Positions 1-64,000 of a DNA stretch of 64,000 nucleotides are shown piece after piece. Origin of the DNA: Nitrososphaerota archaeon (lineage in GTDB: Archaea; Thermoproteota; Nitrososphaeria; Nitrososphaerales; CADDZS01); contig JABDCJ010000003.1 of the NCBI GenBank assembly GCA_013288145.1, positions 1 through 64,000 of the forward strand, written 5' to 3'. Numbering within the stretch: the stretch's first letter is position 1; every line of letters starts with the position of its first letter. The notes below the pieces were generated by a model. The model was not told the origin of the DNA, did no database searches, and saw only the letters and a list, made by a program, of their open reading frames with translations. A program made the translations under genes and the position numbers.

Positions 1-1
1 G

Positions 2-316
2 AGGATCTTGAATCTTGAACAGCTCAGACCTTTGAAACTGTCATCAGTCGTATCCTTTACGAATCCCAAATGTCCAAAATGTTGCATATCTCTGAAGTCG
101 AAAGGTAAGAATCAGGGTTTTGCTTGCAAAAGGTGCGACTATTCTACACCAGAGCTGAAGAAAACTAGAATCACGAAAAAAAGACAAATCTCTTTGAAAT
201 TATATGTTCCGCCGATTAAGGCTCACAGACACCTGACGAAACCGATTCACCGGTTTTCTTTAGGGCGCAAGCCTTTCCAAGTACCGGTTGAACTAACCGA
301 TGCTTGGTATGAATAA
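2..316 (+). CDS. tiaS: tRNA(Ile2) 2-agmatinylcytidine synthetase TiaS, C-terminal part (cut by window edge)
   Basis: The reading frame is open to the left edge, so this is the 3' end of a longer gene. It has a CPKC...CKRC zinc ribbon, a basic linker, then a YVPP-x(4)-RHLTKP-like segment and conserved R/F residues, which is the usual C-terminal layout of TiaS. TiaS attaches agmatine to C34 of tRNA-Ile2 so that the CAU anticodon reads AUA; the catalytic N-terminal domains lie outside the window. The gene converges with the next one, leaving a 5-base gap. The family call rests on the C-terminal ribbon and the ARRHL-type motif only, so it is good but not certain. Confidence 0.75.
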   Translation, partial: RILNLEQLRPLKLSSVVSFTNPKCPKCCISLKSKGKNQGFACKRCDYSTPELKKTRITKKRQISLKLYVPPIKAHRHLTKPIHRFSLGRKPFQVPVELTDAWYE

Positions 317-321
317 TAGAT

Positions 322-753
322 CTAAGCAGCAGAAGGCTCTTTGTCGCTTGGTGACTCGATCGACGGGATGCCTGTAACAAGGTCTTGTGGAAAAACCTTT
401 GGCTTTGCCGCTCTACGTTTCCTCTTCGTCCTAGTTGTCCGCTGAACAGTCCTGGGGACATGAATCGTTAGGGATGGACTCGAAACACCGATTGCTGTGG
501 TATCTGTTGGGGCCGCGATAGCTTTTGATTTAGACAGGCTCGAGTCTTCAGAAAATGGCGGAGGGGCTTCTGAAACTGGTTCAGGTTCCGGGTTGCTTTG
601 CGCTTTAACCGCCGGTAAATTCTCGATTTGTTTTTTCTCGACAGTTTCTTTAACCTGTGCTACACGGTTCGGAATGTTGCGATAAACTACGACTCCAATA
701 ACCGCGATCGCCATTCCAGATGCTGCTAGGATAAGTAGCATGTCCAAACCCAT
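322..753 (-). CDS. Small single-pass membrane protein, unknown function
   Basis: A 143-residue protein with one hydrophobic segment at about residues 4-24, a linker rich in Pro, Glu and Ser (about 45-85), and a strongly basic Arg/Lys patch near residues 105-120. The predicted topology is a short N-terminal anchor with a disordered tail. I recognise no enzymatic motif. It faces the tiaS end tail to tail and is divergent from the flavin oxidoreductase gene at 881, with 127 bases between them. Composition matches neighbouring genes, so it is probably real. The basic tail could bind nucleic acid or phospholipid, but that is speculation. Confidence 0.55.
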   Translation of the reverse strand: MGLDMLLILAASGMAIAVIGVVVYRNIPNRVAQVKETVEKKQIENLPAVKAQSNPEPEPVSEAPPPFSEDSSLSKSKAIAAPTDTTAIGVSSPSLTIHVPRTVQRTTRTKRKRRAAKPKVFPQDLVTGIPSIESPSDKEPSAA

Positions 754-880
754 TCTTTAGTCCCTTGTTCAAAGGGTTGATCTAAACCCAAATTCTGCGG
801 TAGGGTGAATATTGGTTGACAAAATGGCCAATCCTCTCTTCAATCCTTAAATTACTATGAGCGAGTGGTAACAAGAACAG

Positions 881-1876
881 ATGAGAGTCTCAATCGGATT
901 CAATGCAGATGTTCCCGTTCAAGAGATCGTTAATCACGCCCAATATGCCGAGTCAGCCGGGTTAGAAGGTCTCTGGATGCACGAACATTCCTTTGGGCGA
1001 GACGCTGTCTCTAACTTGAGCGCCATCGCACTCTCGACCAAAAGTCTGCGAGTAGGTTTTGGCTGCCTCTCGACTTACGTTAGAAATCCAGTCTCAATAG
1101 CAATGACGTCGGCGACTCTTCAAGAAAGCAGCGAGGGGCGCTTATCTCTCGGAATAGGGACCGGATTCCCTGCTCGTCTCGACCTTATGGGAATCAAGCA
1201 CAAATTTCCGATATCTGCGCTAAAGGAGACGATGGATATCTGCCGGTTGACCTGGGATGGGAACCCAGTGACATACCAGGGCAAGACGTTCAAAGTGAAG
1301 AATGTCAAATCTCTTCTCGGAGAAGTCAAGACAAATATACCAATCTATGTTGCGGGCTGGAAGAAACAGATGCTCAAGCTGACAGGAACGCATGCGGATG
1401 GTTACCTTGCAAAGGGAGGTGAGTCAACTAATTCAATTGGGCAAATAGTTTCGAATATTGCGTCATTTGCTTCTACTAGATCAGTGAAAGATATCGATAT
1501 TGCTGCCTATCTGCTGACGCTCGTCGCGAATTCAAAAGAAGAAGGAGTCGCGATGGCAAAAAAAGATCCGTTTGTTGCGTACATGCTGTCTGTTCAGGAT
1601 GATTACCTGTATGAAGGGACAGGCATTGACCCTGTGCTGAAAAAACCGATAGCGGAGAATTATTTCAAAGGTAACATTGCAGGAGCCTTTGATTCAATCA
1701 AGGACGAAATGATCGAATCCTTTACTCTGACGGGAACTAGAGACCAGGTTTGTGAAAGGGTTATTGAGTACACGAAAAAAGGACTGAACCTACCGATATT
1801 ACAACCGATCAGTATGAAGCAAGACGACGTAAAAGCAGTAATTGAGACTGGGAGCATCCTTATTCGTTCTGCCTGA
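881..1876 (+). CDS. LLM-class (luciferase-like) flavin-dependent oxidoreductase
   Basis: A 331-residue TIM-barrel protein of the bacterial luciferase-like superfamily, which includes F420-dependent Mer and Fgd and FMN-dependent monooxygenases. Visible landmarks are the N-terminal beta strand with GFNADVP, the GLEGLWMHEH segment at about 28-37, the GRLSLGIGTGFP turn at about 86-97, and a C-terminal TGTRDQVCERV segment that closes the barrel in this family. A TATA-like CCTTAAATTAC lies about 30 bases upstream. A flavin-reductase-like gene follows after 15 bases, suggesting a two-component system in which the second protein supplies reduced flavin. F420 versus FMN use and the substrate cannot be decided from sequence. 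Confidence 0.85.
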   Translation: MRVSIGFNADVPVQEIVNHAQYAESAGLEGLWMHEHSFGRDAVSNLSAIALSTKSLRVGFGCLSTYVRNPVSIAMTSATLQESSEGRLSLGIGTGFPARLDLMGIKHKFPISALKETMDICRLTWDGNPVTYQGKTFKVKNVKSLLGEVKTNIPIYVAGWKKQMLKLTGTHADGYLAKGGESTNSIGQIVSNIASFASTRSVKDIDIAAYLLTLVANSKEEGVAMAKKDPFVAYMLSVQDDYLYEGTGIDPVLKKPIAENYFKGNIAGAFDSIKDEMIESFTLTGTRDQVCERVIEYTKKGLNLPILQPISMKQDDVKAVIETGSILIRSA

Positions 1877-1891
1877 ACCGTCGAGCCTTTA

Positions 1892-2437
1892 ATGAAAAAG
1901 AGGATCGTTCCGCGTCTTTCCGTCAATTTAACGCAGGCTTACAGGCTATTCTATCCACAAGTACCGATGATAATTGCGTGTAGATATCGTACGCAAATAG
2001 CGGCAATGCCGGCGAATAGTTGCATGTCTGTTTCAGACAAGCCTCCAATGTTCGCAGTTTCTATCAGAAAAGAGCTCAAGACTGACATAATTCTGAAAAA
2101 ATCAAAGAATTTCTCAGTGAATTGGCTCAATTTTAGACAAAGAAAATATGTTAACCAATTAGCGGCCAAAAGTAATTCTCTTGACAAGCTCAGCGCCCTA
2201 AATGTCCCGTATTTTGAGGTGATGCACGCCCCCATTTTGGAGCAGGCGCAGGCTTACGCGATATGCGAAACCAAATCAATTCAGGATTTTGGTGATCATG
2301 ATCTGTTTGTCGGCAGAGTAATTGGCGCGATGGCGTCTCTTGATTTTGATACGAACTGGAAGTTCGTAGACTATCATCCGATTCTATATCTTGGCAGCAA
2401 TTTCAAAAATCCTTTCACAACGAATCGTGAAAGGTAA
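1892..2437 (+). CDS. Flavin reductase-like FMN-binding split-barrel protein
   Basis: A 181-residue protein of the flavin reductase-like domain family. It opens with a YPQVPMIIACRY strand (about 22-33). A PPMFAVSIRKE segment (about 51-61) matches the flavin-binding strand of the family, and a late HDLFVGRVIGA segment (about 135-145) matches its C-terminal core. It starts 15 bases after the luciferase-like oxidoreductase and is probably co-transcribed, fitting a reductase/oxygenase pair. The length is typical. It could instead bind heme or act alone, since split-barrel proteins of this fold have varied jobs. Confidence 0.75.
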   Translation: MKKRIVPRLSVNLTQAYRLFYPQVPMIIACRYRTQIAAMPANSCMSVSDKPPMFAVSIRKELKTDIILKKSKNFSVNWLNFRQRKYVNQLAAKSNSLDKLSALNVPYFEVMHAPILEQAQAYAICETKSIQDFGDHDLFVGRVIGAMASLDFDTNWKFVDYHPILYLGSNFKNPFTTNRER

Positions 2438-2827
2438 TAAAGCACGATTTCTTGTGAAAAGGCACGAATTTGATATCTATCCCTTTTGCTCTGATGAAAT
2501 CACGAACCGTATCAATACCTGGTTCGTGAGAAGTGGCTCAAGCGATATCGCCCTTCTCAGTAATTTACGTTTGGTTACTTCGCATTATTGAATCTAGGAC
2601 TCATCTAGGAAAAGGGTAATTTAGAACTAAGGTCGAGATCGGTATCGAAGTGGGTTGACTTAGTTGCTGAGTGAAATATCTGATATTCCCTGCGATCTTT
2701 CTGGCCGATATTCCTCAAGAAATATTCAGGTAATTTGTCTTTCTGAATCGGAAACAGAGAAATCTATCCATGCACTTTCATACTTGCTTTTGCGAAATGA
2801 AGTGTTTGACGGACTGGAAATAACAAA
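2438..2827. other. Intergenic stretch with no gene recognised
   Basis: About 390 bases between the flavin-reductase-like gene and the protease. One short open frame overlaps the upstream gene, but its translation resembles nothing and looks like chance. No tRNA, clear inverted repeat or copy of the dispersed repeat was seen. It presumably holds the upstream gene's terminator and the protease promoter. Confidence 0.4.
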
Positions 2828-4051
2828 ATGAAAAAGACGAGTTCTCGACGTAAATCCATCAGTGGTCTAATGGTCTCCTCCAAGGCTGTAGTTGCGGTGA
2901 TTGCCGTGGTAGCTCTTTTGATCACTTTGACATTGGTCGGGTTCTCAGCTTCTTTCGACTCTTCGCCGTCTGCTACAATAATTTCGACTCAAACTGCTAC
3001 CGTACTTGACGGCCTTACGAAGACGATTACTGTAGGGGGTGGAGGCAACGGAAGTTTCGGAATAAATCCCGAGCAGATTTACGCTGACTCAAATGAAAGT
3101 ATAGTAACTCTTCAGGGAGTCGTTACATCTGGCAATGGTCTCATACCATCCGAAAGCGTCCTTGGCTCCGGTTTTGTCGTGAACTCTTCCAACCAGTATT
3201 ACATTGTGACTAACTATCACGTGGCTGGATCGACGGTGAATCTAACAGTTACTTTTGCAGACGGAACATCTTATCCAGCAAAAGTTATTGGATCCGACCC
3301 GTATAGCGACCTGGCCGTAGTCAGTTCTACTGGCGTACCGTCATCTGAATACCATCCGATTTCCGTTGTATCATCCTCCACGTTACAGGTTGGTCAGTAC
3401 GTCGTTGCAATCGGTAATCCATTCGGTCTATCGAGATCTATGACTTTTGGAATTATCAGCCAGCTCGGGAGGACAATTCAGGATCCTACCGCGGGAAATT
3501 TTAGCATAGCAGATGCCATCCAGTTCAGTGCACCAATCAATCCTGGAAATTCCGGCGGGGTCTTGGTTGATGCAAACGATTTTGTCGTTGGGATTACTAC
3601 AGCCGTAGTCAGTGGCTCCCAAGGAGTGGGTTTTGCGATCCCATCTGATACGATTATCAGAGAGCTACCTTACCTGATTTCAAGCGGATCTTATGATTTC
3701 CACTCTTACTTGGGTATCAGCGGAGTCGACATGAATTATCAACTGGCGAAGGCTACGGGCACCAATTACACCTATGGCGTTCTCATTGAGAATGTTGTTC
3801 CCGGTGGACCTGCAAGCCAAGCAGGATTAAAAGTCGGGAGTCAGACGGTGACGATCAACGGTCAACAGTATCTTATCGGAGGCGACGTAATAGTATCCGT
3901 AAACGGAACTAAAATCGTGGACAATGACGCCTTAGCAAGTTATCTTGCTCAAAATACGATTTCGGGACAGACCGCAGTACTCGGAGTAATTCGCAATGGT
4001 TCAATAGCTGACTTGAATGTAAAGCTGGGCACCCGTCCTTCGATTGGGTAA
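2828..4051 (+). CDS. HtrA/DegP-like membrane-anchored serine protease with PDZ domain
   Basis: A 407-residue S1C-family protease. A single membrane anchor spans about residues 19-41 after a basic N-terminus, so the protease domain faces outside the cell. The catalytic triad is visible: His131 in TNYHV, Asp161 in SDLAVV and Ser242 in NPGNSGG. A PDZ domain fills about residues 290-400, with GVLIENVVPGGPASQAGL as its typical core. The usual role is degradation or chaperoning of misfolded extracytoplasmic protein. The length and the single PDZ fit DegS/HtrA types. The next gene is a small membrane protein 70 bases on, with no obvious functional link. Confidence 0.92.
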   Translation: MKKTSSRRKSISGLMVSSKAVVAVIAVVALLITLTLVGFSASFDSSPSATIISTQTATVLDGLTKTITVGGGGNGSFGINPEQIYADSNESIVTLQGVVTSGNGLIPSESVLGSGFVVNSSNQYYIVTNYHVAGSTVNLTVTFADGTSYPAKVIGSDPYSDLAVVSSTGVPSSEYHPISVVSSSTLQVGQYVVAIGNPFGLSRSMTFGIISQLGRTIQDPTAGNFSIADAIQFSAPINPGNSGGVLVDANDFVVGITTAVVSGSQGVGFAIPSDTIIRELPYLISSGSYDFHSYLGISGVDMNYQLAKATGTNYTYGVLIENVVPGGPASQAGLKVGSQTVTINGQQYLIGGDVIVSVNGTKIVDNDALASYLAQNTISGQTAVLGVIRNGSIADLNVKLGTRPSIG

Positions 4052-4121
4052 CGAATCTTATTAGTTGAGGTCTAGCAACGAATAAATCTCAAATGAGAAG
4101 CCATTTGGACGCGACCAGCAA

Positions 4122-4358
4122 ATGAACTTCGGAAAAATTGAGATCGGTATCGGTGCAGTTATTATCGTTCTCGGTACTGTTTTTGCACTTCAGGGAGCCG
4201 GAATAATTGGTGGTAGCAGTTTGATGGATAACAATTCGACTTTCGTGTTAGTGGGGCCGCTGATCGCAGTCGGTGGTCTGGTTCTCGTGGCGTTCGGGCT
4301 CCAGTCGCCCGGGCCAAAGCCGAAAAAGGAGCCCCCCAGCGAAATACCGCCTGTTTAG
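4122..4358 (+). CDS. Small two-helix membrane protein, unknown function
   Basis: A 78-residue protein with two hydrophobic segments (about 8-28 and 42-61) and a proline/lysine-rich tail ending EIPPV. The ATG is preceded by an AATAAATC TATA-like element about 40 bases upstream, which supports its own transcript. It sits between the HtrA-like protease and the convergent argF. I recognise no motif; it resembles the many short archaeal membrane proteins of unknown role. Confidence 0.6.
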   Translation: MNFGKIEIGIGAVIIVLGTVFALQGAGIIGGSSLMDNNSTFVLVGPLIAVGGLVLVAFGLQSPGPKPKKEPPSEIPPV

Positions 4359-4398
4359 CTAAGTTACTACATTTCTCTAGAATCAGAAAACGCCGTAG

Positions 4399-5394
4399 TC
4401 AATTTCCAAAAACGACTTTGTCCTTTTGATTTTTCGATCTCCGCAGCACGCTGTACAGAAGTGCTTTCTGGGTATGAAGGCGGTTTTCAGCTTCTTGCCA
4501 GATAACAGATTGAGGACCATCAATCACCGAGCTCGTTACCTCTTCCCCTCTGTGAGCGGGCAGACAATGCATGAAAATTGCATCAGGCTTTGCAAGCGAC
4601 ATCAATTCTTCATTTACTTGATATTCGGGTAAAAATTCCTTCAGTCGCTGCACCTTTTCATTGTCCTCTCCCATCGAGACGAAAGTATCCGTTACGACAA
4701 CATCCGCATTCTTGGCGGCTTCCGAAGCCGATTCGATTATCTCAATCTGCGATCCGCTGAAGCTAGCGTGATAACTCGATTTGTCGATCGATTCCTGGAG
4801 CGGGCGATATTTTTTCGGGCATGCCACGGTTAGATTTGCGCCGGAAAGAGCCGCGCCAATTAAGAGAGAGTTGCATACGTTATTTCCATCTCCAATCCAT
4901 GCAATCGAGAGCCCCTTCAGTTTCTTCTTGAACTGTTTGATAGTCATGAAGTCCGCCAACGTCTGGCACGGATGGTAACGATCGGAGAGCGCGTTAATCA
5001 CCGGAACGCTCGATTCCTTCGAAAGTATCTCGAGGGTCTCGTGAGAATACACTCTTGCGGAAATTGCCTGACAGTAAAGGGAGAGAACTCTGGCTGTATC
5101 TTCCGGTGATTCCCCGCGTGAGAGCTGCATCTCTTTCGAATTAAGAACTACTGCGTGCCCGCCAAGCTCGAACATTGCAACTTCAAACGAAACTCGTGTT
5201 CTCGTACTTGGTTTCTCAAACAGCAATGCAAGCGACGTTCCAGGCGCCTGATGAACAAACTTCCTCTGCTGTCTTTCATTTTTCAAAACTTCAGCGAGGT
5301 GAAGCAAAGAGCGGAATTCGGAGGGCGAGAGTTCGTCTAACGAAAGTAGATCTTTTGAAAAACTCGACCGAAAGTCGGATGCTTGGCTAGTCAT
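4399..5394 (-). CDS. argF: Ornithine carbamoyltransferase
   Basis: Catalyses carbamoyl phosphate + ornithine to citrulline in arginine synthesis. Visible motifs are the carbamoyl-phosphate STRTRVSFE loop, RYHPCQTLAD with the HPCQ signature, and MHCLPAHRGEEV (HCLP) near the C-terminus, which separate it from aspartate carbamoyltransferase. I place the start at the ATG at 5394, whose A overlaps the TGA of the upstream ACT-domain gene as ATGA. This gives 331 residues, normal for the family; a longer frame to 5436 would add 14 residues of poor similarity. Translational coupling with the ACT-domain gene is likely. It is divergent from argG. Confidence 0.95.
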   Translation of the reverse strand: MTSQASDFRSSFSKDLLSLDELSPSEFRSLLHLAEVLKNERQQRKFVHQAPGTSLALLFEKPSTRTRVSFEVAMFELGGHAVVLNSKEMQLSRGESPEDTARVLSLYCQAISARVYSHETLEILSKESSVPVINALSDRYHPCQTLADFMTIKQFKKKLKGLSIAWIGDGNNVCNSLLIGAALSGANLTVACPKKYRPLQESIDKSSYHASFSGSQIEIIESASEAAKNADVVVTDTFVSMGEDNEKVQRLKEFLPEYQVNEELMSLAKPDAIFMHCLPAHRGEEVTSSVIDGPQSVIWQEAENRLHTQKALLYSVLRRSKNQKDKVVFGN

Positions 5395-6086
5395 TTCGGG
5401 ATTACTCCTCGTCCCTTCTTTGCTTTGCCACGGCATTCTGAAATCAGGTCAGTCAATGAAGAAAAAGTCCGTGCGACATCGTCCATACGGATCACGACGA
5501 TGGTATCGGTGAAACAGCTTACCGTATCCTCTATGTTTACGTGATTTTCAGCAATCTTAGTGTAAATCGTAAGAACTACGCCCGGAGTCCTGACAATCTC
5601 TTTTGGACTGTGTACAATGATGGCAGCGAGATCAGATTGCTCATCGAGTATATCGTCGTCGTTGAACTTTTTGTGAATCTCTTCCAGAAGCTTCTGATCA
5701 AAAATCATCGTGATCGCTGAGTAACTTTCAGAAACCTGGAGGAACTCTTCCTGATACGTCGCAAGAATATTTCTCGCTGATTCCAGCGCTCTCTTACTCT
5801 TGTCGAGATTGAGCTTCGCTACATCTGTCCTGACATTGACAACGCTTCGCCCGAGAACGCTTTCAATACCACCCTCTTCGGATTGATATCTCGGCTTGAT
5901 CCGCTTCACTGAAGTGATGAGCGAATCGAAATTTACTTTTCGGCCGAGGTCCTTCTCAACCTTTGGCTTAATCAAACGGGCTATGGCAGTATAGTTGGCA
6001 TACTTTCTACTTAGCGCATCCTGAAGAGAAAGATCGTTGTTTATTACTCCTTTCACCACTTTAGATATCGAAATGGCATTGACCAA
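5391..6086 (-). CDS. ACT-domain protein with helical N-terminus, putative arginine-pathway regulator
   Basis: A 231-residue protein. Residues about 1-70 are helical and basic, with a repeated NYTAIARLIKP-like pattern that could form a helix-turn-helix. The middle is a long helix. Residues about 155-215 form an ACT-like fold (GVVLTIYTKIAENHVNIEDTVSC, then TIVVIRMDDVARTFSSL). ACT domains bind small ligands, usually amino acids. The stop overlaps the argF start (ATGA), and the gene is divergent from argG across a 90-base shared promoter region. I infer control of arginine genes by an amino acid, but no DNA-binding assignment is proven. It is not an aspartokinase or PheA, as no catalytic domain is present. 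Confidence 0.75.
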   Translation of the reverse strand: MVNAISISKVVKGVINNDLSLQDALSRKYANYTAIARLIKPKVEKDLGRKVNFDSLITSVKRIKPRYQSEEGGIESVLGRSVVNVRTDVAKLNLDKSKRALESARNILATYQEEFLQVSESYSAITMIFDQKLLEEIHKKFNDDDILDEQSDLAAIIVHSPKEIVRTPGVVLTIYTKIAENHVNIEDTVSCFTDTIVVIRMDDVARTFSSLTDLISECRGKAKKGRGVIPK

Positions 6087-6128
6087 TATGGGTCATAACT
6101 GGCTGTTAACGTTAATTATGACCAGAAG

Positions 6129-6137
6129 TTATAAAAG
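6129..6137 (+). promoter_or_regulatory. TATA box for argG operon
   Basis: TTATAAAAG lies about 44 bases before the TTG start of argG. With the usual archaeal spacing of 25-27 bases, transcription would begin near 6159, giving a leader of under 20 bases. Confidence 0.6.
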
Positions 6138-6176
6138 CCTATTGCACGGAAATATTTTCACGCGATCAAAGAAAAA

Positions 6177-7424
6177 TTGTCGGATAAAGTTGTTCTCGCT
6201 TTCTCGGGCGGTCTAGATACTTCAGTATCCATAAAATGGATCAAGGAAAAGTACGGACTAGATGTTGTAACCTGTACTGTGGATGTAGGTCAGCAGGAAG
6301 ATCTCTCCGGAATCGGTAAAAAGGCAAAGGAGATTGGTGCTGTAAACCACTATCAACTGGACGCAAAAGAAGAATTTGTTCAGAGATTTGTTTTTCCTAG
6401 CGTGAAGGCAAATAGTCTCTACGAGGGATCATATCCCCTAAGTACAGCTCTTGCGAGACCACTTCTTGCTGAGAAGCTAGTTCAAATTGCAGAGAAGGAA
6501 GGCGCAGTAGCTGTTGCGCATGGTTGCACTGGGAAGGGAAATGATCAGGTTCGATTCGACGTCACGATCAAAGCCATGAACCCGGATCTGAAGATCATTG
6601 CTCCGGTTAGGGAATGGAACATGAACCGCGAAGATGAGATCAAATACGCCCAGAAAAACAACATCCCGATCAAAGTAAACAAGTCGGTCTTTTCAACGGA
6701 TCAAAACTTGTGGGGTCGTTCTATAGAATCCGGGCCGCTGGAGGATCCTTTCACCGAGCCGCCCGACGAAGCATTTGAATGGTGCGTACCTGCAAAAAAT
6801 GCACCGGACAAAGCGGAGTACCTGGAGATAGAATTTGAACGCGGAGTTCCGGTCTCTGTCGATGGCAGTTCAACATCTCCAGTAGAAATGATCCAGTACG
6901 TCAACCAGAAAGCAGGAATGAATGGTTACGGTGTCGTGGACCACATGGAAGACAGGCTGGTTGGGATAAAATCGAGAGAAGTCTACGAATGTCCGGCAGC
7001 TCTTACGTTCATCGGCGCACACAAAGATCTTGAGAAACTTGTGCTTACACGACACGAATTGACGTTCAAATCAAAGGTGGAAGAAGAGTGGTCTTGGCTT
7101 GTCTACTCGGGTCTCTGGATGGAACCATCAAGACTTGCACTTGACGCATTTATTGAGACTACTCAGCAAAGAGTGTCTGGTACTGTCAGGCTGAAATTCT
7201 ACAAGGGTGGAATGCGCGTTGTCGGAAGGAAATCTCCAGAGTCCCTGTATCAACACAAACTCTCAACTTACGACAGAACATCGACCTTCGACCAGAACGC
7301 AGCTATTGGTTTCATAGAACTTTGGGGTTTGCCCTCTCGCGTTGCAAACGAAAAACTCTCCCAAGAAGCCGCTAGCAAAGGCACGCCTATTCCGGTGGTA
7401 ACGACCCCCGGAAAGAAACCATAG
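6177..7424 (+). CDS. argG: Argininosuccinate synthase
   Basis: Joins citrulline and aspartate using ATP. The N-terminal AFSGGLDTSVSIKW segment (about 8-21) is the PP-loop ATP pyrophosphatase motif, and AHGCTGKGNDQVRFD (about 114-128) is the diagnostic central motif. Length (415 residues) is normal. The start is a TTG with a clear TATA box upstream; no Shine-Dalgarno is seen, fitting a short-leader transcript. argH follows after 26 bases, then lysW and lysX, forming one arginine-directed operon divergent from the ACT gene and argF. Confidence 0.96.
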   Translation: MSDKVVLAFSGGLDTSVSIKWIKEKYGLDVVTCTVDVGQQEDLSGIGKKAKEIGAVNHYQLDAKEEFVQRFVFPSVKANSLYEGSYPLSTALARPLLAEKLVQIAEKEGAVAVAHGCTGKGNDQVRFDVTIKAMNPDLKIIAPVREWNMNREDEIKYAQKNNIPIKVNKSVFSTDQNLWGRSIESGPLEDPFTEPPDEAFEWCVPAKNAPDKAEYLEIEFERGVPVSVDGSSTSPVEMIQYVNQKAGMNGYGVVDHMEDRLVGIKSREVYECPAALTFIGAHKDLEKLVLTRHELTFKSKVEEEWSWLVYSGLWMEPSRLALDAFIETTQQRVSGTVRLKFYKGGMRVVGRKSPESLYQHKLSTYDRTSTFDQNAAIGFIELWGLPSRVANEKLSQEAASKGTPIPVVTTPGKKP

Positions 7425-7450
7425 CCCGAAAAATACTTTCCAGGTTTTTC

Positions 7451-9058
7451 GTGGAAAAAAATGCTCGCAGAAGTGAGAGATGGTTATTGTCGATGTTTTC
7501 CAGTTTGGAGTTGGTTCCTCCGATGAAAAAACAGAATATTCTTCACAAGGGACGATTGGGCTTGTACTCGAAAGACGCTTCCGAGTACACGTCCTCGATC
7601 GACATCGACTCTCGTCTGCTGGATTCTGTAATCAAAATCAATTGCGCTCACGTTCTCATGCTTGCCGAGCAGAAGATAGTGGATAAACGAGTTGCCGGTG
7701 AAATACTGGAAGCCCTTTCTAAGATCCCACCAAATCTCGAAATGATCGACGATCTCGAAGACGTGCACATGAACGTTGAAAATTTCGTGATTTCGCTGAT
7801 CGGCATTGAAAACGGAGGCATGGTGAACCTCGCCAAGAGCAGGAACGATCAGGTTGCTACCGCCTTGAGAATGACACTAAGGGACCAATTGGTGGCTATT
7901 GGAACCGCAATTGTTTCGCTTGAGAAATCATTGCTCGATCAAGCAACAAAACATGCCGGAACAATTTTTCCAGGGTACACTCACCTTCAAAGAGGTCAGC
8001 CCGTCACTCTCGGGCACCAGCTTCTGGCTCATTTTGATTCACTCGACCGTAATTTTGCCAGACTGGTCGATTGTTATCTTCGAGTGGATCTTTCACCGAT
8101 GGGTGCGGGAGCTCTCGCATCCACTGGATTCAACATTAGTCGCGAGAGAACTGCCGAGCTTTTGGGGTTTGAATCAATTCTGGAGAATTCCCTGGATGCT
8201 GTATCTTCAAGGGATTTTGCAACCGAAGCAATCTACGTTTGCGCAGAAACAATGACGGGCCTCAGTCGACTGGCCGAGGAGCTCATCCTCTGGTCAACGA
8301 AGGAATTTTCTTTCGCAGAAATGCCTGACGAATTTTCCTCAACCTCCAGCATGATGCCCCAGAAAAAGAATGCAATTGTCCCGGAGATATTTAGGGCGAG
8401 AACCAGCCAGGTAATTGGCGATATCGTCGCCGCGATGGGGATAGTGAAATCTCTCCCTTTGAGCTACCATCTGGACCTTCAGGAGCTTACGAGAAATCTA
8501 TGGAGCGCTACCGACAAGACATCATTTTCAGTATCGATCCTCGCGACCGTGATTCGGGAAACCAGATTCAATTCAATAACTACTGGCGCGGCAATTTCGT
8601 CAGATGAGTTTCTTTTCGCGACCGAACTTGCCGACCATCTTGTAGAGAAATTCAAATTGTCCTTCCGCGATGCTCATTCGCGCGTGGCTGCACTGGTAAA
8701 GTACAGTTCCGAAAAAGGAAAGGCTGAATTTCAATTTACCAGCCTTGAACCCAGAATAGTTTCCAAGATCCTCGGCGTTTCTCTGAGCCCCGAAGAACTG
8801 AAATCGATAGTAGATCCTGCCCTTGTTCTGGCTAGAAGAAAAGCTGTTGGTTCTCCAAACCCAAAACTTGTTCTTGACGCCTGTAGGGCTCGCGCAAAAT
8901 TGATTACGAAACATGAAGGTACGCTTGATTCTTTCAAACGATCAATTCAGAAATCTAGCGAACTATTGAATTCGGCTTCAAAGAAGATGCTGCTAGCTAC
9001 TGACGATGACGATGCGAACGTAAAAAGGAAGAAAGTTGGACAGGAGGTGAAAGAGTAG
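7451..9058 (+). CDS. argH: Argininosuccinate lyase
   Basis: Splits argininosuccinate into arginine and fumarate. The fumarase/aspartase-superfamily signature SSMMPQKKNAIVPE is present near residue 300, as are GYTHLQRGQPVTLGHQ (His of the first conserved region) and SPMGAGALASTGF. At 535 residues from the outer GTG it is longer than usual. Family similarity only begins near residue 28 (LHKGRLG), so the ATG at 7523 (511 residues) is a good alternative start. The C-terminus also carries an acidic/lysine-rich tail. It lies in the operon between argG and lysW. Confidence 0.94.
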   Translation: MEKNARRSERWLLSMFSSLELVPPMKKQNILHKGRLGLYSKDASEYTSSIDIDSRLLDSVIKINCAHVLMLAEQKIVDKRVAGEILEALSKIPPNLEMIDDLEDVHMNVENFVISLIGIENGGMVNLAKSRNDQVATALRMTLRDQLVAIGTAIVSLEKSLLDQATKHAGTIFPGYTHLQRGQPVTLGHQLLAHFDSLDRNFARLVDCYLRVDLSPMGAGALASTGFNISRERTAELLGFESILENSLDAVSSRDFATEAIYVCAETMTGLSRLAEELILWSTKEFSFAEMPDEFSSTSSMMPQKKNAIVPEIFRARTSQVIGDIVAAMGIVKSLPLSYHLDLQELTRNLWSATDKTSFSVSILATVIRETRFNSITTGAAISSDEFLFATELADHLVEKFKLSFRDAHSRVAALVKYSSEKGKAEFQFTSLEPRIVSKILGVSLSPEELKSIVDPALVLARRKAVGSPNPKLVLDACRARAKLITKHEGTLDSFKRSIQKSSELLNSASKKMLLATDDDDANVKRKKVGQEVKE

Positions 9059-9062
9059 AGAA

Positions 9063-9236
9063 ATGGAAGCAAAATGTTTGGAATGTGATGCAAGAGTTAC
9101 TGTGGAGGATGACGCAGTAGTAGGTGAGATCGTTACCTGTCCTGATTGTGGAGCAGACTATGAAGTAGCTGCGCTGGATAACGGAACGGTCACGATCAAG
9201 ATCGCCGAGAGCGTAAAGGAAGACTGGGGAGAATAA
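9063..9236 (+). CDS. lysW: LysW/ArgW amino-group carrier protein
   Basis: A 57-residue protein starting MEAKCLECDA and ending KEDWGE. The CLEC...CPDC pairs (Cys5, Cys8, Cys26, Cys29) form a zinc ribbon, and the C-terminal EDWGE is the invariant LysW tail whose last glutamate is joined to the amino group of the substrate. The ATG at 9063 lies 4 bases after the argH stop; lysX starts 1 base after this stop. In archaea one carrier can serve lysine and arginine synthesis. Because argG and argH are adjacent, a role in making ornithine is most likely. It is short and easily missed, but the motif is unmistakable. Confidence 0.95.
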   Translation: MEAKCLECDARVTVEDDAVVGEIVTCPDCGADYEVAALDNGTVTIKIAESVKEDWGE

Positions 9237-9237
9237 A

Positions 9238-10137
9238 ATGTCAGGAGAAAGGAAATCAATCGGAATACTCTTCGACCGCGTGAGGTGGGAGGAGAAAGAA
9301 CTCGGGCGACAGCTCGAGATACGAGGCCTATCGTATGATATGATCGACGCAAAATCCCAAGTTCTTCCACTCGACGACTCTCAATTTGACTCGCATCCAC
9401 CGAAAATACTCGTAAGATGCGTGAGTTTCTACCGTGGACTGAATCTGTCTTCTGTTTACGAAGCTCACGGAATCGAAACGATCAACTCGAGCAAGATTCT
9501 GGATGTTTGCGGCAACAAGCTCCTGACCAGCCAGGTCCTCGCAAAGAACGGAGTACCCACACCGAGAACTGTTGTTGCATTTTCTTCAGACTCTGCCATG
9601 CAGGCGATCGAACAAATTGGTTTTCCCTGCGTGATGAAGCCAATCGTAGGCAGCTGGGGAAGGCAGGTTGTTCCGATCAGGGACAGGGAAACGGCGGAAG
9701 CGATGATCGAAATGCGCGAGCAGCTTAGCGATTCAATGCAGACGATATTCTATATTCAAGAAATGATCAAAAGACCTCCAAGAGACATCCGCTGTATCGC
9801 TGTCGGAGAAGAAATTGTCGCTGCAGTTTACCGGTACGCTTCCCCTGAAAATTGGAAAACAAACATTGCTCTTGGCGGCCGTTCAGAACCGTGCAAAATA
9901 ACTCCTGAGCTCGAAGAGACAATTATGAAAACAGTCCGCGTAATCGGCAGTGGGGTCCTCGGCATTGATCTCATGGAAAGACCGGACTCGCAGCTAGTCG
10001 TCCACGAAGTAAATGGTACAGTTGAATTCAAGGGAGCGCAATCGGCAACGGATCACAGCATCGCAGGAAGGATGATCGATTATCTTGTGTCTGACAGGTC
10101 AAGGTATGAGGGCAGACGCGCGACCCTAAGCGCTTGA
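9238..10137 (+). CDS. lysX: LysX/ArgX-type ligase loading an amino acid onto LysW
   Basis: A 299-residue ATP-grasp ligase of the RimK/LysX family. It joins glutamate (ArgX) or alpha-aminoadipate (LysX) to the C-terminal glutamate of LysW. Visible are the N-terminal GILFDRVRWEEKEL, the lid region PCVMKPIVGSWGRQV, and the metal/ATP site HEVNGTVEFKG. The ATG lies 1 base after the lysW stop, with GGGGAG upstream as a Shine-Dalgarno. Context with argG/argH favours glutamate as substrate, but the residues that decide LysX against ArgX cannot be scored confidently by eye. The downstream enzymes (LysZ, LysY, LysJ, LysK) are not in the window. Confidence 0.9.
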   Translation: MSGERKSIGILFDRVRWEEKELGRQLEIRGLSYDMIDAKSQVLPLDDSQFDSHPPKILVRCVSFYRGLNLSSVYEAHGIETINSSKILDVCGNKLLTSQVLAKNGVPTPRTVVAFSSDSAMQAIEQIGFPCVMKPIVGSWGRQVVPIRDRETAEAMIEMREQLSDSMQTIFYIQEMIKRPPRDIRCIAVGEEIVAAVYRYASPENWKTNIALGGRSEPCKITPELEETIMKTVRVIGSGVLGIDLMERPDSQLVVHEVNGTVEFKGAQSATDHSIAGRMIDYLVSDRSRYEGRRATLSA

Positions 10138-10284
10138 CTTACTAGATAATTCAAGAACTATAATCAAGATAATGAATCCTGATGTCAACTGAATTTTGAA
10201 AAAGTTAGCCGCCTAATCATTCCATCGCCGCGATATGATTTGAGACGTATCTGAGCGTGAGTATAGAATTAGTGGTAAGGAATA
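10138..10284. other. Downstream flank of lysX, no gene seen
   Basis: This short A/T-rich stretch leads into the dispersed repeat. It holds TTACTAGAT at 10139-10147, identical to one half of the dyad upstream of moaA at 13183, which may be coincidence. Confidence 0.3.
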
Positions 10285-10525
10285 CAATCGTTTTTGTAAT
10301 AGCCTTAAAACCGACCCCCCTAGTACAACCCCACGCGCGTGAGTGAAAATGTAATTAGATGGATTCCTTGAGATCCCTCAATTGAACCATTTGTATTATA
10401 CAAGCTAGCTTGTATTGTACATATTTCTTGCATTGATTTATTATTCCATTTTCGGCGCGATCGCAAGGGGACACGCATTTTGGTACAGAAGAGCTCGTTT
10501 CAAGCTCTGTTAGCTAGGGAAGACT
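10285..10525 (-). repeat. Dispersed non-coding element, copy A (minus orientation)
   Basis: This copy is inverted relative to copy B at 33600-33917. Positions 10285-10341 match the reverse complement of 33858-33914 at 56 of 57 bases. Positions 10447-10464 match the reverse complement of 33668-33685 exactly (18 bases). A hairpin at 10490-10508 (AGAGCTCG-TTT-CAAGCTCT) corresponds to the one at 33624-33642. Between the shared blocks the copies diverge; copy A holds an 18-base palindrome there. No protein is encoded. It could be a structured RNA or a non-autonomous mobile repeat. Confidence 0.75.
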
Positions 10526-10644
10526 ATTGCATCATTCGGACTCTAGAAGCTTGGTAAGCCCCATGAAATAATTGAACTTCTCTAATCTCATGACGTAATC
10601 GTACGTTAAAGTTCGATACATTCTGAGCCCCTTTTTCCAGCACT

Positions 10645-13092
10645 GTGGACTCAATCTATAAGGAAAAAGTGTCACCCAGAGAGAAATTTTTAAGGTTTGG
10701 AGGGATTTTCCCCACAGATTTGTCTTCAGCCATCGTGGAAACCGAGGCAGAAATCTCCGAACAGCGAATGGTCGGAAGAAACGTCAAGCCTCGCAAGGAC
10801 CTTCAACTTCTCAAAGGTCAGGGGACTTACACCGACGATTTGAAATTACCAAGCATGCTCTTTGCTGCCTTCCATCGCAGCCCGTACGCTCACGCCCGGA
10901 TTAGGAATATCGACGTCACTAAGGCGATGGAACTGCCCGGCGTGGCATACGTCCTTACCGGAAGGGAGACAACAAAACAGCTGGTCACCTGGATGGCAAA
11001 ACCTGGGCTGCGAACTCCCGAGAGACTATCCCTTGCGTCCGACAAAGTTCGATATGCGGGGGAACCGGTTGTTGCAGTAGCGGCAATCAGCCGTGCAATT
11101 GCCGAGGACGCTGTTGAACTGATCCAGGTCGATTACGAACCGCTTGACGTTGTGGTGGATGCAGAAAAATCGATGAAAAGCGGTGCCCCACTTCTGTACG
11201 AGGATTGGGGTGACAACGTGATCTTTCACGAGGAGATGAAATCTCCTGGAACTGAAGAAGCGTTTCGAGAAGCGGATTTCATCTTCAAGGAAAGGCTGGT
11301 CAGCAACAGATACTCTCCAACTCCAATCGAAACTCGGGCAATGCTCGCAAGCTTCGACAGGACCGAAAACCGGCTTACAATATACGCTTCAACGCAATTT
11401 CCTCACGCCTTGCGAACATTTCTATCGCAGACTCTAGACTTCCCCGAGAATAGAATACGTGTAATCGCTCCAAAGGTCGGCGGCGGCTTCGGCATAAAAT
11501 CTGCCGTCTTTCAGGATGAGGTCACAACCGTAATTCTCTCGATGAAGCTCGGCCGCCCGGTAAAGTGGTATGAAGATCGCAAAGAACACTTGATGACTGC
11601 GGGCCACGAAAGACAGCAGGTCCACTATGTGGAGTGCGCAATGAAAAAGGATGGGACTCTTCTGGCGGTCAAGGACAGAGCGATTGCAGATTTCGGAGTT
11701 TCCGGTACTTTCTGGACTGAAGTGCAGCCCGCGATGCTTACAGTCGCATCCATACCTGGTCCGTACAAGTTGAAGAATTACGATTTCGACCTCTGGTGCG
11801 TTGTCACAAACAAAGCACCATGCGGCCCTCACCGTGGATTCGGTAGACCGGTTGCAGCATACGTAATCGAGCGGATGATGGATATTGCAGCGAAAAAACT
11901 CAACATGTCGCCTGTTGAAATCCGGATCAAAAACATGATCGATTCACGGGATCTGCCGTGGACTACTCCCATCGGGGTCATCTATGACTCGGGGAACTAC
12001 AAGGAAGTCCTGCAAAGGACAGTAAAGCTGGCGGGTTACGAAAATCTGCTCGCTGAAAAATCGAAGGCAAGAAGAGACGGAAAATTTCTCGGGATTGGAA
12101 TTGCTACCTATGTGGAATACACGGCACCAGCGTCATCGCGACTTCAGAGTGCTCTCGGATGGGCTGTTGGAGGATGGGAATCATGTCACCTTTCTGCAGA
12201 TCCTTCGGGCAAGATAACAGCACAACTCGGTATGGCGGGTCAGGGACAGGCGCATGAAACAGTTTTCGCCCAGGTAATTTCGGATAATTTGGGAGTAAAG
12301 TTCGATGACATCCTCGTCGAAGAGGGCGATACACAGCATGCTCCTTACGGATTTGGTGCATGGGCAAGTCGCGGTACAGTTACAACCGGCGGAGCCTGCA
12401 TAAAGGCATCCAGAAAACTTCGCGACAAGGTACTTCTGATTGCAGCTCACATACTCAAAATTGCTCCCGAAGATCTCGAAATGCGCGACAGCAAAATCTA
12501 CTCGAGGATAAATCCTGAGAAATCGGTCTCATTCAAGGAAGTAGCTGACACGGCCCTAAGATTTTCCTCGAAACTACCCGAGGGAATGGAGCCTGGTCTG
12601 GACGTTATTTCCTTCTACGAGCCTGATGCTCCAACTACCTGCAGCTATGCAACGCACGTTGTTCAGGTCGACGTGGATCCGGAAACCGGAACGGTTCGCC
12701 TCTTGAAATATTTCATTGTTGATGACAGCGGCGTTTTGATAAACCCAATGACAGCTCACGGACAAGTCCACGGAGCTCTTGCTCACGGAATCGGTGGCGC
12801 GATGTTTGAAGATCTATTCTACGGAGATGATGGTCAACTGCTTTCATCTACTTTCATGGATTATCTACTTCCTACAGCAGGCGAAATGCCAGCAGTTTTT
12901 GTTGATTCGATAGAAACGCCCTCGCTCACGCTCGGTGGTTTCAAGGGATTGGGAGAAGGGGCGGCGATTCCGACGGCAGCGGCGATCACAAACGCGATTG
13001 ACGACGCGCTAAGCGCTTTCAACGTGAAGTTCCTCGAGCTGCCCGTTACACCAGAGAAAATTAGAACGCTCGTATCTCGGGGCATCCCATGA
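10645..13092 (+). CDS. Molybdenum hydroxylase large subunit (xanthine dehydrogenase / CoxL-like family)
   Basis: An 815-residue molybdopterin-cytosine-dinucleotide-binding subunit. Landmarks are the N-terminal GQGTYTDDLKLP segment, the cofactor loop GGGFGIKS (about 280), the CGPHRGFGRP segment in place of the form I CO dehydrogenase active-site loop, and KGLGEGAAIPTAAAITNA near the C-terminus, containing the catalytic glutamate. The oxidised substrate is unknown; aldehydes, purines or aromatic heterocycles are family options. The GTG at 10645 gives a 41-residue extension without similarity, so ATG at 10768 may be the true start. No FAD or 2Fe-2S partner subunit is adjacent. moaA and a mocA-like gene follow, both serving the cofactor. 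Confidence 0.9.
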   Translation: MDSIYKEKVSPREKFLRFGGIFPTDLSSAIVETEAEISEQRMVGRNVKPRKDLQLLKGQGTYTDDLKLPSMLFAAFHRSPYAHARIRNIDVTKAMELPGVAYVLTGRETTKQLVTWMAKPGLRTPERLSLASDKVRYAGEPVVAVAAISRAIAEDAVELIQVDYEPLDVVVDAEKSMKSGAPLLYEDWGDNVIFHEEMKSPGTEEAFREADFIFKERLVSNRYSPTPIETRAMLASFDRTENRLTIYASTQFPHALRTFLSQTLDFPENRIRVIAPKVGGGFGIKSAVFQDEVTTVILSMKLGRPVKWYEDRKEHLMTAGHERQQVHYVECAMKKDGTLLAVKDRAIADFGVSGTFWTEVQPAMLTVASIPGPYKLKNYDFDLWCVVTNKAPCGPHRGFGRPVAAYVIERMMDIAAKKLNMSPVEIRIKNMIDSRDLPWTTPIGVIYDSGNYKEVLQRTVKLAGYENLLAEKSKARRDGKFLGIGIATYVEYTAPASSRLQSALGWAVGGWESCHLSADPSGKITAQLGMAGQGQAHETVFAQVISDNLGVKFDDILVEEGDTQHAPYGFGAWASRGTVTTGGACIKASRKLRDKVLLIAAHILKIAPEDLEMRDSKIYSRINPEKSVSFKEVADTALRFSSKLPEGMEPGLDVISFYEPDAPTTCSYATHVVQVDVDPETGTVRLLKYFIVDDSGVLINPMTAHGQVHGALAHGIGGAMFEDLFYGDDGQLLSSTFMDYLLPTAGEMPAVFVDSIETPSLTLGGFKGLGEGAAIPTAAAITNAIDDALSAFNVKFLELPVTPEKIRTLVSRGIP

Positions 13093-13182
13093 ATTGAAGG
13101 TGTTCTTACTCTCTAATGGTGTTAGATCCTACCTTGGCCTGTCGTTTCGCATCCTAACTTCGTCATAGTCAACCGTCATATT

Positions 13183-13204
13183 TTACTAGATAAACATCTA
13201 GTAA
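13183..13204. promoter_or_regulatory. Perfect 9-bp dyad upstream of moaA
   Basis: TTACTAGAT, 4-base spacer AAAC, then ATCTAGTAA: a perfect inverted repeat ending 21 bases before the moaA TTG. Its place makes it a candidate operator for the cofactor genes. It is AT-rich without a T-run, so a terminator for the preceding gene is less likely. Confidence 0.5.
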
Positions 13205-13225
13205 CTTACCCAGAGAGACCTTTTC

Positions 13226-14227
13226 TTGGCTGACGACAATCGATCCCTAATTGACTCTTACGGAAGAGTCATCAGGAAGTTAAGGCTCTCAGTCATCGAC
13301 AAGTGTAACTTTCGCTGCAATTTTTGCATGCCTGACCAACCGGAATGGCTGCCTAACGAAGCAGTGCTCACGCCAGTTGAAATCTACAGGGTCGTCGGAA
13401 TACTTGGCGATCTAGGGGTTGATAGGGTTCGAGTTACCGGCGGCGAGCCCCTTGTGCGAAAAGACGTCGTTGAGCTCATAAGAAATCTATCAATGATTCC
13501 GAAGTTAAAACGGCTCGGCATGACTACCAACGGGTACTTTTTGGAAGAAAAGGCAGCTGCATTGAAAGATGCCGGCTTGTTTTCGATCACCGTCAGCCTG
13601 CACAGTCTAAAGCAGAGCAGGTTCTTCGGCATTACTAAACGGGACGCGTTCCCAAAAGTCCTCAATGGTATCAAGGCGGCAAAGACAGCGGGATTTGAGA
13701 GCGTGAAAATCAATACTGTGATCATTAGAGGATACAACGACGATGAGATAATCGACTTTGCAGAAGCTGCGAGACGCGATGGGTTCGTCGTCCGATTTAT
13801 CGAATACATGCCATTTGATGGAAAGAAAATGTGGGAAGAGAAGAAAGTGGTAACCGGCGAAGAAATTCTATCGAAGATCTCTTCAAAGTTCGAAGTTGTT
13901 CCACTGGAAAGAGAAGCTGGCAGTACATCGATGAACTACAAATTCGTTGACGGTGATGGCGAGTTCGGAATCATAACATCAATATCGAAACCTTTCTGCG
14001 GAGATTGCGACCGCATCAGGATGACTGCCGATGGAATGTTTGTTCCATGTCTTTTCAGCAATCAGCAGTTTGATACTGCTTCTCTCCTGAGAGGCGGTGC
14101 TTCTGATGCCGAAATATCTGAATTTTTCAAGACCAGCCTGAAGTTGAAATCGCCGGGAGTTGAGCAGATGATAAAACAAAATCAGGCATTGCATCACGTC
14201 CGTCCCATGTACGTTACCGGCGGCTAA
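13226..14227 (+). CDS. moaA: GTP 3',8-cyclase (molybdenum cofactor step 1)
   Basis: Radical SAM enzyme that converts GTP to the cyclised intermediate in molybdopterin synthesis. The SAM cluster motif is Cys27-x3-Cys31-x2-Cys34 in CNFRCNFC. The second cluster uses Cys258, Cys261 and Cys275 (FCGDC...VPC). The protein ends in Gly-Gly, the functional MoaA tail. Length (333 residues) is normal. The start is TTG. It lies 133 bases after the Mo-hydroxylase gene and 19 before a mocA-like gene, forming a cofactor cluster. Confidence 0.95.
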   Translation: MADDNRSLIDSYGRVIRKLRLSVIDKCNFRCNFCMPDQPEWLPNEAVLTPVEIYRVVGILGDLGVDRVRVTGGEPLVRKDVVELIRNLSMIPKLKRLGMTTNGYFLEEKAAALKDAGLFSITVSLHSLKQSRFFGITKRDAFPKVLNGIKAAKTAGFESVKINTVIIRGYNDDEIIDFAEAARRDGFVVRFIEYMPFDGKKMWEEKKVVTGEEILSKISSKFEVVPLEREAGSTSMNYKFVDGDGEFGIITSISKPFCGDCDRIRMTADGMFVPCLFSNQQFDTASLLRGGASDAEISEFFKTSLKLKSPGVEQMIKQNQALHHVRPMYVTGG

Positions 14228-14246
14228 TTTTCGTTAAAACTCTGGA

Positions 14247-14930
14247 TTGCATGTCCAAGCTGATCGATTGGTGGAAACTAATAGGAAGAAAATTGCCTGC
14301 CTAGTGCTTGCTGCGGGCTCCTCAGTCAGGTTTGGCGGTCCCAAGCAGCTGGCCGATCTTGGCGGCAAGAGTCTGATCCAGATCGCGATCGACGAGGCTA
14401 ATTCATCCTCTGCTGATTACGTATTCGTCGTACTTGGAAAAAGCTCGTCGGAAATTCTCGAGAATTTGCGACTCGAGAATGCTCAGGTTGTATTCAACAA
14501 GGATTTCGAGCAGGGAATCGCCAGTTCAATCAAATGCGGCGTGTCAAATATTCCCGATGATTGTGCAGGAATGATCATCATGGTGGCTGACCAGCCATTC
14601 CTCCGCTCTAGGCATCTGAACATGCTGATTCAAGCATTCAAGAAATCCCCTGGAAAAATAGTTGCGTTGTCAAGCAACGGCGAGCCAAGAAATCCTGTGC
14701 TCATCCCGATTAAAATGACGCCCGAACTGGAAAAACTGCAGGGTGACCAGGGCGCCAAAACTCTGGTTAACCGAGATCCCAATACCATCTTGCTTGAAGT
14801 TCCCGATCCTCGAATTTTCTTCGATGTCGATACGAAAGATTCATTGGTCGAACTTGTAAAACGGGACGAATCTAAATCCGAGGCTTCTAAAAACCGCGAC
14901 CCTGGAGAAAAATCCAATGGCTCACAATAA
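14247..14930 (+). CDS. MocA-like nucleotidyltransferase (molybdenum cofactor cytidylyltransferase family)
   Basis: A 227-residue protein with the NTP-transferase signature LAAGSSVRFGGPKQL (about 22-36), a VADQPFL metal site and GEPRNPVLIP. These fit MocA/MobA-type enzymes that add CMP or GMP to molybdopterin. Mo-hydroxylases such as the one two genes upstream need the CMP form, so MocA is the better call. The start is uncertain (TTG at 14247 or starts near 14268-14271), since similarity begins around residue 14. The 3' end overlaps the DHH gene by 14 bases. The tail after residue 205 is charged and probably disordered. Confidence 0.82.
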   Translation: MHVQADRLVETNRKKIACLVLAAGSSVRFGGPKQLADLGGKSLIQIAIDEANSSSADYVFVVLGKSSSEILENLRLENAQVVFNKDFEQGIASSIKCGVSNIPDDCAGMIIMVADQPFLRSRHLNMLIQAFKKSPGKIVALSSNGEPRNPVLIPIKMTPELEKLQGDQGAKTLVNRDPNTILLEVPDPRIFFDVDTKDSLVELVKRDESKSEASKNRDPGEKSNGSQ

Positions 14931-15918
14931 TGGAAAAACATCAATAGCCGTCTCGCATCGTAAGGATGCTGACGGAATCTGCAGTGGAGCACTCGTCAGC
15001 CACCTTACCTGCGCAAAGATCTATCTCACTGATTACGGCGACATGGTTGAAACCCTCTCCGAGATCGGAAAGGCCGATGAATACTACATTTCTGATTTGG
15101 GTCTGAACAAGAACACTTTGGGCGGTTTTGTCGAACAAGTAAACCGGCTCTCGCAGTACGGAAAGGTTCACTATTTCGACCACCATCCGATCAATGAGGA
15201 TTTCCGCTCAAAACTCGTTGCAACGGGAATGGAAATGATTCACTCCGTTGAAGAGTGCGCTTCTGTACTAGTTTTCAGAAAGTATGAGGAAGGATTCAAA
15301 GAATCGCCTCAGATGAAGATTGCCGCATGCTGCGGAGCAATCACCGATTACATGGATCTTCAGCCGTACGCGAAGAAGATTATCGCCTCCTTTGACAGAC
15401 AGTTCTTGCTTTACGAGGCGACAGTTCTTGCGTTCACAATTGCTTCCGTCGGGCGCGGATCTGAGGACAGCAATGAGAAGCTGGTAAAGATTGCGGAGGA
15501 AATTGCTTCAGGAAAATTTCCCCATGAACTAGAAAGAGCGTCAGAATATGCCCAGTCGTACGTGGAAAGGTCTGCTGAGCTCATCTCTACTGCAAAGAAA
15601 TACGGAAAGAAAGTTGAAAACAATTTTGCGTACATGATCACTAAAGAAACGTCAACCGGGAATGTCGCAAACTTTCTAGTCGGGGCATTCAATGTTCCGG
15701 TGGGCGTCGCGATCAGAGAAGAACCCGGCTTTTACGAGATTTCAACGCGCTCAATAGAAGAATCAAAACACGACCTCGGAAAAATCCTCGGAAGAATCTC
15801 TGTTAGACTAAGCGGTTCAGGTGGTGGTCATCCTCATGCGAGCGGTGCCAGGATCAAACGAGATCAGCTTGAGGAATTCCTAGAATTGCTAAACGCGGAA
15901 TTGTCTACACCGGTTTAG
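14917..15918 (+). CDS. DHH/DHHA1-family phosphoesterase
   Basis: A 333-residue protein. HRKDADG (14-20) and DHH at 88-90 are metal-binding motifs of the DHH superfamily. GSGGGHPHASG (about 300-310) is the DHHA1 substrate-binding motif. Members cleave phosphodiesters in nanoRNA, cyclic dinucleotides or pyrophosphate, or act as single-strand nucleases. This archaeal type, close in layout to nanoRNase/pAp phosphatases, cannot be narrowed further. It overlaps the mocA-like gene by 14 bases and is probably co-transcribed, although no link to molybdenum cofactor is known. Confidence 0.85.
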   Translation: MAHNNGKTSIAVSHRKDADGICSGALVSHLTCAKIYLTDYGDMVETLSEIGKADEYYISDLGLNKNTLGGFVEQVNRLSQYGKVHYFDHHPINEDFRSKLVATGMEMIHSVEECASVLVFRKYEEGFKESPQMKIAACCGAITDYMDLQPYAKKIIASFDRQFLLYEATVLAFTIASVGRGSEDSNEKLVKIAEEIASGKFPHELERASEYAQSYVERSAELISTAKKYGKKVENNFAYMITKETSTGNVANFLVGAFNVPVGVAIREEPGFYEISTRSIEESKHDLGKILGRISVRLSGSGGGHPHASGARIKRDQLEEFLELLNAELSTPV

Positions 15919-15925
15919 ACCTGGC

Positions 15926-16564
15926 GTGAAGCTTGCAATCGATTCGAGAACAGTTCGTCTGATCTCTCAGCTTTCCGGATTCGCCATCGTTGCTCTGACA
16001 ATGGTGGAGATGTTTACTATACCCAAGCAGTACTTCATCTTCGGGAGCATAGTTTCTACGAGTTCAATGACATGTGTTGCATACTTGCTGTCAAATCAAA
16101 CTGGCGAGAAATTTCGACGAGGTTTATGGCGAATTGCGGTGGGTATTATAGTCGCCTTCATTTTATACGGGATATTCCTTTTTGGAAACCTCGCCGTGAC
16201 AAACCTGAAGCTCTTCGGAGTTTCTGGAGCAAACGAACAAACAATATACGGTCTTTTTTCAGGAGCGCCAATCCCCCTGCTCGTTTTTGTCTTCGCCCTT
16301 GACGCGATTGGTTTCGAGTCGTTCTTTCGGGGAAATCTTCAGACAATTTTTTCCAGGAGAATCGGAATCGGCGCTGTATTTCTTGTAGCGGCCATCGACG
16401 CAGCGATTCACCTCTCGACACTGAACCCTCTTTTTCCCGCGACCGTGATCGTGGCAGATTCAATTTGGGGATTGAATTACTCTTTTACCAAGAATATTTA
16501 CTCGAATATCATCAGCCACTTTCTTTGGGACCTGATGGTATTCCTGATTTTCCCGATCCACTAG
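15926..16564 (+). CDS. CPBP/CAAX-protease-like membrane protein, altered active site
   Basis: A 212-residue multi-pass membrane protein with about six hydrophobic segments. It keeps the order of CPBP family motifs: FESFFRG (usually EExxxR), then DAAIHLSTLN with the conserved His, then a late SHFLWD His/Asp motif. In the first motif the leading glutamate is Phe, while the second Glu and the Arg remain. Members are intramembrane proteases, or related proteins in immunity and protein processing. With one key glutamate missing, activity is doubtful. The start lies 7 bases after the DHH gene. Confidence 0.65.
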   Translation: MKLAIDSRTVRLISQLSGFAIVALTMVEMFTIPKQYFIFGSIVSTSSMTCVAYLLSNQTGEKFRRGLWRIAVGIIVAFILYGIFLFGNLAVTNLKLFGVSGANEQTIYGLFSGAPIPLLVFVFALDAIGFESFFRGNLQTIFSRRIGIGAVFLVAAIDAAIHLSTLNPLFPATVIVADSIWGLNYSFTKNIYSNIISHFLWDLMVFLIFPIH

Positions 16565-16606
16565 GTTTTCTTAGTAAGGCCTAATAACCTTGGGAGTAAT
16601 GGAGCG

Positions 16607-17206
16607 TTGAAGCTGCCCAAAAAATTACTTTCTGCGTTTCCAGAAGAGGTAAAGAACTTGCAGAAAGCTTCCAAAGTCGTCGTCCAGGACTACGGAACGA
16701 ACTGTAAAGACTGCGAGCGGTATCAGAAGCTTGGCGACATTTGCATGATAGAGCACGGAAAGAAATTCCAGTGGGAATATTGCAGAGATTTTGAATCCAG
16801 AGTTGTCCTGCCTGACTACAAGGAATTGATGCGCTCCGTCCGGGCTGACCATGCTCTCGAGCGCAAGAGGGAAAAGGATAGGCGGGAAAAGGAAAAACGA
16901 AAAAAACAGAAAGAAAGGGAACAGAAAGAAGAGCTTCGAAAAAAGAAACGGAGATCTATGCTCCGGAAGCGAAGGGAGCGCCTGAAAGAGAAACTATTGA
17001 AGCAGAATCACAAGGCTAAAAAATCAACAGGCATTCTCCCGGAAGCGAAATCGACAACCGCTAAACCGGCGCGGAGACTAAAGGCAAAACGGACTGAGAT
17101 TAAACTCTCTAACAACTTAAACCTCGAAGACGCCAAGAACGGCGTCGTCAGCAAGCGCCACGGCGTATCCGGCAAAAGCCCTGATGTCCCTGATGATAAG
17201 AGATAG
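16607..17206 (+). CDS. Zinc-motif plus highly charged coiled-coil protein, unknown function
   Basis: A 199-residue protein. Residues about 33-60 hold CKDC...C...C (Cys33, Cys36, Cys46, Cys59), a possible zinc site. Residues about 83-140 are almost all Arg, Lys and Glu, predicted as one long charged helix. The tail is basic. The 3' end overlaps the opposite-strand AbrB-PhoU gene by 90 bases, an unusually long convergent overlap. The composition suggests nucleic-acid or ribosome contact. I recognise no family. Confidence 0.6.
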   Translation: MKLPKKLLSAFPEEVKNLQKASKVVVQDYGTNCKDCERYQKLGDICMIEHGKKFQWEYCRDFESRVVLPDYKELMRSVRADHALERKREKDRREKEKRKKQKEREQKEELRKKKRRSMLRKRRERLKEKLLKQNHKAKKSTGILPEAKSTTAKPARRLKAKRTEIKLSNNLNLEDAKNGVVSKRHGVSGKSPDVPDDKR

Positions 17207-18115
17207 TGCAAGCACGGTCCTCTCAGGGTAACGCGAAATCAACGGACTCGCCGTTTCATAGAGCCTCCTGACCGTTACCATTCTATCGATTATTGTACTT
17301 GCAGTAGCGAGGTCTTTTTTGAGAAGCGCGTTTAGAGCATGGTCTTGCATCTCTGTTGTGATTTTTGTCATCTTCTGAATTACTGAAGCGATCTGTTCGT
17401 CAAGCCGTTTCTCAATTTCTCCTACGTGCTGCGCTATCCGCATCGCATAGTACGCCATTCTGCCCAGTTCTCTGATCGCGATGATTCTGATAACTACGCT
17501 TGATGAATCTCTGATCTTCATCTGGTCCCTGATCTGACGACTCTTAATCGCCTGAAGCGCAAGGCGCATCAATAATCTGTAAAGTTTCGTTGACTGGTCG
17601 CCTCTTTCGTAGGCGTCCTGCGCGAGGGAAAGATCTACTTCAACCAACGCATTAATTGCATCCTGAAAAACCGCTTTTGAAGTGGATGCAAATTTTTCGA
17701 GGAGAGTATCCAAGTCAAACTTCGACGGGTCTATCAGGTTCTGCAATATGATCCGGTTCGCGTAATCCTCCGAAATTTCGACACCGATTAAACCATCGAC
17801 GGCCTGCCGCACCCAGCGCTTTTGATCTGGGCTGATCTTGTTCTTCGAGTGGATCTCGGTAATATCGTGCCCCTGTATGTAAGACGCAGTAATGCAAAGC
17901 TCCAGCAACTTTTGATCCTTGAATTGCTCGATGTTAATCGAATTACTCTGAGTACTCTGTTTTTTTCCTCTCGTCGCTGAAATCACAATATCATTTTCAT
18001 CTCGATCGACGTTAAGCAGATCTCCTTTTTGGAGTCCAAGATTTTCAGCCCATTCTTTGGGAATAGTTACAATGAATGTACCGCCGACTGTTGTCTGTAG
18101 TTTTCGCACTTCCAT
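17117..18115 (-). CDS. AbrB-type DNA-binding plus PhoU-domain protein
   Basis: A 332-residue protein. Residues about 1-48 form a SpoVT/AbrB swapped-hairpin domain (RKLQTTVGGTFIVTIPKEWA, then GLQKGDLLNVDRDEN). The remainder is two helical PhoU-like repeats (about 100-200 and 210-330). Such AbrB-PhoU fusions are frequent in Thaumarchaeota, where they are annotated as phosphate uptake regulators. It is divergent from a small zinc protein; the 80 bases between carry several TTTACG/GTATTATAC-like repeats that may be its own operator. No phosphate transporter is nearby, so the link to phosphate is by family only. Confidence 0.85.
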   Translation of the reverse strand: MEVRKLQTTVGGTFIVTIPKEWAENLGLQKGDLLNVDRDENDIVISATRGKKQSTQSNSINIEQFKDQKLLELCITASYIQGHDITEIHSKNKISPDQKRWVRQAVDGLIGVEISEDYANRIILQNLIDPSKFDLDTLLEKFASTSKAVFQDAINALVEVDLSLAQDAYERGDQSTKLYRLLMRLALQAIKSRQIRDQMKIRDSSSVVIRIIAIRELGRMAYYAMRIAQHVGEIEKRLDEQIASVIQKMTKITTEMQDHALNALLKKDLATASTIIDRMVTVRRLYETASPLISRYPERTVLALSLIIRDIRAFAGYAVALADDAVLGVFEV

Positions 18116-18196
18116 TTACCTAAAATTCCACCGTAATCTACACACAGCAAGTAGTTTACGTATTATACATACTTTACGCACACCGTATTTACTCGT

Positions 18197-18433
18197 ATGA
18201 ACGTCTTGAAAGAGTTCCATACCTCTTTTTATCTGAGCGGTTTGCAACCTTATCGCACCATGATAACCCACCGAGAAAGCTACGTATTCGATACCGAATG
18301 CAAGTTCTGCGCCCATGACTCGGAGAGATTGATCTCTGAGGTAAATACAAAGATCTGCCCAGAATGTTACACCTGGATTACAAATTCGGTGGGACTGGTT
18401 AATCTGGGAATCAGGCGAGTACCAGAGAATTAG
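18197..18433 (+). CDS. Small zinc-ribbon protein, unknown function
   Basis: A 78-residue frame. CKFC (about 36-39) and CPEC (about 54-57) could form a four-cysteine ribbon. The ATG at 18260 (MITHRESYVFDTEC...) may be the true start, giving 57 residues, since the first 21 residues look unrelated. It lies upstream of isocitrate lyase with 38 bases between. No named family recognised; short ribbons of this kind are common in archaea. Confidence 0.5.
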   Translation: MNVLKEFHTSFYLSGLQPYRTMITHRESYVFDTECKFCAHDSERLISEVNTKICPECYTWITNSVGLVNLGIRRVPEN

Positions 18434-18471
18434 TTTTCTCTAAAATTTTCTGAAAAGATTTTTTTCGTGGA

Positions 18472-19791
18472 GTGCTTGCTATCTTGAAATTAGAACAAGA
18501 AATCGCTGAAGAAAACGAGGACGAATCATTGCGAACCCGATGGGATGGTATCACACGCCCATATTCATTGCACGACGTAGAACGGCTGAAGGGCTCGATG
18601 CAGATCGAGTATACCATCGCAAATCATGGAGCGCGTCAACTCTGGAGGCTGTTGAATGAAGAGCCGTACATAGCAACTCTCGGTACTGTGAAGGGTAACC
18701 AGGCTGTCCAGGTCGTGCAGGGTGGTCTGAAATCAATCTACGTTAGCGGATGGCAAGTGGCCGCAGACGCAAACTTGTCGGGAAACACGTACCCTGATCA
18801 GAGTCTTTACCCGGTTGATAGCGTTCCAAATCTGGTAAGACGGATAAACAAAGCGCTTGAGCGCGCGGATCAAATCCACAGGTCCGAAGGAAAGGATTCA
18901 ACGAACTGGTTTGTTCCTATAGTAGCTGATGGCGAAGCAGGTTTCGGAGGACCATTAAATGTGTTTGAACTAACAAAACAAATGATTGAGGCTGGTGCCG
19001 CCGGTGTTCACTTTGAAGACCAGCTTTCATCGGAGAAAAAGTGCGGACACATGGGAGGAAAGGTCGTGGTTCCAACTAGTCATTTCATTAGGAACTTGAT
19101 TTCTGCCCGTCTAGCGGCGGACGTCATGGGAGTTCCGACCCTGATAATCGCAAGGACCGATGCGAATGGTGCGTCTTTGATCACAAGCGACATCGATCCT
19201 AGAGACCAGCAATTTCTTACTGGAGAGCGGTCTCCTGAAGGCTTCTTCCGAGTAAATTCTGGTCTGGAACCGGCAATTGCAAGAGGACTCGCCTACGCTC
19301 CGTACTGCGATATGATATGGTGCGAGACATCAACCCCAAATCTTGAGGAAGCTGAAAAGTTCGCGAATTCTATTCACCGGGATTTTCCGGGCAAGTTTTT
19401 GGCTTACAACTGCTCTCCATCGTTCAATTGGCAAAGGAACCTCGGCGTGAGTGAGATCAAATCATTTCAAAAAGAACTCGGTCGGATGGGATACAAATTC
19501 CAGTTCATAACTCTGGCTGGCTTCCACTCCTTGAATTACGCAATGTTCGAACTCGCGAGCGACTATTCGAAGGAAGGAATGCCTGCATTTGTGAGACTAC
19601 AAAACCGTGAATTTGCAGGAGCTGAACATGGCTTTGAATCAATCCAGCACCAGAGGTTTGCAGGTACAGCGTACTTCGACTTGGTTTCGGAAGTGATTAC
19701 CGGTGGAATCTCGTCCACCACAGCTATGAAGGGGTCGACTGAAGAAGAGCAATTTACCGAAAAGCCAGAGGAAATCATTACCCGAAAGTAG
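18472..19791 (+). CDS. aceA: Isocitrate lyase
   Basis: Cleaves isocitrate to glyoxylate and succinate, the first step of the glyoxylate shunt. The active-site motif KKCGHMGGK is present with nucleophile Cys191. [20 protein letters not shown] and the NCSPSFNW loop are also typical. The 439-residue length matches bacterial AceA. The GTG start is at 18472. No malate synthase is in the window. Presence suggests growth on acetate or fatty acids, supported by the thiolase-like and enoyl-CoA hydratase genes at 26-31 kb. It was possibly acquired from bacteria; methylisocitrate lyase is unlikely given the KKCGH motif and length. Confidence 0.94.
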
Positions 19792-19798
19792 GAAAAAA

Positions 19799-19830
19799 GG
19801 GAGAGAAAGCTCCCTTTCTCCTATTTTTGT
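19799..19830 (+). terminator. Probable terminator after isocitrate lyase
   Basis: An imperfect hairpin from GGGAGAGAAAG and CTTTCTCC at 19799-19821, followed by TATTTTTG. It lies 8 bases after the aceA stop. Confidence 0.5.
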
Positions 19831-19861
19831 TGCTCAAACTTCCGTGTTGATCCGCCAGCTA

Positions 19862-19870
19862 CATTTAAAG
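19862..19870 (+). promoter_or_regulatory. TATA box for the eL38 gene
   Basis: CATTTAAAG about 40 bases upstream of the ATG at 19907, consistent with a leader of about 15 bases. Confidence 0.45.
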
Positions 19871-19906
19871 CGCAAAGTTGGACTGATGTCAAAAAAGTAA
19901 TACGTT

Positions 19907-20170
19907 ATGCCGAAGGAAATGAAAAGCTCCGAGCAGTTCCAGAAACTGATTCCAAAAGCGGTTGAGCTTCGTGTCGTCAGACAGAAAGATTTCGTAAAAC
20001 TAAAACTTCGAACACCCGAGGTGCTTTACACTTTCAGGACAAACGAAGACGAAGCTAACGACATTATCAAAAGTGCAAAAGAAATCGAAGTAGTCGACTT
20101 CAGCAAAACGACGAAAGAAAAAGAAAAATCAGACGAGAAAACCGAAGACTCAAAGAAGAAGAAAAAGTAA
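19907..20170 (+). CDS. rpl38e: Ribosomal protein eL38
   Basis: An 87-residue protein starting MPKEMKSSEQFQKL. The core FVKLKLRTPEVLYTFRTNEDEA fits eL38 of the large subunit, where a short beta sheet is followed by a helix. eL38 is patchy in archaea and found in the TACK group, including Thaumarchaeota, so it also informs taxonomy. The last 20 residues are a Lys/Glu tail. It stands alone with its own TATA box and converges with the beta-CASP nuclease gene. The call depends on short-range similarity only. Confidence 0.75.
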   Translation: MPKEMKSSEQFQKLIPKAVELRVVRQKDFVKLKLRTPEVLYTFRTNEDEANDIIKSAKEIEVVDFSKTTKEKEKSDEKTEDSKKKKK

Positions 20171-20176
20171 ACTTTT

Positions 20177-21436
20177 CTAGACGGTGATCTTTGCGCCCAC
20201 GTCAGGCGCCGCCGTTTCGAACCCAAATCGTTCAGTTATCTCTTTTGCAAAGGTGTCGCAGGTATCACCGTCGCCATGTGTTGCGTAAACCTTGGGTTTT
20301 CCCTTCAGCCGCGAGATCATTTCGAACAGTTCTGATCTTCCCGAGTGACCCGAAAAGTCAAAGCGCCTCACCTCTGCTTTAACAGGTACTAGTTTTCCCC
20401 CCATTAGTGTCATACCTCTGTCTAACAACGTCCTTCCAGGACTTCCCGGCACTTGAAATGCTACAATTGAAATAGCATTTCTTTGATCCTGAGAGATTGA
20501 TTGATTGTAAAACACTGAAGCGCCACCCATCAGCATACCTGCGGGTGAAATGATTACAGATGGAGTCTTTACCAATCTCCGTCGCTCACTCCATCCGGAA
20601 ACGACCTCTAAATTTTCAAGAGCTTTTCGAAAGAGCTCAGGATCGCGCAGAGACTCCTGGTATCTGTAAAGTATCTCGTTTGCCTTTAGCGCCATTCCAT
20701 CCATTGCAACTTTGTGCCTGAAGTTCTTCGCCCGCAGAAGACAAGCGATCTCCTGCGCGCGTCCCACTGAAAAAGCAGGAACGAGAAGTACACCACCTCG
20801 CTCGACCACTTCATTTGCGAACGCGACGAAATCGTTCTCGATTTTCTCTCTCGGTTCATGATCCGCATTCGCGTAAGTGCTTTCAGTGATGACCGCATCA
20901 AGCTCTCCGAAATTAGTATCCAATCCAGAGATCAACTGAGAATCGCGGAGGTTAACATCACTTGTATAAAGAAGGCGTCGTCCATCGTTTTCAATTATTA
21001 TTGTAGTGCCGCCAGGAATGTGCCCGGAACTAGGGAACCTTGCTCTAAACTCCTCGGCAACTTCTCTTTCATCACCGATTGAAACCCTCTCTGTATTCTT
21101 TGACATCGTGAGCAAATCGAGGTACTCAAACTGGAGGTAGAAACCTGATAGCTTGATGAAATCCTGGAGCAATAATGTTGAAAGCTCCAGTGATAGTCCA
21201 GTAGTAAGTAGCTTAACACCTTCTCGGAGAAAGAATAGAGGTACACCCCCGGAGTGATCCAGGTGGGCGTGGGAGAGTAGTACCGAGTGCACCTCGCGAG
21301 GCTTTACGTGCATCGGAAATGACGGGACCTTTCCAGTACTAGCCCCGTAATCTAGTAAGACCTGATTTTTCTTCCCCTTTACGAGAATAGCGGATTTTCC
21401 TACTTCTTTTGCTCCGCCGAGAAATGTAACTTCCAA
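20177..21436 (-). CDS. Metallo-beta-lactamase/beta-CASP ribonuclease (aCPSF2-like)
   Basis: A 419-residue RNA-processing nuclease. The N-terminal metal motif is HAHLDHSG (about 56-63), with further sites SGHIPG, TSDVNL and the final histidine in ATHGDGDT. The beta-CASP segment includes ESTYA, PAFSVGRAQE and the FSGHSGR motif. It has no KH domains, so it resembles aCPSF2 or RNase J-type archaeal enzymes rather than aCPSF1. These enzymes act in 5'-3' exonucleolysis or 3'-end cleavage. It is monocistronic on the minus strand. Confidence 0.9.
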   Translation of the reverse strand: MEVTFLGGAKEVGKSAILVKGKKNQVLLDYGASTGKVPSFPMHVKPREVHSVLLSHAHLDHSGGVPLFFLREGVKLLTTGLSLELSTLLLQDFIKLSGFYLQFEYLDLLTMSKNTERVSIGDEREVAEEFRARFPSSGHIPGGTTIIIENDGRRLLYTSDVNLRDSQLISGLDTNFGELDAVITESTYANADHEPREKIENDFVAFANEVVERGGVLLVPAFSVGRAQEIACLLRAKNFRHKVAMDGMALKANEILYRYQESLRDPELFRKALENLEVVSGWSERRRLVKTPSVIISPAGMLMGGASVFYNQSISQDQRNAISIVAFQVPGSPGRTLLDRGMTLMGGKLVPVKAEVRRFDFSGHSGRSELFEMISRLKGKPKVYATHGDGDTCDTFAKEITERFGFETAAPDVGAKITV

Positions 21437-21665
21437 GACCGCCTAAATTCCTGCTCAAAAAATTGCTGCTAACGTGAGACCCGTTTTCTTTCCAGATGTA
21501 CCAAAAGCTCATGTACGAACTTTCGGCTTCGGACGGAAAATGAGAACCAGTCTGCAAAAACCAAAAATCTCGACATAACCTTAAATTCATTGCTATAGTT
21601 TTTTAGTCGCCTGAGGCCGGCTTTTTTTCGGCCCAAAAATTTTCTTTATTGATGATTTCGAAATC

Positions 21666-22364
21666 ATGACCTTCCAAGTTATCCCAAAGACTGCAAAATT
21701 CGAAGATACAGTCCTTCTGACTGGTTTTCATGGTATTGGCTACGCGGGATATTGGACGATCAAGTACCTCATTCAAAAATTGGAGGCAAAACGGGTGGCT
21801 TTCGTGGATTCCGAATCGGTATCGCCGGTTTCGTCGACTGTTGCCGGGCGACTAGTCACACCTTACGAGTTTTTCCAAGCGCGTGATCTAACTATATTCA
21901 AAGTCGAAGTTCCTCCGTACCGGGGGGCCGAGATCGATTTTTTCCGGAATTTCTCAGAGTGGGTCACGAACTCGAAGTTTCGAGAAGTTGCGCTGATCGG
22001 AGGACTAGACGCAAGCCTGAGGACCGACGATTCGTCATATAGAATTGTTCATACATCAGCATACACTCCGAACGAACAGCTGAAACAGGCAAAGATTCTG
22101 GAAGATGAACAAATCATAGTCGGGCCGGTTGCAATTATGCTCAACTACTTCGAGGCGCACGATTTTCCCGCTTATGCAATTTTGGCTTACTCCAGTACTG
22201 AACGAATTGATCCTCGCGCTGCAGTTTCCTCGATCGAGATCCTTTCAAAGTCATATGGGTTCTCCGTTGACGTTGAACCGCTATTGAAAGGCGCTGAAGT
22301 GGTAGAGACCGAAATCGCACGACAAGACAAGAAGCTCAGCAAATCTGAGTCTATCTATACTTAG
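21666..22364 (+). CDS. PAC2-family protein (proteasome assembly chaperone-like)
   Basis: A 232-residue protein with GFHGIGYAGYWTIKYLI (about 19-35) and the EVPPYRG, ALIGGLDA and GPVAIMLNYFEAHDFPAYAILAYS segments of the PAC2 fold. Eukaryotic PAC2 helps assemble the proteasome, and archaeal homologues may act likewise. The 3' end overlaps the opposite-strand tgtA by 14 bases. Upstream lies a GGCCG...CGGCC hairpin and an AT-rich stretch serving as promoter. Confidence 0.85.
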   Translation: MTFQVIPKTAKFEDTVLLTGFHGIGYAGYWTIKYLIQKLEAKRVAFVDSESVSPVSSTVAGRLVTPYEFFQARDLTIFKVEVPPYRGAEIDFFRNFSEWVTNSKFREVALIGGLDASLRTDDSSYRIVHTSAYTPNEQLKQAKILEDEQIIVGPVAIMLNYFEAHDFPAYAILAYSSTERIDPRAAVSSIEILSKSYGFSVDVEPLLKGAEVVETEIARQDKKLSKSESIYT

Positions 22365-23919
22365 ACTTTGATAGTTCTTTCTTGAATGATTTGTAGTTCC
22401 GCGAAGTCGTCACTATAGTATTCTTTCTCTTCAAAGAGTAATTGCGCAGTTCTTCGTTGAGCCAGTCGGCGGCAGGATCGCTTCTCTTGACTAGAACATT
22501 GATTCTTTTCCAGGCTTTTGAGTTGAGGATTCGGTCTCTTATGGGAAATTTCTCGATATAGTGGGTAATCTGCGATAAAGGAAATACATCGGAAATTTCT
22601 GCCGGTATCAGTCCGAAGACTGACGAAGAGTAGCAAACTAGAGTTCTTTCAATATCGACAACTTTCAAAAGCTCTCTAAACAGTTCAGAAGCGAGGAATG
22701 GCTTCGTTTTTGTTTCCGGACAGATGACTAGGTAGTCCTTTGAGAAAAGATTTAGACTGGTCACCCGATTCTGATGCCTTACGATCTCAGGTCTCAAAAG
22801 ATCAAGTTCATCGAAAACGAAAACACCCCTTTCTTTGTATGCGGGGGTTCCGATCTCGATTCCTTCATGGCCAGACTTTATTGCAACACGGAAAGCTTGA
22901 AACGCTGCTGGATGGTTTGAACACTTTGCCCTAACGTACTCCCACAACCTTTCCTCCCAGATTGCCTGCTTTGTCTCTCCTATAGAGAGCTTCAGAGCTG
23001 CCAAGTTATGCCGGGCTAGCGCGACTACTCGTTCTTTGCGCTCAAGCGACCTAAGCTCTCGCGCGTTCATTCCTGAGCACAATTTGCAGCTACACGGTAG
23101 ATATTCCAGTTTTTCCAGACGTATCGTGCCGCTGGAGGAAATATACCGGTCATTTTTGGCGTAGAGCATGTAAGAAGCTGAATCGAACATGTCACAACCT
23201 AGAGCGATCGCCAAAGGAATGATAAGCGGATGACCGGCTCCAAAAAGATGAAACGGGCGATCTGGTGGAAGGAATGGTTTGCTCGATAGGATCATTTGAA
23301 TCAAAAGCGGGAAATCATAGCTTTCCATTACTTCAACTGGAGAACCTAGAGCATAACAGCCGTAGTCAAGTTCCGCAGAGGCCTTCGCGCTTTTCATAAC
23401 AAGATCGAGATATTTTCCTCCCTGAACTGGAAGAGTCCATATCATGTCTTCCCGCGTCCTTGCTTCGAGAGTTTTTCGGGCAGAATCCAGTGTCTCTAAA
23501 ACCGTGGCGGCCGCAAAACTTTTCGTAACGTTCAGCCCGGTTGGTTTGTCAAGTATAATTGCGATGTCGCTTCCAATCTTTTCTTCAAATTGCGCCATAG
23601 CCAGAGGATCTATGTCGACAGAACCAAATTCCAGAACTTGGTATCCTCCGGAGTCAGTCATAACGGCGCCCTCGAAGCCGATTATTTTATGGATTCCTTC
23701 ATTCGCTCTCTCATTCAACCTTCGGAACGTTGTGTAAGCGTTGGTCATCACAGCCTCGTATCCCATTTGCCTGATGTCCGGACAAGGCACGAGCTGATGT
23801 ACAGGATGAATGACCGGGAGAAGTGCTGGAGTTTCGATCCGCGCAGTCTTTGTTTCTAATCGGCCGATCCTCCCTGCCATGTCGGTTGATCTGATCTCAA
23901 ACCGTGGTTTAGACTTCAA
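22351..23919 (-). CDS. tgtA: Archaeosine tRNA-guanine(15) transglycosylase
   Basis: Exchanges guanine at position 15 of tRNA for preQ0, leading to archaeosine. Visible are the TIM barrel with TDSGGYQVLEFGSV (catalytic Asp region), ALGSPVEVME, FGAGHPLI and the zinc motif CSCKLC near residue 275. The C-terminal part (about 330-522) matches the extra domains of archaeal TGT, but I see no clear PUA domain, so part of the function may be split. A separate PUA-domain protein is encoded at 57837. Length (522 residues) is normal for the archaeal enzyme without PUA. Confidence 0.93.
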   Translation of the reverse strand: MKSKPRFEIRSTDMAGRIGRLETKTARIETPALLPVIHPVHQLVPCPDIRQMGYEAVMTNAYTTFRRLNERANEGIHKIIGFEGAVMTDSGGYQVLEFGSVDIDPLAMAQFEEKIGSDIAIILDKPTGLNVTKSFAAATVLETLDSARKTLEARTREDMIWTLPVQGGKYLDLVMKSAKASAELDYGCYALGSPVEVMESYDFPLLIQMILSSKPFLPPDRPFHLFGAGHPLIIPLAIALGCDMFDSASYMLYAKNDRYISSSGTIRLEKLEYLPCSCKLCSGMNARELRSLERKERVVALARHNLAALKLSIGETKQAIWEERLWEYVRAKCSNHPAAFQAFRVAIKSGHEGIEIGTPAYKERGVFVFDELDLLRPEIVRHQNRVTSLNLFSKDYLVICPETKTKPFLASELFRELLKVVDIERTLVCYSSSVFGLIPAEISDVFPLSQITHYIEKFPIRDRILNSKAWKRINVLVKRSDPAADWLNEELRNYSLKRKNTIVTTSRNYKSFKKELSKSKYR

Positions 23920-24014
23920 ATAAATCGCATCGGAACGAAAGAATCAAACAAGAAACCCGAGAATGGAAAAAATTTTTGAAGGTGCCGGAGTTAGTCCGGC
24001 AACCACACTACCTT

Positions 24015-24446
24015 TTACTGTGCTTTGCGCGCAGTTTCTCTGGAGAATTCGTCGAAAATCTGCTTCACTCGCGTCGCAGAGAGCCTGTCTCCACCCTCGA
24101 CTACGCCCTTCTCGGTCACTTTTATCGAGTCCATGACCATGATGGCGCCAATATCATCACGAACCTTGGTCATTCCCGGAAATGCTCTCGAGAGTCTTTC
24201 GTTCAAGGCCCTCAAATCAAAGGGCTTCTCAAGTAGATCTATTTCCTTAACGAATGCACCATTTAGCACAACTCGGATTGTCCCGTCTCCAGTTCCTGCA
24301 ACTGATCCTAAAATTAGGTTCAGTTTTTCATCAATTCCGATCAAATCCCCATTATACTGCTTACCGTCTCCAGTCTGAACGCTAACTCTTCGCCCGACCA
24401 TTGACACAATTTCTTCTGAGAAGCGCCGGTTTCCAATATTAGACAA
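24015..24446 (-). CDS. Sm-like (Lsm) RNA-binding protein with C-terminal extension, SmAP3 type
   Basis: A 143-residue protein. Residues about 12-75 form the Sm fold: Sm1 (GRRVSVQTGDGKQYNGDLIGIDEKLNLILG) and Sm2 (TIRVVLNGAFVKEIDL). Residues about 76-143 form a second alpha/beta domain, as in SmAP3 of crenarchaea. Sm proteins form heptamer rings that bind U-rich RNA. It lies 95 bases upstream of tgtA on the same strand, so the two RNA-related genes may be co-expressed. Confidence 0.85.
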   Translation of the reverse strand: MSNIGNRRFSEEIVSMVGRRVSVQTGDGKQYNGDLIGIDEKLNLILGSVAGTGDGTIRVVLNGAFVKEIDLLEKPFDLRALNERLSRAFPGMTKVRDDIGAIMVMDSIKVTEKGVVEGGDRLSATRVKQIFDEFSRETARKAQ

Positions 24447-24631
24447 ATTCTTTCAACTCTCCAGCAGAAAGACAGAGTAACCGTTCAACTAGACAAAGGT
24501 TGATGTTTCCACTCATTTCGGAAGTATCGCGATTGTTTAAGTGATATTAAGTCTTCTCGGTCAGATAGCCGATGACGATTTCTGGGCCAGACTGCTGAAA
24601 ATCGGTCTTTGTCCTTCTCCCATGGCCTCGG

Positions 24632-24640
24632 TTTTTATTA
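24632..24640 (+). promoter_or_regulatory. TATA-like element before the broken zinc-ribbon frame
   Basis: TTTTTATTA lies about 35 bases before the TTG at 24671, at a distance fitting a nearly leaderless transcript. Confidence 0.35.
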
Positions 24641-24670
24641 CGCCGGAACGGAGAGTTTCTCGCACCTCAG

Positions 24671-24781
24671 TTGAAATGTCCGAGCTGTGGCCATGATTGG
24701 GTTTACATGGGCAAACAAAAGAAATTCGCAAACTGCCCCGAATGAGGGTCAAAGATCAGAATCTCTGATCCAAAAGAATGA
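24671..24781 (+). pseudogene. Small zinc-ribbon gene with in-frame TGA at the fourth cysteine
   Basis: From TTG at 24671 the frame reads MKCPSCGHDWVYMGKQKK, then FANCPE, then TGA (24743-24745), then GSKIRISDPKE and a second TGA at 24779. The layout is CPxC...CPExG, in which the TGA stands where the fourth zinc cysteine (TGC/TGT) belongs. The translation beyond the stop stays fully plausible. Simplest reading: a TGC/TGT to TGA nonsense change or sequencing error in a 36-residue ribbon gene. Read-through with selenocysteine is conceivable but has no supporting SECIS that I can see. Confidence 0.5.
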
Positions 24782-25228
24782 AATTGATTCTTATCGACTT
24801 CTACTAGAATCGCGAAAATTAGTATGTGCTGTTGAAATCTATGCGCATATCTGAGAGTGCTGGTGACGATGCTGTATAGTTCTACTAACTAGTTGGATTC
24901 GAATCTCAGAACGATCTCTTTCGTTATTCGTGAATTAAGGAGCACGTTTTATCATTAAGAATTGAATACGGCTGTAATTTTGAAAGACATATGGGGTTTG
25001 GCTTTGTTTGAGAAATTAATGCGTAGTTTGGCGTTAATCATTAGATCGCCATACAGTTTTTGTGTGGAATTTCCTGGACTGCCCTAATATTTTGGGGATT
25101 GAGGTCCTTCCTGGAAGATCATTTTCCCTTTTGATCGGGCGACCGGGGAACTCACAAAAGACATGGTAAGTCTTCAACAATCGACACACAAACAGCGAAA
25201 AAATGCCGGCTGATAAGAAAAAGTGAGA
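24782..25228. other. Intergenic stretch with no gene recognised
   Basis: About 450 bases between the broken zinc-ribbon frame and the P1 terminator. It is AT-rich without convincing frames, tRNA or match to the dispersed repeat. It could hide a non-coding RNA, but I see no specific structure. Confidence 0.35.
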
Positions 25229-25254
25229 CGTAGGGCTTCTTTCGAAGCACTACG
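25229..25254 (-). terminator. Hairpin terminator of ribosomal P1 gene
   Basis: CGTAG-G-GCTTC, loop TTTC, GAAGC-A-CTACG: two five-base-pair stems around one mismatch. Read on the minus strand it lies about 27 bases past the P1 stop and is followed by TCTCACTTTTTCTT, a T-rich tract as expected for termination. Confidence 0.6.
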
Positions 25255-25281
25255 AAAGGCCGAATTATGAATGGAGAGAGT

Positions 25282-25590
25282 TTAGCCGAAAAGGCTAGAC
25301 AGCCCTTCCAGAGCTTCCTCTTCCTTTTTCTCTTCTTTCTTTTCTTCTTCCGCGGGCTTTGCTGCCGACGCCGGCGCTGCACTTGCAGAAGGAGCCGCCG
25401 CTGCGACAGGAGCCGCAGCCGCGTTCTTTAGGGCTTCATCAATGTTAACTTCTCCCAAAGCGGAGACAAGAGCCTTTACCTGAATTTCGTCCGGAGCACC
25501 ACCTGCCGCCGAAACTACCTTCTTCACATTATCCTCACTAACAGGCTGCTTCAATTTGTGAAGCAAAAGAGCCGCGTAAACGTATTCCAT
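25282..25590 (-). CDS. rpl12: Ribosomal stalk protein P1 (archaeal L12)
   Basis: 102 residues from the ATG at 25590. It begins [12 protein letters not shown], the classical archaeal P1 start, followed by helices for dimerisation, an Ala/Pro-rich hinge (about 60-85), a Glu/Lys run and the conserved tail ending LSSLFG that binds elongation factors. An upstream ATG at 25611 would add seven unusual residues. It stands alone here, not next to L1 or L10 genes, and is divergent from an unknown gene. Confidence 0.93.
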
Positions 25591-25712
25591 CTTATAGTCG
25601 CAACTGGACAAATCCAGTCAAATGGTATTTAAGATTACAGCTTGAGCTTTCGGTTTACCTTGACCTTGAATCCTCAAATGATCCTGGAAGAAAAAACAAT
25701 TCTTTGAAACTG

Positions 25713-26078
25713 ATGGAATTTACGGTTAGTCAACTTTCAGCAACGTTAAAGACTCATTACCTTGCAATGGGTTTCAATATGCCCAAGCCAAAGAAAGGAG
25801 AAATTTATGGTACCTTCAATAACGACATGTGCTTTGAGAGAGGTTTGGAAAAGTTGAAAAAAATTAAGGACATTGATATTGACGTTCTTGACAGTCACAC
25901 TATCAAAATCCTCCTGAAAAAGAAGGGAGACGAAGCCGCAGAGACTCAAGTCAACGACGCAATCAGAAGTTCAAAGGGTTACGTTGAGGTAGAATTAGAA
26001 ACAGTGAACGTACTAAATTCTGGTAAGGGAAAGAAAAAGGATGATTCCGGCGTACTCGACACGCCGTTTTACGGCTAG
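25713..26078 (+). CDS. Conserved-looking small protein, unknown function
   Basis: 121 residues from the ATG at 25713 (TTG at 25704 adds three). The N-terminal half has MPKPKKGEIYGTF, the middle alternates short charged helices and a strand, and the end is Lys/Asp-rich followed by DTPFYG. I recognise no family. Good codon use and a position divergent from the P1 gene suggest it is real. The 3' end overlaps the DUF35 gene by 4 bases, tail to tail. Confidence 0.6.
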   Translation: MEFTVSQLSATLKTHYLAMGFNMPKPKKGEIYGTFNNDMCFERGLEKLKKIKDIDIDVLDSHTIKILLKKKGDEAAETQVNDAIRSSKGYVEVELETVNVLNSGKGKKKDDSGVLDTPFYG

Positions 26079-26503
26079 CCTTTCTTTTTGAACTTTGGAA
26101 GAGTAATTTCGCCGGTAACGTCTTCGAAAACTACTTCGACTTCATCGCCGATGTGGCTCTCTTTTTCCAAAATATTGCTGTAGATTCTCGGCCCTTCTTC
26201 GAGCTCAATCAATCCGATCAGAAATGGAATGTCTGACTGAAACGCGGGTGAGTTGTCGACGACCTGTCTGATGACTGTGTAAGAGTAGACCGTACCCTTT
26301 CCTGTCATCTTGCTCCACTTGATCGACTCCCTTTTTCCGCATGAAGGACACCAGGCCTTCGGGTACCAAATCCATTCGTTACAAGATTCACAAAACTGCA
26401 TCCAGAGCTCATGAGCCTTGCAGTGATCCCAGAAAGGCTTTGTAACCGGGTTTACCTCGGGAAGTGCTTTTTCGTATTTCTTGGACTCGCCAGACACGGA
26501 CAT
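26075..26503 (-). CDS. DUF35 zinc-ribbon/OB-fold protein, partner of thiolase-like enzyme
   Basis: A 142-residue protein. After an N-terminal helix, CESC...CPSC (about 38-41 and 52-55) form a rubredoxin-like zinc ribbon, and the rest is an OB fold with GTVYSYTVIRQ and IPFLIGLIELEEGPRI. DUF35 proteins bind acyl-CoA and work with thiolase-like proteins, for example bridging acetoacetyl-CoA thiolase and HMG-CoA synthase in archaea or forming the Ltp2 aldolase complex. The start codon directly follows the stop of the upstream thiolase-like gene, so the two are very probably a complex. Confidence 0.9.
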   Translation of the reverse strand: MSVSGESKKYEKALPEVNPVTKPFWDHCKAHELWMQFCESCNEWIWYPKAWCPSCGKRESIKWSKMTGKGTVYSYTVIRQVVDNSPAFQSDIPFLIGLIELEEGPRIYSNILEKESHIGDEVEVVFEDVTGEITLPKFKKKG

Positions 26504-27658
26504 TTACTCTTTCCCAAAAATCATAGTCATGCTGTCAACAAGGCTGTTTCCGTATGAAATAGCTCCAATACCGGTGGCAACTCCAATTTTCGCGTGTTTT
26601 ACTTGTCTCTCTCCGCCCTCTCCTCTCAGCTGTCGAATGCTCTCGACAATGTGTACCATACCTCCAGCCATTGCTGGCTGTCCCGAAGAAAGCTGCGCTC
26701 CGCCAGTGTTTATTGGAAAATCTCCTGTGACTGAAATATCGTGGTCGCGAACGAACCTTGAACCTTCACCTTTCGCACAGAATCCTGCATCCTCGATCTG
26801 CATGAGTACGGCAATGGTATAATCGTCATATGGCTGGAAAAAATCTACCTCGGATCTTTTCACTCCACTTTCTTCAAAAGCTTTCTTTGCAGAGTCAGCA
26901 ATTCCGAGATATGTGATATCCGGTCTGAGCATGGAACCTTGAAAAAAATTATCTGATTCAGCCATTCCCAGAATTTTAACTGCGTGATCGCTCAATCCGA
27001 GACTCTTTGCCTTTTCATTTGAAGCTACGATGAAACCAAGACCTCCGTTAACCTGAATGCAGGCATCGAAGATTCTAATGGGATCTGAAATCATTCGAGA
27101 GTCCAAGTACTGTTCCAAAGTAAGGGGGGTCTTGAGGTACGCGTTAGGATTTTTCATCGCGTGACTTCGCTGCGTAACAGCGATCTTTCCCAGATCTTCT
27201 GCGGTCGTGCCGTATTGATGCATGTGTCGACGCAAGATGAAAGCAAATTGGCTGTTTGGCCCCATCATGCCAAACGGTTTTTGCAAATCAGTTTCGTACC
27301 TCCAGGTTCTTACCGCGCCTGGCGTCGTAATATTCATCGGCGTGTCAGCACCCAGACAGAGAACTAGATCAACAACACCCGTAGTGACTGCCATTCCTGC
27401 CTGGTAAAGAAGCGAAGCACCTCCCATTCCTCCCGCATCGGAGCGCAGCGTCAGAGATGGCGAAAATCCAAGATCCTGAACGACTTCGGGAGAATAAATC
27501 TCGGAGTGGGGATAAGCAGCGCCGGTAACAGCCAATCCCTGTCCGTCGAAGTCTTTTTTCTCTAGTACGGCATCTTGAAGGGCGAGTTCAGCCGCCCAAG
27601 CGAAGTATTCCTGAATTGACAGTTTTGTCTCTCCCTTGTCGACTCTTGCTCTACTCAC
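26504..27658 (-). CDS. Thiolase-superfamily protein lacking the canonical catalytic residues (SCP-x/Ltp2-like)
   Basis: A 384-residue protein with the thiolase fold and the C-terminal INTGG...SSGQP and QLRGEGGERQV segments typical of lipid-transfer-type thiolases. The usual nucleophilic Cys position reads DAGGMGG (about 74-80) and contains no cysteine. The usual GHP histidine is replaced by Gln in SSGQP, and the last catalytic Cys region reads GAISYGNS. Normal thiolase chemistry is therefore unlikely. Ltp2-type enzymes, which also lack these residues and bind DUF35, catalyse retro-aldol cleavage of acyl-CoA; tyrosines here (YDDYT, SYGNS) may play that role. It is divergent from the Mo-hydroxylase gene. 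Confidence 0.85.
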   Translation of the reverse strand: MSRARVDKGETKLSIQEYFAWAAELALQDAVLEKKDFDGQGLAVTGAAYPHSEIYSPEVVQDLGFSPSLTLRSDAGGMGGASLLYQAGMAVTTGVVDLVLCLGADTPMNITTPGAVRTWRYETDLQKPFGMMGPNSQFAFILRRHMHQYGTTAEDLGKIAVTQRSHAMKNPNAYLKTPLTLEQYLDSRMISDPIRIFDACIQVNGGLGFIVASNEKAKSLGLSDHAVKILGMAESDNFFQGSMLRPDITYLGIADSAKKAFEESGVKRSEVDFFQPYDDYTIAVLMQIEDAGFCAKGEGSRFVRDHDISVTGDFPINTGGAQLSSGQPAMAGGMVHIVESIRQLRGEGGERQVKHAKIGVATGIGAISYGNSLVDSMTMIFGKE

Positions 27659-27839
27659 AGGAGTCTCGCCAAAACCGATGATCGAAAATCCTTCGCTCAG
27701 AAAAATGACCTTGAAAACGTGCCGACTCTTCCGTTATTGAATTTTAGGATTGGTTTGCAAGGGAGGATTTCTTGGCCATTAGAGGAATTCTGATAAAAGC
27801 AAATTGCGGATAATCAATTCTGGTTTTAGCGCAAACAAA

Positions 27840-30263
27840 ATGACCGCAACCGTGCCGCAGGAAAAAAAACTCCGGACCGACAGGAAAAATCCGGGCATTG
27901 GCTCGCGAATTAGGATCAAAGAAGATTACCGTCACATCAGAGGGGCAGGCAATTTTGTGGATGATCTAAAGCTTAGTGACATGGCGTTCGCTTCAATATT
28001 ACGCAGCCCATACGCACATGCAAAAATCAAGAAAATCGACTACGAAGAGGCGCTCAAAGTTCCTGGCGTTCTAGACATACTAACTTCAGAGGACGTTGTC
28101 AGGATGTCTGATCCTCTCCCCCAAATGACTGTTCCACCTGCTTCGAATTTGAAGGATTATCCAATCGCGGTCGGTAAGGTTAGGTTTGTTGGAGAACCAG
28201 TTGCCGTTGTAATTGCAGAGAGCCGGTACATCGCCGAGGACGCGGTAGAATTGATCAACGTCGAATACGAACTTTTGGATCCGGTGCTGGATGCTCGAGT
28301 TGCATTTTCATCTAACGATAGTTTGATCCATGAGGCTGTGGGTTCTAACATAATGGCTCACATCAATTACGATTATGGCAACGTTGAGAAAGCGATCAAT
28401 GAAGCTGACCGAATTATTAGGGCGAAGATCCACTTTCATCGCTTCAGTTCAACGCCTCTCGAGCCAAACGCGGCTTTGGCTGATTACAATGCGAAAGATG
28501 GTTCACTGACCGTGTGGTGTAATAATCAAGAACCGTCCTTTATGCTGCCCCAGTTTAACAGCGCTCTCCGGCTCCCCTATGACAAGATGCGTTTCATAAC
28601 GATGGACATCGGCGGTGGTTTCGGTTGCAAGATTGTGAACTATTCCTACGTAATACTTGCTGCACTTGCCTCCATGAAAGTTGGAAGACCAGTCAATTGG
28701 ATCGAATCTAGATCCGAGCATCTCCTCGCCGGAAGCCACGGCGCCGAGAGGATCTTCGACGTTGAAGTTCCGGTGAAGAACGACGGCCGAGTGCTTGGAC
28801 TCAATATTTTTAGTATAGACGACGATGGTGCATATGCTAGACACGAACCTGCGGGTTTGACAGTATGGGCACAGGTCGTGCCCGGCGCGTACAAGATTAA
28901 GAATGTAAGGAACGACATGTACGCAGTCTTTACTAACAAATGCCCTGCCGGTCCAAACAGAGGGTTTGCTAGGGCCCCTCATCTATTCATGATCGAAAGG
29001 GTCATGGATCTAGTCGCGAAAGAGCTCTCCCTGGATCCCTCGGAAGTCAGGATTCGTAACTATGTCACTAGACAAGATCAACCTTACACAACTCCCAACG
29101 GTTGCGTCTACGATGACGGCGACTATCCTCGCAGTCTTCAGATGGTACTGGATTCTCTGGATTACAGTGGGTGGAGGATAAAACAGTCCGCACTGCGAAA
29201 GGAAGGAAGGTACATCGGAATTGGCATCGCTACGACCCTTGATTCAGGCGCGCCGAATTTTGGCCAGGTAAAGATGCTCAATCCCCGACTCCCGCTCATA
29301 GGAAACACCGAAGCTTGTCTTTTGCAGCTCACGCCAGATGGAAGATTTGTCGTGAAGCTCGGCACAGTTCCTCAAGGTCAGAGCCATGAAACCGTTTCCT
29401 CCCAGATAATTTCGGAAGTTTTTGATGTTCCAGTTGAATTGGTGAACGTCGCTACAGGCTTCGATTCCGTCTCTCATCCATACACCATGCACTCCGGAAC
29501 TTATGGAAGCAGATACGCTGCTATGGGAGGAGGTGCGGTTAACCTTGCCGCTTTAAAGCTCCGGGACAAGGTCCTGAAAATCGGAGCGCATCTTCTCGAG
29601 GAACATCTCGAGAGTGTCGAACTTGTAAATGGCACTGTTCAGTCGAAGCTCGATCCAGCGAAGAACATTACGCTAAAGCGGCTTGCTAGGACAGCTTATG
29701 GGATGCCAGCGATGCTACCGCCAGGAGTCGAGGGAGGACTTTGGTCGTTGGAGGTATACTATAACGGACTGGAAGCTCCTGATGAAAAGAAAATAGGCAA
29801 TCTTGCTCTGACGTATTCCTATCAGACTCACGGTGTTGTCGGAGAATTAGATCCCGAAACCGGCAAATTCAAGATACTGAAGTATGCAATCGCGGATGAT
29901 GCCGGAAAAATAATCAATCCGCTTGTAGTCGATGGCCAGGTGCACGGCGCAGCCATACACGGGATCGCAGCTGCATTATTCGAGGAGTACAAGTACACTG
30001 ATGACGGGCAGCTCGAGTCTTCTACCTTCATTGATTATCTGGCGCCAGTTGCGGTGGACGTTCCGGATCTGGAGCTGCACCACTTCGAGATACCATCTCC
30101 ATTCGCGCCGCTTGGAGCAAAGGGGATGGGAGAAGGAGGCGGAACTGCACACGTCGCAGTGATAAATGCGATTAATGATGCACTTAGTTCATTCGATGTA
30201 CAGCTGACAAGATCAATCGCTCCTCCTGAAGAAGTCTACAACCTGATTCATAACAGATCGTAG
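27840..30263 (+). CDS. Molybdenum hydroxylase large subunit, second copy
   Basis: 807 residues from the ATG at 27840; a TTG at 27804 would add 12. It is homologous to the protein at 10645. Landmarks are the N-terminal GAGNFVDDLKLSDMAF, cofactor loop GGGFGCKIV, CPAGPNRGFARAP in the active-site loop region, and GMGEGGGTAHVAVINAIND with the catalytic glutamate. The form I CO dehydrogenase loop is absent. No FAD or 2Fe-2S subunit lies beside it. Neighbours are a thiolase-like/DUF35 pair (divergent) and enoyl-CoA hydratase (convergent), which suggests oxidation of an organic acid, aldehyde or CoA-linked substrate. Confidence 0.9.
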   Translation: MTATVPQEKKLRTDRKNPGIGSRIRIKEDYRHIRGAGNFVDDLKLSDMAFASILRSPYAHAKIKKIDYEEALKVPGVLDILTSEDVVRMSDPLPQMTVPPASNLKDYPIAVGKVRFVGEPVAVVIAESRYIAEDAVELINVEYELLDPVLDARVAFSSNDSLIHEAVGSNIMAHINYDYGNVEKAINEADRIIRAKIHFHRFSSTPLEPNAALADYNAKDGSLTVWCNNQEPSFMLPQFNSALRLPYDKMRFITMDIGGGFGCKIVNYSYVILAALASMKVGRPVNWIESRSEHLLAGSHGAERIFDVEVPVKNDGRVLGLNIFSIDDDGAYARHEPAGLTVWAQVVPGAYKIKNVRNDMYAVFTNKCPAGPNRGFARAPHLFMIERVMDLVAKELSLDPSEVRIRNYVTRQDQPYTTPNGCVYDDGDYPRSLQMVLDSLDYSGWRIKQSALRKEGRYIGIGIATTLDSGAPNFGQVKMLNPRLPLIGNTEACLLQLTPDGRFVVKLGTVPQGQSHETVSSQIISEVFDVPVELVNVATGFDSVSHPYTMHSGTYGSRYAAMGGGAVNLAALKLRDKVLKIGAHLLEEHLESVELVNGTVQSKLDPAKNITLKRLARTAYGMPAMLPPGVEGGLWSLEVYYNGLEAPDEKKIGNLALTYSYQTHGVVGELDPETGKFKILKYAIADDAGKIINPLVVDGQVHGAAIHGIAAALFEEYKYTDDGQLESSTFIDYLAPVAVDVPDLELHHFEIPSPFAPLGAKGMGEGGGTAHVAVINAINDALSSFDVQLTRSIAPPEEVYNLIHNRS

Positions 30264-30288
30264 ATCTTTTTTTGGAATTTTTCTGGGT

Positions 30289-31083
30289 TTACTCACCCGT
30301 GAAGACGGGTTCTCGCCGGTTATCTTTGAAGAATGCATTGATTCCCTCCTTGAGATCTTTGGAATGAAATAGTTCAATTGATTCTCTGAGCTGATACTCC
30401 ATCGCGTCATCCAGAGGCATCTCGGAGCCGAAATTCACACACGCCTTCGCAGCCCCTATGGCAAGAGGAGCTCGCTTCGCAATCCGTGTAGCGAGTGAGA
30501 TTGCCTCATCGATTAGTTTGTCGGGCGGAACGACTTTGTTTACAATTCCGATTGTCTGGGCCTCAGCTGCACTGATTCTATCGCCGGTGAACAAGAGTTC
30601 CTTTGCCTTGAATCTGCCGACGACCCTGGGCAACCTGATCGTAATTCCGGCACCGGGAGATACTCCGATTCCAGTTTCCGGAAGCGCAAAGCTTGCATCT
30701 TCAGCTGCGATAATGATGTCGCAGGCCTGGATCAGTTCAATATTTGCAAACCCGTTTACTGCGGCAATGATCGGTTTTCGAAGTTTTTCCATGTCCCTCC
30801 ATAGCTCAAGGTTTTCTCGCTGGAATCTTTCGGTTTGCTCAATCGTGTTTGTAAGGAACTCGGAGGTATCTCCACCTGCGCAATAGGACTTACCCTTTGC
30901 AGCCATTATCACTGCGCGGATCGCTCTGTCTTGAGAGATATCTCTGTAGGCACGCCTAAACTCCTGAACCATGTTGTAAGTTACGGCGTTTCTTTTTTCC
31001 GGACGATTGTAGTATAGAATTGCGATTGGGTCTTTGTGCTCGAATATGATTTCCCGGTATTCCCTTTCTTGCGAGGACTGCAT
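30289..31083 (-). CDS. Enoyl-CoA hydratase/isomerase (crotonase family)
   Basis: A 264-residue crotonase-fold protein. The oxyanion-hole segment SYCAGGDTSEF (about 65-75) and AAVNGFANIELIQACDI (about 107-123) are visible. The two glutamates of hydratases are in place: one in NIELIQ and one in PETGIGVSPGAGITIRL. The C-terminal tail IELFHSKDLKEGINAFF is typical. The reaction is hydration of trans-2-enoyl-CoA in beta-oxidation or a related CoA pathway. It converges with the Mo-hydroxylase gene and is likely part of the same catabolic region. Confidence 0.9.
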   Translation of the reverse strand: MQSSQEREYREIIFEHKDPIAILYYNRPEKRNAVTYNMVQEFRRAYRDISQDRAIRAVIMAAKGKSYCAGGDTSEFLTNTIEQTERFQRENLELWRDMEKLRKPIIAAVNGFANIELIQACDIIIAAEDASFALPETGIGVSPGAGITIRLPRVVGRFKAKELLFTGDRISAAEAQTIGIVNKVVPPDKLIDEAISLATRIAKRAPLAIGAAKACVNFGSEMPLDDAMEYQLRESIELFHSKDLKEGINAFFKDNRREPVFTGE

Positions 31084-31176
31084 TTTTCTTCCCTGCTCTT
31101 CTGAATATTTGAATTCAGGCCGTCATCAGACGATATAAACGGTTAGAAAAAGCTGGGAATCATGTGAGAAAGTCCA

Positions 31177-31857
31177 CTACTGAAGTTCTTTTCTGATGTT
31201 TCTCAATACAGCGGAGAACATCGAACTAGTTAGCTTTCCAGTGTTAGTGTTTCTCGGACTGGGATGAAACGATCCAAAGACAACTGGAAAGTCCTCGGCA
31301 AATCGGTACTTCTGGCCGTGTTGAAATTTGAATGTTCCTTTGGTTTTGTGATACTTTCTTGAAAATCCAAGGACGGAATCAAAAGCGACTTTTCCCAAGA
31401 CTAAAATCGCCTTGCAATTTCTTAGGAGAACTAGCTCTTGTTCGAAATATCTTTCGCAAGTTGCGATCTCCTGTCTTGTTGGCTTGTTATCCGGAGGAAC
31501 GCATCGCACTGCTGCTGTAATGTAGCAATCCTTGTAGAGCAGTCCGTCGTCTCTACTTTCTGAAGTGGGCTGGTTTGCAAAACCAGCTTCATAGAGATGC
31601 CTTACGAGAAATTTCGCGCTGCTGTCTCCGGTGAATACGCGACCGGTTCTGTTTCCGCCATGTGCGGCTGGTGCGAGGCCAACGATCACGAGGCTGGCAT
31701 CGGGGTCGCCGAAACCAGGAACAGGTTTGCCCCAATATTCGAAATCCGCAAACTGTCTCCTTTTCTCTTTGGAGATTCTTTCTCGAAACTCAACCAGCCT
31801 GGGACATTTTCTGCAATTCACGATTTCCTCAGAAATCATTTGAAGTTGAGTAGTCAT
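31177..31857 (-). CDS. Uracil-DNA glycosylase family 5 (UdgB)
   Basis: A 226-residue base-excision repair enzyme. Cys15 and Cys18 plus later cysteines bind a 4Fe-4S cluster. Motif A is GLAPAAHGGNRTGR (60-73), in which Ala replaces the usual polar catalytic residue, a mark of family 5. Motif B is HPSPRNTNTG near residue 197. Family 5 enzymes remove uracil, hypoxanthine and xanthine. It is monocistronic with about 90 bases to the neighbouring hydratase. Confidence 0.9.
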   Translation of the reverse strand: MTTQLQMISEEIVNCRKCPRLVEFRERISKEKRRQFADFEYWGKPVPGFGDPDASLVIVGLAPAAHGGNRTGRVFTGDSSAKFLVRHLYEAGFANQPTSESRDDGLLYKDCYITAAVRCVPPDNKPTRQEIATCERYFEQELVLLRNCKAILVLGKVAFDSVLGFSRKYHKTKGTFKFQHGQKYRFAEDFPVVFGSFHPSPRNTNTGKLTSSMFSAVLRNIRKELQ

Positions 31858-32172
31858 TCGTAAATCATCTTCTTAATTCCAACTTCGACATTCAACCCTG
31901 ACAAATCACAGATTGCTCCGTAAACGATACCTGGCGAATAGAGCTTGCTTCCTCGCCATATTTGGTTATTCTGATAATATATTGCCTCAGTCTGTGCGCT
32001 TCTACGAACGGCGTTGAGCTTCAAGTCTTCGACTTTTTATGACTCCTTTACGCACTAGACAGATAGACGCTGCTAAGACGAAGTTATTCCCCGACCTAGG
32101 GGAACCATCGAGAGTGTTGTTTTTAATCAGGTTCTCATAACTGGCAGTTCTGTTCAGCCGGAAAAAAGCTCT
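31858..32172. other. Intergenic region with a small dyad
   Basis: About 315 bases, divergent between udgB and the NTF2-like gene. It holds a six-base-pair inverted repeat (TTCCCC-GACCTA-GGGGAA at 32087-32104) and, 15 bases on, TTTTTAATC, a TATA-like element for the downstream gene. No coding frame recognised. Confidence 0.4.
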
Positions 32173-32688
32173 TTGGAGGATGTTGCTCGAGAACAGATGT
32201 GTGCGCACAAATGGACTGAGGGACAACTAAAGCAACAGGCGAAAAACGCTGTATATCGCCACTTTGACGCGGCAAAGACAAGAGATTTTGGCCCTCTCGC
32301 TGCCATGCACTGTGGAGAGGACGATCTATTTTCAAAGTTTGACTATTCAACCCCGCTCAAGAAGCAGGATTATTCCCAAGCTGTTATGCACGAAGAAGTT
32401 GCCTACTCCAATATTACCGATTTTAATTACAAGATTGACGACCTCAGAATAGACCTCCCCACACCGGAAGTCGCGATAGCAACCTTTCATCTCGAGACCG
32501 GAGGATTGTTTGTAAACGACTATCGCTTCGAAGGCAGTCCGGCAAGGACCAGTCTGCGCGCGACGATGGTCTTCCTCTGGAAGGATGATCATTGGTTGAT
32601 AATCCACGAACACTTTTCGAGCTTTCCTGACGAACCGAGTAAGCCTCCAGCGAAGCCGGCGTCGTCTCTAAAGAGTGCGAGAACTTAA
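32173..32688 (+). CDS. NTF2-like/SnoaL-type protein
   Basis: A 171-residue protein of the cone-shaped NTF2-like fold. A helical start (AVYRHFDAAKTRDF), a middle VAIATFHLETGG strand, TSLRATMVFLWKDDHWLIIHEHFS near the end and a Pro/Lys-rich tail are all typical of SnoaL_3/DUF4440 proteins. Members bind small ligands or act as isomerases, and no catalytic site can be assigned here. The ATG is at 32173 with a TATA-like TTTTTAATC some 50 bases upstream. An O-methyltransferase gene follows after 42 bases. Confidence 0.8.
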   Translation: MEDVAREQMCAHKWTEGQLKQQAKNAVYRHFDAAKTRDFGPLAAMHCGEDDLFSKFDYSTPLKKQDYSQAVMHEEVAYSNITDFNYKIDDLRIDLPTPEVAIATFHLETGGLFVNDYRFEGSPARTSLRATMVFLWKDDHWLIIHEHFSSFPDEPSKPPAKPASSLKSART

Positions 32689-32730
32689 TTACGCTAGAAA
32701 CTACTCGGAAATCTTCCGGATAGAGATAGC

Positions 32731-33402
32731 ATGCCATATGTCGATTACCGCGGAATAACAGTTCAGCCGGTTGAAGAATACATTTACAGCCTGTTGCGTC
32801 CCCGGGATGAAGTACTTACTAGACTAGAGGATGACGCGGAGAAAAACAACGTCCCTATAGTCGGACCTCTTGTCGGCAATTTTCTTTCGCTCTTAGCAAC
32901 AAGTTGCAAGGCAAGAAATATTCTCGAGATCGGAACTGCCACCGGCTACTCTGGAATATGGCTCGGCAGGATAGCTAAGAAAAACGGGGGGAAACTAGTT
33001 ACGGTTGAAGCAGATCCGTCAAGAATCAAAATTGCTTCGAATAGTTTCAAGGATGCGGGAATCTCCGACTCGGTTGAAATTGTACACGGTGACGCGAGGA
33101 AAGAAGTGCCGAAGATAGTAAATCAAGCCTTGGGAAGTTTTGATATCGCGTTCATCGATGTCGGAGAAAAATCTCTCTACATCGACCTACTCGAAGACTG
33201 CGTGAAGTCAATCAGGAATGGAGGGTTTCTGATAGCAGACAATACCTTGTGGAAGGCCCGCGTCGTTGCGCCGTCGACCGACAAAGATGCGCAGAGTTTG
33301 AGAGAGTTTAACAAGAAAGTGTTCGCTGATTCGAGACTGCTTCCTTCGTTGATTCCGATCAGAGATGGCGTTACAATCGCTCTGAAAGTTGCTGAAAACT
33401 AG
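32731..33402 (+). CDS. O-methyltransferase, class I SAM-dependent (CCoAOMT-like)
   Basis: A 223-residue Rossmann methyltransferase of the methyltransf_3 family. Motif I is ILEIGTATGYSGIW (about 64-77), followed by VTVEADPSRIKIA, DIAFIDVGE (metal-binding Asp region) and DNTLWKARV. This family includes catechol- and caffeoyl-CoA O-methyltransferases, which need a divalent metal. The natural substrate in archaea is unknown. The gene sits between the NTF2-like gene and tRNA-Pro. Confidence 0.85.
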   Translation: MPYVDYRGITVQPVEEYIYSLLRPRDEVLTRLEDDAEKNNVPIVGPLVGNFLSLLATSCKARNILEIGTATGYSGIWLGRIAKKNGGKLVTVEADPSRIKIASNSFKDAGISDSVEIVHGDARKEVPKIVNQALGSFDIAFIDVGEKSLYIDLLEDCVKSIRNGGFLIADNTLWKARVVAPSTDKDAQSLREFNKKVFADSRLLPSLIPIRDGVTIALKVAEN

Positions 33403-33421
33403 CTAGAAATGGCGCAATTTC

Positions 33422-33428
33422 TTTTAAG
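33422..33428 (+). promoter_or_regulatory. TATA box for tRNA-Pro
   Basis: TTTTAAG lies about 35 bases before the mature 5' end of the tRNA, consistent with a transcript starting a few bases upstream of G1. Confidence 0.5.
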
Positions 33429-33461
33429 CGCTCGAAATTAGGATCGAAAATCCCCTCAAGA

Positions 33462-33554
33462 GGGGTCGTGGTGTAGCTTGGTTAACATGCGAGCCTCGGG
33501 TTTCTCATAAAACGAGAGCGCTCGTGACCGCCGGTTCAAATCCGGCCGACCCCA
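33462..33554 (+). tRNA. tRNA-Pro (anticodon CGG) with 18-base intron
   Basis: The cloverleaf can be drawn fully. The acceptor stem pairs GGGGTCG with CGACCCC (discriminator A at 33554). D stem is GTGT/ACAT, anticodon stem CGAGC/GCTCG, and T arm GCCGG-TTCAAAT-CCGGC. The anticodon loop holds CGG at 33497-33499 and a G at 37, then an 18-base insertion (33501-33518) at the canonical 37/38 position. The insertion forms a bulge-helix-bulge-like extension (TCTC pairing GAGA) cut by the archaeal splicing endonuclease. CCA is not encoded. Proline identity fits the acceptor and anticodon. Confidence 0.93.
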
Positions 33555-33599
33555 GACTGATCATTTTCTCAAATATCCTCGGCATTCCGATTTGCAGCT

Positions 33600-33917
33600 A
33601 GCGAGATCTAGTTCCGTCGCAATAGAGCTTGTTTCAAGCTCTCCTGTACAGAAAACTGGGCCACTGCGCGATCGCGCCGAAAATGACATAATAAAGCAAA
33701 TGAACCCAGAATCCACAAGAACGGGATTACTTTCGCACGCTCCCGGATGGGTTGACCAAAGGGGGGTCGGTTTTAAAGCAACTATAAAATCATAATGACA
33801 TACTCGAATTGCGTTTAAAGTAGGGTTCTACCGGATCTGTCAAATTATGTTTGCACGCACGCGCGTGGGGTTGTACTAGGGGGGTCGGGTTTAAGGCTAT
33901 TACAAAAACGATTGGGT
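33600..33917 (+). repeat. Dispersed non-coding element, copy B (plus orientation, with extra 3' block)
   Basis: This copy shares with copy A (10285-10525, inverted) a hairpin at 33624-33642 (AGAGCTTG-TTT-CAAGCTCT, perfect), the 18-base block 33668-33685, and a G-rich block. The G-rich block occurs twice here: a diverged version at about 33730-33795 (GGGGGGTCGGTTTTAA at 33761-33776) and a nearly intact one at 33858-33914 that matches copy A at 56 of 57 bases. The element fills most of the gap between tRNA-Pro and metY. No coding frame is credible. Confidence 0.75.
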
Positions 33918-34080
33918 ATTTGAAAAGCTTAGGATGAAATTCGAATTCTGGTTCCAAACCAAAATCTCAACAAATCGCTATTTCATTCGCGTGTCTGAAG
34001 AGATTTCAGAGGCCTATTGAGCAGGTGGGTCGGATCAAATCTGCGCAGAAATAGCGTCAGTTTACCTTCTTTCAGTATGA

Positions 34081-35418
<1,338 letters not shown>

Positions 35419-35499
35419 GGAATAGGCTAAAGCGATAAGGTTAGATTCTTTCATCGCAAGATTGGGTGGGTAACTGTCTTGGAGTGCCTCACTTGAAGC

Positions 35500-36681
35500 A
35501 TGGTAGATCAGGCCCATTCCATTCTCCAGAATATGACGAGCTACTTCACTTTCGCAAATCCTCCGAATGAACTAACGCTTGAAAGTGGAGAGACTATTGG
35601 TCCGATAACGCTTGCATTCGAGACTTATGGAGATCTGAACAGCTCCAAGTCGAATGCCATTCTCGTACTTCATGCTCTTTCGGGAGACGCGCACGCTTCT
35701 AGCTTGGGCGTGCCCAATGCAAATCCCGGTTGGTGGGACACGATAATTGGACCCGGTAAGGCTATTGACACTGAAAAGTACTATGTTATTTGCTCTAACG
35801 TACTCGGCGGTTGCAGAGGCTCTACTGGGCCTTCTTCAATCAATCCAAAAACCGGAAAACCCTACGGTTCGGAATTTCCAATAATAACTATTCATGATAT
35901 GGTGAATGCCCAGCGCTTTCTGATCGACCATTTGGGAGTAGAGAAGCTGTTCTCTGTTGTTGGTGGATCGATGGGAGGGATGCAGGTTCTGCAATGGATG
36001 GTTTCGTATCCTGAGAGAATTCGATCTGGAATTCCGATCGCGACTACGATGAAACACTCGCCCCAACAAATCGCTCTGGACGAGGTTGGCAGGCAATCGA
36101 TCATTGCCGATCCAAATTGGATGGGAGGCAACTACTATGGCCACGCGTTGCCAGCGAAGGGGCTAGCTGTTGCCCGAATGGTAGGACACATCACATACAT
36201 GAGTGATGTTTCGATGAACGAAAAATTCGGGAGAAGGATCAGAAAGGCTTCTAAAGAATCAAAGTTCGAGCCGGTCTTTGAAGTTGAAAAATATCTAGAA
36301 TATCGCGGCGACGATTTTGTGAAGCGATTCGATGCCAACTCATATCTCTACATAACAAAGGCTATGGATTACTTTGACATCTTGGACTCGAAGAGCATTG
36401 ACGATGTTTTCAAAGGCGTCCGGGCGAAAGTCATGGTGATTGCATTCAAGTCCGATTGGTTATATCCTGCTTACCAGTCCAAGGAGATAGTTAGGGCGTG
36501 TAAGTTGGCGGGGCTCGAAACAACTTATGTGGAAGTCAATTCATCTTACGGACATGATGCCTTCCTCTTGAGGGTTGATGAGGAGACTCATCTAATTAGG
36601 CACTTTTTGAATTCTGTTCCCGACGGTAACAATGCTAAAGGAACTTTGGTAAATGAAGCTCGAGCACAAAATAATCGTTGA
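35500..36681 (+). CDS. metX: Homoserine O-acetyltransferase
   Basis: Transfers acetyl from acetyl-CoA to homoserine. The 393-residue alpha/beta hydrolase has nucleophile Ser157 in GGSMGGMQ, Asp around 319 in FKSDWLYP and His352 in YGHDAFLL. The NPGWWDTIIGPGKAIDT segment is a MetX hallmark. Succinyl- versus acetyl-CoA specificity is not provable by eye, but metY downstream chemistry favours acetyl. The 3' end overlaps metW by 29 bases. Confidence 0.93.
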   Translation: MVDQAHSILQNMTSYFTFANPPNELTLESGETIGPITLAFETYGDLNSSKSNAILVLHALSGDAHASSLGVPNANPGWWDTIIGPGKAIDTEKYYVICSNVLGGCRGSTGPSSINPKTGKPYGSEFPIITIHDMVNAQRFLIDHLGVEKLFSVVGGSMGGMQVLQWMVSYPERIRSGIPIATTMKHSPQQIALDEVGRQSIIADPNWMGGNYYGHALPAKGLAVARMVGHITYMSDVSMNEKFGRRIRKASKESKFEPVFEVEKYLEYRGDDFVKRFDANSYLYITKAMDYFDILDSKSIDDVFKGVRAKVMVIAFKSDWLYPAYQSKEIVRACKLAGLETTYVEVNSSYGHDAFLLRVDEETHLIRHFLNSVPDGNNAKGTLVNEARAQNNR

Positions 36682-37255
36682 TTGGGTCAACGAGGGCTCG
36701 AGCGTCTTAGATCTTGGCTGCGGAGACGGAGAGCTACTTTCGCTTCTTGTGAAGGAGAAGAAAGTGCATGCGCAAGGTACTGAAATCGATGAACAGGCTA
36801 TTTACAAATGTGTTGCAAAAGGTCTCAGCGTTTATCATGAGGACATCGATGCAGGTCTTTCGGGATATCCAGACGGATCTTTCGATTTCGTGATACTCAG
36901 CGAGAGTCTTCAACAAACAAAGCGGCCTGACTACGTGTTGGGCGAGGCCCTGCGCGTCGGGAGGAAACTTGTGGTGAGTTTTCCCAATTTTGGTCGATAC
37001 ACCGTGCGGTTTCAAATTCTCTTCGGCGGGAAGGTTCCGGTAACACCTGCGCTTCCTTTTGAATGGTTCGAAACTCCAAATTTGCATTTCTTGAGCATTT
37101 CAAACTTTTTCGATTATTGCAAGATGAGAAATATCAGGGTCGAAGATTCAACTTACATAACAAATGGGAGGAAAGTAAAGTTTCTTCCGAACCTATTAGC
37201 GGAGACAGCGATATTCCTTCTGACGAAAGACAATCCTAAGAGCAAGTCCGCCTGA
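36653..37255 (+). CDS. metW: MetW, methionine biosynthesis protein
   Basis: A 200-residue SAM-methyltransferase-fold protein. Motif I is LDLGCGDGELLSLL (about 19-32). The LSESLQQTKRPDYVLGEALRVG and SFPNFGRYTVR segments are the recognised MetW hallmarks. MetW works with MetX in homoserine acetylation in many bacteria. It overlaps metX by 29 bases, and the pair is probably translationally coupled. A metX-metW pair is common in bacteria; its presence here may reflect acquisition, which needs a tree. Confidence 0.92.
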   Translation: MKLEHKIIVDWVNEGSSVLDLGCGDGELLSLLVKEKKVHAQGTEIDEQAIYKCVAKGLSVYHEDIDAGLSGYPDGSFDFVILSESLQQTKRPDYVLGEALRVGRKLVVSFPNFGRYTVRFQILFGGKVPVTPALPFEWFETPNLHFLSISNFFDYCKMRNIRVEDSTYITNGRKVKFLPNLLAETAIFLLTKDNPKSKSA

Positions 37256-37465
37256 GCGCAACACCTGCTGGGTACCAGAAAGTTTCCGAAGATAATCTGC
37301 TGCACGAAGATTACAGGACTGCCTCTAAAAATCCTGGCTATGGGCTGAAAAGTTAAGGCAGTGGGATTGAGAGGATTCGGCCAACGTATAGTCTCAATAG
37401 TTTAGTTATTGATTTTTTGCAGATCGCAAGCCATTCATATTTTGAATAGCTAGTCATGCGCCAGC

Positions 37466-38350
37466 ATGCTTCTCTGCGACAGATGCAAGAAACCGATTGT
37501 GGGGGAATCCAAGAAGCTCCTGGACGTGTGCCCCGACTGTTACTTCCAGGTCATGAGCTACATTTCAACCGGGAATGCAAACGTGGGAATTACCCAGGCA
37601 AGAGTGATCGGGAGACTCGGAAGAAGGTTTACTTCAAAACTTTTTCTTGCCTTGGTTTTACTTGTCATACTTTTGACGATATCCAGTGGTGTTGCAATCT
37701 CTACTTATACGCAATACCAGGCTCCCCTCCAAAACGAACATCAGCTAGTCAACGCTCTTTCAGGAAATCTTACCCAAGAACAAAGCATCGTTCAGGCTGC
37801 AGCCACAGTTATCCTGAAGTACAAGGCCCAGATCGCAAATCTCTCGTCACAAGTGGCGGCACTGAGTCAATCTGCCGCTAGTGATCGGAGCAACATAAGT
37901 TCTCTAGAGGGAATCGTAGCATCTCTAAAGACCCAAAGTAATTCCCTTGAGAACACAGTTTCGGTCTTGCAAAATAATATCACGCAGTTGAAAGAAAAAG
38001 GCAGTAATTTTCTCATCTGGGACGTTCCGGTGAACGCAAGCTCCGGATATTTCCTCTTCGAAACGGTTCCAGATACATTTGACTACCATGATAACTTCTC
38101 TTCGACGGTGCCAGTTGACGTTTATTATTTCAACAGCTCCCAGTTTGTCCAATGGTATTCTCACCAAAAAATTTCCGGCAGTTACGTGAACTTTACCGGA
38201 ACCGAGAGGCAATCCGATACTTTCAAACTTGGAGAAGGTTGCGGCGGTTATGTGGTAATCTACTCCTTTGAATCCACCGGAACTATATTTCCCAATGTCT
38301 CGGCTACCTATTACCCAGCTCCAAAGTCGACTGGCTCCTGCTCGCGATGA
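37466..38350 (+). CDS. Zinc-motif membrane protein with extracellular coiled coil
   Basis: A 294-residue protein with a clear layout. Residues 4-25 hold CDRC...CPDC (zinc ribbon, cytoplasmic). A single membrane segment spans about 57-79, followed by a long predicted coiled coil (about 85-180) rich in Gln/Ser/Asn. The last 110 residues form a beta-rich domain with several N-glycosylation-like NxS/T sites and two cysteines. This is a membrane-bound surface protein with an intracellular zinc ribbon, not a recognised family. The ATG is at 37466. Confidence 0.65.
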   Translation: MLLCDRCKKPIVGESKKLLDVCPDCYFQVMSYISTGNANVGITQARVIGRLGRRFTSKLFLALVLLVILLTISSGVAISTYTQYQAPLQNEHQLVNALSGNLTQEQSIVQAAATVILKYKAQIANLSSQVAALSQSAASDRSNISSLEGIVASLKTQSNSLENTVSVLQNNITQLKEKGSNFLIWDVPVNASSGYFLFETVPDTFDYHDNFSSTVPVDVYYFNSSQFVQWYSHQKISGSYVNFTGTERQSDTFKLGEGCGGYVVIYSFESTGTIFPNVSATYYPAPKSTGSCSR

Positions 38351-38435
38351 CGGGAAGTAGAAAGAAACGTTTAGATGATCAAACCGTAACTTCGGTTGAT
38401 CCGGTTCCGCCTGCGTCAGGAATTCACAAACCTGA

Positions 38436-39245
38436 ATGGACACTCTGTTATTGAAATTAGTTACAATACCCGTTCTGATCGCGACGGCAAGCCTCGCTGG
38501 GCGGCGGTGGGGAACTGCGATAAGCGGGTGGCTAGTCGGGCTACCCTTTACATCTGCTCCCATACTTTTCTTTATTGCCCTAGATCAAGGGCTTTCATTT
38601 GCGACCGCGACTTCAGTTTCCGTTTTGGCAGGCGGGGTCTCGGGAATTGCGTTTGCCCTAACTTATGGGTGGTTTGCCACAAATCGAAGACAGGGATGGC
38701 TCATCTGTCTCTCTGCAGGATATCTCTCTTTTCTCGTTATAACAGCGATACTGCAATTTGTCTTTCTTCCCTCCTTCGTTGTGTTTTTGGGATTCATTTC
38801 AATTCTCATATTATCAATCAGAATCTTCCCAAAATCTCAGCCAGATAATTCGACTTTTCATTACCCAAAATGGGATCTTCCGGCCAGAATGATAACGGCC
38901 ACTATGTTTGTAATTGTCGTGACTGGGGCCGCTCCTCTACTTGGTCCTCGGTTGAGCGGACTTGTTACACCATTCCCGATCTTTACTTCGATAATGGCAG
39001 TTTTCAGTCAAAAGACCTCAGGAATTCCTTCAGCAGTTAATCTCCTTCGAGGTCTACTTTATGGTCTTTTTGCATTTGCCACTTTTTCCCTTACAGTCTC
39101 AATTTTTCTTGAGACTCTTGGATTGCTTGTGACCTTTCTTCTCGCAATCAGCGCCTCCTTGACAGTTCAAGGTATCACTTTGATCCTTTTGAGAAAGTGG
39201 AGCGCGAGGTCGGTCTATCAAAAGGATATCTCTACTTGGAAGTAG
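38436..39245 (+). CDS. Multi-pass membrane protein, unknown function
   Basis: A 269-residue protein with about eight hydrophobic segments. The N-terminal GRRWGTAISGWLVGLPFTSAPI stretch and a later VTGAAPLLGPRLSGLVTPFPIF stretch look like an internal repeat (a loop with SG-L--P-F between helices), suggesting two halves. No transporter family can be named with confidence. It is followed by uspA after about 100 bases. The start ATG is at 38436. Confidence 0.6.
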   Translation: MDTLLLKLVTIPVLIATASLAGRRWGTAISGWLVGLPFTSAPILFFIALDQGLSFATATSVSVLAGGVSGIAFALTYGWFATNRRQGWLICLSAGYLSFLVITAILQFVFLPSFVVFLGFISILILSIRIFPKSQPDNSTFHYPKWDLPARMITATMFVIVVTGAAPLLGPRLSGLVTPFPIFTSIMAVFSQKTSGIPSAVNLLRGLLYGLFAFATFSLTVSIFLETLGLLVTFLLAISASLTVQGITLILLRKWSARSVYQKDISTWK

Positions 39246-39350
39246 GATTAAACCCAGAATCGAAAAATTACAAGAAGCTCTGTCGATAGAGGACTATGTT
39301 GAGAGGTTGCCTGAAGACTAAAATCAGCTTTGATCTCCAGACGGAATCTG

Positions 39351-39839
39351 ATGACAGCAAAGAACACTGCGGTAATTTTTGGGAAGATCCTTGCTACAGT
39401 TGACGGTTCTGGATTCGCCGAGATTGCAGGGTATACAGCCGCGGATCTCGCCAAGAAATATTCTGCGTCATTGGCGATTCTCTACGTTGCAAAATACCCG
39501 AAAAACCTTCTAGGAGTGAGCTCAAGTCATACTGTCGAAGTTGGTCTTCCGCTTTCTGATCCGCTTACAGATCGCCTAAAACAGGAGGCCTCTGCTTCGA
39601 TGGATCGGATCGGCGAGTATGCGAGAAACCTAGACGTAGAAGCGAACCAGGAAATCATAGATACGTCATCGTCCATTGTAGGAACCATCATGGACTATGT
39701 ATATCGTAACAACATGGACCTGATTGTAACGGGAAGCAGAGGAACAAATACGTTCAAGACTGAACTGATCGGAAGTGTCTCCGAGGGGATTTTTCAAGGA
39801 GCACGGTGTGCAGTGATGATAGTAAGGCGAACTTTCTAA
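39351..39839 (+). CDS. Universal stress protein (UspA family)
   Basis: 162 residues from the ATG at 39351 (a TTG at 39330 would add seven). The N-terminal KILATVDGSGFAE strand and the ATP-binding GSRGTNTFKTELIGSVSEGI segment near residue 130 are the UspA signature with the G-x2-G-x9-G(S/T) pattern. Such proteins bind ATP or other nucleotides and are induced under stress. It overlaps the convergent prenyl synthase gene by 4 bases. Confidence 0.9.
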   Translation: MTAKNTAVIFGKILATVDGSGFAEIAGYTAADLAKKYSASLAILYVAKYPKNLLGVSSSHTVEVGLPLSDPLTDRLKQEASASMDRIGEYARNLDVEANQEIIDTSSSIVGTIMDYVYRNNMDLIVTGSRGTNTFKTELIGSVSEGIFQGARCAVMIVRRTF

Positions 39840-40879
39840 TTTCTTGTTGAAAGAAATTGAATTGTTTCGGCCAGTCTTTGCTTAGCCGATGAATTCTCAT
39901 TAAGCTTCGAAAGAGAAGCTTCGGCTTTTGTTACAAATTTCGATGCTTCTGCCCTGCAATATTTATCAGCACCATAATGGAGAATCAGGGACTTTGTCCT
40001 CTCTGCTTCATTCGTCGAGATTGGACTATGGCTGACTAACGTCGTTTTGAGAAAATCACGATCAGCTTGATCAGCTTTTTGAAGACAAGCAATGATCGGG
40101 AGGCTGATTTTGCGGTTTCTTAGGTCTGTCATCGATGGTTTTCCCATTTGATCTGCTTCTCCAAGATAATCTTGCAGGTCATCCAAGATTTGGTACGCGG
40201 CCCCTAGGGATTCGCCAAATGAATAAGCAGCTTCGAAAACTAATGAGTCAAACTCCTTCATTCCAACCAGAGCTCCGCTGGCCGAGGCCGCTCCAACCAG
40301 CGCGCCAGTTTTCATCGTTATCATCTTCTCATAGATGGGCACTGATACCTCGGACATTTGAGACATCTCGAGATCTAGGAACTCGCCTCTTGCGGTAAGG
40401 CGACCGCAATTTCCTAGTAGGTCAAGGAGTCTTGCGACGAGAATCGAATCTTCACTCAACCTCGCACTTTTTGCGATGAACGTAGGAGCATAGAATAGTA
40501 GTGCGTTTGAGACGAGTAAGGCTCTAGGGATCCCATATTTTACGGAGAGCGTATTACTTCCATGTTTTTCACGGGATTCATCAATGATATCGTCTTCGAC
40601 TAGAGCCGCGGCATGAGCTACCTCGTACGCCGCGGCGATTGGAACAGCACTGAGATAATCACCAGAGATTGCTTCGCACCAGAGCATTGCAATAACGGCT
40701 CGTGTCCTATGACTGCCAGACACCGAATCGAGAATTAGCTGATCAAATACTGTAGATTCTTCACCGCATACCGAAAGTATCTCGGCATTGATCGCATCAA
40801 TGTATTCAATCGACCAAGAGAGACCAGGAGCCGAGACGCTTTCAGTCAATTCGAGTATAAGCTGCAGAAAAGAGTACAA
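39836..40879 (-). CDS. Polyprenyl (geranylgeranyl) diphosphate synthase family
   Basis: A 347-residue trans-prenyltransferase. The first aspartate-rich motif is DDIIDES near residue 97, the second is DDLQDYLGE near 233. FQ-like AYQILDDLQD is preserved. It elongates dimethylallyl or farnesyl diphosphate with IPP to make the C20-C25 chains of archaeal ether lipids. Chain length is set by residues before the first motif and cannot be determined here. The start is TTG at 40879. It is divergent from the S9 peptidase across a 95-base region with an 8-bp dyad. Confidence 0.92.
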   Translation of the reverse strand: MYSFLQLILELTESVSAPGLSWSIEYIDAINAEILSVCGEESTVFDQLILDSVSGSHRTRAVIAMLWCEAISGDYLSAVPIAAAYEVAHAAALVEDDIIDESREKHGSNTLSVKYGIPRALLVSNALLFYAPTFIAKSARLSEDSILVARLLDLLGNCGRLTARGEFLDLEMSQMSEVSVPIYEKMITMKTGALVGAASASGALVGMKEFDSLVFEAAYSFGESLGAAYQILDDLQDYLGEADQMGKPSMTDLRNRKISLPIIACLQKADQADRDFLKTTLVSHSPISTNEAERTKSLILHYGADKYCRAEASKFVTKAEASLSKLNENSSAKQRLAETIQFLSTRN

Positions 40880-40906
40880 AAGTAAACCTGAAAGTCGCGG
40901 ATAAAT

Positions 40907-40923
40907 CCTATCTCAGAGATAGG
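40907..40923. promoter_or_regulatory. 8-bp dyad in divergent promoter
   Basis: CCTATCTC-A-GAGATAGG, a perfect inverted repeat around a central A, in the gap between the prenyl synthase and S9 peptidase genes. A candidate operator acting on either or both genes. Confidence 0.45.
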
Positions 40924-40974
40924 GATTGATTTTAGGAGATCACGCAAAACAGAATAAGCGGGCCGTGGCACAAT

Positions 40975-42933
40975 TTGCCACAGATGTTTCAAGAAGAGAA
41001 GAAGCAGATTTCCTATGGTACTTGGAAATCTCCAATAACAGCCGATTTGGTTGCTGCTTCTTCCAATGCGTTCTCGGAACCAAAAATCGATAGCAATGGC
41101 TTTGTCTATTTTCTCGAGCTAAGGCCGTCTGAGCGCGGAAGGTACGCACTCGTTCGAATTTCTCCGGCGGGAGAGATCGAGGAAATCCTCCCAGCTGAAT
41201 TCAATGCTCGAAACCGCGTCCACGAGTACGGAGGAGCATCTTACGCAGTAACAAAAGACGGATCGACGATTTATTTCTCGAACTTCTCTGACCAGAGAAT
41301 CTACAAAAGAAACAATGATGGAAGGATCAATCCCTTAACATCAGGTACCCAGAATTTCTACGCAGATTATGTCATTGATGAAAAAAGAAACAGATTAGTT
41401 TGCATTCAAGAGGATCACTCCGGTCCCGGCGAAGCAATAAATAGAATTGTAAGCTTAAGCCTGAAAAATTTAGAAATTTCTATATTAGTTTTCGGCAACG
41501 ATTTTTACTCTTCGCCTAGGATTAGTCCTGACGGCTCAAAGCTCGTCTGGCTTACCTGGAATCATCCTGAACTTCCCTTTTTCGGGAGCGAGCTATGGAT
41601 CTGCGATATCAGCGAAGACGGGAGTCTTTCCAATAAGAGGCTAGTAGCCGGAAGTAGTGAGGAGTCGATAGTTGAACCAAGCTGGTCCCCCAGCGGTATC
41701 CTCTATTTCGTCTCCGATCGGTCTAATTGGTGGAATATTCACGGATTTGTGAATAACCGGGTTGAGAATGTTCTACCTATCGAAGCAGAGTTTTCGGGAG
41801 CTCACTGGGTTTTCGGACAGTCATCTTACACCTTTCTTTCAAACGAAGAGATCCTGTGCACTTTCAACAAAGAAGGATTTTCGCATCTTGCCCTAATTGA
41901 TACTCGTGCAAAGTCTCTACTCGAGATCAAGAACTCCTACACCGACGTTCGCTATGTTGAATCCAATCAAGATTTTGCTGTCATAGTTGGAGGTGCCTCT
42001 TCAAAATCATCCGAAGTTTCTACTTTTTCTCCGAGGGATTCCAAGATTTCCCGACTGTATCCAACAAACCAGACCGAATTAATTGATCCGTCTTTCCTTT
42101 CGATCCCTGTTCCCATTGAGTTTCAGACGGATGGAAATCTAACCTCTCATGCTTTGTATTATGCCCCTAAAAATGCGGATTATTCCGAACAAGATAATGG
42201 TTTGCCGCCTCTCATTGTAATCAGCCATGGTGGTCCGACAGGCCGATGCAGATCTGATCTTAATTTTGGAATACAATTCTGGACGTCTCGAGGAGTTGGA
42301 GTGGTCGATGTAAATTACGGAGGAAGTACGGGTTACGGGCGCGATTATCGAATGCGCCTACATGGAAATTGGGGAATCGTTGATGTGAGTGATTGTGTTA
42401 ATGCTGCTCTCTTTCTAGTCAATAACAAAATGTCCGACGCGGGTAAACTGATAATTCGTGGAGGCAGTGCAGGAGGTTACACTACTCTTTGTGCGCTTGC
42501 TTTCAGAAAGGAGTTCAGAGCGGGAGCTAGTTATTATGGCATTAGCGATCTAGAAGTTTTCGCAAAGGACACACACAAATTTGAGTCGCGATATCTGGAT
42601 TCACTAGTCGGACCTCTGCCTGAAAAACAAGACCTCTATCGGGCTCGTTCTGCTCTGTACTCACTCGAAAATATCTCAGCACCAGTGATTTTCTTCCAGG
42701 GTCTGGAGGATAAGATTGTTCCTCCAAACCAAGCAGAATTGATGTTTGATGCCATTAGAAAGAAGGGAATACCAACCGCCTACATCTCATACGAAGGAGA
42801 GCAGCACGGTTTTAGACAGGCGAAGAACATCGTAAGGTCTTACGAAGCTGAGCTTTATTTCTATTCGAAGATCTTCGCGTTTGAACTTCCTGAAACAATA
42901 GAGCCGGTAAAAATCGAAAATCTATCTACATGA
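40975..42933 (+). CDS. S9-family prolyl oligopeptidase-type serine peptidase
   Basis: A 652-residue peptidase. Residues about 30-400 form the beta-propeller, and about 410-650 the alpha/beta hydrolase domain. Catalytic residues are Ser498 in GGSAGGY, Asp579 in GLEDKIV and His611 in GEQHGF. The layout fits acylaminoacyl peptidase or DPP-type (S9C) members, which process oligopeptides. No signal peptide is seen, so it acts in the cytoplasm. Starts at TTG 40975 or ATG 40984. An ABC transporter gene follows after 12 bases and could be co-transcribed. Confidence 0.93.
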   Translation: MPQMFQEEKKQISYGTWKSPITADLVAASSNAFSEPKIDSNGFVYFLELRPSERGRYALVRISPAGEIEEILPAEFNARNRVHEYGGASYAVTKDGSTIYFSNFSDQRIYKRNNDGRINPLTSGTQNFYADYVIDEKRNRLVCIQEDHSGPGEAINRIVSLSLKNLEISILVFGNDFYSSPRISPDGSKLVWLTWNHPELPFFGSELWICDISEDGSLSNKRLVAGSSEESIVEPSWSPSGILYFVSDRSNWWNIHGFVNNRVENVLPIEAEFSGAHWVFGQSSYTFLSNEEILCTFNKEGFSHLALIDTRAKSLLEIKNSYTDVRYVESNQDFAVIVGGASSKSSEVSTFSPRDSKISRLYPTNQTELIDPSFLSIPVPIEFQTDGNLTSHALYYAPKNADYSEQDNGLPPLIVISHGGPTGRCRSDLNFGIQFWTSRGVGVVDVNYGGSTGYGRDYRMRLHGNWGIVDVSDCVNAALFLVNNKMSDAGKLIIRGGSAGGYTTLCALAFRKEFRAGASYYGISDLEVFAKDTHKFESRYLDSLVGPLPEKQDLYRARSALYSLENISAPVIFFQGLEDKIVPPNQAELMFDAIRKKGIPTAYISYEGEQHGFRQAKNIVRSYEAELYFYSKIFAFELPETIEPVKIENLST

Positions 42934-42945
42934 GGGTCAGATCAG

Positions 42946-43749
42946 ATGTCTTACACAACGCCTAGCCCTCTCAACGAGATCGCCGTAACTGTAGAACGGA
43001 TTTCGAAAAGTTATGGTACCGTCTGGGCGCTGAACGGCGTGAATACTAGTGTAAAAAGGGGAGAGATTCGCGGACTTTTAGGAGCGAATGGTTCCGGCAA
43101 ATCAACATTGATGAAAATTCTTCTCGGTCTGGTTAAACCCGACAATGGTAGGGTTACCGTGTTGGGATACGATCCAGCGTTTCAACCTATTCTCGTTAGA
43201 CAAAACGTAGGTTACGTTCCAGAGACACCGAGACTCTATGACTTTTTGACAGGTGTCGAATACCTCGATTTTGTCGCAGATCTTCATGGAATTCCGGCCG
43301 AGACAAAAAAACAAAGAATCAACGAGTACCTTTCAGCTTTCGAATTACAGTCTCAAGCCAACGATCTTCTTTCAGGGTACTCACTTGGAATGCGTCAGAA
43401 AATTGCGATAAGTGCTTCCCTAATTCACAGGCCGGAAGTTCTCATTTTGGACGAAGCGCTCAACGGGTTGGATCCAAAGACAGCAAAGATCGTGAAAGAT
43501 ACGTTGGTCAAGCTGGCATCCTCCGGAGTTACAGTCATTTTCAGCACTCATGTTCTTGAAATCGCGCAGGCAATCTGCCAAAGAATCACGATCTTAAATA
43601 AGGGCGCAATAGTTGCGGAGGGGACAATGAGCGAGCTCCAAGTTCTGGCGAGCTCTGGAACGACCGATCAAAGTCTGGAAGACATATTCTTGAGTCTTAC
43701 CGGCACCTCAGACGTCCGGGCGATCGTGGAGGAGCTCACCACGCGTTGA
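42946..43749 (+). CDS. ABC transporter ATP-binding subunit
   Basis: A 267-residue ATPase with Walker A GANGSGKS (46-53), signature SGYSLGMRQ and Walker B LILDEALNGLDP, plus the H-loop His in STHVLE. The sequence resembles the ABC-2 exporter type with no substrate specificity visible. It lies directly after the S9 peptidase gene and overlaps its permease by 4 bases, so it is an exporter pair. The cargo is unknown. Confidence 0.92.
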   Translation: MSYTTPSPLNEIAVTVERISKSYGTVWALNGVNTSVKRGEIRGLLGANGSGKSTLMKILLGLVKPDNGRVTVLGYDPAFQPILVRQNVGYVPETPRLYDFLTGVEYLDFVADLHGIPAETKKQRINEYLSAFELQSQANDLLSGYSLGMRQKIAISASLIHRPEVLILDEALNGLDPKTAKIVKDTLVKLASSGVTVIFSTHVLEIAQAICQRITILNKGAIVAEGTMSELQVLASSGTTDQSLEDIFLSLTGTSDVRAIVEELTTR

Positions 43750-45356
43750 ATTTCAGAAAGGTCTGGGTTGTTACAAAGAGCCTTCTTCTCTCTCAGCTAC
43801 GTGCAACCTCCGTTGGCAAGAGCAGCTTTCGCTCTCTGATTAGAAGACCATCAATTCTAGCAATCTTGGACGTTGTTGTAATGGTCGCGGCCGGAGGGTT
43901 GTCGTACCTTGCGGCGAGGGCCATTGCTGGAACCACTTATTCCTCTGCTTTTCAGCCTCTGATTCAAAATGTAGTGGTTATACTTCCGGCGATCATCCTC
44001 GGAATTATCCTTCTTATGGGACTCGTGCTCGAGGTTAGTTCTGGGGCCCAGTTTGCTAGCTCAGACACTGTCAACTGGCTACCGGTCACCGCCAGCGAAT
44101 ACGTGACTGCCTCTGCACTCTCATTGCTTCTCTACTATTCGGTGATACCTATTGCAGCACTAAGCGCAACCTTTTCTTTTTCAATTGTTTTCGGTCTTGG
44201 TCCAGCCTGGTTGCTTGCTGCAATACTTTCCCTTTTTTCCGTAGTCGTCGCTACGAGCGTTCTCGAAATCTTGAGGGCCATCTTGAACCGGTTTTCAAGT
44301 TCATTCTACAAAAGAGGAGGAAAGGCCGCAATAGTCTTGAGAATAGTATCTGGAATTCTGGTGCTCGTCATATTTCAATCCCTGTTTTATCCAACTGTGT
44401 ACGAGCATTTCCTGGGAGTTATCACACCAAATTTCGGTCCGACATGGTTCGTTCCGATCTTATGGTCATCCGTTAGTGTAACCAGTTTGATTGCCGGTAA
44501 TGGGAGTACAGCTGTTCTTTTCGCGCTGCTGACAGTCGCTCTCGCCGCAGTTCTTTTTTCGGTCGCGATATTTGCCCGTTCAAAGTACTGGGTTCCGATG
44601 CAGCCGACCATCACGATTTCTTCTGCCGCTTATTCGCCAAAATCCACTTTCGCATCTGTCATATTGAACCAAGCGGAGCTCGCGATCGCGAAGAAGGACG
44701 TGCGCGGATTGTTACGGCGTCGAGAAATGATTCGACTTTTAGCAATGCCGTTTGTTTTTCTTGCAATATCTTTTCTGAGTCCAGGTTCCGGAGGTTTTTC
44801 CTTTACCAGTTATTTTGGATTTTTCATCGTCGCCCTTTCAACGCTTTTCATTGCAATTTCAGGAATCGGAGCGGAGGGCCGGTCAATCATTAATTTGTAT
44901 CAAGCGCCCCTAAAAACCCGGGATTTTGTTATCGGAAAATCTACTACGCCGATAATTTTTGGTTCTATATTTGCTGCGGCAATCTATCTCCTCGTTGCTA
45001 TCTTTTCTAGATCCCAGCCTTTCCAAACTGGCATTTTTTTTCTAGCCGCGATCGGTATTGCTCTGGAGATGGCCTTTTTAGGGACTCTTATCGGACTGCG
45101 TTTTCCGAACTTTTCAGAATCTCCGAGGTCTCAATTCATTTCTCAATCGGGTTCGTTAATCGCGGTGCCGGTCGCTGCAATTGTCGGAGGGATCTCGTTG
45201 AGCCCGCTACTCGTAACTACAATTTTCAACTTTGCGAGTTCATACAGAGTAGTTGGCTTTGGGGCGTCTGTTGCTATAATTCTGGTGGCCTCTTTTCTTT
45301 CGTTCAAGTTTGCTGAAAGTCAGGCGACCAAGCTGCTTTCACAGCTCCCCATATGA
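43746..45356 (+). CDS. ABC-2-type transporter permease
   Basis: A 536-residue membrane protein with roughly ten or more hydrophobic segments. It starts with TTG at 43746, overlapping the TGA of the ATPase gene, so the two are translationally coupled. The sequence has alternating long hydrophobic helices and no characteristic soluble domain, typical of ABC-2 permeases of the large (two-half) type. The half-repeat appearance (hydrophobic clusters around 40-270 and 330-530) suggests one polypeptide forms the membrane unit. Confidence 0.85.
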   Translation: MNFRKVWVVTKSLLLSQLRATSVGKSSFRSLIRRPSILAILDVVVMVAAGGLSYLAARAIAGTTYSSAFQPLIQNVVVILPAIILGIILLMGLVLEVSSGAQFASSDTVNWLPVTASEYVTASALSLLLYYSVIPIAALSATFSFSIVFGLGPAWLLAAILSLFSVVVATSVLEILRAILNRFSSSFYKRGGKAAIVLRIVSGILVLVIFQSLFYPTVYEHFLGVITPNFGPTWFVPILWSSVSVTSLIAGNGSTAVLFALLTVALAAVLFSVAIFARSKYWVPMQPTITISSAAYSPKSTFASVILNQAELAIAKKDVRGLLRRREMIRLLAMPFVFLAISFLSPGSGGFSFTSYFGFFIVALSTLFIAISGIGAEGRSIINLYQAPLKTRDFVIGKSTTPIIFGSIFAAAIYLLVAIFSRSQPFQTGIFFLAAIGIALEMAFLGTLIGLRFPNFSESPRSQFISQSGSLIAVPVAAIVGGISLSPLLVTTIFNFASSYRVVGFGASVAIILVASFLSFKFAESQATKLLSQLPI

Positions 45357-45424
45357 GAACGTATTCAAGAGCACTGCAGCAGAATCAGATAATCTGAAAT
45401 CTCTCTCAAGCTGGAGTCACAGTA

Positions 45425-46354
45425 ATGCCGTCAGGAATGCTTGCCAGGCTTCGGCCGTTTCATATAGTGGACGTTTTCGCAAACGAAAAATTCGCAGGAA
45501 ATCAGTTGGCTGTTGTAAGAAACGCAATCGATATGCCCCAAACTGATCTTCAAAAATTTGCCCGCGAGATGAATTTTTCAGAGTCATCTTTCATTATGAT
45601 GAATGAAAATGAATTTACAGACGAGTCGAATGTGCCATTCAAAGTTCGGATCTTTACCCCAAAGCTGGAATTGCCGTTCGCTGGACATCCAACTCTAGGG
45701 ACGGCTTTTGTTATTCAGCAGTACATAATACGGAAGAAAGTCCCCAAGATTACCCTTGCTTTGAAACTTGGCCAGATAGAGGTCACGCCCGAGTATGAGA
45801 CATTGAGTGACGGAGTGAAGCTGCTCTGGATGAAACAGAACGAACCAAAATTTTCGAGATCGACCTTGTCGTGCGATCTCCTCGCCAAGGTTCTTGGGCT
45901 GCAACGAACTGATTTCGATTCAAATTTTCCCGCGCAGGAAGTGTCCACCGGCGTTCCGTTTCTTATTATCCCGCTGAAATCGATGAAAGCACTAAAGAAA
46001 TGCCAAGTAAACAAAGAGCGTTATTTTGAACTAATTCGAAAAACGAAAGCCAAATCGGTGTTCGTCTTCGCGCCGGGTTCACACGGTACTGAAAGCAAGG
46101 TCAGTGCCAGGATGTTTTCGGATTATTATGGCGTCGCCGAAGATCCTGCCACGGGCTCGGCAAATGGCTGCCTCACAGCTTACCTTTCTCACTACCGTTA
46201 TTTTGGTTCGGAAAGAGTTGACATTCAAGTAGATCAAGGATACGAGATCGGAAGGCCGTCGACTCTTTTCCTTAGAACAAATCCCACGGGAAAACTAGTC
46301 AACGTAACGGTGGGCGGTCGAGTAGTACCAGTCGCGGAGGGTACTCTCCTTTAA
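45425..46354 (+). CDS. PhzF-family isomerase-like protein
   Basis: A 309-residue protein with a two-domain diaminopimelate-epimerase-like fold. Visible are VFANEKFAGNQLAVV (about 13-27), containing the family FxGNP-like loop, LPFAGHPTLGTAFVI and AEDPATGSANGCL near residue 240. PhzF of Pseudomonas acts in phenazine synthesis, but most homologues have no known substrate. No phenazine genes are near, so the substrate is open. It converges with the frameshifted EamA gene. Confidence 0.9.
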   Translation: MPSGMLARLRPFHIVDVFANEKFAGNQLAVVRNAIDMPQTDLQKFAREMNFSESSFIMMNENEFTDESNVPFKVRIFTPKLELPFAGHPTLGTAFVIQQYIIRKKVPKITLALKLGQIEVTPEYETLSDGVKLLWMKQNEPKFSRSTLSCDLLAKVLGLQRTDFDSNFPAQEVSTGVPFLIIPLKSMKALKKCQVNKERYFELIRKTKAKSVFVFAPGSHGTESKVSARMFSDYYGVAEDPATGSANGCLTAYLSHYRYFGSERVDIQVDQGYEIGRPSTLFLRTNPTGKLVNVTVGGRVVPVAEGTLL

Positions 46355-47297
46355 GATCTTGTTCTTGTTGCAAGAGCAATCGCAAATAGCATTACTCCGC
46401 CACCTGCTACCGTAAAGAGAGTCAAACTTTCACTGAGAATCAGAATTCCTCCGATTACACTGACTATGGGAACCAGATAGAGCTGGATAGAGAGCCGGGA
46501 CAAAGCATCTCGGCTCACGAGTGTAGAAAATTGAGTATCCAATTACAGTGCTCAAAAGGGCTAGATAAAGGACAGATACCCAACCGTTCAGAGATAGGCG
46601 CTTCGGTCTGCGAGATAAAGCTCGAAGAAACTAGAGGAAGAAGCATACTGGTACCCAAAAGTCCAGTCCATAACGCAACGTGAAGAGGACCATATTTCTT
46701 TACAAGCGGCTTTGATAGAACAGAGAATACTGCGTACGCAAGCGCACTCAGAACCACCTCCGCGGGCCCAATTAATCCGCCGGTAGATGACAAATCTCCA
46801 ATCGACAAAATAGAAGCGCCGAGAACTGCCAAGACGAGAGCAAGAGCAATGTTGGAAGTTATCCTTTCCTTTAAGGTAACAGCCGAAAAAACGGTGAAGA
46901 AAACCGGTCCTAGAGAAATGAGGATTCCCGCAAGGCCTGAAGATACACTTGTTTCGGCGTAATTTAGGGCAAGATGGTAGAGCGGAACGTATGCGAAGGA
47001 AATAACTAGCAAACGGGGGAGATCAGCTTTCTGAAATCGGATCTTCAATCGCCCGAGAAAAATTAGGATTATCCCATATGCAGCACTCGAGATAAACCAA
47101 CGTAAAAGAGCCAAATTTATCGGAGAGAGTTCGAAATCTGCGCGTCTTATCGCGACAAACGCAAGGCCCCAAATTAAGCTGAGAACAGAGAGCAACCAGT
47201 ATGCTTTTACCCTTTGCCCTAACCCTTTGCTGGGCTCGTTAATGCCGAGAGGAGTAAGAGATTGGTCTCGCTGAGGATCAGATTTCGCAGAGATCAA
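46351..47297 (-). pseudogene. EamA/DMT-type transporter gene with two frameshifts
   Basis: The main frame starts near TTG 47297 (a longer frame runs to 47393) and carries the first eight or so helices of an EamA (drug/metabolite transporter) protein. It then ends out of frame at 46515. Between 46592 and 46521 the +1 frame encodes GWVSVLYLALLSTVIGYSIFYT, the next membrane helix. The third frame then continues with LVSRDALSRLSIQLYLVPIV to the normal end at 46351. Together the three pieces give a complete ten-helix EamA. The two shifts, about 60 bases apart, indicate decay or sequencing error. Confidence 0.75.
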
Positions 47298-47307
47298 GAA
47301 TTTGAGA

Positions 47308-48399
47308 TCAATCGCTTTGTTGTTTCTCGGAAGAACTTTCAGCTTCCATCGAAAGAAGCTTCTCCTTTCGCTCGACACCCCAGCGATAACCACCGAGTTC
47401 TCCGTTCTTTCTTACGACTCTGTGGCAAGGAATGACTAGTGGAACTCTGTTTGAGGCACAAGCATTCGCGACTGCTCTATAGGCTTTCGGATTTCCGATT
47501 CGTTGCGCGACCTCGTTGTAGGAAAGGGTTTTTCCGTATGGAATACTCTGGAGTTCTTTCCAAACTCTCATTTGAAAAGCCGTTGAGGCCACGTCTATGG
47601 GGAGACTTTTTTCTCCAAGGCGCGTTTTGCCTTCCAAATACTCTAGGATTTTTGAAAGCCACATTTCCAAACTGGACTCGCTATCTTGCTTGGAAATAGT
47701 CGCGTTTGGGTACTCATTTTGAAGATGAGCGAGAAGCTTATCATCAGCGTTACCGAGGCAGACAAAACATACCCCTGAGTTAGTTCCCGCTACGAGCACT
47801 CGCCCGAGGGAGCAATCCGCAATAGTATAATTGATGGACAGACCATCACCTCCTGATTTGTAAATAGATGGAGGGACTCCGATCTTGGAAGGTCCTTGAT
47901 GCGGGTACAGCCATGATGCCGAACTGTGTCCCGCGGCATATGTTGAACTTCTAGTGGATTCGCCTCGTTTCAATGCGAGCTTTGCATGCTTTACTCTTAC
48001 CGCCTCAAGATATTCCCTCGGAGTCACGCCTGTTATCTTCTTGAAACTTCTGTGCAGGTGGAATGGGCTCTGGGTTGCAACGTCGGATAGCTTTGACAAG
48101 GAAATTTTTGAATCGTAATTCTCTTCAATGAAAGAACAAACTCTTTGTATGGTTGCAATAGCTTCCGGAACATTTTCATTCAAATCTGGTTTGCATCGAA
48201 GACAGGCTCTGTATCCAGCTTTTTTTGCGAACTCTGGGCTTGAAAAAAATTCAACTCCGTTCCGAGTGGGTTTACGCGAAGGACAGGTTGGACGGCAGAA
48301 AATCTTTGTGGATTTTACAGCGTAAACAAGGCTTGAGTAGAATCTGTAATCTCTCGAAACTACGGCTTGCCATAATTGATCAGAACTTAATTCCGACAT
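47308..48399 (-). CDS. ada: Ada: methylphosphotriester/O6-methylguanine methyltransferase and regulator
   Basis: 363 residues from the ATG at 48399 (an outer frame begins at 48444). The numbering here counts from the outer frame. Cys50, Cys54, Cys81 and Cys84 reproduce the exact spacing of the Ada zinc/methyl-acceptor site. An AraC-type helix-turn-helix (ISLSKLSDVATQSPFHLHRSFKK) follows, then the O6-methylguanine methyltransferase domain with IPCHRVV. In bacteria Ada repairs alkylated DNA and, once methylated, activates its own gene. A full three-domain Ada is unusual in archaea and suggests transfer. Confidence 0.92.
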   Translation of the reverse strand: MSELSSDQLWQAVVSRDYRFYSSLVYAVKSTKIFCRPTCPSRKPTRNGVEFFSSPEFAKKAGYRACLRCKPDLNENVPEAIATIQRVCSFIEENYDSKISLSKLSDVATQSPFHLHRSFKKITGVTPREYLEAVRVKHAKLALKRGESTRSSTYAAGHSSASWLYPHQGPSKIGVPPSIYKSGGDGLSINYTIADCSLGRVLVAGTNSGVCFVCLGNADDKLLAHLQNEYPNATISKQDSESSLEMWLSKILEYLEGKTRLGEKSLPIDVASTAFQMRVWKELQSIPYGKTLSYNEVAQRIGNPKAYRAVANACASNRVPLVIPCHRVVRKNGELGGYRWGVERKEKLLSMEAESSSEKQQSD

Positions 48400-48424
48400 T
48401 GGTGATAGAAATTGACCCGTGGCG

Positions 48425-48802
48425 ATGGACGGTGATGAAAGCATTTCTTTTTCAAACTCTGCAGAAACAAATATCGGATCGGGTTATAATCAGTTGTCTC
48501 TGTTTCTTGCTATCAAAGAACAGCAGAATGACGACAGGTTTGATTCGGAGGCGATAGATTTCCAGACGAAGCAAGCTATGGTTGAACTAACTCGCAATTC
48601 TTGCAAAATGAAAAAATTAAGCCCTAAGCGGGAATTTTTGATAAGATCTCTAACATTCCAGGCAAGCATTTTGCAATTGGAAACAACTTTCTTGTTCATG
48701 GTTCGGAGCGACAACGAGAAAATACCGGATTCTCGTGATGAATTTTCGTTACCCTTAACTCAAACTTTTTTAACCAATTTGCATTGGCTTTCGACAACTT
48801 GA
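48425..48802 (+). CDS. Possible small protein, unknown (doubtful)
   Basis: A 125-residue frame from ATG 48425 that fills most of the gap between ada and the NrdD-like gene. The translation has mixed helices and no motif, membrane segment or cysteine pattern I recognise. It may be a genuine orphan gene or a chance frame. Its upstream region overlaps the divergent ada promoter. Treat with caution. Confidence 0.35.
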   Translation: MDGDESISFSNSAETNIGSGYNQLSLFLAIKEQQNDDRFDSEAIDFQTKQAMVELTRNSCKMKKLSPKREFLIRSLTFQASILQLETTFLFMVRSDNEKIPDSRDEFSLPLTQTFLTNLHWLSTT

Positions 48803-48927
48803 ATCTAATTAATTTCACCGATCTATCCGTGACCGCTTTTGTTTTCAGGAAGTTCGAATCAATAATTATTGACGATGTTTCTGCTATGGGGAATCAAGGC
48901 CGGAAACTTTCTGAGTGATTTCGAAAC

Positions 48928-51009
48928 TTGAGCTCGCCACGCCGCGTTAGAACTATATATTCAGTGATTGCCTCCCCCAACCGGCTCGATATTCTTCGGA
49001 TATTGAATACAAAAGGCCCACTGAGTTACTCGGAACTTAAAACTCTCGCCGGTTTCAAATCTAAGAAAGAGTCTGGCAAATTCGCATACCATCTTCGTAA
49101 GCTCGTAAAACAGACCCTTATTTCTCTAAACCGAGCCGAGAGGAAGTACGTTGTTACAAGTCTCGGCAGACTTGTCCTGAACTTGACAAAGCAAATCGAA
49201 GAACAATCCATGCTCGAGTCGGGGAAGCTCTACGTAAGAAGTTCAAGACAAGCGATGGAAGAGTTCAACGCCGACAGAATTCTGCAATCTCTGGTGAAAG
49301 AAGCAGGTATGCCTGTCGAGCTGGCGCAGAAAATAGCTAGCGAAACTGAATCTCGCGTTTATAAGTTTCAAACGGCATATCTAACGGCTCCACTTATTCG
49401 CGAGATTGTAAACAGCATTCTTGTCGAACACGGTTATGAGGAATACAGGCATAAGCTGACAAGATTGGGACTACCGGTCGCCGATGTCACCGAACTGATT
49501 AACCGGACTGGAGACAGTTCGGAGTCGATAGACTCGGTTCTGTTTGCAACTTCAGCCAAAGTATTCGCAGAGTACGCGATCCTAACAAAGATTCCAAGAG
49601 ATGTATCGGACGCACACCTTTCCGGGGACATTCACATTTCTAATCTGGGTGCCTGGAGCTTAATGCCGGATTCTGTCTACTTTGATCTAAATTTGCTTTA
49701 TTCCAATCCTTACAATCTTGGAAGTAAGCTCAGCAACATACCTAGGCTTGGCGCAATCAAGAATTTCGATGCAGCTTTTGAAACTCTTGAGGTTCTATCC
49801 AGTATAGTATCCAGGGAGGTAACAAGCGAAGTCTGTTTAGACAACTTGATCTCGTTTCTATCCAAGCTGTACGTTCCGAGGACAAAAGAGGAGCAAGTGA
49901 AAATGTTTTCAAGAATGTTTTCGTCGCTAGCAGCGGCAACCTCGCAAACGAGAGCTAAGAGCGTTACATTTCGGATCGGTGAACCACCGAAAGAAGAAGA
50001 CATTTCTTCACAACTTGAACTCCGTGATTCCTTACTTGATGCATATGCCAAGTATGTTGAGTTTGTCCCGGTTCCGGTTATCCATCTCGTCGTATCTCCT
50101 GGACGATACTTTGACAGAAAAATTGTTGAGGGAATCGCCAATGCAATCTCAAAGGGAGGCGAAATCGCGCTCGAATCTGAGGGAAAGTACCTGTTTTCGG
50201 GTCTAAGATTAGACAACATTGGTCCAAAAGGTTCGGCGATGAGAGATGCTGTCGCCTACCTGCAGAGTTTGACAGTGAATCTCCCTAGGCTGGCATATGA
50301 GTCGAACAAAGACGAGACTTACTTCAGAGCGAAATTATCCCTTTTGATTCAGACGGGAGTCAACGCTCTTGTCAATCGCAAGGATAACGTCAGGGATGGG
50401 CTGAAAAGAGGATTACTTCCTGCGATTTCGCAAATTCCAACCGTGTCTTCACTCGAAGAGATGCCCATTGTTGTCAATCTGATCGGACTCGACTCTGCGA
50501 TTTCGAATCTTATTTCCGAGCGGGAGTCTTTGTCGAAACAAGAGCTAGGTGCGAAGATCATTGATACAGCGAGTAAGGTGACATCGGAAAAATCGGAAAA
50601 GTTGGGTCATCGAGGACTTGTTTCCATGGTTCATATGGATGGATGTGAACGTCTGTCAGAACTCGATGTTGAAAGGTATGGTCGGTCCCAGGAGAGCCGA
50701 CTAACGGCATACCAGGAGGGTATCAATACGGTCTCTGATACCGTGGATAACGCGGATACAATTGCCGAGATCGCGGACCTATCCAGAGCAACCAGTGGCG
50801 GCTGTACGGTTAGATTGGGATTCTCATCAGATCTGGGGGATAACCAAAATTTCGGAAATGCTCTTTCAGCTATATTCGGAAAAGTGCCATTCGCTAGGTT
50901 TTCAAGAAATCCCCAGCTGTGCCGAAAGTGCGGAATGAAAGTTTTCAGCGGAGGGAGATGCCCGAATTGCAAGTCGACTTCTCTTGCGACCCAAGCGGTT
51001 CAAATCTGA
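48928..51009 (+). CDS. Winged-HTH / ATP-cone / NrdD-like fusion protein without glycyl radical site, putative RNR regulator
   Basis: A 693-residue protein from a TTG start. Residues about 1-90 form an ArsR-like winged helix (SPNRLDILRILNTKGPLSYS, then KFAYHLRKLV). About 98-195 match an ATP cone (AMEEFNADRILQSLVKEAGM, HGYEEYRHKLTRLG). From about 200, SDAHLSGDIHISNLGAWSL and TVNLPRLA match class III ribonucleotide reductase NrdD. The C-terminal ribbon Cys665, Cys668, Cys678, Cys681 matches the NrdD zinc site, but the protein ends 12 residues later, leaving no room for the glycyl-radical motif. A catalytic role is therefore unlikely. DNA binding plus nucleotide sensing suggests a transcription factor for the reductase gene that follows. 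Confidence 0.85.
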   Translation: MSSPRRVRTIYSVIASPNRLDILRILNTKGPLSYSELKTLAGFKSKKESGKFAYHLRKLVKQTLISLNRAERKYVVTSLGRLVLNLTKQIEEQSMLESGKLYVRSSRQAMEEFNADRILQSLVKEAGMPVELAQKIASETESRVYKFQTAYLTAPLIREIVNSILVEHGYEEYRHKLTRLGLPVADVTELINRTGDSSESIDSVLFATSAKVFAEYAILTKIPRDVSDAHLSGDIHISNLGAWSLMPDSVYFDLNLLYSNPYNLGSKLSNIPRLGAIKNFDAAFETLEVLSSIVSREVTSEVCLDNLISFLSKLYVPRTKEEQVKMFSRMFSSLAAATSQTRAKSVTFRIGEPPKEEDISSQLELRDSLLDAYAKYVEFVPVPVIHLVVSPGRYFDRKIVEGIANAISKGGEIALESEGKYLFSGLRLDNIGPKGSAMRDAVAYLQSLTVNLPRLAYESNKDETYFRAKLSLLIQTGVNALVNRKDNVRDGLKRGLLPAISQIPTVSSLEEMPIVVNLIGLDSAISNLISERESLSKQELGAKIIDTASKVTSEKSEKLGHRGLVSMVHMDGCERLSELDVERYGRSQESRLTAYQEGINTVSDTVDNADTIAEIADLSRATSGGCTVRLGFSSDLGDNQNFGNALSAIFGKVPFARFSRNPQLCRKCGMKVFSGGRCPNCKSTSLATQAVQI

Positions 51010-51475
51010 TGCTGCTGAATCGAAGTCGCGTTACTTAGGCAATCGCAAATAACTGTAGCCCGAGGCTAACGAATTTTCACATGTTAACAGTTTTGCACCA
51101 AGAGCTTTCGTAATGCCTAAGAGAGAATGTCAATTCTAGTTCACTAATTTTTACAGCTGGAAATCAGACCGCGCTCAAAGTTTTTTGGAGCCCGCTTAAT
51201 GTTAAATATTCTTTCGCATCTCCCTTTTGCGCTTCCCATGACAGAAAAAATAAATTCGTTTACTCGTTCAAAGAGACGAGATCAGTTAGGACAGACGATA
51301 AGTCGAAAGACCATGCCTTCTTTTCCGGAGATTTCCCGCTGGAACTATGCTGAAGCTAATATCGCTCGAAAAATCTTGCGCTATGCTTAATTTGCATGAA
51401 GTATAGATTACTTTAGTGTATTAATTTCGACAGACTGTCAAGAAAATTTAAGTAAATGTTATAGTGGTGGGTTTA
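51010..51475. other. Region between NrdD-like protein and NrdJ
   Basis: About 465 bases. It holds the nrdJ promoter at its end, and a short open frame near 51199-51390 that looks like chance. A cobalamin riboswitch was considered and not found. If the upstream protein binds DNA, its target may lie here, but no clear dyad stands out. Confidence 0.4.
51446..51452 (+). promoter_or_regulatory. TATA box for nrdJ, leaderless spacing
   Basis: ATTTAAG centred 27 bases before the ATG at 51476, supporting that ATG as both transcription and translation start. Confidence 0.55.
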
Positions 51476-53788
51476 ATGGAAACAGGTTCTATTGACGATA
51501 AAATAGCAGAAGAAATTGAAAATGTCGATGAAATAGCGAAAGAGCTCGAACAAATTGCGGTACCTATTGAACTGCCTAGCGAGACTCTGAACTTTTTCGG
51601 CGGGGACGAATTGCGGGCGCGCGTATTCTATGAAAAATATGCGCTAAAGGACCTAGATCGCCAAGTCGTCGAGAAGACGCCGGTGCAAATGTGGGCGAGA
51701 GTTGCGCGCGAACTTGCTTCGGTTGAAACTACCGAGGAAAAGCGGGAAGAGTGGACGAAGAAATTCTACTGGCTACTAGAGAACTTTAGGTTTGTACCCG
51801 GTGGCCGAATAATGTTCGGTGCAGGTCAGCCCCGAAGGTCTACGCTTCTGAATTGTTATTATCTTCCGATAAAGTCCGACTCTCTTGAAAATATCTTCGA
51901 CTTTTGCAAAGAGGCGGGAAGAACATACTCCTATGGAGGGGGAGTAGGAACGGACATTTCGATCCTTAGACCGAAAGGAGCTCCGGTAAACAATTCAGCT
52001 GTCGTCTCGACGGGTTCAGTTTCATTCATGGAACTCTTTTCGATCACGACTGGTACCATTGGGCAGGCGGGACGAAGGGGTGCTCTAATGATAACGATTC
52101 ACGTGGATCACCCGGATGTTGTTGATTTTATCGATGTAAAGCGAGACCTTGCAAAAGTAAATCATGCCAACATCAGCGTCTGCATTACTGACAAGTTCAT
52201 GCAGGCAGTTGAGCGGGATGATAACTTTGTTCTCGCTTTCAAGAATGAAAAGGCAGATGTCAAGCGAGTAGTCAATGCCCGCGAGCTATGGGATAAGTTA
52301 GTTAGGTCAGCTTGGGCATCAGCGGAACCAGGAATTATTTTCTGGGATAATGTCAAGAACGAGTCACCCACCGAGTACAACGGAATGGAGGTCCATGGAT
52401 TCAATCCATGTTCGGAGCAGTGTCTAGAGGACTATGGTTGTTGCTGCCTAGGCAATATTAATCTCTCTTCATTTGTCGTCGACGAGTTTTCCGACAAGGC
52501 GAGGATTGACTGGAGAAATCTGGAGAAAGCATTGAGGTACGGCACGAGGTTCCTGGACAACGTTCTGGATTACAACTCCGATAAGCATCCTCTTGAAGAG
52601 CAGAGAAAGGCGTCAATGTGGTCTCGCCGCATTGGTGTTGGCTTTACTGGGTTTGCAGACATGCTGATCAAGCTGAATCTAAAGTATGATTCTCAACAAG
52701 CTGTAAAGTTTGTGGATCGGCTCTTCGAGAAAATGAAGAACATTTGCTACGATGAAAGCTGCAATCTGGCAGTCGAAAAAGGACCTGCTCCTGCCTTTAT
52801 CGCTGAGAAGCACCTCTCTCGTCAGTTCATACAGCGGCTAGATCCCTCTGTAAAGCAGAAAATTCAATCGCAGGGAGTACGCAACTCTTGCGTGCTCACA
52901 GTTCCACCCGTCGGAAGCGGTGCTATTCTTGCTGGTACAACCTCGGGTATAGAACCGATCTTTGCAAGCAGCTATGTTCGCAAATCAAAGTCTCTATCTG
53001 GGGATGAGTTCAAGGTTTACCATCCGCTAGTTCAGCAGTACATGAAGAGGTTTTCCTTGAAGAAGGAGAGCGAGCTTCCAGAGATTTTCGTCACAGCTCA
53101 TTCCATCAAGGCAGAGTTCAGGGTTCAGATGCAGGGAACCATTCAGAAACACATTGATTCGAGCATATCAAGCACGGTGAATATTCCAAAAGAATCCAGC
53201 GTTCAGGATGTAAAGGACATTTACTTCCAGGCATGGAGGGCGGGCTGCAAGGGAATCACTGTCTATAGAGAAGGAGCGAGAGAGGGAATCCTTCTGACGA
53301 ACGAAGAGGCGAGCTCTCAGAAAAGTGGTATGGGTGCGCAGAAAGCAAAGTTCGAGCGGCCGACGATTCTCACCGGACACACTATGAAGATGAAGATCCC
53401 GCAGGGTAGCCTATATGTTACTGCCAACAAAAACGGTGATGATGTCATCCGCGAGACATTCGTCACCCTAGGAAAATCCGGCGGTGATGAAAAAGCTGAC
53501 GCGGAGGCTATTGGAAGACTGATCAGTCTCTACCTGCAGCACGGAGGCAGCATCCAAGAAGTCATCCATACTCTCAAAGGGATTCAGGGGAGAGACGTCT
53601 CGTGGGACAATGGACAGCAACTATTGTCCGTGCCCGACGCAGTAGCGAAAGCGCTGGCAAATCTGAGCGGTACGGTTGTGGAATCAAAGCCCGAGTTAAA
53701 GCACTGTCCGGATTGCGGCGAAAGTAGCCTGATATACGAAGCAGGGTGCTTCCGCTGTGCTTCGTGTGGATATTCCAAATGCGGCTAG
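51476..53788 (+). CDS. nrdJ: Adenosylcobalamin-dependent (class II) ribonucleotide reductase
   Basis: 770 residues from the ATG at 51476; GTG starts at 51464 and 51467 are less likely given the TATA spacing. Active-site motif NPCSEQC (Cys312 and Glu314 counted from this ATG) lies in FNPCSEQCLEDYG. The N-terminal redox cysteine is in LLNCYY, and the C-terminal CPDC...CASCGYSKC carries the swinging dithiols. The ADTGAxx-type barrel segments such as PPVGSGAILAGTTSGIEP are typical of class II. It reduces ribonucleotides using B12 and needs no oxygen or FeS activase. No ATP-cone domain is present, unlike many RNRs. It is convergent with pyrB. Confidence 0.95.
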   Translation: METGSIDDKIAEEIENVDEIAKELEQIAVPIELPSETLNFFGGDELRARVFYEKYALKDLDRQVVEKTPVQMWARVARELASVETTEEKREEWTKKFYWLLENFRFVPGGRIMFGAGQPRRSTLLNCYYLPIKSDSLENIFDFCKEAGRTYSYGGGVGTDISILRPKGAPVNNSAVVSTGSVSFMELFSITTGTIGQAGRRGALMITIHVDHPDVVDFIDVKRDLAKVNHANISVCITDKFMQAVERDDNFVLAFKNEKADVKRVVNARELWDKLVRSAWASAEPGIIFWDNVKNESPTEYNGMEVHGFNPCSEQCLEDYGCCCLGNINLSSFVVDEFSDKARIDWRNLEKALRYGTRFLDNVLDYNSDKHPLEEQRKASMWSRRIGVGFTGFADMLIKLNLKYDSQQAVKFVDRLFEKMKNICYDESCNLAVEKGPAPAFIAEKHLSRQFIQRLDPSVKQKIQSQGVRNSCVLTVPPVGSGAILAGTTSGIEPIFASSYVRKSKSLSGDEFKVYHPLVQQYMKRFSLKKESELPEIFVTAHSIKAEFRVQMQGTIQKHIDSSISSTVNIPKESSVQDVKDIYFQAWRAGCKGITVYREGAREGILLTNEEASSQKSGMGAQKAKFERPTILTGHTMKMKIPQGSLYVTANKNGDDVIRETFVTLGKSGGDEKADAEAIGRLISLYLQHGGSIQEVIHTLKGIQGRDVSWDNGQQLLSVPDAVAKALANLSGTVVESKPELKHCPDCGESSLIYEAGCFRCASCGYSKCG

Positions 53789-53816
53789 CTGCCCGCCTTT
53801 TTAGGGCAACGCGCAC

Positions 53817-54758
53817 TCACGGGTTCAATATCAGGGAAAGAAGAGCTGCTCTTACGTTTCGCCCGTACTGCATTTGCCTAAAGTATCTTGCTTGTGGCAT
53901 CTGATCCACATCAGATCTTATCTCGTCGACTCGAGGGAGCGGATGCAACACAATTGCATCCGGTTTCATTTTTTTCACCTGCTCTGCGTCGATGAAATAA
54001 GATCCGTGAACTTTCTCGTATTCCTGCTCGTCAGGAAACCGTTCCTTTTGGATTCTGGTCATGTATAGAACGTCAAGCTCGGGAAGTATGTCCTGCAGAT
54101 TCTCCTTTTCCGTTATCTCGACTGTCTTTGATTTACCGGGCACAAGACCGATATCGTGAGTGGCCTCTTGGCGGATCTTCAAACCGGGCGGCGATACGAG
54201 GTAAATCTTGACATCATATTTTGCCAATCCGTAAATCAAAGAATAAACAGTTCTACCGAATCTTAGATCGCCGACGATTCCGATTTTCAATTCATCCAGT
54301 CCTTTTTTCTCCTTCATTATCGTGTATAGATCGAGCATCGCTTGTGTGGGGTGTTCTTCGGTTCCGGCGCCACCACTGATTATCGGCTTTGCTGCAATCT
54401 CGGCAGCAAAGCGAGCTGCACCTTCCATCGGGTGTCTCAAGACAAGAACGTCAGAATTTGCTTCGACGACCCGGACCGTATCTGCGAGCGACTCTCCCTT
54501 TTCCATTGAAGTGGTTCTCGTCTCGCTAAAGCCGACTGAGATCCCGCCGATCGAAGCCATCGCGGATTCAAAGCTGAGCCGTGTCCTTGTGCTAGGTTCG
54601 AAAAACATAATTCCGAGAATTCGGCCCTCACCTAGAGCGACCTTCTCCCGGTACTTCATCTCTAGTAACTTGTCAGTTGTTCTAAACAATAATTCGAGTT
54701 CATCCCTTCCGAAATCTTTCATGGAAAGGATGTCTCGTCTGAAGAAAGGATTCGGCAT
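53817..54758 (-). CDS. pyrB: Aspartate carbamoyltransferase catalytic subunit
   Basis: A 313-residue enzyme joining carbamoyl phosphate and aspartate in pyrimidine synthesis. Motifs are FEPSTRTRLSFESAM (phosphate loop), HPMEGAARFA, GAGTEEHPTQAMLDLYT (HPTQ distinguishes it from ArgF), and LHPLPRVDEI. Length is normal. The regulatory subunit gene pyrI is usually next in archaea but does not occur here or elsewhere in the window. It is divergent from ATPase subunit C and converges with nrdJ. Confidence 0.95.
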   Translation of the reverse strand: MPNPFFRRDILSMKDFGRDELELLFRTTDKLLEMKYREKVALGEGRILGIMFFEPSTRTRLSFESAMASIGGISVGFSETRTTSMEKGESLADTVRVVEANSDVLVLRHPMEGAARFAAEIAAKPIISGGAGTEEHPTQAMLDLYTIMKEKKGLDELKIGIVGDLRFGRTVYSLIYGLAKYDVKIYLVSPPGLKIRQEATHDIGLVPGKSKTVEITEKENLQDILPELDVLYMTRIQKERFPDEQEYEKVHGSYFIDAEQVKKMKPDAIVLHPLPRVDEIRSDVDQMPQARYFRQMQYGRNVRAALLSLILNP

Positions 54759-54942
54759 GCTTGCTAAACTTTCGCTCCGACTGTTAGATTAACTGATCTT
54801 TTTCAGGCTGTCCCGACATTCGATAAACATTTGCGCGGCTTTCTAGGTTCTACGTAACTCGACGAAAAGCCCTCACAAACGTTTAATAGAAATTTTGAGG
54901 TTTTGCTTCTAAATCGGGAACCCACAGGGGATCGTTTTTTCA

Positions 54943-55995
54943 TTGAGCAAGAGTGTTTACTCGGGTACAAAGTCCTTTGCAATAAGAGGGTCAATTCTTT
55001 CGTACGAGCAGCTCGACGAGCTCGCTGACTCTGATAGCCTTGATACCTTTGTTTCTAAACTGAAAGGAACTCCTTATGGCGATTCTCTTTCCGATCTTCA
55101 AAGACCTTACGATGCAGTGCGGATAGAGCTTGCCCTGCGAAGACGACTGGTAAAGGTCGCTCGCTCGATGATTACCGCGACTTCAAATTCAAAAGTACTC
55201 CAGGCCTTCTACTCGAAGTTCTTGGCCGATAACCTGAAGATAATCCTGAAAGGGTTGGCTCTCAACAGGAGCTATGAGGATATTTCACGATTTGTCGATC
55301 TCTACGCAGAGGAGTTGGTTGGGAGTAGAGACGTCATAGTCCGCGTTCTTGCTTCAAGACGCCTTGATGAGGCTGTTTCGACTTTGCGTTCAACACAGTA
55401 TGGTGAAGCGGCCGAAACTTCGGTCAAAGCCTTTAATGAAAGTGGTAATTTTCAGGTCATTGACCTGTATATTGATCGAGCATACTACAGGACCCTTTTG
55501 AATGGGTTCCTTGCAGAAAGGTCGGACAAGCGCGATCTTAGAGAGCTCATCGCTCTGGACGTGGATGCGTTCAACATCACCTCCGTACTCAGAGCGCGTG
55601 AATGGGGTCTTTCTCCAGGTGAGGCAGAACAATTGATTGTTGAACCTGAATTCAGGGTGCCGAGGGATGTTCTCGTTGCGCTGGCAAGATCTGAAACGGC
55701 AAGTGAATCAATAGCGCAGCTTGATAAGACTCCTTACTCAGGATTGATCTCTCAACAGGACTCTTCGAATCCCAGCTGGATTTCGATGCTCGAGGCTGCA
55801 TTTGAAAAGCTAAAACTTAGGGCGGCGAAGAGAACCTTCACATGGGATATTTTCAGTACTAGTGAAGCGCTTGGTATCCTGGAACTTATCGAGTACGAGA
55901 TAAGAGCGCTTGCCGCAATTGGGTTTGGGATCGAGCAAAAGATTCCTCGAGCAGAAGTGATGCAAAAACTGTCCGGCTACGGCTCAAATGCATAA
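54943..55995 (+). CDS. atpC: A/V-type ATPase subunit C (central stalk)
   Basis: A 350-residue helical protein of the V-ATPase subunit C/d family (a cone-shaped adaptor between membrane ring and central stalk). Visible helix repeats include SYEQLDELADSDSLDTFVSKLKGTPYGD and FNITSVLRAREWGLSPGEAEQLI, which are typical. It is separated from the other ATPase genes by about 2.9 kb of information-processing genes, so it has its own promoter (TTTAATAG near 54880). The start TTG is at 54943. Confidence 0.88.
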   Translation: MSKSVYSGTKSFAIRGSILSYEQLDELADSDSLDTFVSKLKGTPYGDSLSDLQRPYDAVRIELALRRRLVKVARSMITATSNSKVLQAFYSKFLADNLKIILKGLALNRSYEDISRFVDLYAEELVGSRDVIVRVLASRRLDEAVSTLRSTQYGEAAETSVKAFNESGNFQVIDLYIDRAYYRTLLNGFLAERSDKRDLRELIALDVDAFNITSVLRAREWGLSPGEAEQLIVEPEFRVPRDVLVALARSETASESIAQLDKTPYSGLISQQDSSNPSWISMLEAAFEKLKLRAAKRTFTWDIFSTSEALGILELIEYEIRALAAIGFGIEQKIPRAEVMQKLSGYGSNA

Positions 55996-56170
55996 AGTTC
56001 ACTCAACTCCCGAAAATACTGTTAGCAATTGGTTCCACGCGAGTACTTACCGCGATGGAAGCCTAGCTTCTTATTACTAAAGCATTAAGATACTTCGTTT
56101 AGGCGATCCGAAGGACTGAAATGAAGTTCTGGGACAATTTTCCCAGATCATCAGTTAGAGCAGAGGAATC

Positions 56171-56686
56171 TCAATGCTGCAAGGGACTTTCTTGCTGCAT
56201 CTGTTTGATTTTCCACTCTAATGCCTGTTTGAATTCGGCGTTATCTATCAGGTTCAGATTCTTTCCGCATGTCGGGCATTTGAAAAATGCTTCCATCGCT
56301 TCCTCGAACGTTAGTTTCTTGCAGGTCTGCGTATCGCAGCTGTAAAACTCGTGCTCTTTTTCGTAATCCAGTCTCTGTCTCAGCCGCTCGAGAGCCTTCT
56401 TCTTCTGGGTTTCAATAAAGCCGTCTACCTGATCTCGCTGAGCCTTCCATCGATAGACAAACCAGCCCCTTTTCAGATCGCGAACCCTGATGCCGGAGAT
56501 AAGAGATCTTCCGAAGAGGTCGTAGAGTGCCTTCCTAACAGAGTTAATTTTCAGCCCCGTCGCGCTTGCTATTTCCTCATCCGTTGCATTTTCGTTATTC
56601 AAAAGTGCCCTTGCGACTTTGACGTAATCTTCTCCTCCTAGGAGACTAGCTATTTTTACAAAAGAGTCCTCATATTCAATTTTCAT
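56171..56686 (-). CDS. tfe: Transcription initiation factor TFE alpha
   Basis: A 171-residue protein. Residues about 1-90 are the winged-helix domain (GLKINSVRKALYDLFGRSLIS), and the C-terminal zinc ribbon has CDTQTC and CPTC (Cys117, Cys122, Cys137, Cys140). TFE helps open promoter DNA with TBP, TFB and RNA polymerase. It starts within the trm56 3' end, overlapping 11 bases, so the two genes are probably one operon. Confidence 0.93.
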   Translation of the reverse strand: MKIEYEDSFVKIASLLGGEDYVKVARALLNNENATDEEIASATGLKINSVRKALYDLFGRSLISGIRVRDLKRGWFVYRWKAQRDQVDGFIETQKKKALERLRQRLDYEKEHEFYSCDTQTCKKLTFEEAMEAFFKCPTCGKNLNLIDNAEFKQALEWKIKQMQQESPLQH

Positions 56687-57263
56687 TTACAAATTCCACC
56701 TTCTTTCCTCGCATACTCGGTTTGATTCTAATTCTTGCATTCCTAAAGGTATTATAGAGCTCTTCTCCCATAAAAACTCTATCAAGGAAGATTGCTAGGG
56801 CAGCGACTTCACTATGGGGTTGATTCCCGATCGAGATGTTCAGGTCAACTGACGAATAAATATCCCGCGGGACTTTTTCGGCACCAACGACCACAAGGAT
56901 GTCCTTTCCACTACTCTGCCGTACTTTTTCGATTCCGCTGGAAAGATCCTCCCCATACATTGTGAGATGGACCTTAAGCCCATTCCAATTGCGAACAAAA
57001 TCTCTCCAGTTTTTCACGTACTCGATTTGAAAGTTTCCTCCCCACCTTGCACTTATTCGACGCAACGAATCAACCGTGTGATCATCCGCACCGGTGAGGA
57101 ATAGCTTCTTTGCCCCAAAAGCTCGCGCTACAAGACCAATGTGAGTGCTTATCCTTTCATCCCGGACGAGCCTGTGTCCGAGCCTCAGCACAGTCACTTC
57201 ATGCTCTTCTGAATCTTTGAAGGGAGAGTCGCGACTGGAAATGGAACTCTCTTTTACGATCAA
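56676..57263 (-). CDS. trm56: tRNA (cytidine(56)-2'-O)-methyltransferase
   Basis: A 195-residue SPOUT-class enzyme that methylates C56 in the T-loop, an archaeal-specific modification. Visible are VTVLRLGHRLVRDERISTHI at the start, VHLTMYGE, the SPOUT knot region VVGAEKVPRD and NISIGNQPHSEVAALAIFLD. Length fits. It lies 30 bases downstream of mbf1 on the same strand and overlaps tfe by 11 bases, suggesting an mbf1-trm56-tfe operon. Confidence 0.94.
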   Translation of the reverse strand: MIVKESSISSRDSPFKDSEEHEVTVLRLGHRLVRDERISTHIGLVARAFGAKKLFLTGADDHTVDSLRRISARWGGNFQIEYVKNWRDFVRNWNGLKVHLTMYGEDLSSGIEKVRQSSGKDILVVVGAEKVPRDIYSSVDLNISIGNQPHSEVAALAIFLDRVFMGEELYNTFRNARIRIKPSMRGKKVEFVNEN

Positions 57264-57293
57264 TTTCGAAGCAAGAACGGATTGCCCGGCGAC

Positions 57294-57809
57294 TTACGAG
57301 TCGCCGGTACTAGTGAGTTCGTCCTCAACAGGGACGAAAAGTTGGATCTTCAGAAAGTGCTCTAATTTTCTGGCTAGCGCGTCCGTTGGCTTTATCGATC
57401 CAGCCTCCAGGTGGCTTATGACAGACGGCTTTTCGTTAATCTTCATACCGAGTTCGTCCTGTTTTATTCCCAAGAGCTCCCTAGCACTCTTGATTACCTT
57501 GCTATAATCTTCGCGCAAAGTCATATCCTCATTTCCATAGTAATTGGAGGTTGGTCCAATGGACGAAGGAACTCGCGGCTTCACTGAAACACTGGTACTC
57601 CTCGGACCATACCCGACATCACTTGAGATGTGCTGAGGTCTCGCGACCGGCTTGGGAACCCGAGCGGCAGTTCCAAATTTTGAACAGCCTTTGCAAACTC
57701 GGAAGACGCCTCCGTCAATATTGACGACCTGAACGTCTCCACGAATATTGCTACCACACAATTCACAATTCAATAGAAATACCCTATTTGATACGGGGGA
57801 AACACGCAT
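57294..57809 (-). CDS. Multiprotein bridging factor 1 (MBF1)
   Basis: A 171-residue protein. Residues about 14-40 form the zinc ribbon CELCGSN...CKGC typical of archaeal MBF1. A flexible linker follows, and residues about 104-165 are a helix-turn-helix (LLGIKQDELGMKINEKPSVISHLEAG). Archaeal MBF1 binds the ribosome and has been linked to translation rather than to transcription activation. It begins the mbf1-trm56-tfe cluster. Confidence 0.92.
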   Translation of the reverse strand: MRVSPVSNRVFLLNCELCGSNIRGDVQVVNIDGGVFRVCKGCSKFGTAARVPKPVARPQHISSDVGYGPRSTSVSVKPRVPSSIGPTSNYYGNEDMTLREDYSKVIKSARELLGIKQDELGMKINEKPSVISHLEAGSIKPTDALARKLEHFLKIQLFVPVEDELTSTGDS

Positions 57810-57836
57810 TTATGTGCTTTGTGAACAAACCACAAT

Positions 57837-58406
57837 TTGCTATTGAGAGAGAGAAAAAAGAAAAAGGCCGTTGCTGAAAAAACTGTTGCTTGGGCCGCAA
57901 AAAGTAAAATCCAGATAAATTCTGCAATCGAAAAAAACAAATTCGATAAAATAAAGTCTGAAATGACGCTCGATTACATTTTCGGCCGAAACGTTTCCAA
58001 GAACATTGACTTTTCCAAAATAGAATTTGTACATTCTCGAAAAACGGGAAGAATTAAGCAGCTCGAGGATAAGGAATCTGGAAAGGTCCTTTTCACATTT
58101 CGTCCAAACGGCACGATTGCGCCTACTCCAACCGGTGCCTCAATGATGATTTCAACCGGAGTTGATCCGAAAGCGAAGTGGATTTTGACCGTGATTGACG
58201 GAGTTTCTGAAATCATTGCAGGTGGAAAAACGATCTTCTGCAAGCATGTCGTAAGTTGCTCTGATGCACTTCGACCTGCCGAAGACGTTGTAATAGTGAA
58301 TGAAAAAAAGGAGCTTCTCGCAGTAGGACATGCGGTGATCGGCGGCCCTATCGTGAAACAATTTAAGCGAGGTCAGGCTGTTAAGGTAAGAGAAGGGACG
58401 AACTAA
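57837..58406 (+). CDS. PUA-domain RNA-binding protein
   Basis: A 189-residue protein. The N-terminus is a basic helix (LLRERKKKKAVAEK), the middle an alpha/beta region with DYIFGRNVSKNIDFSKIEF, and the C-terminal part (about 110-185) fits a PUA fold (VVSCSDALRPAEDVVIVNEKKELLAVGHAV). This arrangement resembles the stand-alone C-terminal domains of archaeal TGT/ArcS proteins. That is of interest because the TgtA at 22351 shows no clear PUA domain. The TTG start is at 57837. It is followed 3 bases later by nac. Confidence 0.78.
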   Translation: MLLRERKKKKAVAEKTVAWAAKSKIQINSAIEKNKFDKIKSEMTLDYIFGRNVSKNIDFSKIEFVHSRKTGRIKQLEDKESGKVLFTFRPNGTIAPTPTGASMMISTGVDPKAKWILTVIDGVSEIIAGGKTIFCKHVVSCSDALRPAEDVVIVNEKKELLAVGHAVIGGPIVKQFKRGQAVKVREGTN

Positions 58407-58409
58407 GGG

Positions 58410-58760
58410 ATGCCGCAAATGAATCTCAACAACCGTCAGGCTCGCAGAATGATGGATAGTATGGGAATCAACATGGATCAAATAGAAGGCGTCGAAGAGG
58501 TCATAATCAGAACGGCAGACAAGGACCTCGTCATCAAGAATGCCAACGTTTCAGAAGTCAGAATGAAAGGTGGTGGTGGCAGAATATTTCAGGTCGCAGG
58601 CGACGATGTCGAAGAGAGAGGACGTGAGAAGCCAAAGTACACCAAGGAAGATATCATCCTCGTTGCCCAGCAGGCAAATGTCTCTGAAGCTAGAGCTGAA
58701 CAAGCTTTGAAGGATAATGACGGCGATCTAGCGACCGCAATTTTGAAACTGTCTTCCTGA
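58410..58760 (+). CDS. nac: Nascent polypeptide-associated complex protein (NAC alpha)
   Basis: A 116-residue protein. The NAC domain spans about 10-70 (VEEVIIRTADKDLVIKNANVS and RIFQVAGDDVEE), and a UBA domain closes the protein (DIILVAQQANVSEARAEQAL). Archaeal NAC is a homodimer that binds the ribosome and shields nascent chains. It starts 3 bases after the PUA gene and precedes the ATPase gene for subunit H by 131 bases. Confidence 0.94.
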   Translation: MPQMNLNNRQARRMMDSMGINMDQIEGVEEVIIRTADKDLVIKNANVSEVRMKGGGGRIFQVAGDDVEERGREKPKYTKEDIILVAQQANVSEARAEQALKDNDGDLATAILKLSS

Positions 58761-58891
58761 CACTGAAAGTTACTGCAAACTTTAAGACAGTAGCTCAAGT
58801 CGTTTGGATTTGTCCGCATTATTTTTCGCGGGTCCCTCTGTAGTTTCCAATCAACATCTTTAGAATCACACATGCGAGTCGAGTAGGTAAA

Positions 58892-59275
58892 TTGGCTGTC
58901 GAGACAAAGCAACAACAGGAAAAACATGACGTTGAACGTTATCCGGATAAGAACGCTTCAAAGATTCAGAATGCGATTTCAATCCTCTCTGACATGGAAA
59001 CGAAACTTGGAGGTCTATCGGGTCAAGTGTCTGACATGAAGAAAAAACTGCTGAATTTTGCGGAGACGGAATCAGAAAAGGCAAAAGCCGAAGTAATCGA
59101 GCAGGCAAACAAGGAGGCGCAGGACGCGATGGAACAGGTAAGGCAATCTGCTCAGAAAGATGCGGACGCAATAATTACAAGAGGAATGGCTGAAACAAAT
59201 CAGCTCAGGGCAAGAATTTCGGCCAAAGTTTCAGATGCTGTTGAAATTATTGTAGAAGCATTGCAAAGTGCTTGA
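58892..59275 (+). CDS. atpH: A/V-type ATPase peripheral stalk subunit H (G-like)
   Basis: A 127-residue protein, almost entirely one long heptad coiled coil from about residue 25 to 110, matching the peripheral stalk subunit that pairs with E. The TTG start is at 58892. It heads the block H-F-E-A-B-D, so it is called by context and coiled-coil shape. Sequence motifs in this subunit are weak. Confidence 0.8.
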   Translation: MAVETKQQQEKHDVERYPDKNASKIQNAISILSDMETKLGGLSGQVSDMKKKLLNFAETESEKAKAEVIEQANKEAQDAMEQVRQSAQKDADAIITRGMAETNQLRARISAKVSDAVEIIVEALQSA

Positions 59276-59328
59276 GTAAAATTGACAGAATTCTAACAAC
59301 TTGCTAACTGTCGGAGTTTGAAAAACAA

Positions 59329-59625
59329 ATGAAAGTAGTTGCCATAGGCAGCCGCGGATTCGTTGCCGGGTTCGAACTCGCTGGCATGGATGGAGTGCGT
59401 GTAGAAAATTCTGATCAGGCACTAGCTCAAATCCGAGATAATCTGAACAAGTCTGATGTCGCGCTGATACTAGTATCAGACGATGTCTCGGCCCCAATTC
59501 ACGATAAACTACTACAGATCAGAACTGAGCGCCCGATGCCTTTGATTTACGAAATCCCCGCCCCAGGGAGCAAGAAAGAAAAAGTGGAGTATAGGGCGAT
59601 GCTAAAATCAATTCTCGGAATGTGA
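59329..59625 (+). CDS. atpF: A/V-type ATPase subunit F (central stalk)
   Basis: A 98-residue protein with a Rossmann-like fold. The N-terminus MKVVAIGSRGFVAGFELAGM, the middle DVALILVSDDVSA and a PLIYEIPAPGS end are typical of subunit F, which contacts D and regulates rotation. It lies 54 bases after H, with E starting 5 bases after its stop. Confidence 0.92.
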   Translation: MKVVAIGSRGFVAGFELAGMDGVRVENSDQALAQIRDNLNKSDVALILVSDDVSAPIHDKLLQIRTERPMPLIYEIPAPGSKKEKVEYRAMLKSILGM

Positions 59626-59629
59626 CATT

Positions 59630-60244
59630 GTGGTTTTGAGCGGAATAGAATATACCGTAAAGAAAGTTAGCGACGAAGCGCTTGATGAAATGTTGCAGAG
59701 TATCGCGGAAGCAAAAACTGCAGCACTCGATATCGTTGCAAGAAAATCTGGCGAAGCCGAGACGGATGTCGCTCGAATATCTGAACAGCAGAAAAGACAA
59801 GCAGAGGCGCTGAAAAGACAGATCATCGGCAGCGCCGAGATGACTTCGCGGAATCGGAGCCTCGAAATAGTCGAAGAGAATTTGAACGCCGCGTTTTCGC
59901 AAGCCCTTGCGCGACTGAGTGAAAAGGCCTCTGAAATAGGGTACAACCGTATATTGAAATCGCTTATCCTCGAAGGAATAGATGAAGTCGGCGGGGATAA
60001 TTTTGTGCTAGGCGGGAATGTGAAGGACCAACAGTTATTAGAATTAGTCGCTGATGGCATTTCTCGCGAAAGGAATGTCAAGATAAATCTTTCAGATTCT
60101 GTGATTCAAAACAGTGTCGGCGGGGTAGTCGTTTCGTCCGCGGATGGATTTGTCAGTTTTGATAACACGTATGAAGCCAGACTTGAAAGGGTAAAGCCAG
60201 ATCTTCGGAAGAGGTTAGCTCAGCTTTTTTCAGTGCAGAGTTAG
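59630..60244 (+). CDS. atpE: A/V-type ATPase peripheral stalk subunit E
   Basis: A 204-residue protein. An N-terminal coiled coil (about 15-85) is followed by a globular C-terminal domain with LILEGIDEVGGDNFVL and SVGGVVVSSADGFVSFDNTYEARL. The latter is the hallmark of subunit E, which binds the top of the AB head. The GTG at 59630 lies 5 bases after the atpF stop. Confidence 0.93.
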   Translation: MVLSGIEYTVKKVSDEALDEMLQSIAEAKTAALDIVARKSGEAETDVARISEQQKRQAEALKRQIIGSAEMTSRNRSLEIVEENLNAAFSQALARLSEKASEIGYNRILKSLILEGIDEVGGDNFVLGGNVKDQQLLELVADGISRERNVKINLSDSVIQNSVGGVVVSSADGFVSFDNTYEARLERVKPDLRKRLAQLFSVQS

Positions 60245-60290
60245 AACCAATCGAAAGACATTTTGGGATTAGTGGGTGTGTAACTAGACT

Positions 60291-62078
60291 ATGCCAGTTA
60301 AGGGTAAGGTAATTTGGATCAGCGGACCTGCCGTCAAAGCTGATGGCATGGCTGCCTCGAAGATGTACGAGACAGTAGAAGTCGGAGAGGCAAAAATGGT
60401 CGGTGAAGTAATCCGGCTGACGGGTGACGTCGCTTTCGTTCAAGTTTATGAATCCACGTCCGGCTTGAGACCAGGAGAACCGGTTTTCGGAACTGGACTA
60501 CCTCTATCGGTATCTCTCGGTCCGGGGATGATGGGTAACATTTACGATGGTCTCCAAAGACCGCTAAACATTATCGCTGAGAGATCAGGAGATTTTATTG
60601 GAAAGGGAGTCACAGCCCCTCAAATTCCTCAGGATAAGCTCTGGGATTTCACTCCGAAAGTGAAGGCTGGCGACGAAATTGTCGGAGGAACCATACTCGG
60701 AACTGTTCCAGAAACGGGGCTTATTGAGCACAGGGTAATGGCTCCACCAAACACGCCAAAAGCTCGTGTTTCTGATGTTGTTACTCCTGGCAAGTACAAG
60801 GTGGAAGATGTAATCGTCACCGCCGAAGCCAGTGGTCAAAAAATTCCACTCAAAATGTATCACAGGTGGCCGGTCAGGATTGCGAGGCCGAGTGTGGAAA
60901 GGTTTGATCCTGAAATTCCGCTCGTAACCGGACAGCGAGTCATCGACACTTATTTTCCGATCGCAAAGGGTGGTACGGGCGCAATCCCCGGAGGTTTTGG
61001 TACAGGTAAGACCGTTACTTTACACCAAATAGCAACCTGGGCTGACGCGAAAGTTGTATTCCACGTAGGATGCGGAGAGCGAGGTAATGAAATGACAGAA
61101 GTTCTAGTAAAATTCCCCGAGCTCAAGGATCCGAACACTGGACGACCGCTGATGGAGCGCACGATACTCGTTGCCAACACCAGTAACATGCCAGTCGCGG
61201 CAAGGGAAGCCAGCATTTACACTGGAGTTACTATGGCAGAGTACTACAGGGACATGGGGTACGACACCGTACTTGTAGCTGATTCCACGTCTAGATGGGC
61301 TGAAGCGCTGAGAGAGATTTCAGGTCGTCTTGAAGAAATGCCCGCTGAAGAAGGATATCCGTCCTATCTCGCATCGAGACTCGCCGAGTTCTACGAGAGG
61401 GCGGGAAGAGTTCGAACTCTTGGCACCCCTGATAGAAATGGTTCAGTAACTCTCATCGGTGCGGTATCTCCGTCAGGCGCAGATTTTACGGAACCTGTCA
61501 CGACTCACACGATCAGGTTCATCAGAACTTTCTGGGCGTTGGATACGGGTCTTGCTTATTCAAGACACTATCCAGCTATCAATTGGATGACGTCCTACTC
61601 TGGTTACGTTAGTACAATCGCGAAATGGTGGGCCGCGAACGTGTCAAAAGATTGGGAAAGCCTGAGAAACGAATCTTACGAGATCTTGCAGAGGGAAGAT
61701 ACTTTGCGAGAAATTGTAAGGCTTCTCGGTCCTGAGGCACTTCCCGACGAAGAAAAACTGATCCTGGAAGTTGCGAGGATGATCAAGTTAGGCTTCCTCC
61801 AGCAAAACTCGTATGACGCTGTTGATACTTATTGCAGTCCACAAAAGCAGGTCAAGCTGATGAGGCTAATGGTGCTATTCTATCAGGAAGCTTTGAACGC
61901 GCTGAGGAATGGCGCGACTCTCGCTCAGGTTAGGGCAAGTCCGATTATTCCAAAGATTCTTAGGGCGAAATTCGAAGTGAAAGAGTCTGAACTAAACAAG
62001 CTGGACGAGATGATGGAAGAGCTGAAAAATGACTTCAAAGGAATGATCGCGCAGGAGGTCCAAGCAATTGCAAAGTAG
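60291..62078 (+). CDS. atpA: A/V-type ATPase catalytic subunit A
   Basis: A 595-residue catalytic subunit. Walker A GGFGTGKT (around residue 234) replaces the usual GPFGSGKT. The non-homologous insertion (about 115-190) follows [12 protein letters not shown]. Residues for catalysis such as [13 protein letters not shown] and [14 protein letters not shown] are present. It hydrolyses or makes ATP in the AB head. The 3' end overlaps atpB by 11 bases. Confidence 0.97.
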
Positions 62079-63492
62079 CAATTCTGCAGCAAAAAGTACA
62101 GGCGGCGTTGAGTACAGCAGGGTTGCCGAAATTCGGGGACCTCTAATTGTAATCGACGGTGTCAGCCGAGCAGCATACGATGAGCTAGTTGAGATCGAAA
62201 CCGCCGATGGAAAAAGGTCAGGTAGAGTCCTCGAAGTCGGAGGCGGACGAGCAGTCGTTCAGGTGTTTGAAGGGACTTCCGGTCTTTCAACCGTGGGGAC
62301 GAAATCGCGTTTTACTGGCAAGACAATGGAGATTCCGGTCTCCAACGAACTTCTTGGACGAGTCTTTGACGGTCTGGGGAGACCTGACGATGGACTACCT
62401 CCTCCAGTCGGAGAAGATTTTAGAGATGTTAATGGAGCTCCGATAAACCCAGATCGAAGGGACTATCCGGAAGACTTTATCCAAACTGGCGTCTCTGTCG
62501 TCGACGCGATGATGACCCTCATCAGGGGGCAGAAGCTTCCGATCTTTTCAGGCGCAGGCATGCCTCACAATCAGCTTGCAGCCCAGATCGCAAAACAAGC
62601 GACTGTACTCGGAGAATCTGAAGAGTTTGCCGTAGTTTTCGCGGCTATTGGGGTGCAGCACGGAGAAGCAGCATTCTTCCGGCGCACGCTTGAGGAAAGC
62701 GGAGCTATCAGAAGAAGCGCACTTTTCTTGAACCTCGCAGACGATCCAGCAATTGAAAGGACGATCACTCCGAGGGTTGCCCTAACAGCAGCTGAATACC
62801 TGGCATTTGATCTTGGATACCAGGTTCTCGCTATCATCACTGACATGACAAATTACGCAGAATCGCTCAGAGAAATCAGTGCTGCAAGAGAAGAAGTTCC
62901 TGGCAGGAAAGGATATCCAGGTTACCTCTATACTGACCTCGCTACAATTTACGAACGAGCCGGCAAGATTAAGGGGAAGAAGGGATCTGTTACACAAATG
63001 CCAATTCTCTCAATGCCTTCTGACGACATTACACATCCGGTTCCTGACCTAACAGGATACATTACAGAAGGCCAGATAGTACTCGGGAGGGATCTTTTCA
63101 GGAAGGGAATTTATCCACCGGTCAATGTCTTGTCAAGCCTTTCAAGATTGCAAAAGGACGGAATCGGCGAGGGCAAGACGCGGGCGGATCATGCGCAGGT
63201 TCAAAGTCAGCTATACGACGCTTATTCCAGGGCGCAGGAGCTCAGATCTCTTGCTGAAATCGTTGGCAAGGCAGGCCTCTCCGGTGTGGATGCGCAGTAC
63301 CTCGACTTTGGAGATGTCTTCGAGCAGCGGTTCTTGAAGCAAAGCTATGATGAAAACAGGACGATTGAAGACACCTTAAGTCTCGCTTGGGACATCCTCT
63401 CAGTCCTTCCCGAAGGAGAACTGACGAAAATCAGGACGGAGTATGTCAATAAGTACTACAAGCCGAAAATGTCGGCTGTTCAATCTACTTAG
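62068..63492 (+). CDS. atpB: A/V-type ATPase regulatory subunit B
   Basis: A 474-residue non-catalytic nucleotide-binding subunit. It lacks a standard P-loop ([15 protein letters not shown] stands in its place), as is normal for B. Visible are [23 protein letters not shown] and the C-terminal helical domain. The TTG at 62068 overlaps the end of atpA, with GGAGGT about 10 bases upstream as a Shine-Dalgarno. Confidence 0.97.
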
Positions 63493-63507
63493 GTCCAGGA
63501 GATTTAA

Positions 63508-64000
63508 TTGTCAGTCGCTTCGGGTAACAAAGTTCTTCCGACGAAGATCGGTTTGATCCAGACAAAGCGCTCGCTACGTACTTCGCGCACGGTTTACAAG
63601 ATTCTCGAGGACAAGCGCGAAGTGCTCCTAAAGAGGCTGGATGAAATGATCAACGAGGCTCAAAAATCAAGGGATGACATGTGGGAGCCGCTTTCGGAGG
63701 CTTACAGGCAGCTCTACGACTCGTATCTCAGCCTTGGCCCAGCGACTCTAGAATCGATAGCTACGAGCACACCGCCTACTGTAGATGTATCCGTGAATGT
63801 TAGGATGATCGTTTCAGTTAGCGTTCCCACGATGAAAATTACTCAGAAAAACGTAGGGCTGACGTATGGCTTTGCCGACACAAATGAGTCACTTGATAAG
63901 GCGACACGAATGATGCGAAACGTTCTACCCGGGATTATGAAAGCTGCTGAGATTGAAAACGCGATCTTCAGGCTGGCAACTGAACTTGAAAAGACCCAGA
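63508..64000 (+). CDS. atpD: A/V-type ATPase subunit D (central stalk), cut by window edge
   Basis: Starts with TTG at 63508 after an AGGAGAT Shine-Dalgarno and runs open to the window end. The first 164 residues include MSVASGNKVLPTKIGLI and LEDKREVLLKRLDEMI, which is the N-terminal coiled coil of rotor subunit D. It follows atpB by 15 bases. The genes for membrane subunits a (I) and c (K) are not in view and may follow. Confidence 0.93.
   Translation, partial: MSVASGNKVLPTKIGLIQTKRSLRTSRTVYKILEDKREVLLKRLDEMINEAQKSRDDMWEPLSEAYRQLYDSYLSLGPATLESIATSTPPTVDVSVNVRMIVSVSVPTMKITQKNVGLTYGFADTNESLDKATRMMRNVLPGIMKAAEIENAIFRLATELEKTQ

What the first reader, a model, noticed from the sequence alone, without database searches (positions are those of the whole stretch)
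48928..51009. Possible reductase-derived transcription factor: winged helix + ATP cone + NrdD-like domain without glycyl radical site
A DNA-binding domain (about 1-90), an ATP cone (about 98-195) and a class III reductase-like body with its zinc ribbon (Cys665/668/678/681) are on one chain, yet the protein ends 12 residues after the ribbon, where NrdD would carry its glycyl radical motif. It is codirectional with and just upstream of nrdJ. NrdR, the bacterial RNR repressor, also joins a DNA-binding ribbon to an ATP cone, so this looks like an independent solution built from a dead reductase.
Basis: partly seen in the sequence, partly recalled or inferred. Interest (0 to 1): 0.78.

Follow-up and report, generated by a model that had tools for sequence, protein, structure and literature searches.

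The report
Dead-reductase regulator of archaeal DNA-precursor synthesis
In a large group of archaea that includes ammonia oxidisers, a dead copy of a DNA-building-block enzyme is fused to a DNA-binding head and, judging by conserved target sites, probably controls the gene of the working enzyme next to it and its own gene.

The parts
48928..51009 (+). Regulator gene: winged helix - ATP cone - NrdD-like pseudo-reductase, 693 aa, TTG start
   Evidence: several homologues start at the same column
48940..49215 (+). Winged helix with C-terminal helix, residues 5-96
   Evidence: Pfam HTH_20/DUF7347; AF2 secondary structure
49063..49110 (+). Putative recognition helix, residues 46-61; 45-59 is invariant in 51 diverse members
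49219..49512 (+). ATP cone, residues 98-195; signature VRSSRQ instead of VXKRDG
   Evidence: Pfam ATP-cone 32.3 bits
49513..50907 (+). NrdD-fold body, residues 196-660, without the catalytic cysteines
50920..50970 (+). Zinc ribbon Cys665/668/678/681; no glycyl-radical tail follows
51464..53788 (+). nrdJ, adenosylcobalamin-dependent class II reductase, the proposed target
   Evidence: Pfam and NCBIfam
48757..48776 (.). Predicted operator upstream of the regulator (best site of the 64 kb, 13.8 bits)
   Evidence: Held-out-clade matrix, shuffle control
48856..48875 (.). Second predicted operator upstream of the regulator (rank 4, 10.7 bits)
51127..51146 (.). Predicted operator between regulator and nrdJ (rank 2, 12.7 bits)
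51435..51454 (.). Predicted operator next to the nrdJ start (rank 3, 12.0 bits)
51202..51208 (+). TATA-like TTAAATA; the spaced words CTTA-N3-TTAA around it occur in 6 of 7 close relatives, the window included
   Evidence: Sequence; dyad counts

Best explanation
This is a one-component transcription regulator of ribonucleotide reduction made from a class III reductase that lost catalysis. A winged helix binds the palindrome GTCAA-N6-TTGAC, probably as a dimer (inferred), at its own promoter and in front of nrdJ (or in front of the shared operon where the two genes nearly touch). The ATP cone, and possibly the retained reductase fold, sense the nucleotide pool, so nrdJ expression follows dNTP supply. 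Shown by computation: domain make-up, loss of catalytic residues, synteny with nrdJ, strong conservation of the DNA-reading head, a shared operator-like palindrome at both promoters. Inferred: that this protein is what binds it; ATP/dATP as ligand; repression as the sign (by analogy with NrdR and because in several members the own-promoter site contains the TATA-like TTAAATA about 35 bp before the start codon).
For: Synteny: of 88 distinct order-type regulators (profile score over 500) 87 have same-strand nrdJ 1-508 bp downstream, the other ends at a contig end. Operator: independent de novo searches (width 16) gave GTCAAaA.tatTT.AC at nrdJ (score 128 against 57-68 in three shuffles) and GTcAAATatTTTTaAC at the regulator (170 against 64-68). 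Cross-training between the two promoter sets: 28 of 51 at 11 bits or more each way; shuffle means 1.01 and 1.45, maxima 5. With 43 other-clade members as training, the four best sites in the 64-kb window lie in the two flanking gaps (937 bp); the locus's best site lies in one of the two promoter regions in 44 of 51 loci against 2.7 expected by length; 0 of 2000 shuffles of the gaps gave four such sites. In G318 and G355 the strict palindrome occurs once in the genome, directly before the regulator. In the 5 representatives with gaps of 35-56 bp (probably related to one another) the gap holds no site but the regulator promoter does (11.1-13.5 bits). Conservation: head 79%, cone 65.5%, body 34%. 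Enzyme death; NrdG over cut-off in 0 of 81 genomes; fold NrdD.
Against: No binding data; a different factor could own the operator. The matrices were seeded with the consensus seen in all loci, so the held-out test is not blind to the motif's form. 4 of 51 members (L044, L048, L050, L055) have no site of 11 bits at either promoter; G066 and G228, the genomes of L050 and L055, have AmoA. Outside the order 5 of 50 regulator promoters and 3 of 34 nrdD upstream regions reach 11 bits, and no motif shared by the two was found. The strict palindrome is absent from G009 and G343, and in G002, G005 and G353 its 1, 4 and 3 places lie elsewhere, with 8, 4 and 1 for the reversed control pattern. The cone signature departs from VXKRDG, so ATP/dATP binding is not assured. 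In the window the 51127 site lies about 55 bp upstream of a TATA-like element, which would also suit an activator.
Confidence: 0.82

Rival explanations
1. Same regulator, but an activator of nrdJ: bound upstream of the TATA element it recruits the transcription machinery when dNTPs run low, while repressing itself where its own site overlaps the TATA box.
For: In the window the 51127 site lies about 55 bp upstream of TTAAATA, whereas own-promoter sites in L146, L152, L009, L007 and L142 start 34-37 bp before the start codon and contain TTAAATA.
Against: A second site at 51435-51454 lies 9 bp before the nrdJ start, which suits repression; NrdR, the functional parallel, represses (PMC9110341: abstract passage and introduction read).
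Confidence: 0.27
2. The operator belongs to another, unlinked factor; this protein controls NrdJ by protein-protein contact as a pseudo-reductase partner and its winged helix is incidental.
For: The protein keeps a reductase fold and a cone; no binding experiment exists.
Against: The winged helix is the best conserved domain (79% against 34% for the body); the same palindrome sits at the protein's own promoter; the adjacent NrdJ can differ widely (identity 0.30-0.31 between loci whose regulators are 0.55 identical), which is hard on a specific contact.
Confidence: 0.1
3. It is a working anaerobic reductase, as many database names say (ribonucleoside-triphosphate reductase).
Against: No glycyl motif in 101 relatives (two of them cut at contig ends) against 30 of 30 intact NrdDs; catalytic cysteine columns lost in nearly all; no NrdG over cut-off in 81 genomes; present in genomes with AmoA, i.e. 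ammonia oxidisers, aerobes by general knowledge.
Confidence: 0.01

Closest known systems
NrdR, bacterial repressor of reductase genes (PMC9110341: abstract passage, introduction and one methods passage read)
   Same: DNA-binding domain joined to an ATP cone; palindromic sites before reductase genes and often control of its own gene
   Different: Zn-ribbon head instead of a winged helix; no reductase body; rare in archaea; NrdR over cut-off in 1 of 81 genomes here
NrdD, class III anaerobic reductase
   Different: No glycyl-radical motif, catalytic cysteines lost, NrdG not over cut-off in the order, extra winged helix
ArsR/HTH_20-type winged-helix regulators (DUF7347)
   Same: Winged helix above Pfam cut-off
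   Different: The sensor is an ATP cone plus a whole dead reductase

Membership tests
NrdD (class III RNR), as an active enzyme | C-terminal glycyl radical motif | tested here: not met
   0 of 51 and 0 of 50 relatives (two of the 50 cut at contig ends) against 30 of 30 NrdDs; none in the forward frames after the gene
NrdD (class III RNR), as an active enzyme | Active-site cysteines (thiyl Cys and Cys79 equivalent) | tested here: not met
   Lost in the window protein; Cys79 column 0 of 30, thiyl column 1 of 30 relatives. Which Cys is which is recalled
NrdD (class III RNR), as an active enzyme | NrdG activase in the genome | tested here: not met
   0 of 81 order genomes over the TIGR02491 cut-off; weaker matches in 58; the window's own genome is not held
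NrdD fold superfamily (by descent) | NrdD barrel fold and Cys4 ribbon | tested here: met
[quoted passage not shown]
   The head is a winged helix; length 693 aa; TIGR00244 not among its NCBIfam matches
NrdR | Palindromic boxes at reductase genes and own gene | tested here: met
   A palindrome at both; its binding by the protein not tested
NrdR | Nucleotide-dependent oligomerisation and DNA binding | not testable with these tools
   Needs protein
HTH_20 / ArsR-like winged helix | Winged-helix profile and fold | tested here: met
   HTH_20 31.6 bits over cut-off 27; helix and wing pattern. NCBIfam HTH_metalloreg 23.9 is under its cut-off 55
ATP cone | Profile match and hairpin-capped helical fold | tested here: met
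   PF03477 32.3 bits over 25.8
ATP cone | VXKRDG signature (passage of PMC3267527) | tested here: not met
   VRSSRQ; V.[KR]R.G in 0 of 51 order members; the narrower V.[KR]R[DNS]G in 19 of 30 NrdDs

The most novel reading that the evidence does not exclude
The whole dead reductase is the sensor: surfaces kept from its old effector sites (not tested), together with the cone, read the balance as well as the level of dNTPs, so that a retired enzyme reports to the promoter of the reductase that replaced it. The family would be the RNR master regulator of a broad archaeal branch, ammonia oxidisers and Bathyarchaeia included, arisen by fusion of a winged helix to a duplicated NrdD and kept through the change from class III to class II reductases.
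Probability: 0.4. Interest if true: 0.9.

Novelty: new variant of a known kind. Interest (0 to 1): 0.8.

Why it matters
NrdR is rare in archaea (PMC9110341, introduction read) and nine searches of the held open-access library listed no paper on an archaeal reductase regulator of this build, judged by title and start of abstract. Here is a candidate with a predicted operator, a target and a sensor domain, matched in 75 of 81 genomes of its order, so the question becomes directly testable. It would also be a clear case of an enzyme retired to regulate its own replacement, and it suggests that many proteins named anaerobic reductase in databases are not reductases.

Tried and rejected
Active reductase: rejected. 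Riboswitch or other known RNA around the gene and in the nrdJ leader: no Rfam match at E up to 1 in 48400-51600. Operator outside the order: 5 of 30, then 5 of 50 regulator promoters and 3 of 34 nrdD upstream regions at 11 bits or more; de novo search there gave a different regulator-promoter motif (ccTaAAgTTTAAACtC, 106.6 against 61-68) and, at nrdD, a stronger motif that looks like conserved coding sequence, so no shared operator is claimed there. At width 21 the top regulator-side motif in the order was likewise the conserved coding start (225), the palindrome coming next (213). The first dyad count was clear for one group of seven and confounded by AT-rich and related sequences in the group of 32; it was replaced by the search on 51 representatives. 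nrdJ exchange: clustering at 40% identity by single linkage was uninformative (two clusters; 2 changes on the tree against 1.985 for shuffled labels); only the pairwise contrasts are used. The first AF2 model was poor over the head (block pLDDT 36-55), presumably because its alignment was nearly invariant there; the second, with bathyarchaeal rows, resolved it. The rows of both AF2 alignments were picked by hand: 65 and 53. One search repeated nearly the same 81 genomes as and is not counted again. No winged-helix or NrdR chain is among the 50 rows of either VIA list; the body fills them, so this says nothing about the head. Of 129 frames scoring over 500, 125 entered; left out were L105, L117 and L158 (contig ends) and L115 (N-terminus missing). 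In the 44-of-51 count the 43 non-held-out members were tested with only their own two regions removed from training. The roles of the Cys79-type and thiyl cysteines are recalled, not from a call.

Full report
What is there. Window 48928-51009 (+) is a 693-codon ORF with a TTG start. Pfam recognises a winged helix (HTH_20 14-65, DUF7347 10-84), an ATP cone (102-173) and NrdD (best stretch 445-685), each over its cut-off. The NCBIfam NrdD cut-off is not reached (TIGR02487 64 against 326 bits). Downstream on the same strand lies nrdJ, 51464-53788. On the other strand lie an Ada-type methyltransferase gene upstream and a carbamoyltransferase gene after nrdJ.

Who has it. 75 of 81 genomes of the window's order, some with partial matches, and 205 of 300 sampled from the phylum at E up to 1e-5 (the weakest may be intact NrdDs). 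Named records include Nitrososphaerales, Thaumarchaeota and Gagatemarchaeum, Nitrosopumilus, Bathyarchaeota, and Caldarchaeum and Aigarchaeota for short forms. Of 14 genomes checked for AmoA 11 have it, among them the ten I picked as probable ammonia oxidisers, and G353; all 11 carry the regulator. The window's own genome is not held.

Beside the reductase. Of 88 distinct order-type regulators 87 have a same-strand nrdJ 1-508 bp downstream; the other ends at a contig end. The nrdJ differs: L148 and L142 have regulators 0.55 identical but NrdJ only 0.31 identical, suggesting exchange of the enzyme in place. Outside the order 5 of 30 fetched loci have a reductase gene within the stretch: NrdD directly downstream in L060, L066, L078 (its frame is split) and L085, and NrdJ in L063; by coordinates seven further genomes (G100, G119, G137, G167, G256, G284, G289) show the same order of regulator and NrdD. 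In the other 25 of the 30 loci no reductase was found nearby.

The head is what selection keeps. Over 51 representatives below 85% identity, mean pairwise identity is 79% for the winged helix, 65.5% for the cone, 34% for the body, 39% for the ribbon, and 79% for the short 448-470 segment of the body; residues 45-59, at the recognition helix, are invariant.

The operator. An EM motif search on the 51 regulator-nrdJ gaps and, separately, on 51 regulator promoters returned the same 16-bp palindrome (128 against 57-68 and 170 against 64-68 in three shuffles each). A matrix trained on one set finds 28 of 51 of the other at 11 bits or more, against shuffle means of 1.01 and 1.45 (maxima 5 of 51), and 1.4% of 510 random 200-bp stretches of the same loci. 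With the window's clade left out of training (43 representatives), the four best sites in 64 kb are 48757-48776, 51127-51146, 51435-51454 and 48856-48875, all in the 937 bp that flank the gene; the fifth is at 803-822. Shuffled flanks gave 0.10 such sites on average and never four in 2000. The locus's best site lies in one of the two promoter regions in 44 of 51 against 2.7 expected by length. In the 5 representatives with gaps of 35-56 bp the gap has no site but the regulator promoter does, as expected for an operon. Against: the matrices were seeded with the consensus seen in all loci; 4 of 51 members (L044, L048, L050, L055) reach 11 bits at neither promoter; the strict pattern GTYAAWNNNNWTTRAC is a lone genome-wide match before the regulator in G318 and G355 and one of two in G007, but is absent from G009 and G343 and lies elsewhere in G002, G005 and G353; outside the order it is mostly not found.

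How it probably works. By analogy with NrdR (PMC9110341: abstract passage, introduction and a methods passage read) nucleotides bound to the cone would set DNA affinity, and repression of nrdJ and of itself is the likelier outcome. Own-promoter sites that contain TTAAATA (L146, L152, L009, L007, L142) fit self-repression; the window's 51127 site, about 55 bp upstream of TTAAATA at 51202-51208, leaves activation open. The cone reads VRSSRQ where reductases read VXKRDG (signature from a passage of PMC3267527). In P. copri NrdD Lys7, Arg8, Arg87 and Arg91 lie near the phosphates (passages of PMC11226230); the Lys-Arg pair is replaced here, while Arg174 and Arg179 near the cone's end are invariant in alignments A2 and A3, though not in all 51 representatives. 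One intact NrdD that follows a regulator (L066) begins its cone with VRTS too, so loss of binding does not follow, but the ligand must be measured.

Novelty. Nine searches of the held open-access library listed no paper on such a protein, judged by titles and starts of abstracts; PMC3019208 and PMC6593220 were read only in the passages returned. Subscription journals and preprints are not held, so this is not proof of absence. Databases name it reductase, ArsR regulator or both. I rate it a new variant of a known kind: a one-component regulator working like NrdR but built from a winged helix and a whole dead reductase.

Noticed in passing
L005:8529-13241: The nrdJ frame of this relative is 1570 codons, with two long insertions at positions matching residues about 132 and 163 of the window's NrdJ, perhaps inteins.
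   Followed up: no
L120:2307-5447 and L128:7836-11081: nrdJ frames of 1047 and 1082 codons, 26-33% identical to the other NrdJ in the contrasts printed: a further divergent subfamily behind the same regulator.
   Followed up: partly
window 803-822: Fifth-best operator-like site of the window (10.5 bits held out), 58 bp before an ORF at 881-1876 whose function was not examined; chance or a further target.
   Followed up: no
G341:C1:10034-10468: The only NrdR over cut-off among 81 order genomes; possibly a contaminating contig or a lateral gain.
   Followed up: no
   Followed up: no
window 51202-51463: In the window's clade a TATA-like element is followed by a leader of about 250 bases before nrdJ; no known RNA family matches it.
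   Followed up: partly
L175, L178, L196: Three nrdD upstream regions outside the order carry a good copy of the palindrome (13.8, 18.2 and 12.4 bits), a hint that the operator may be older than the order.
   Followed up: no
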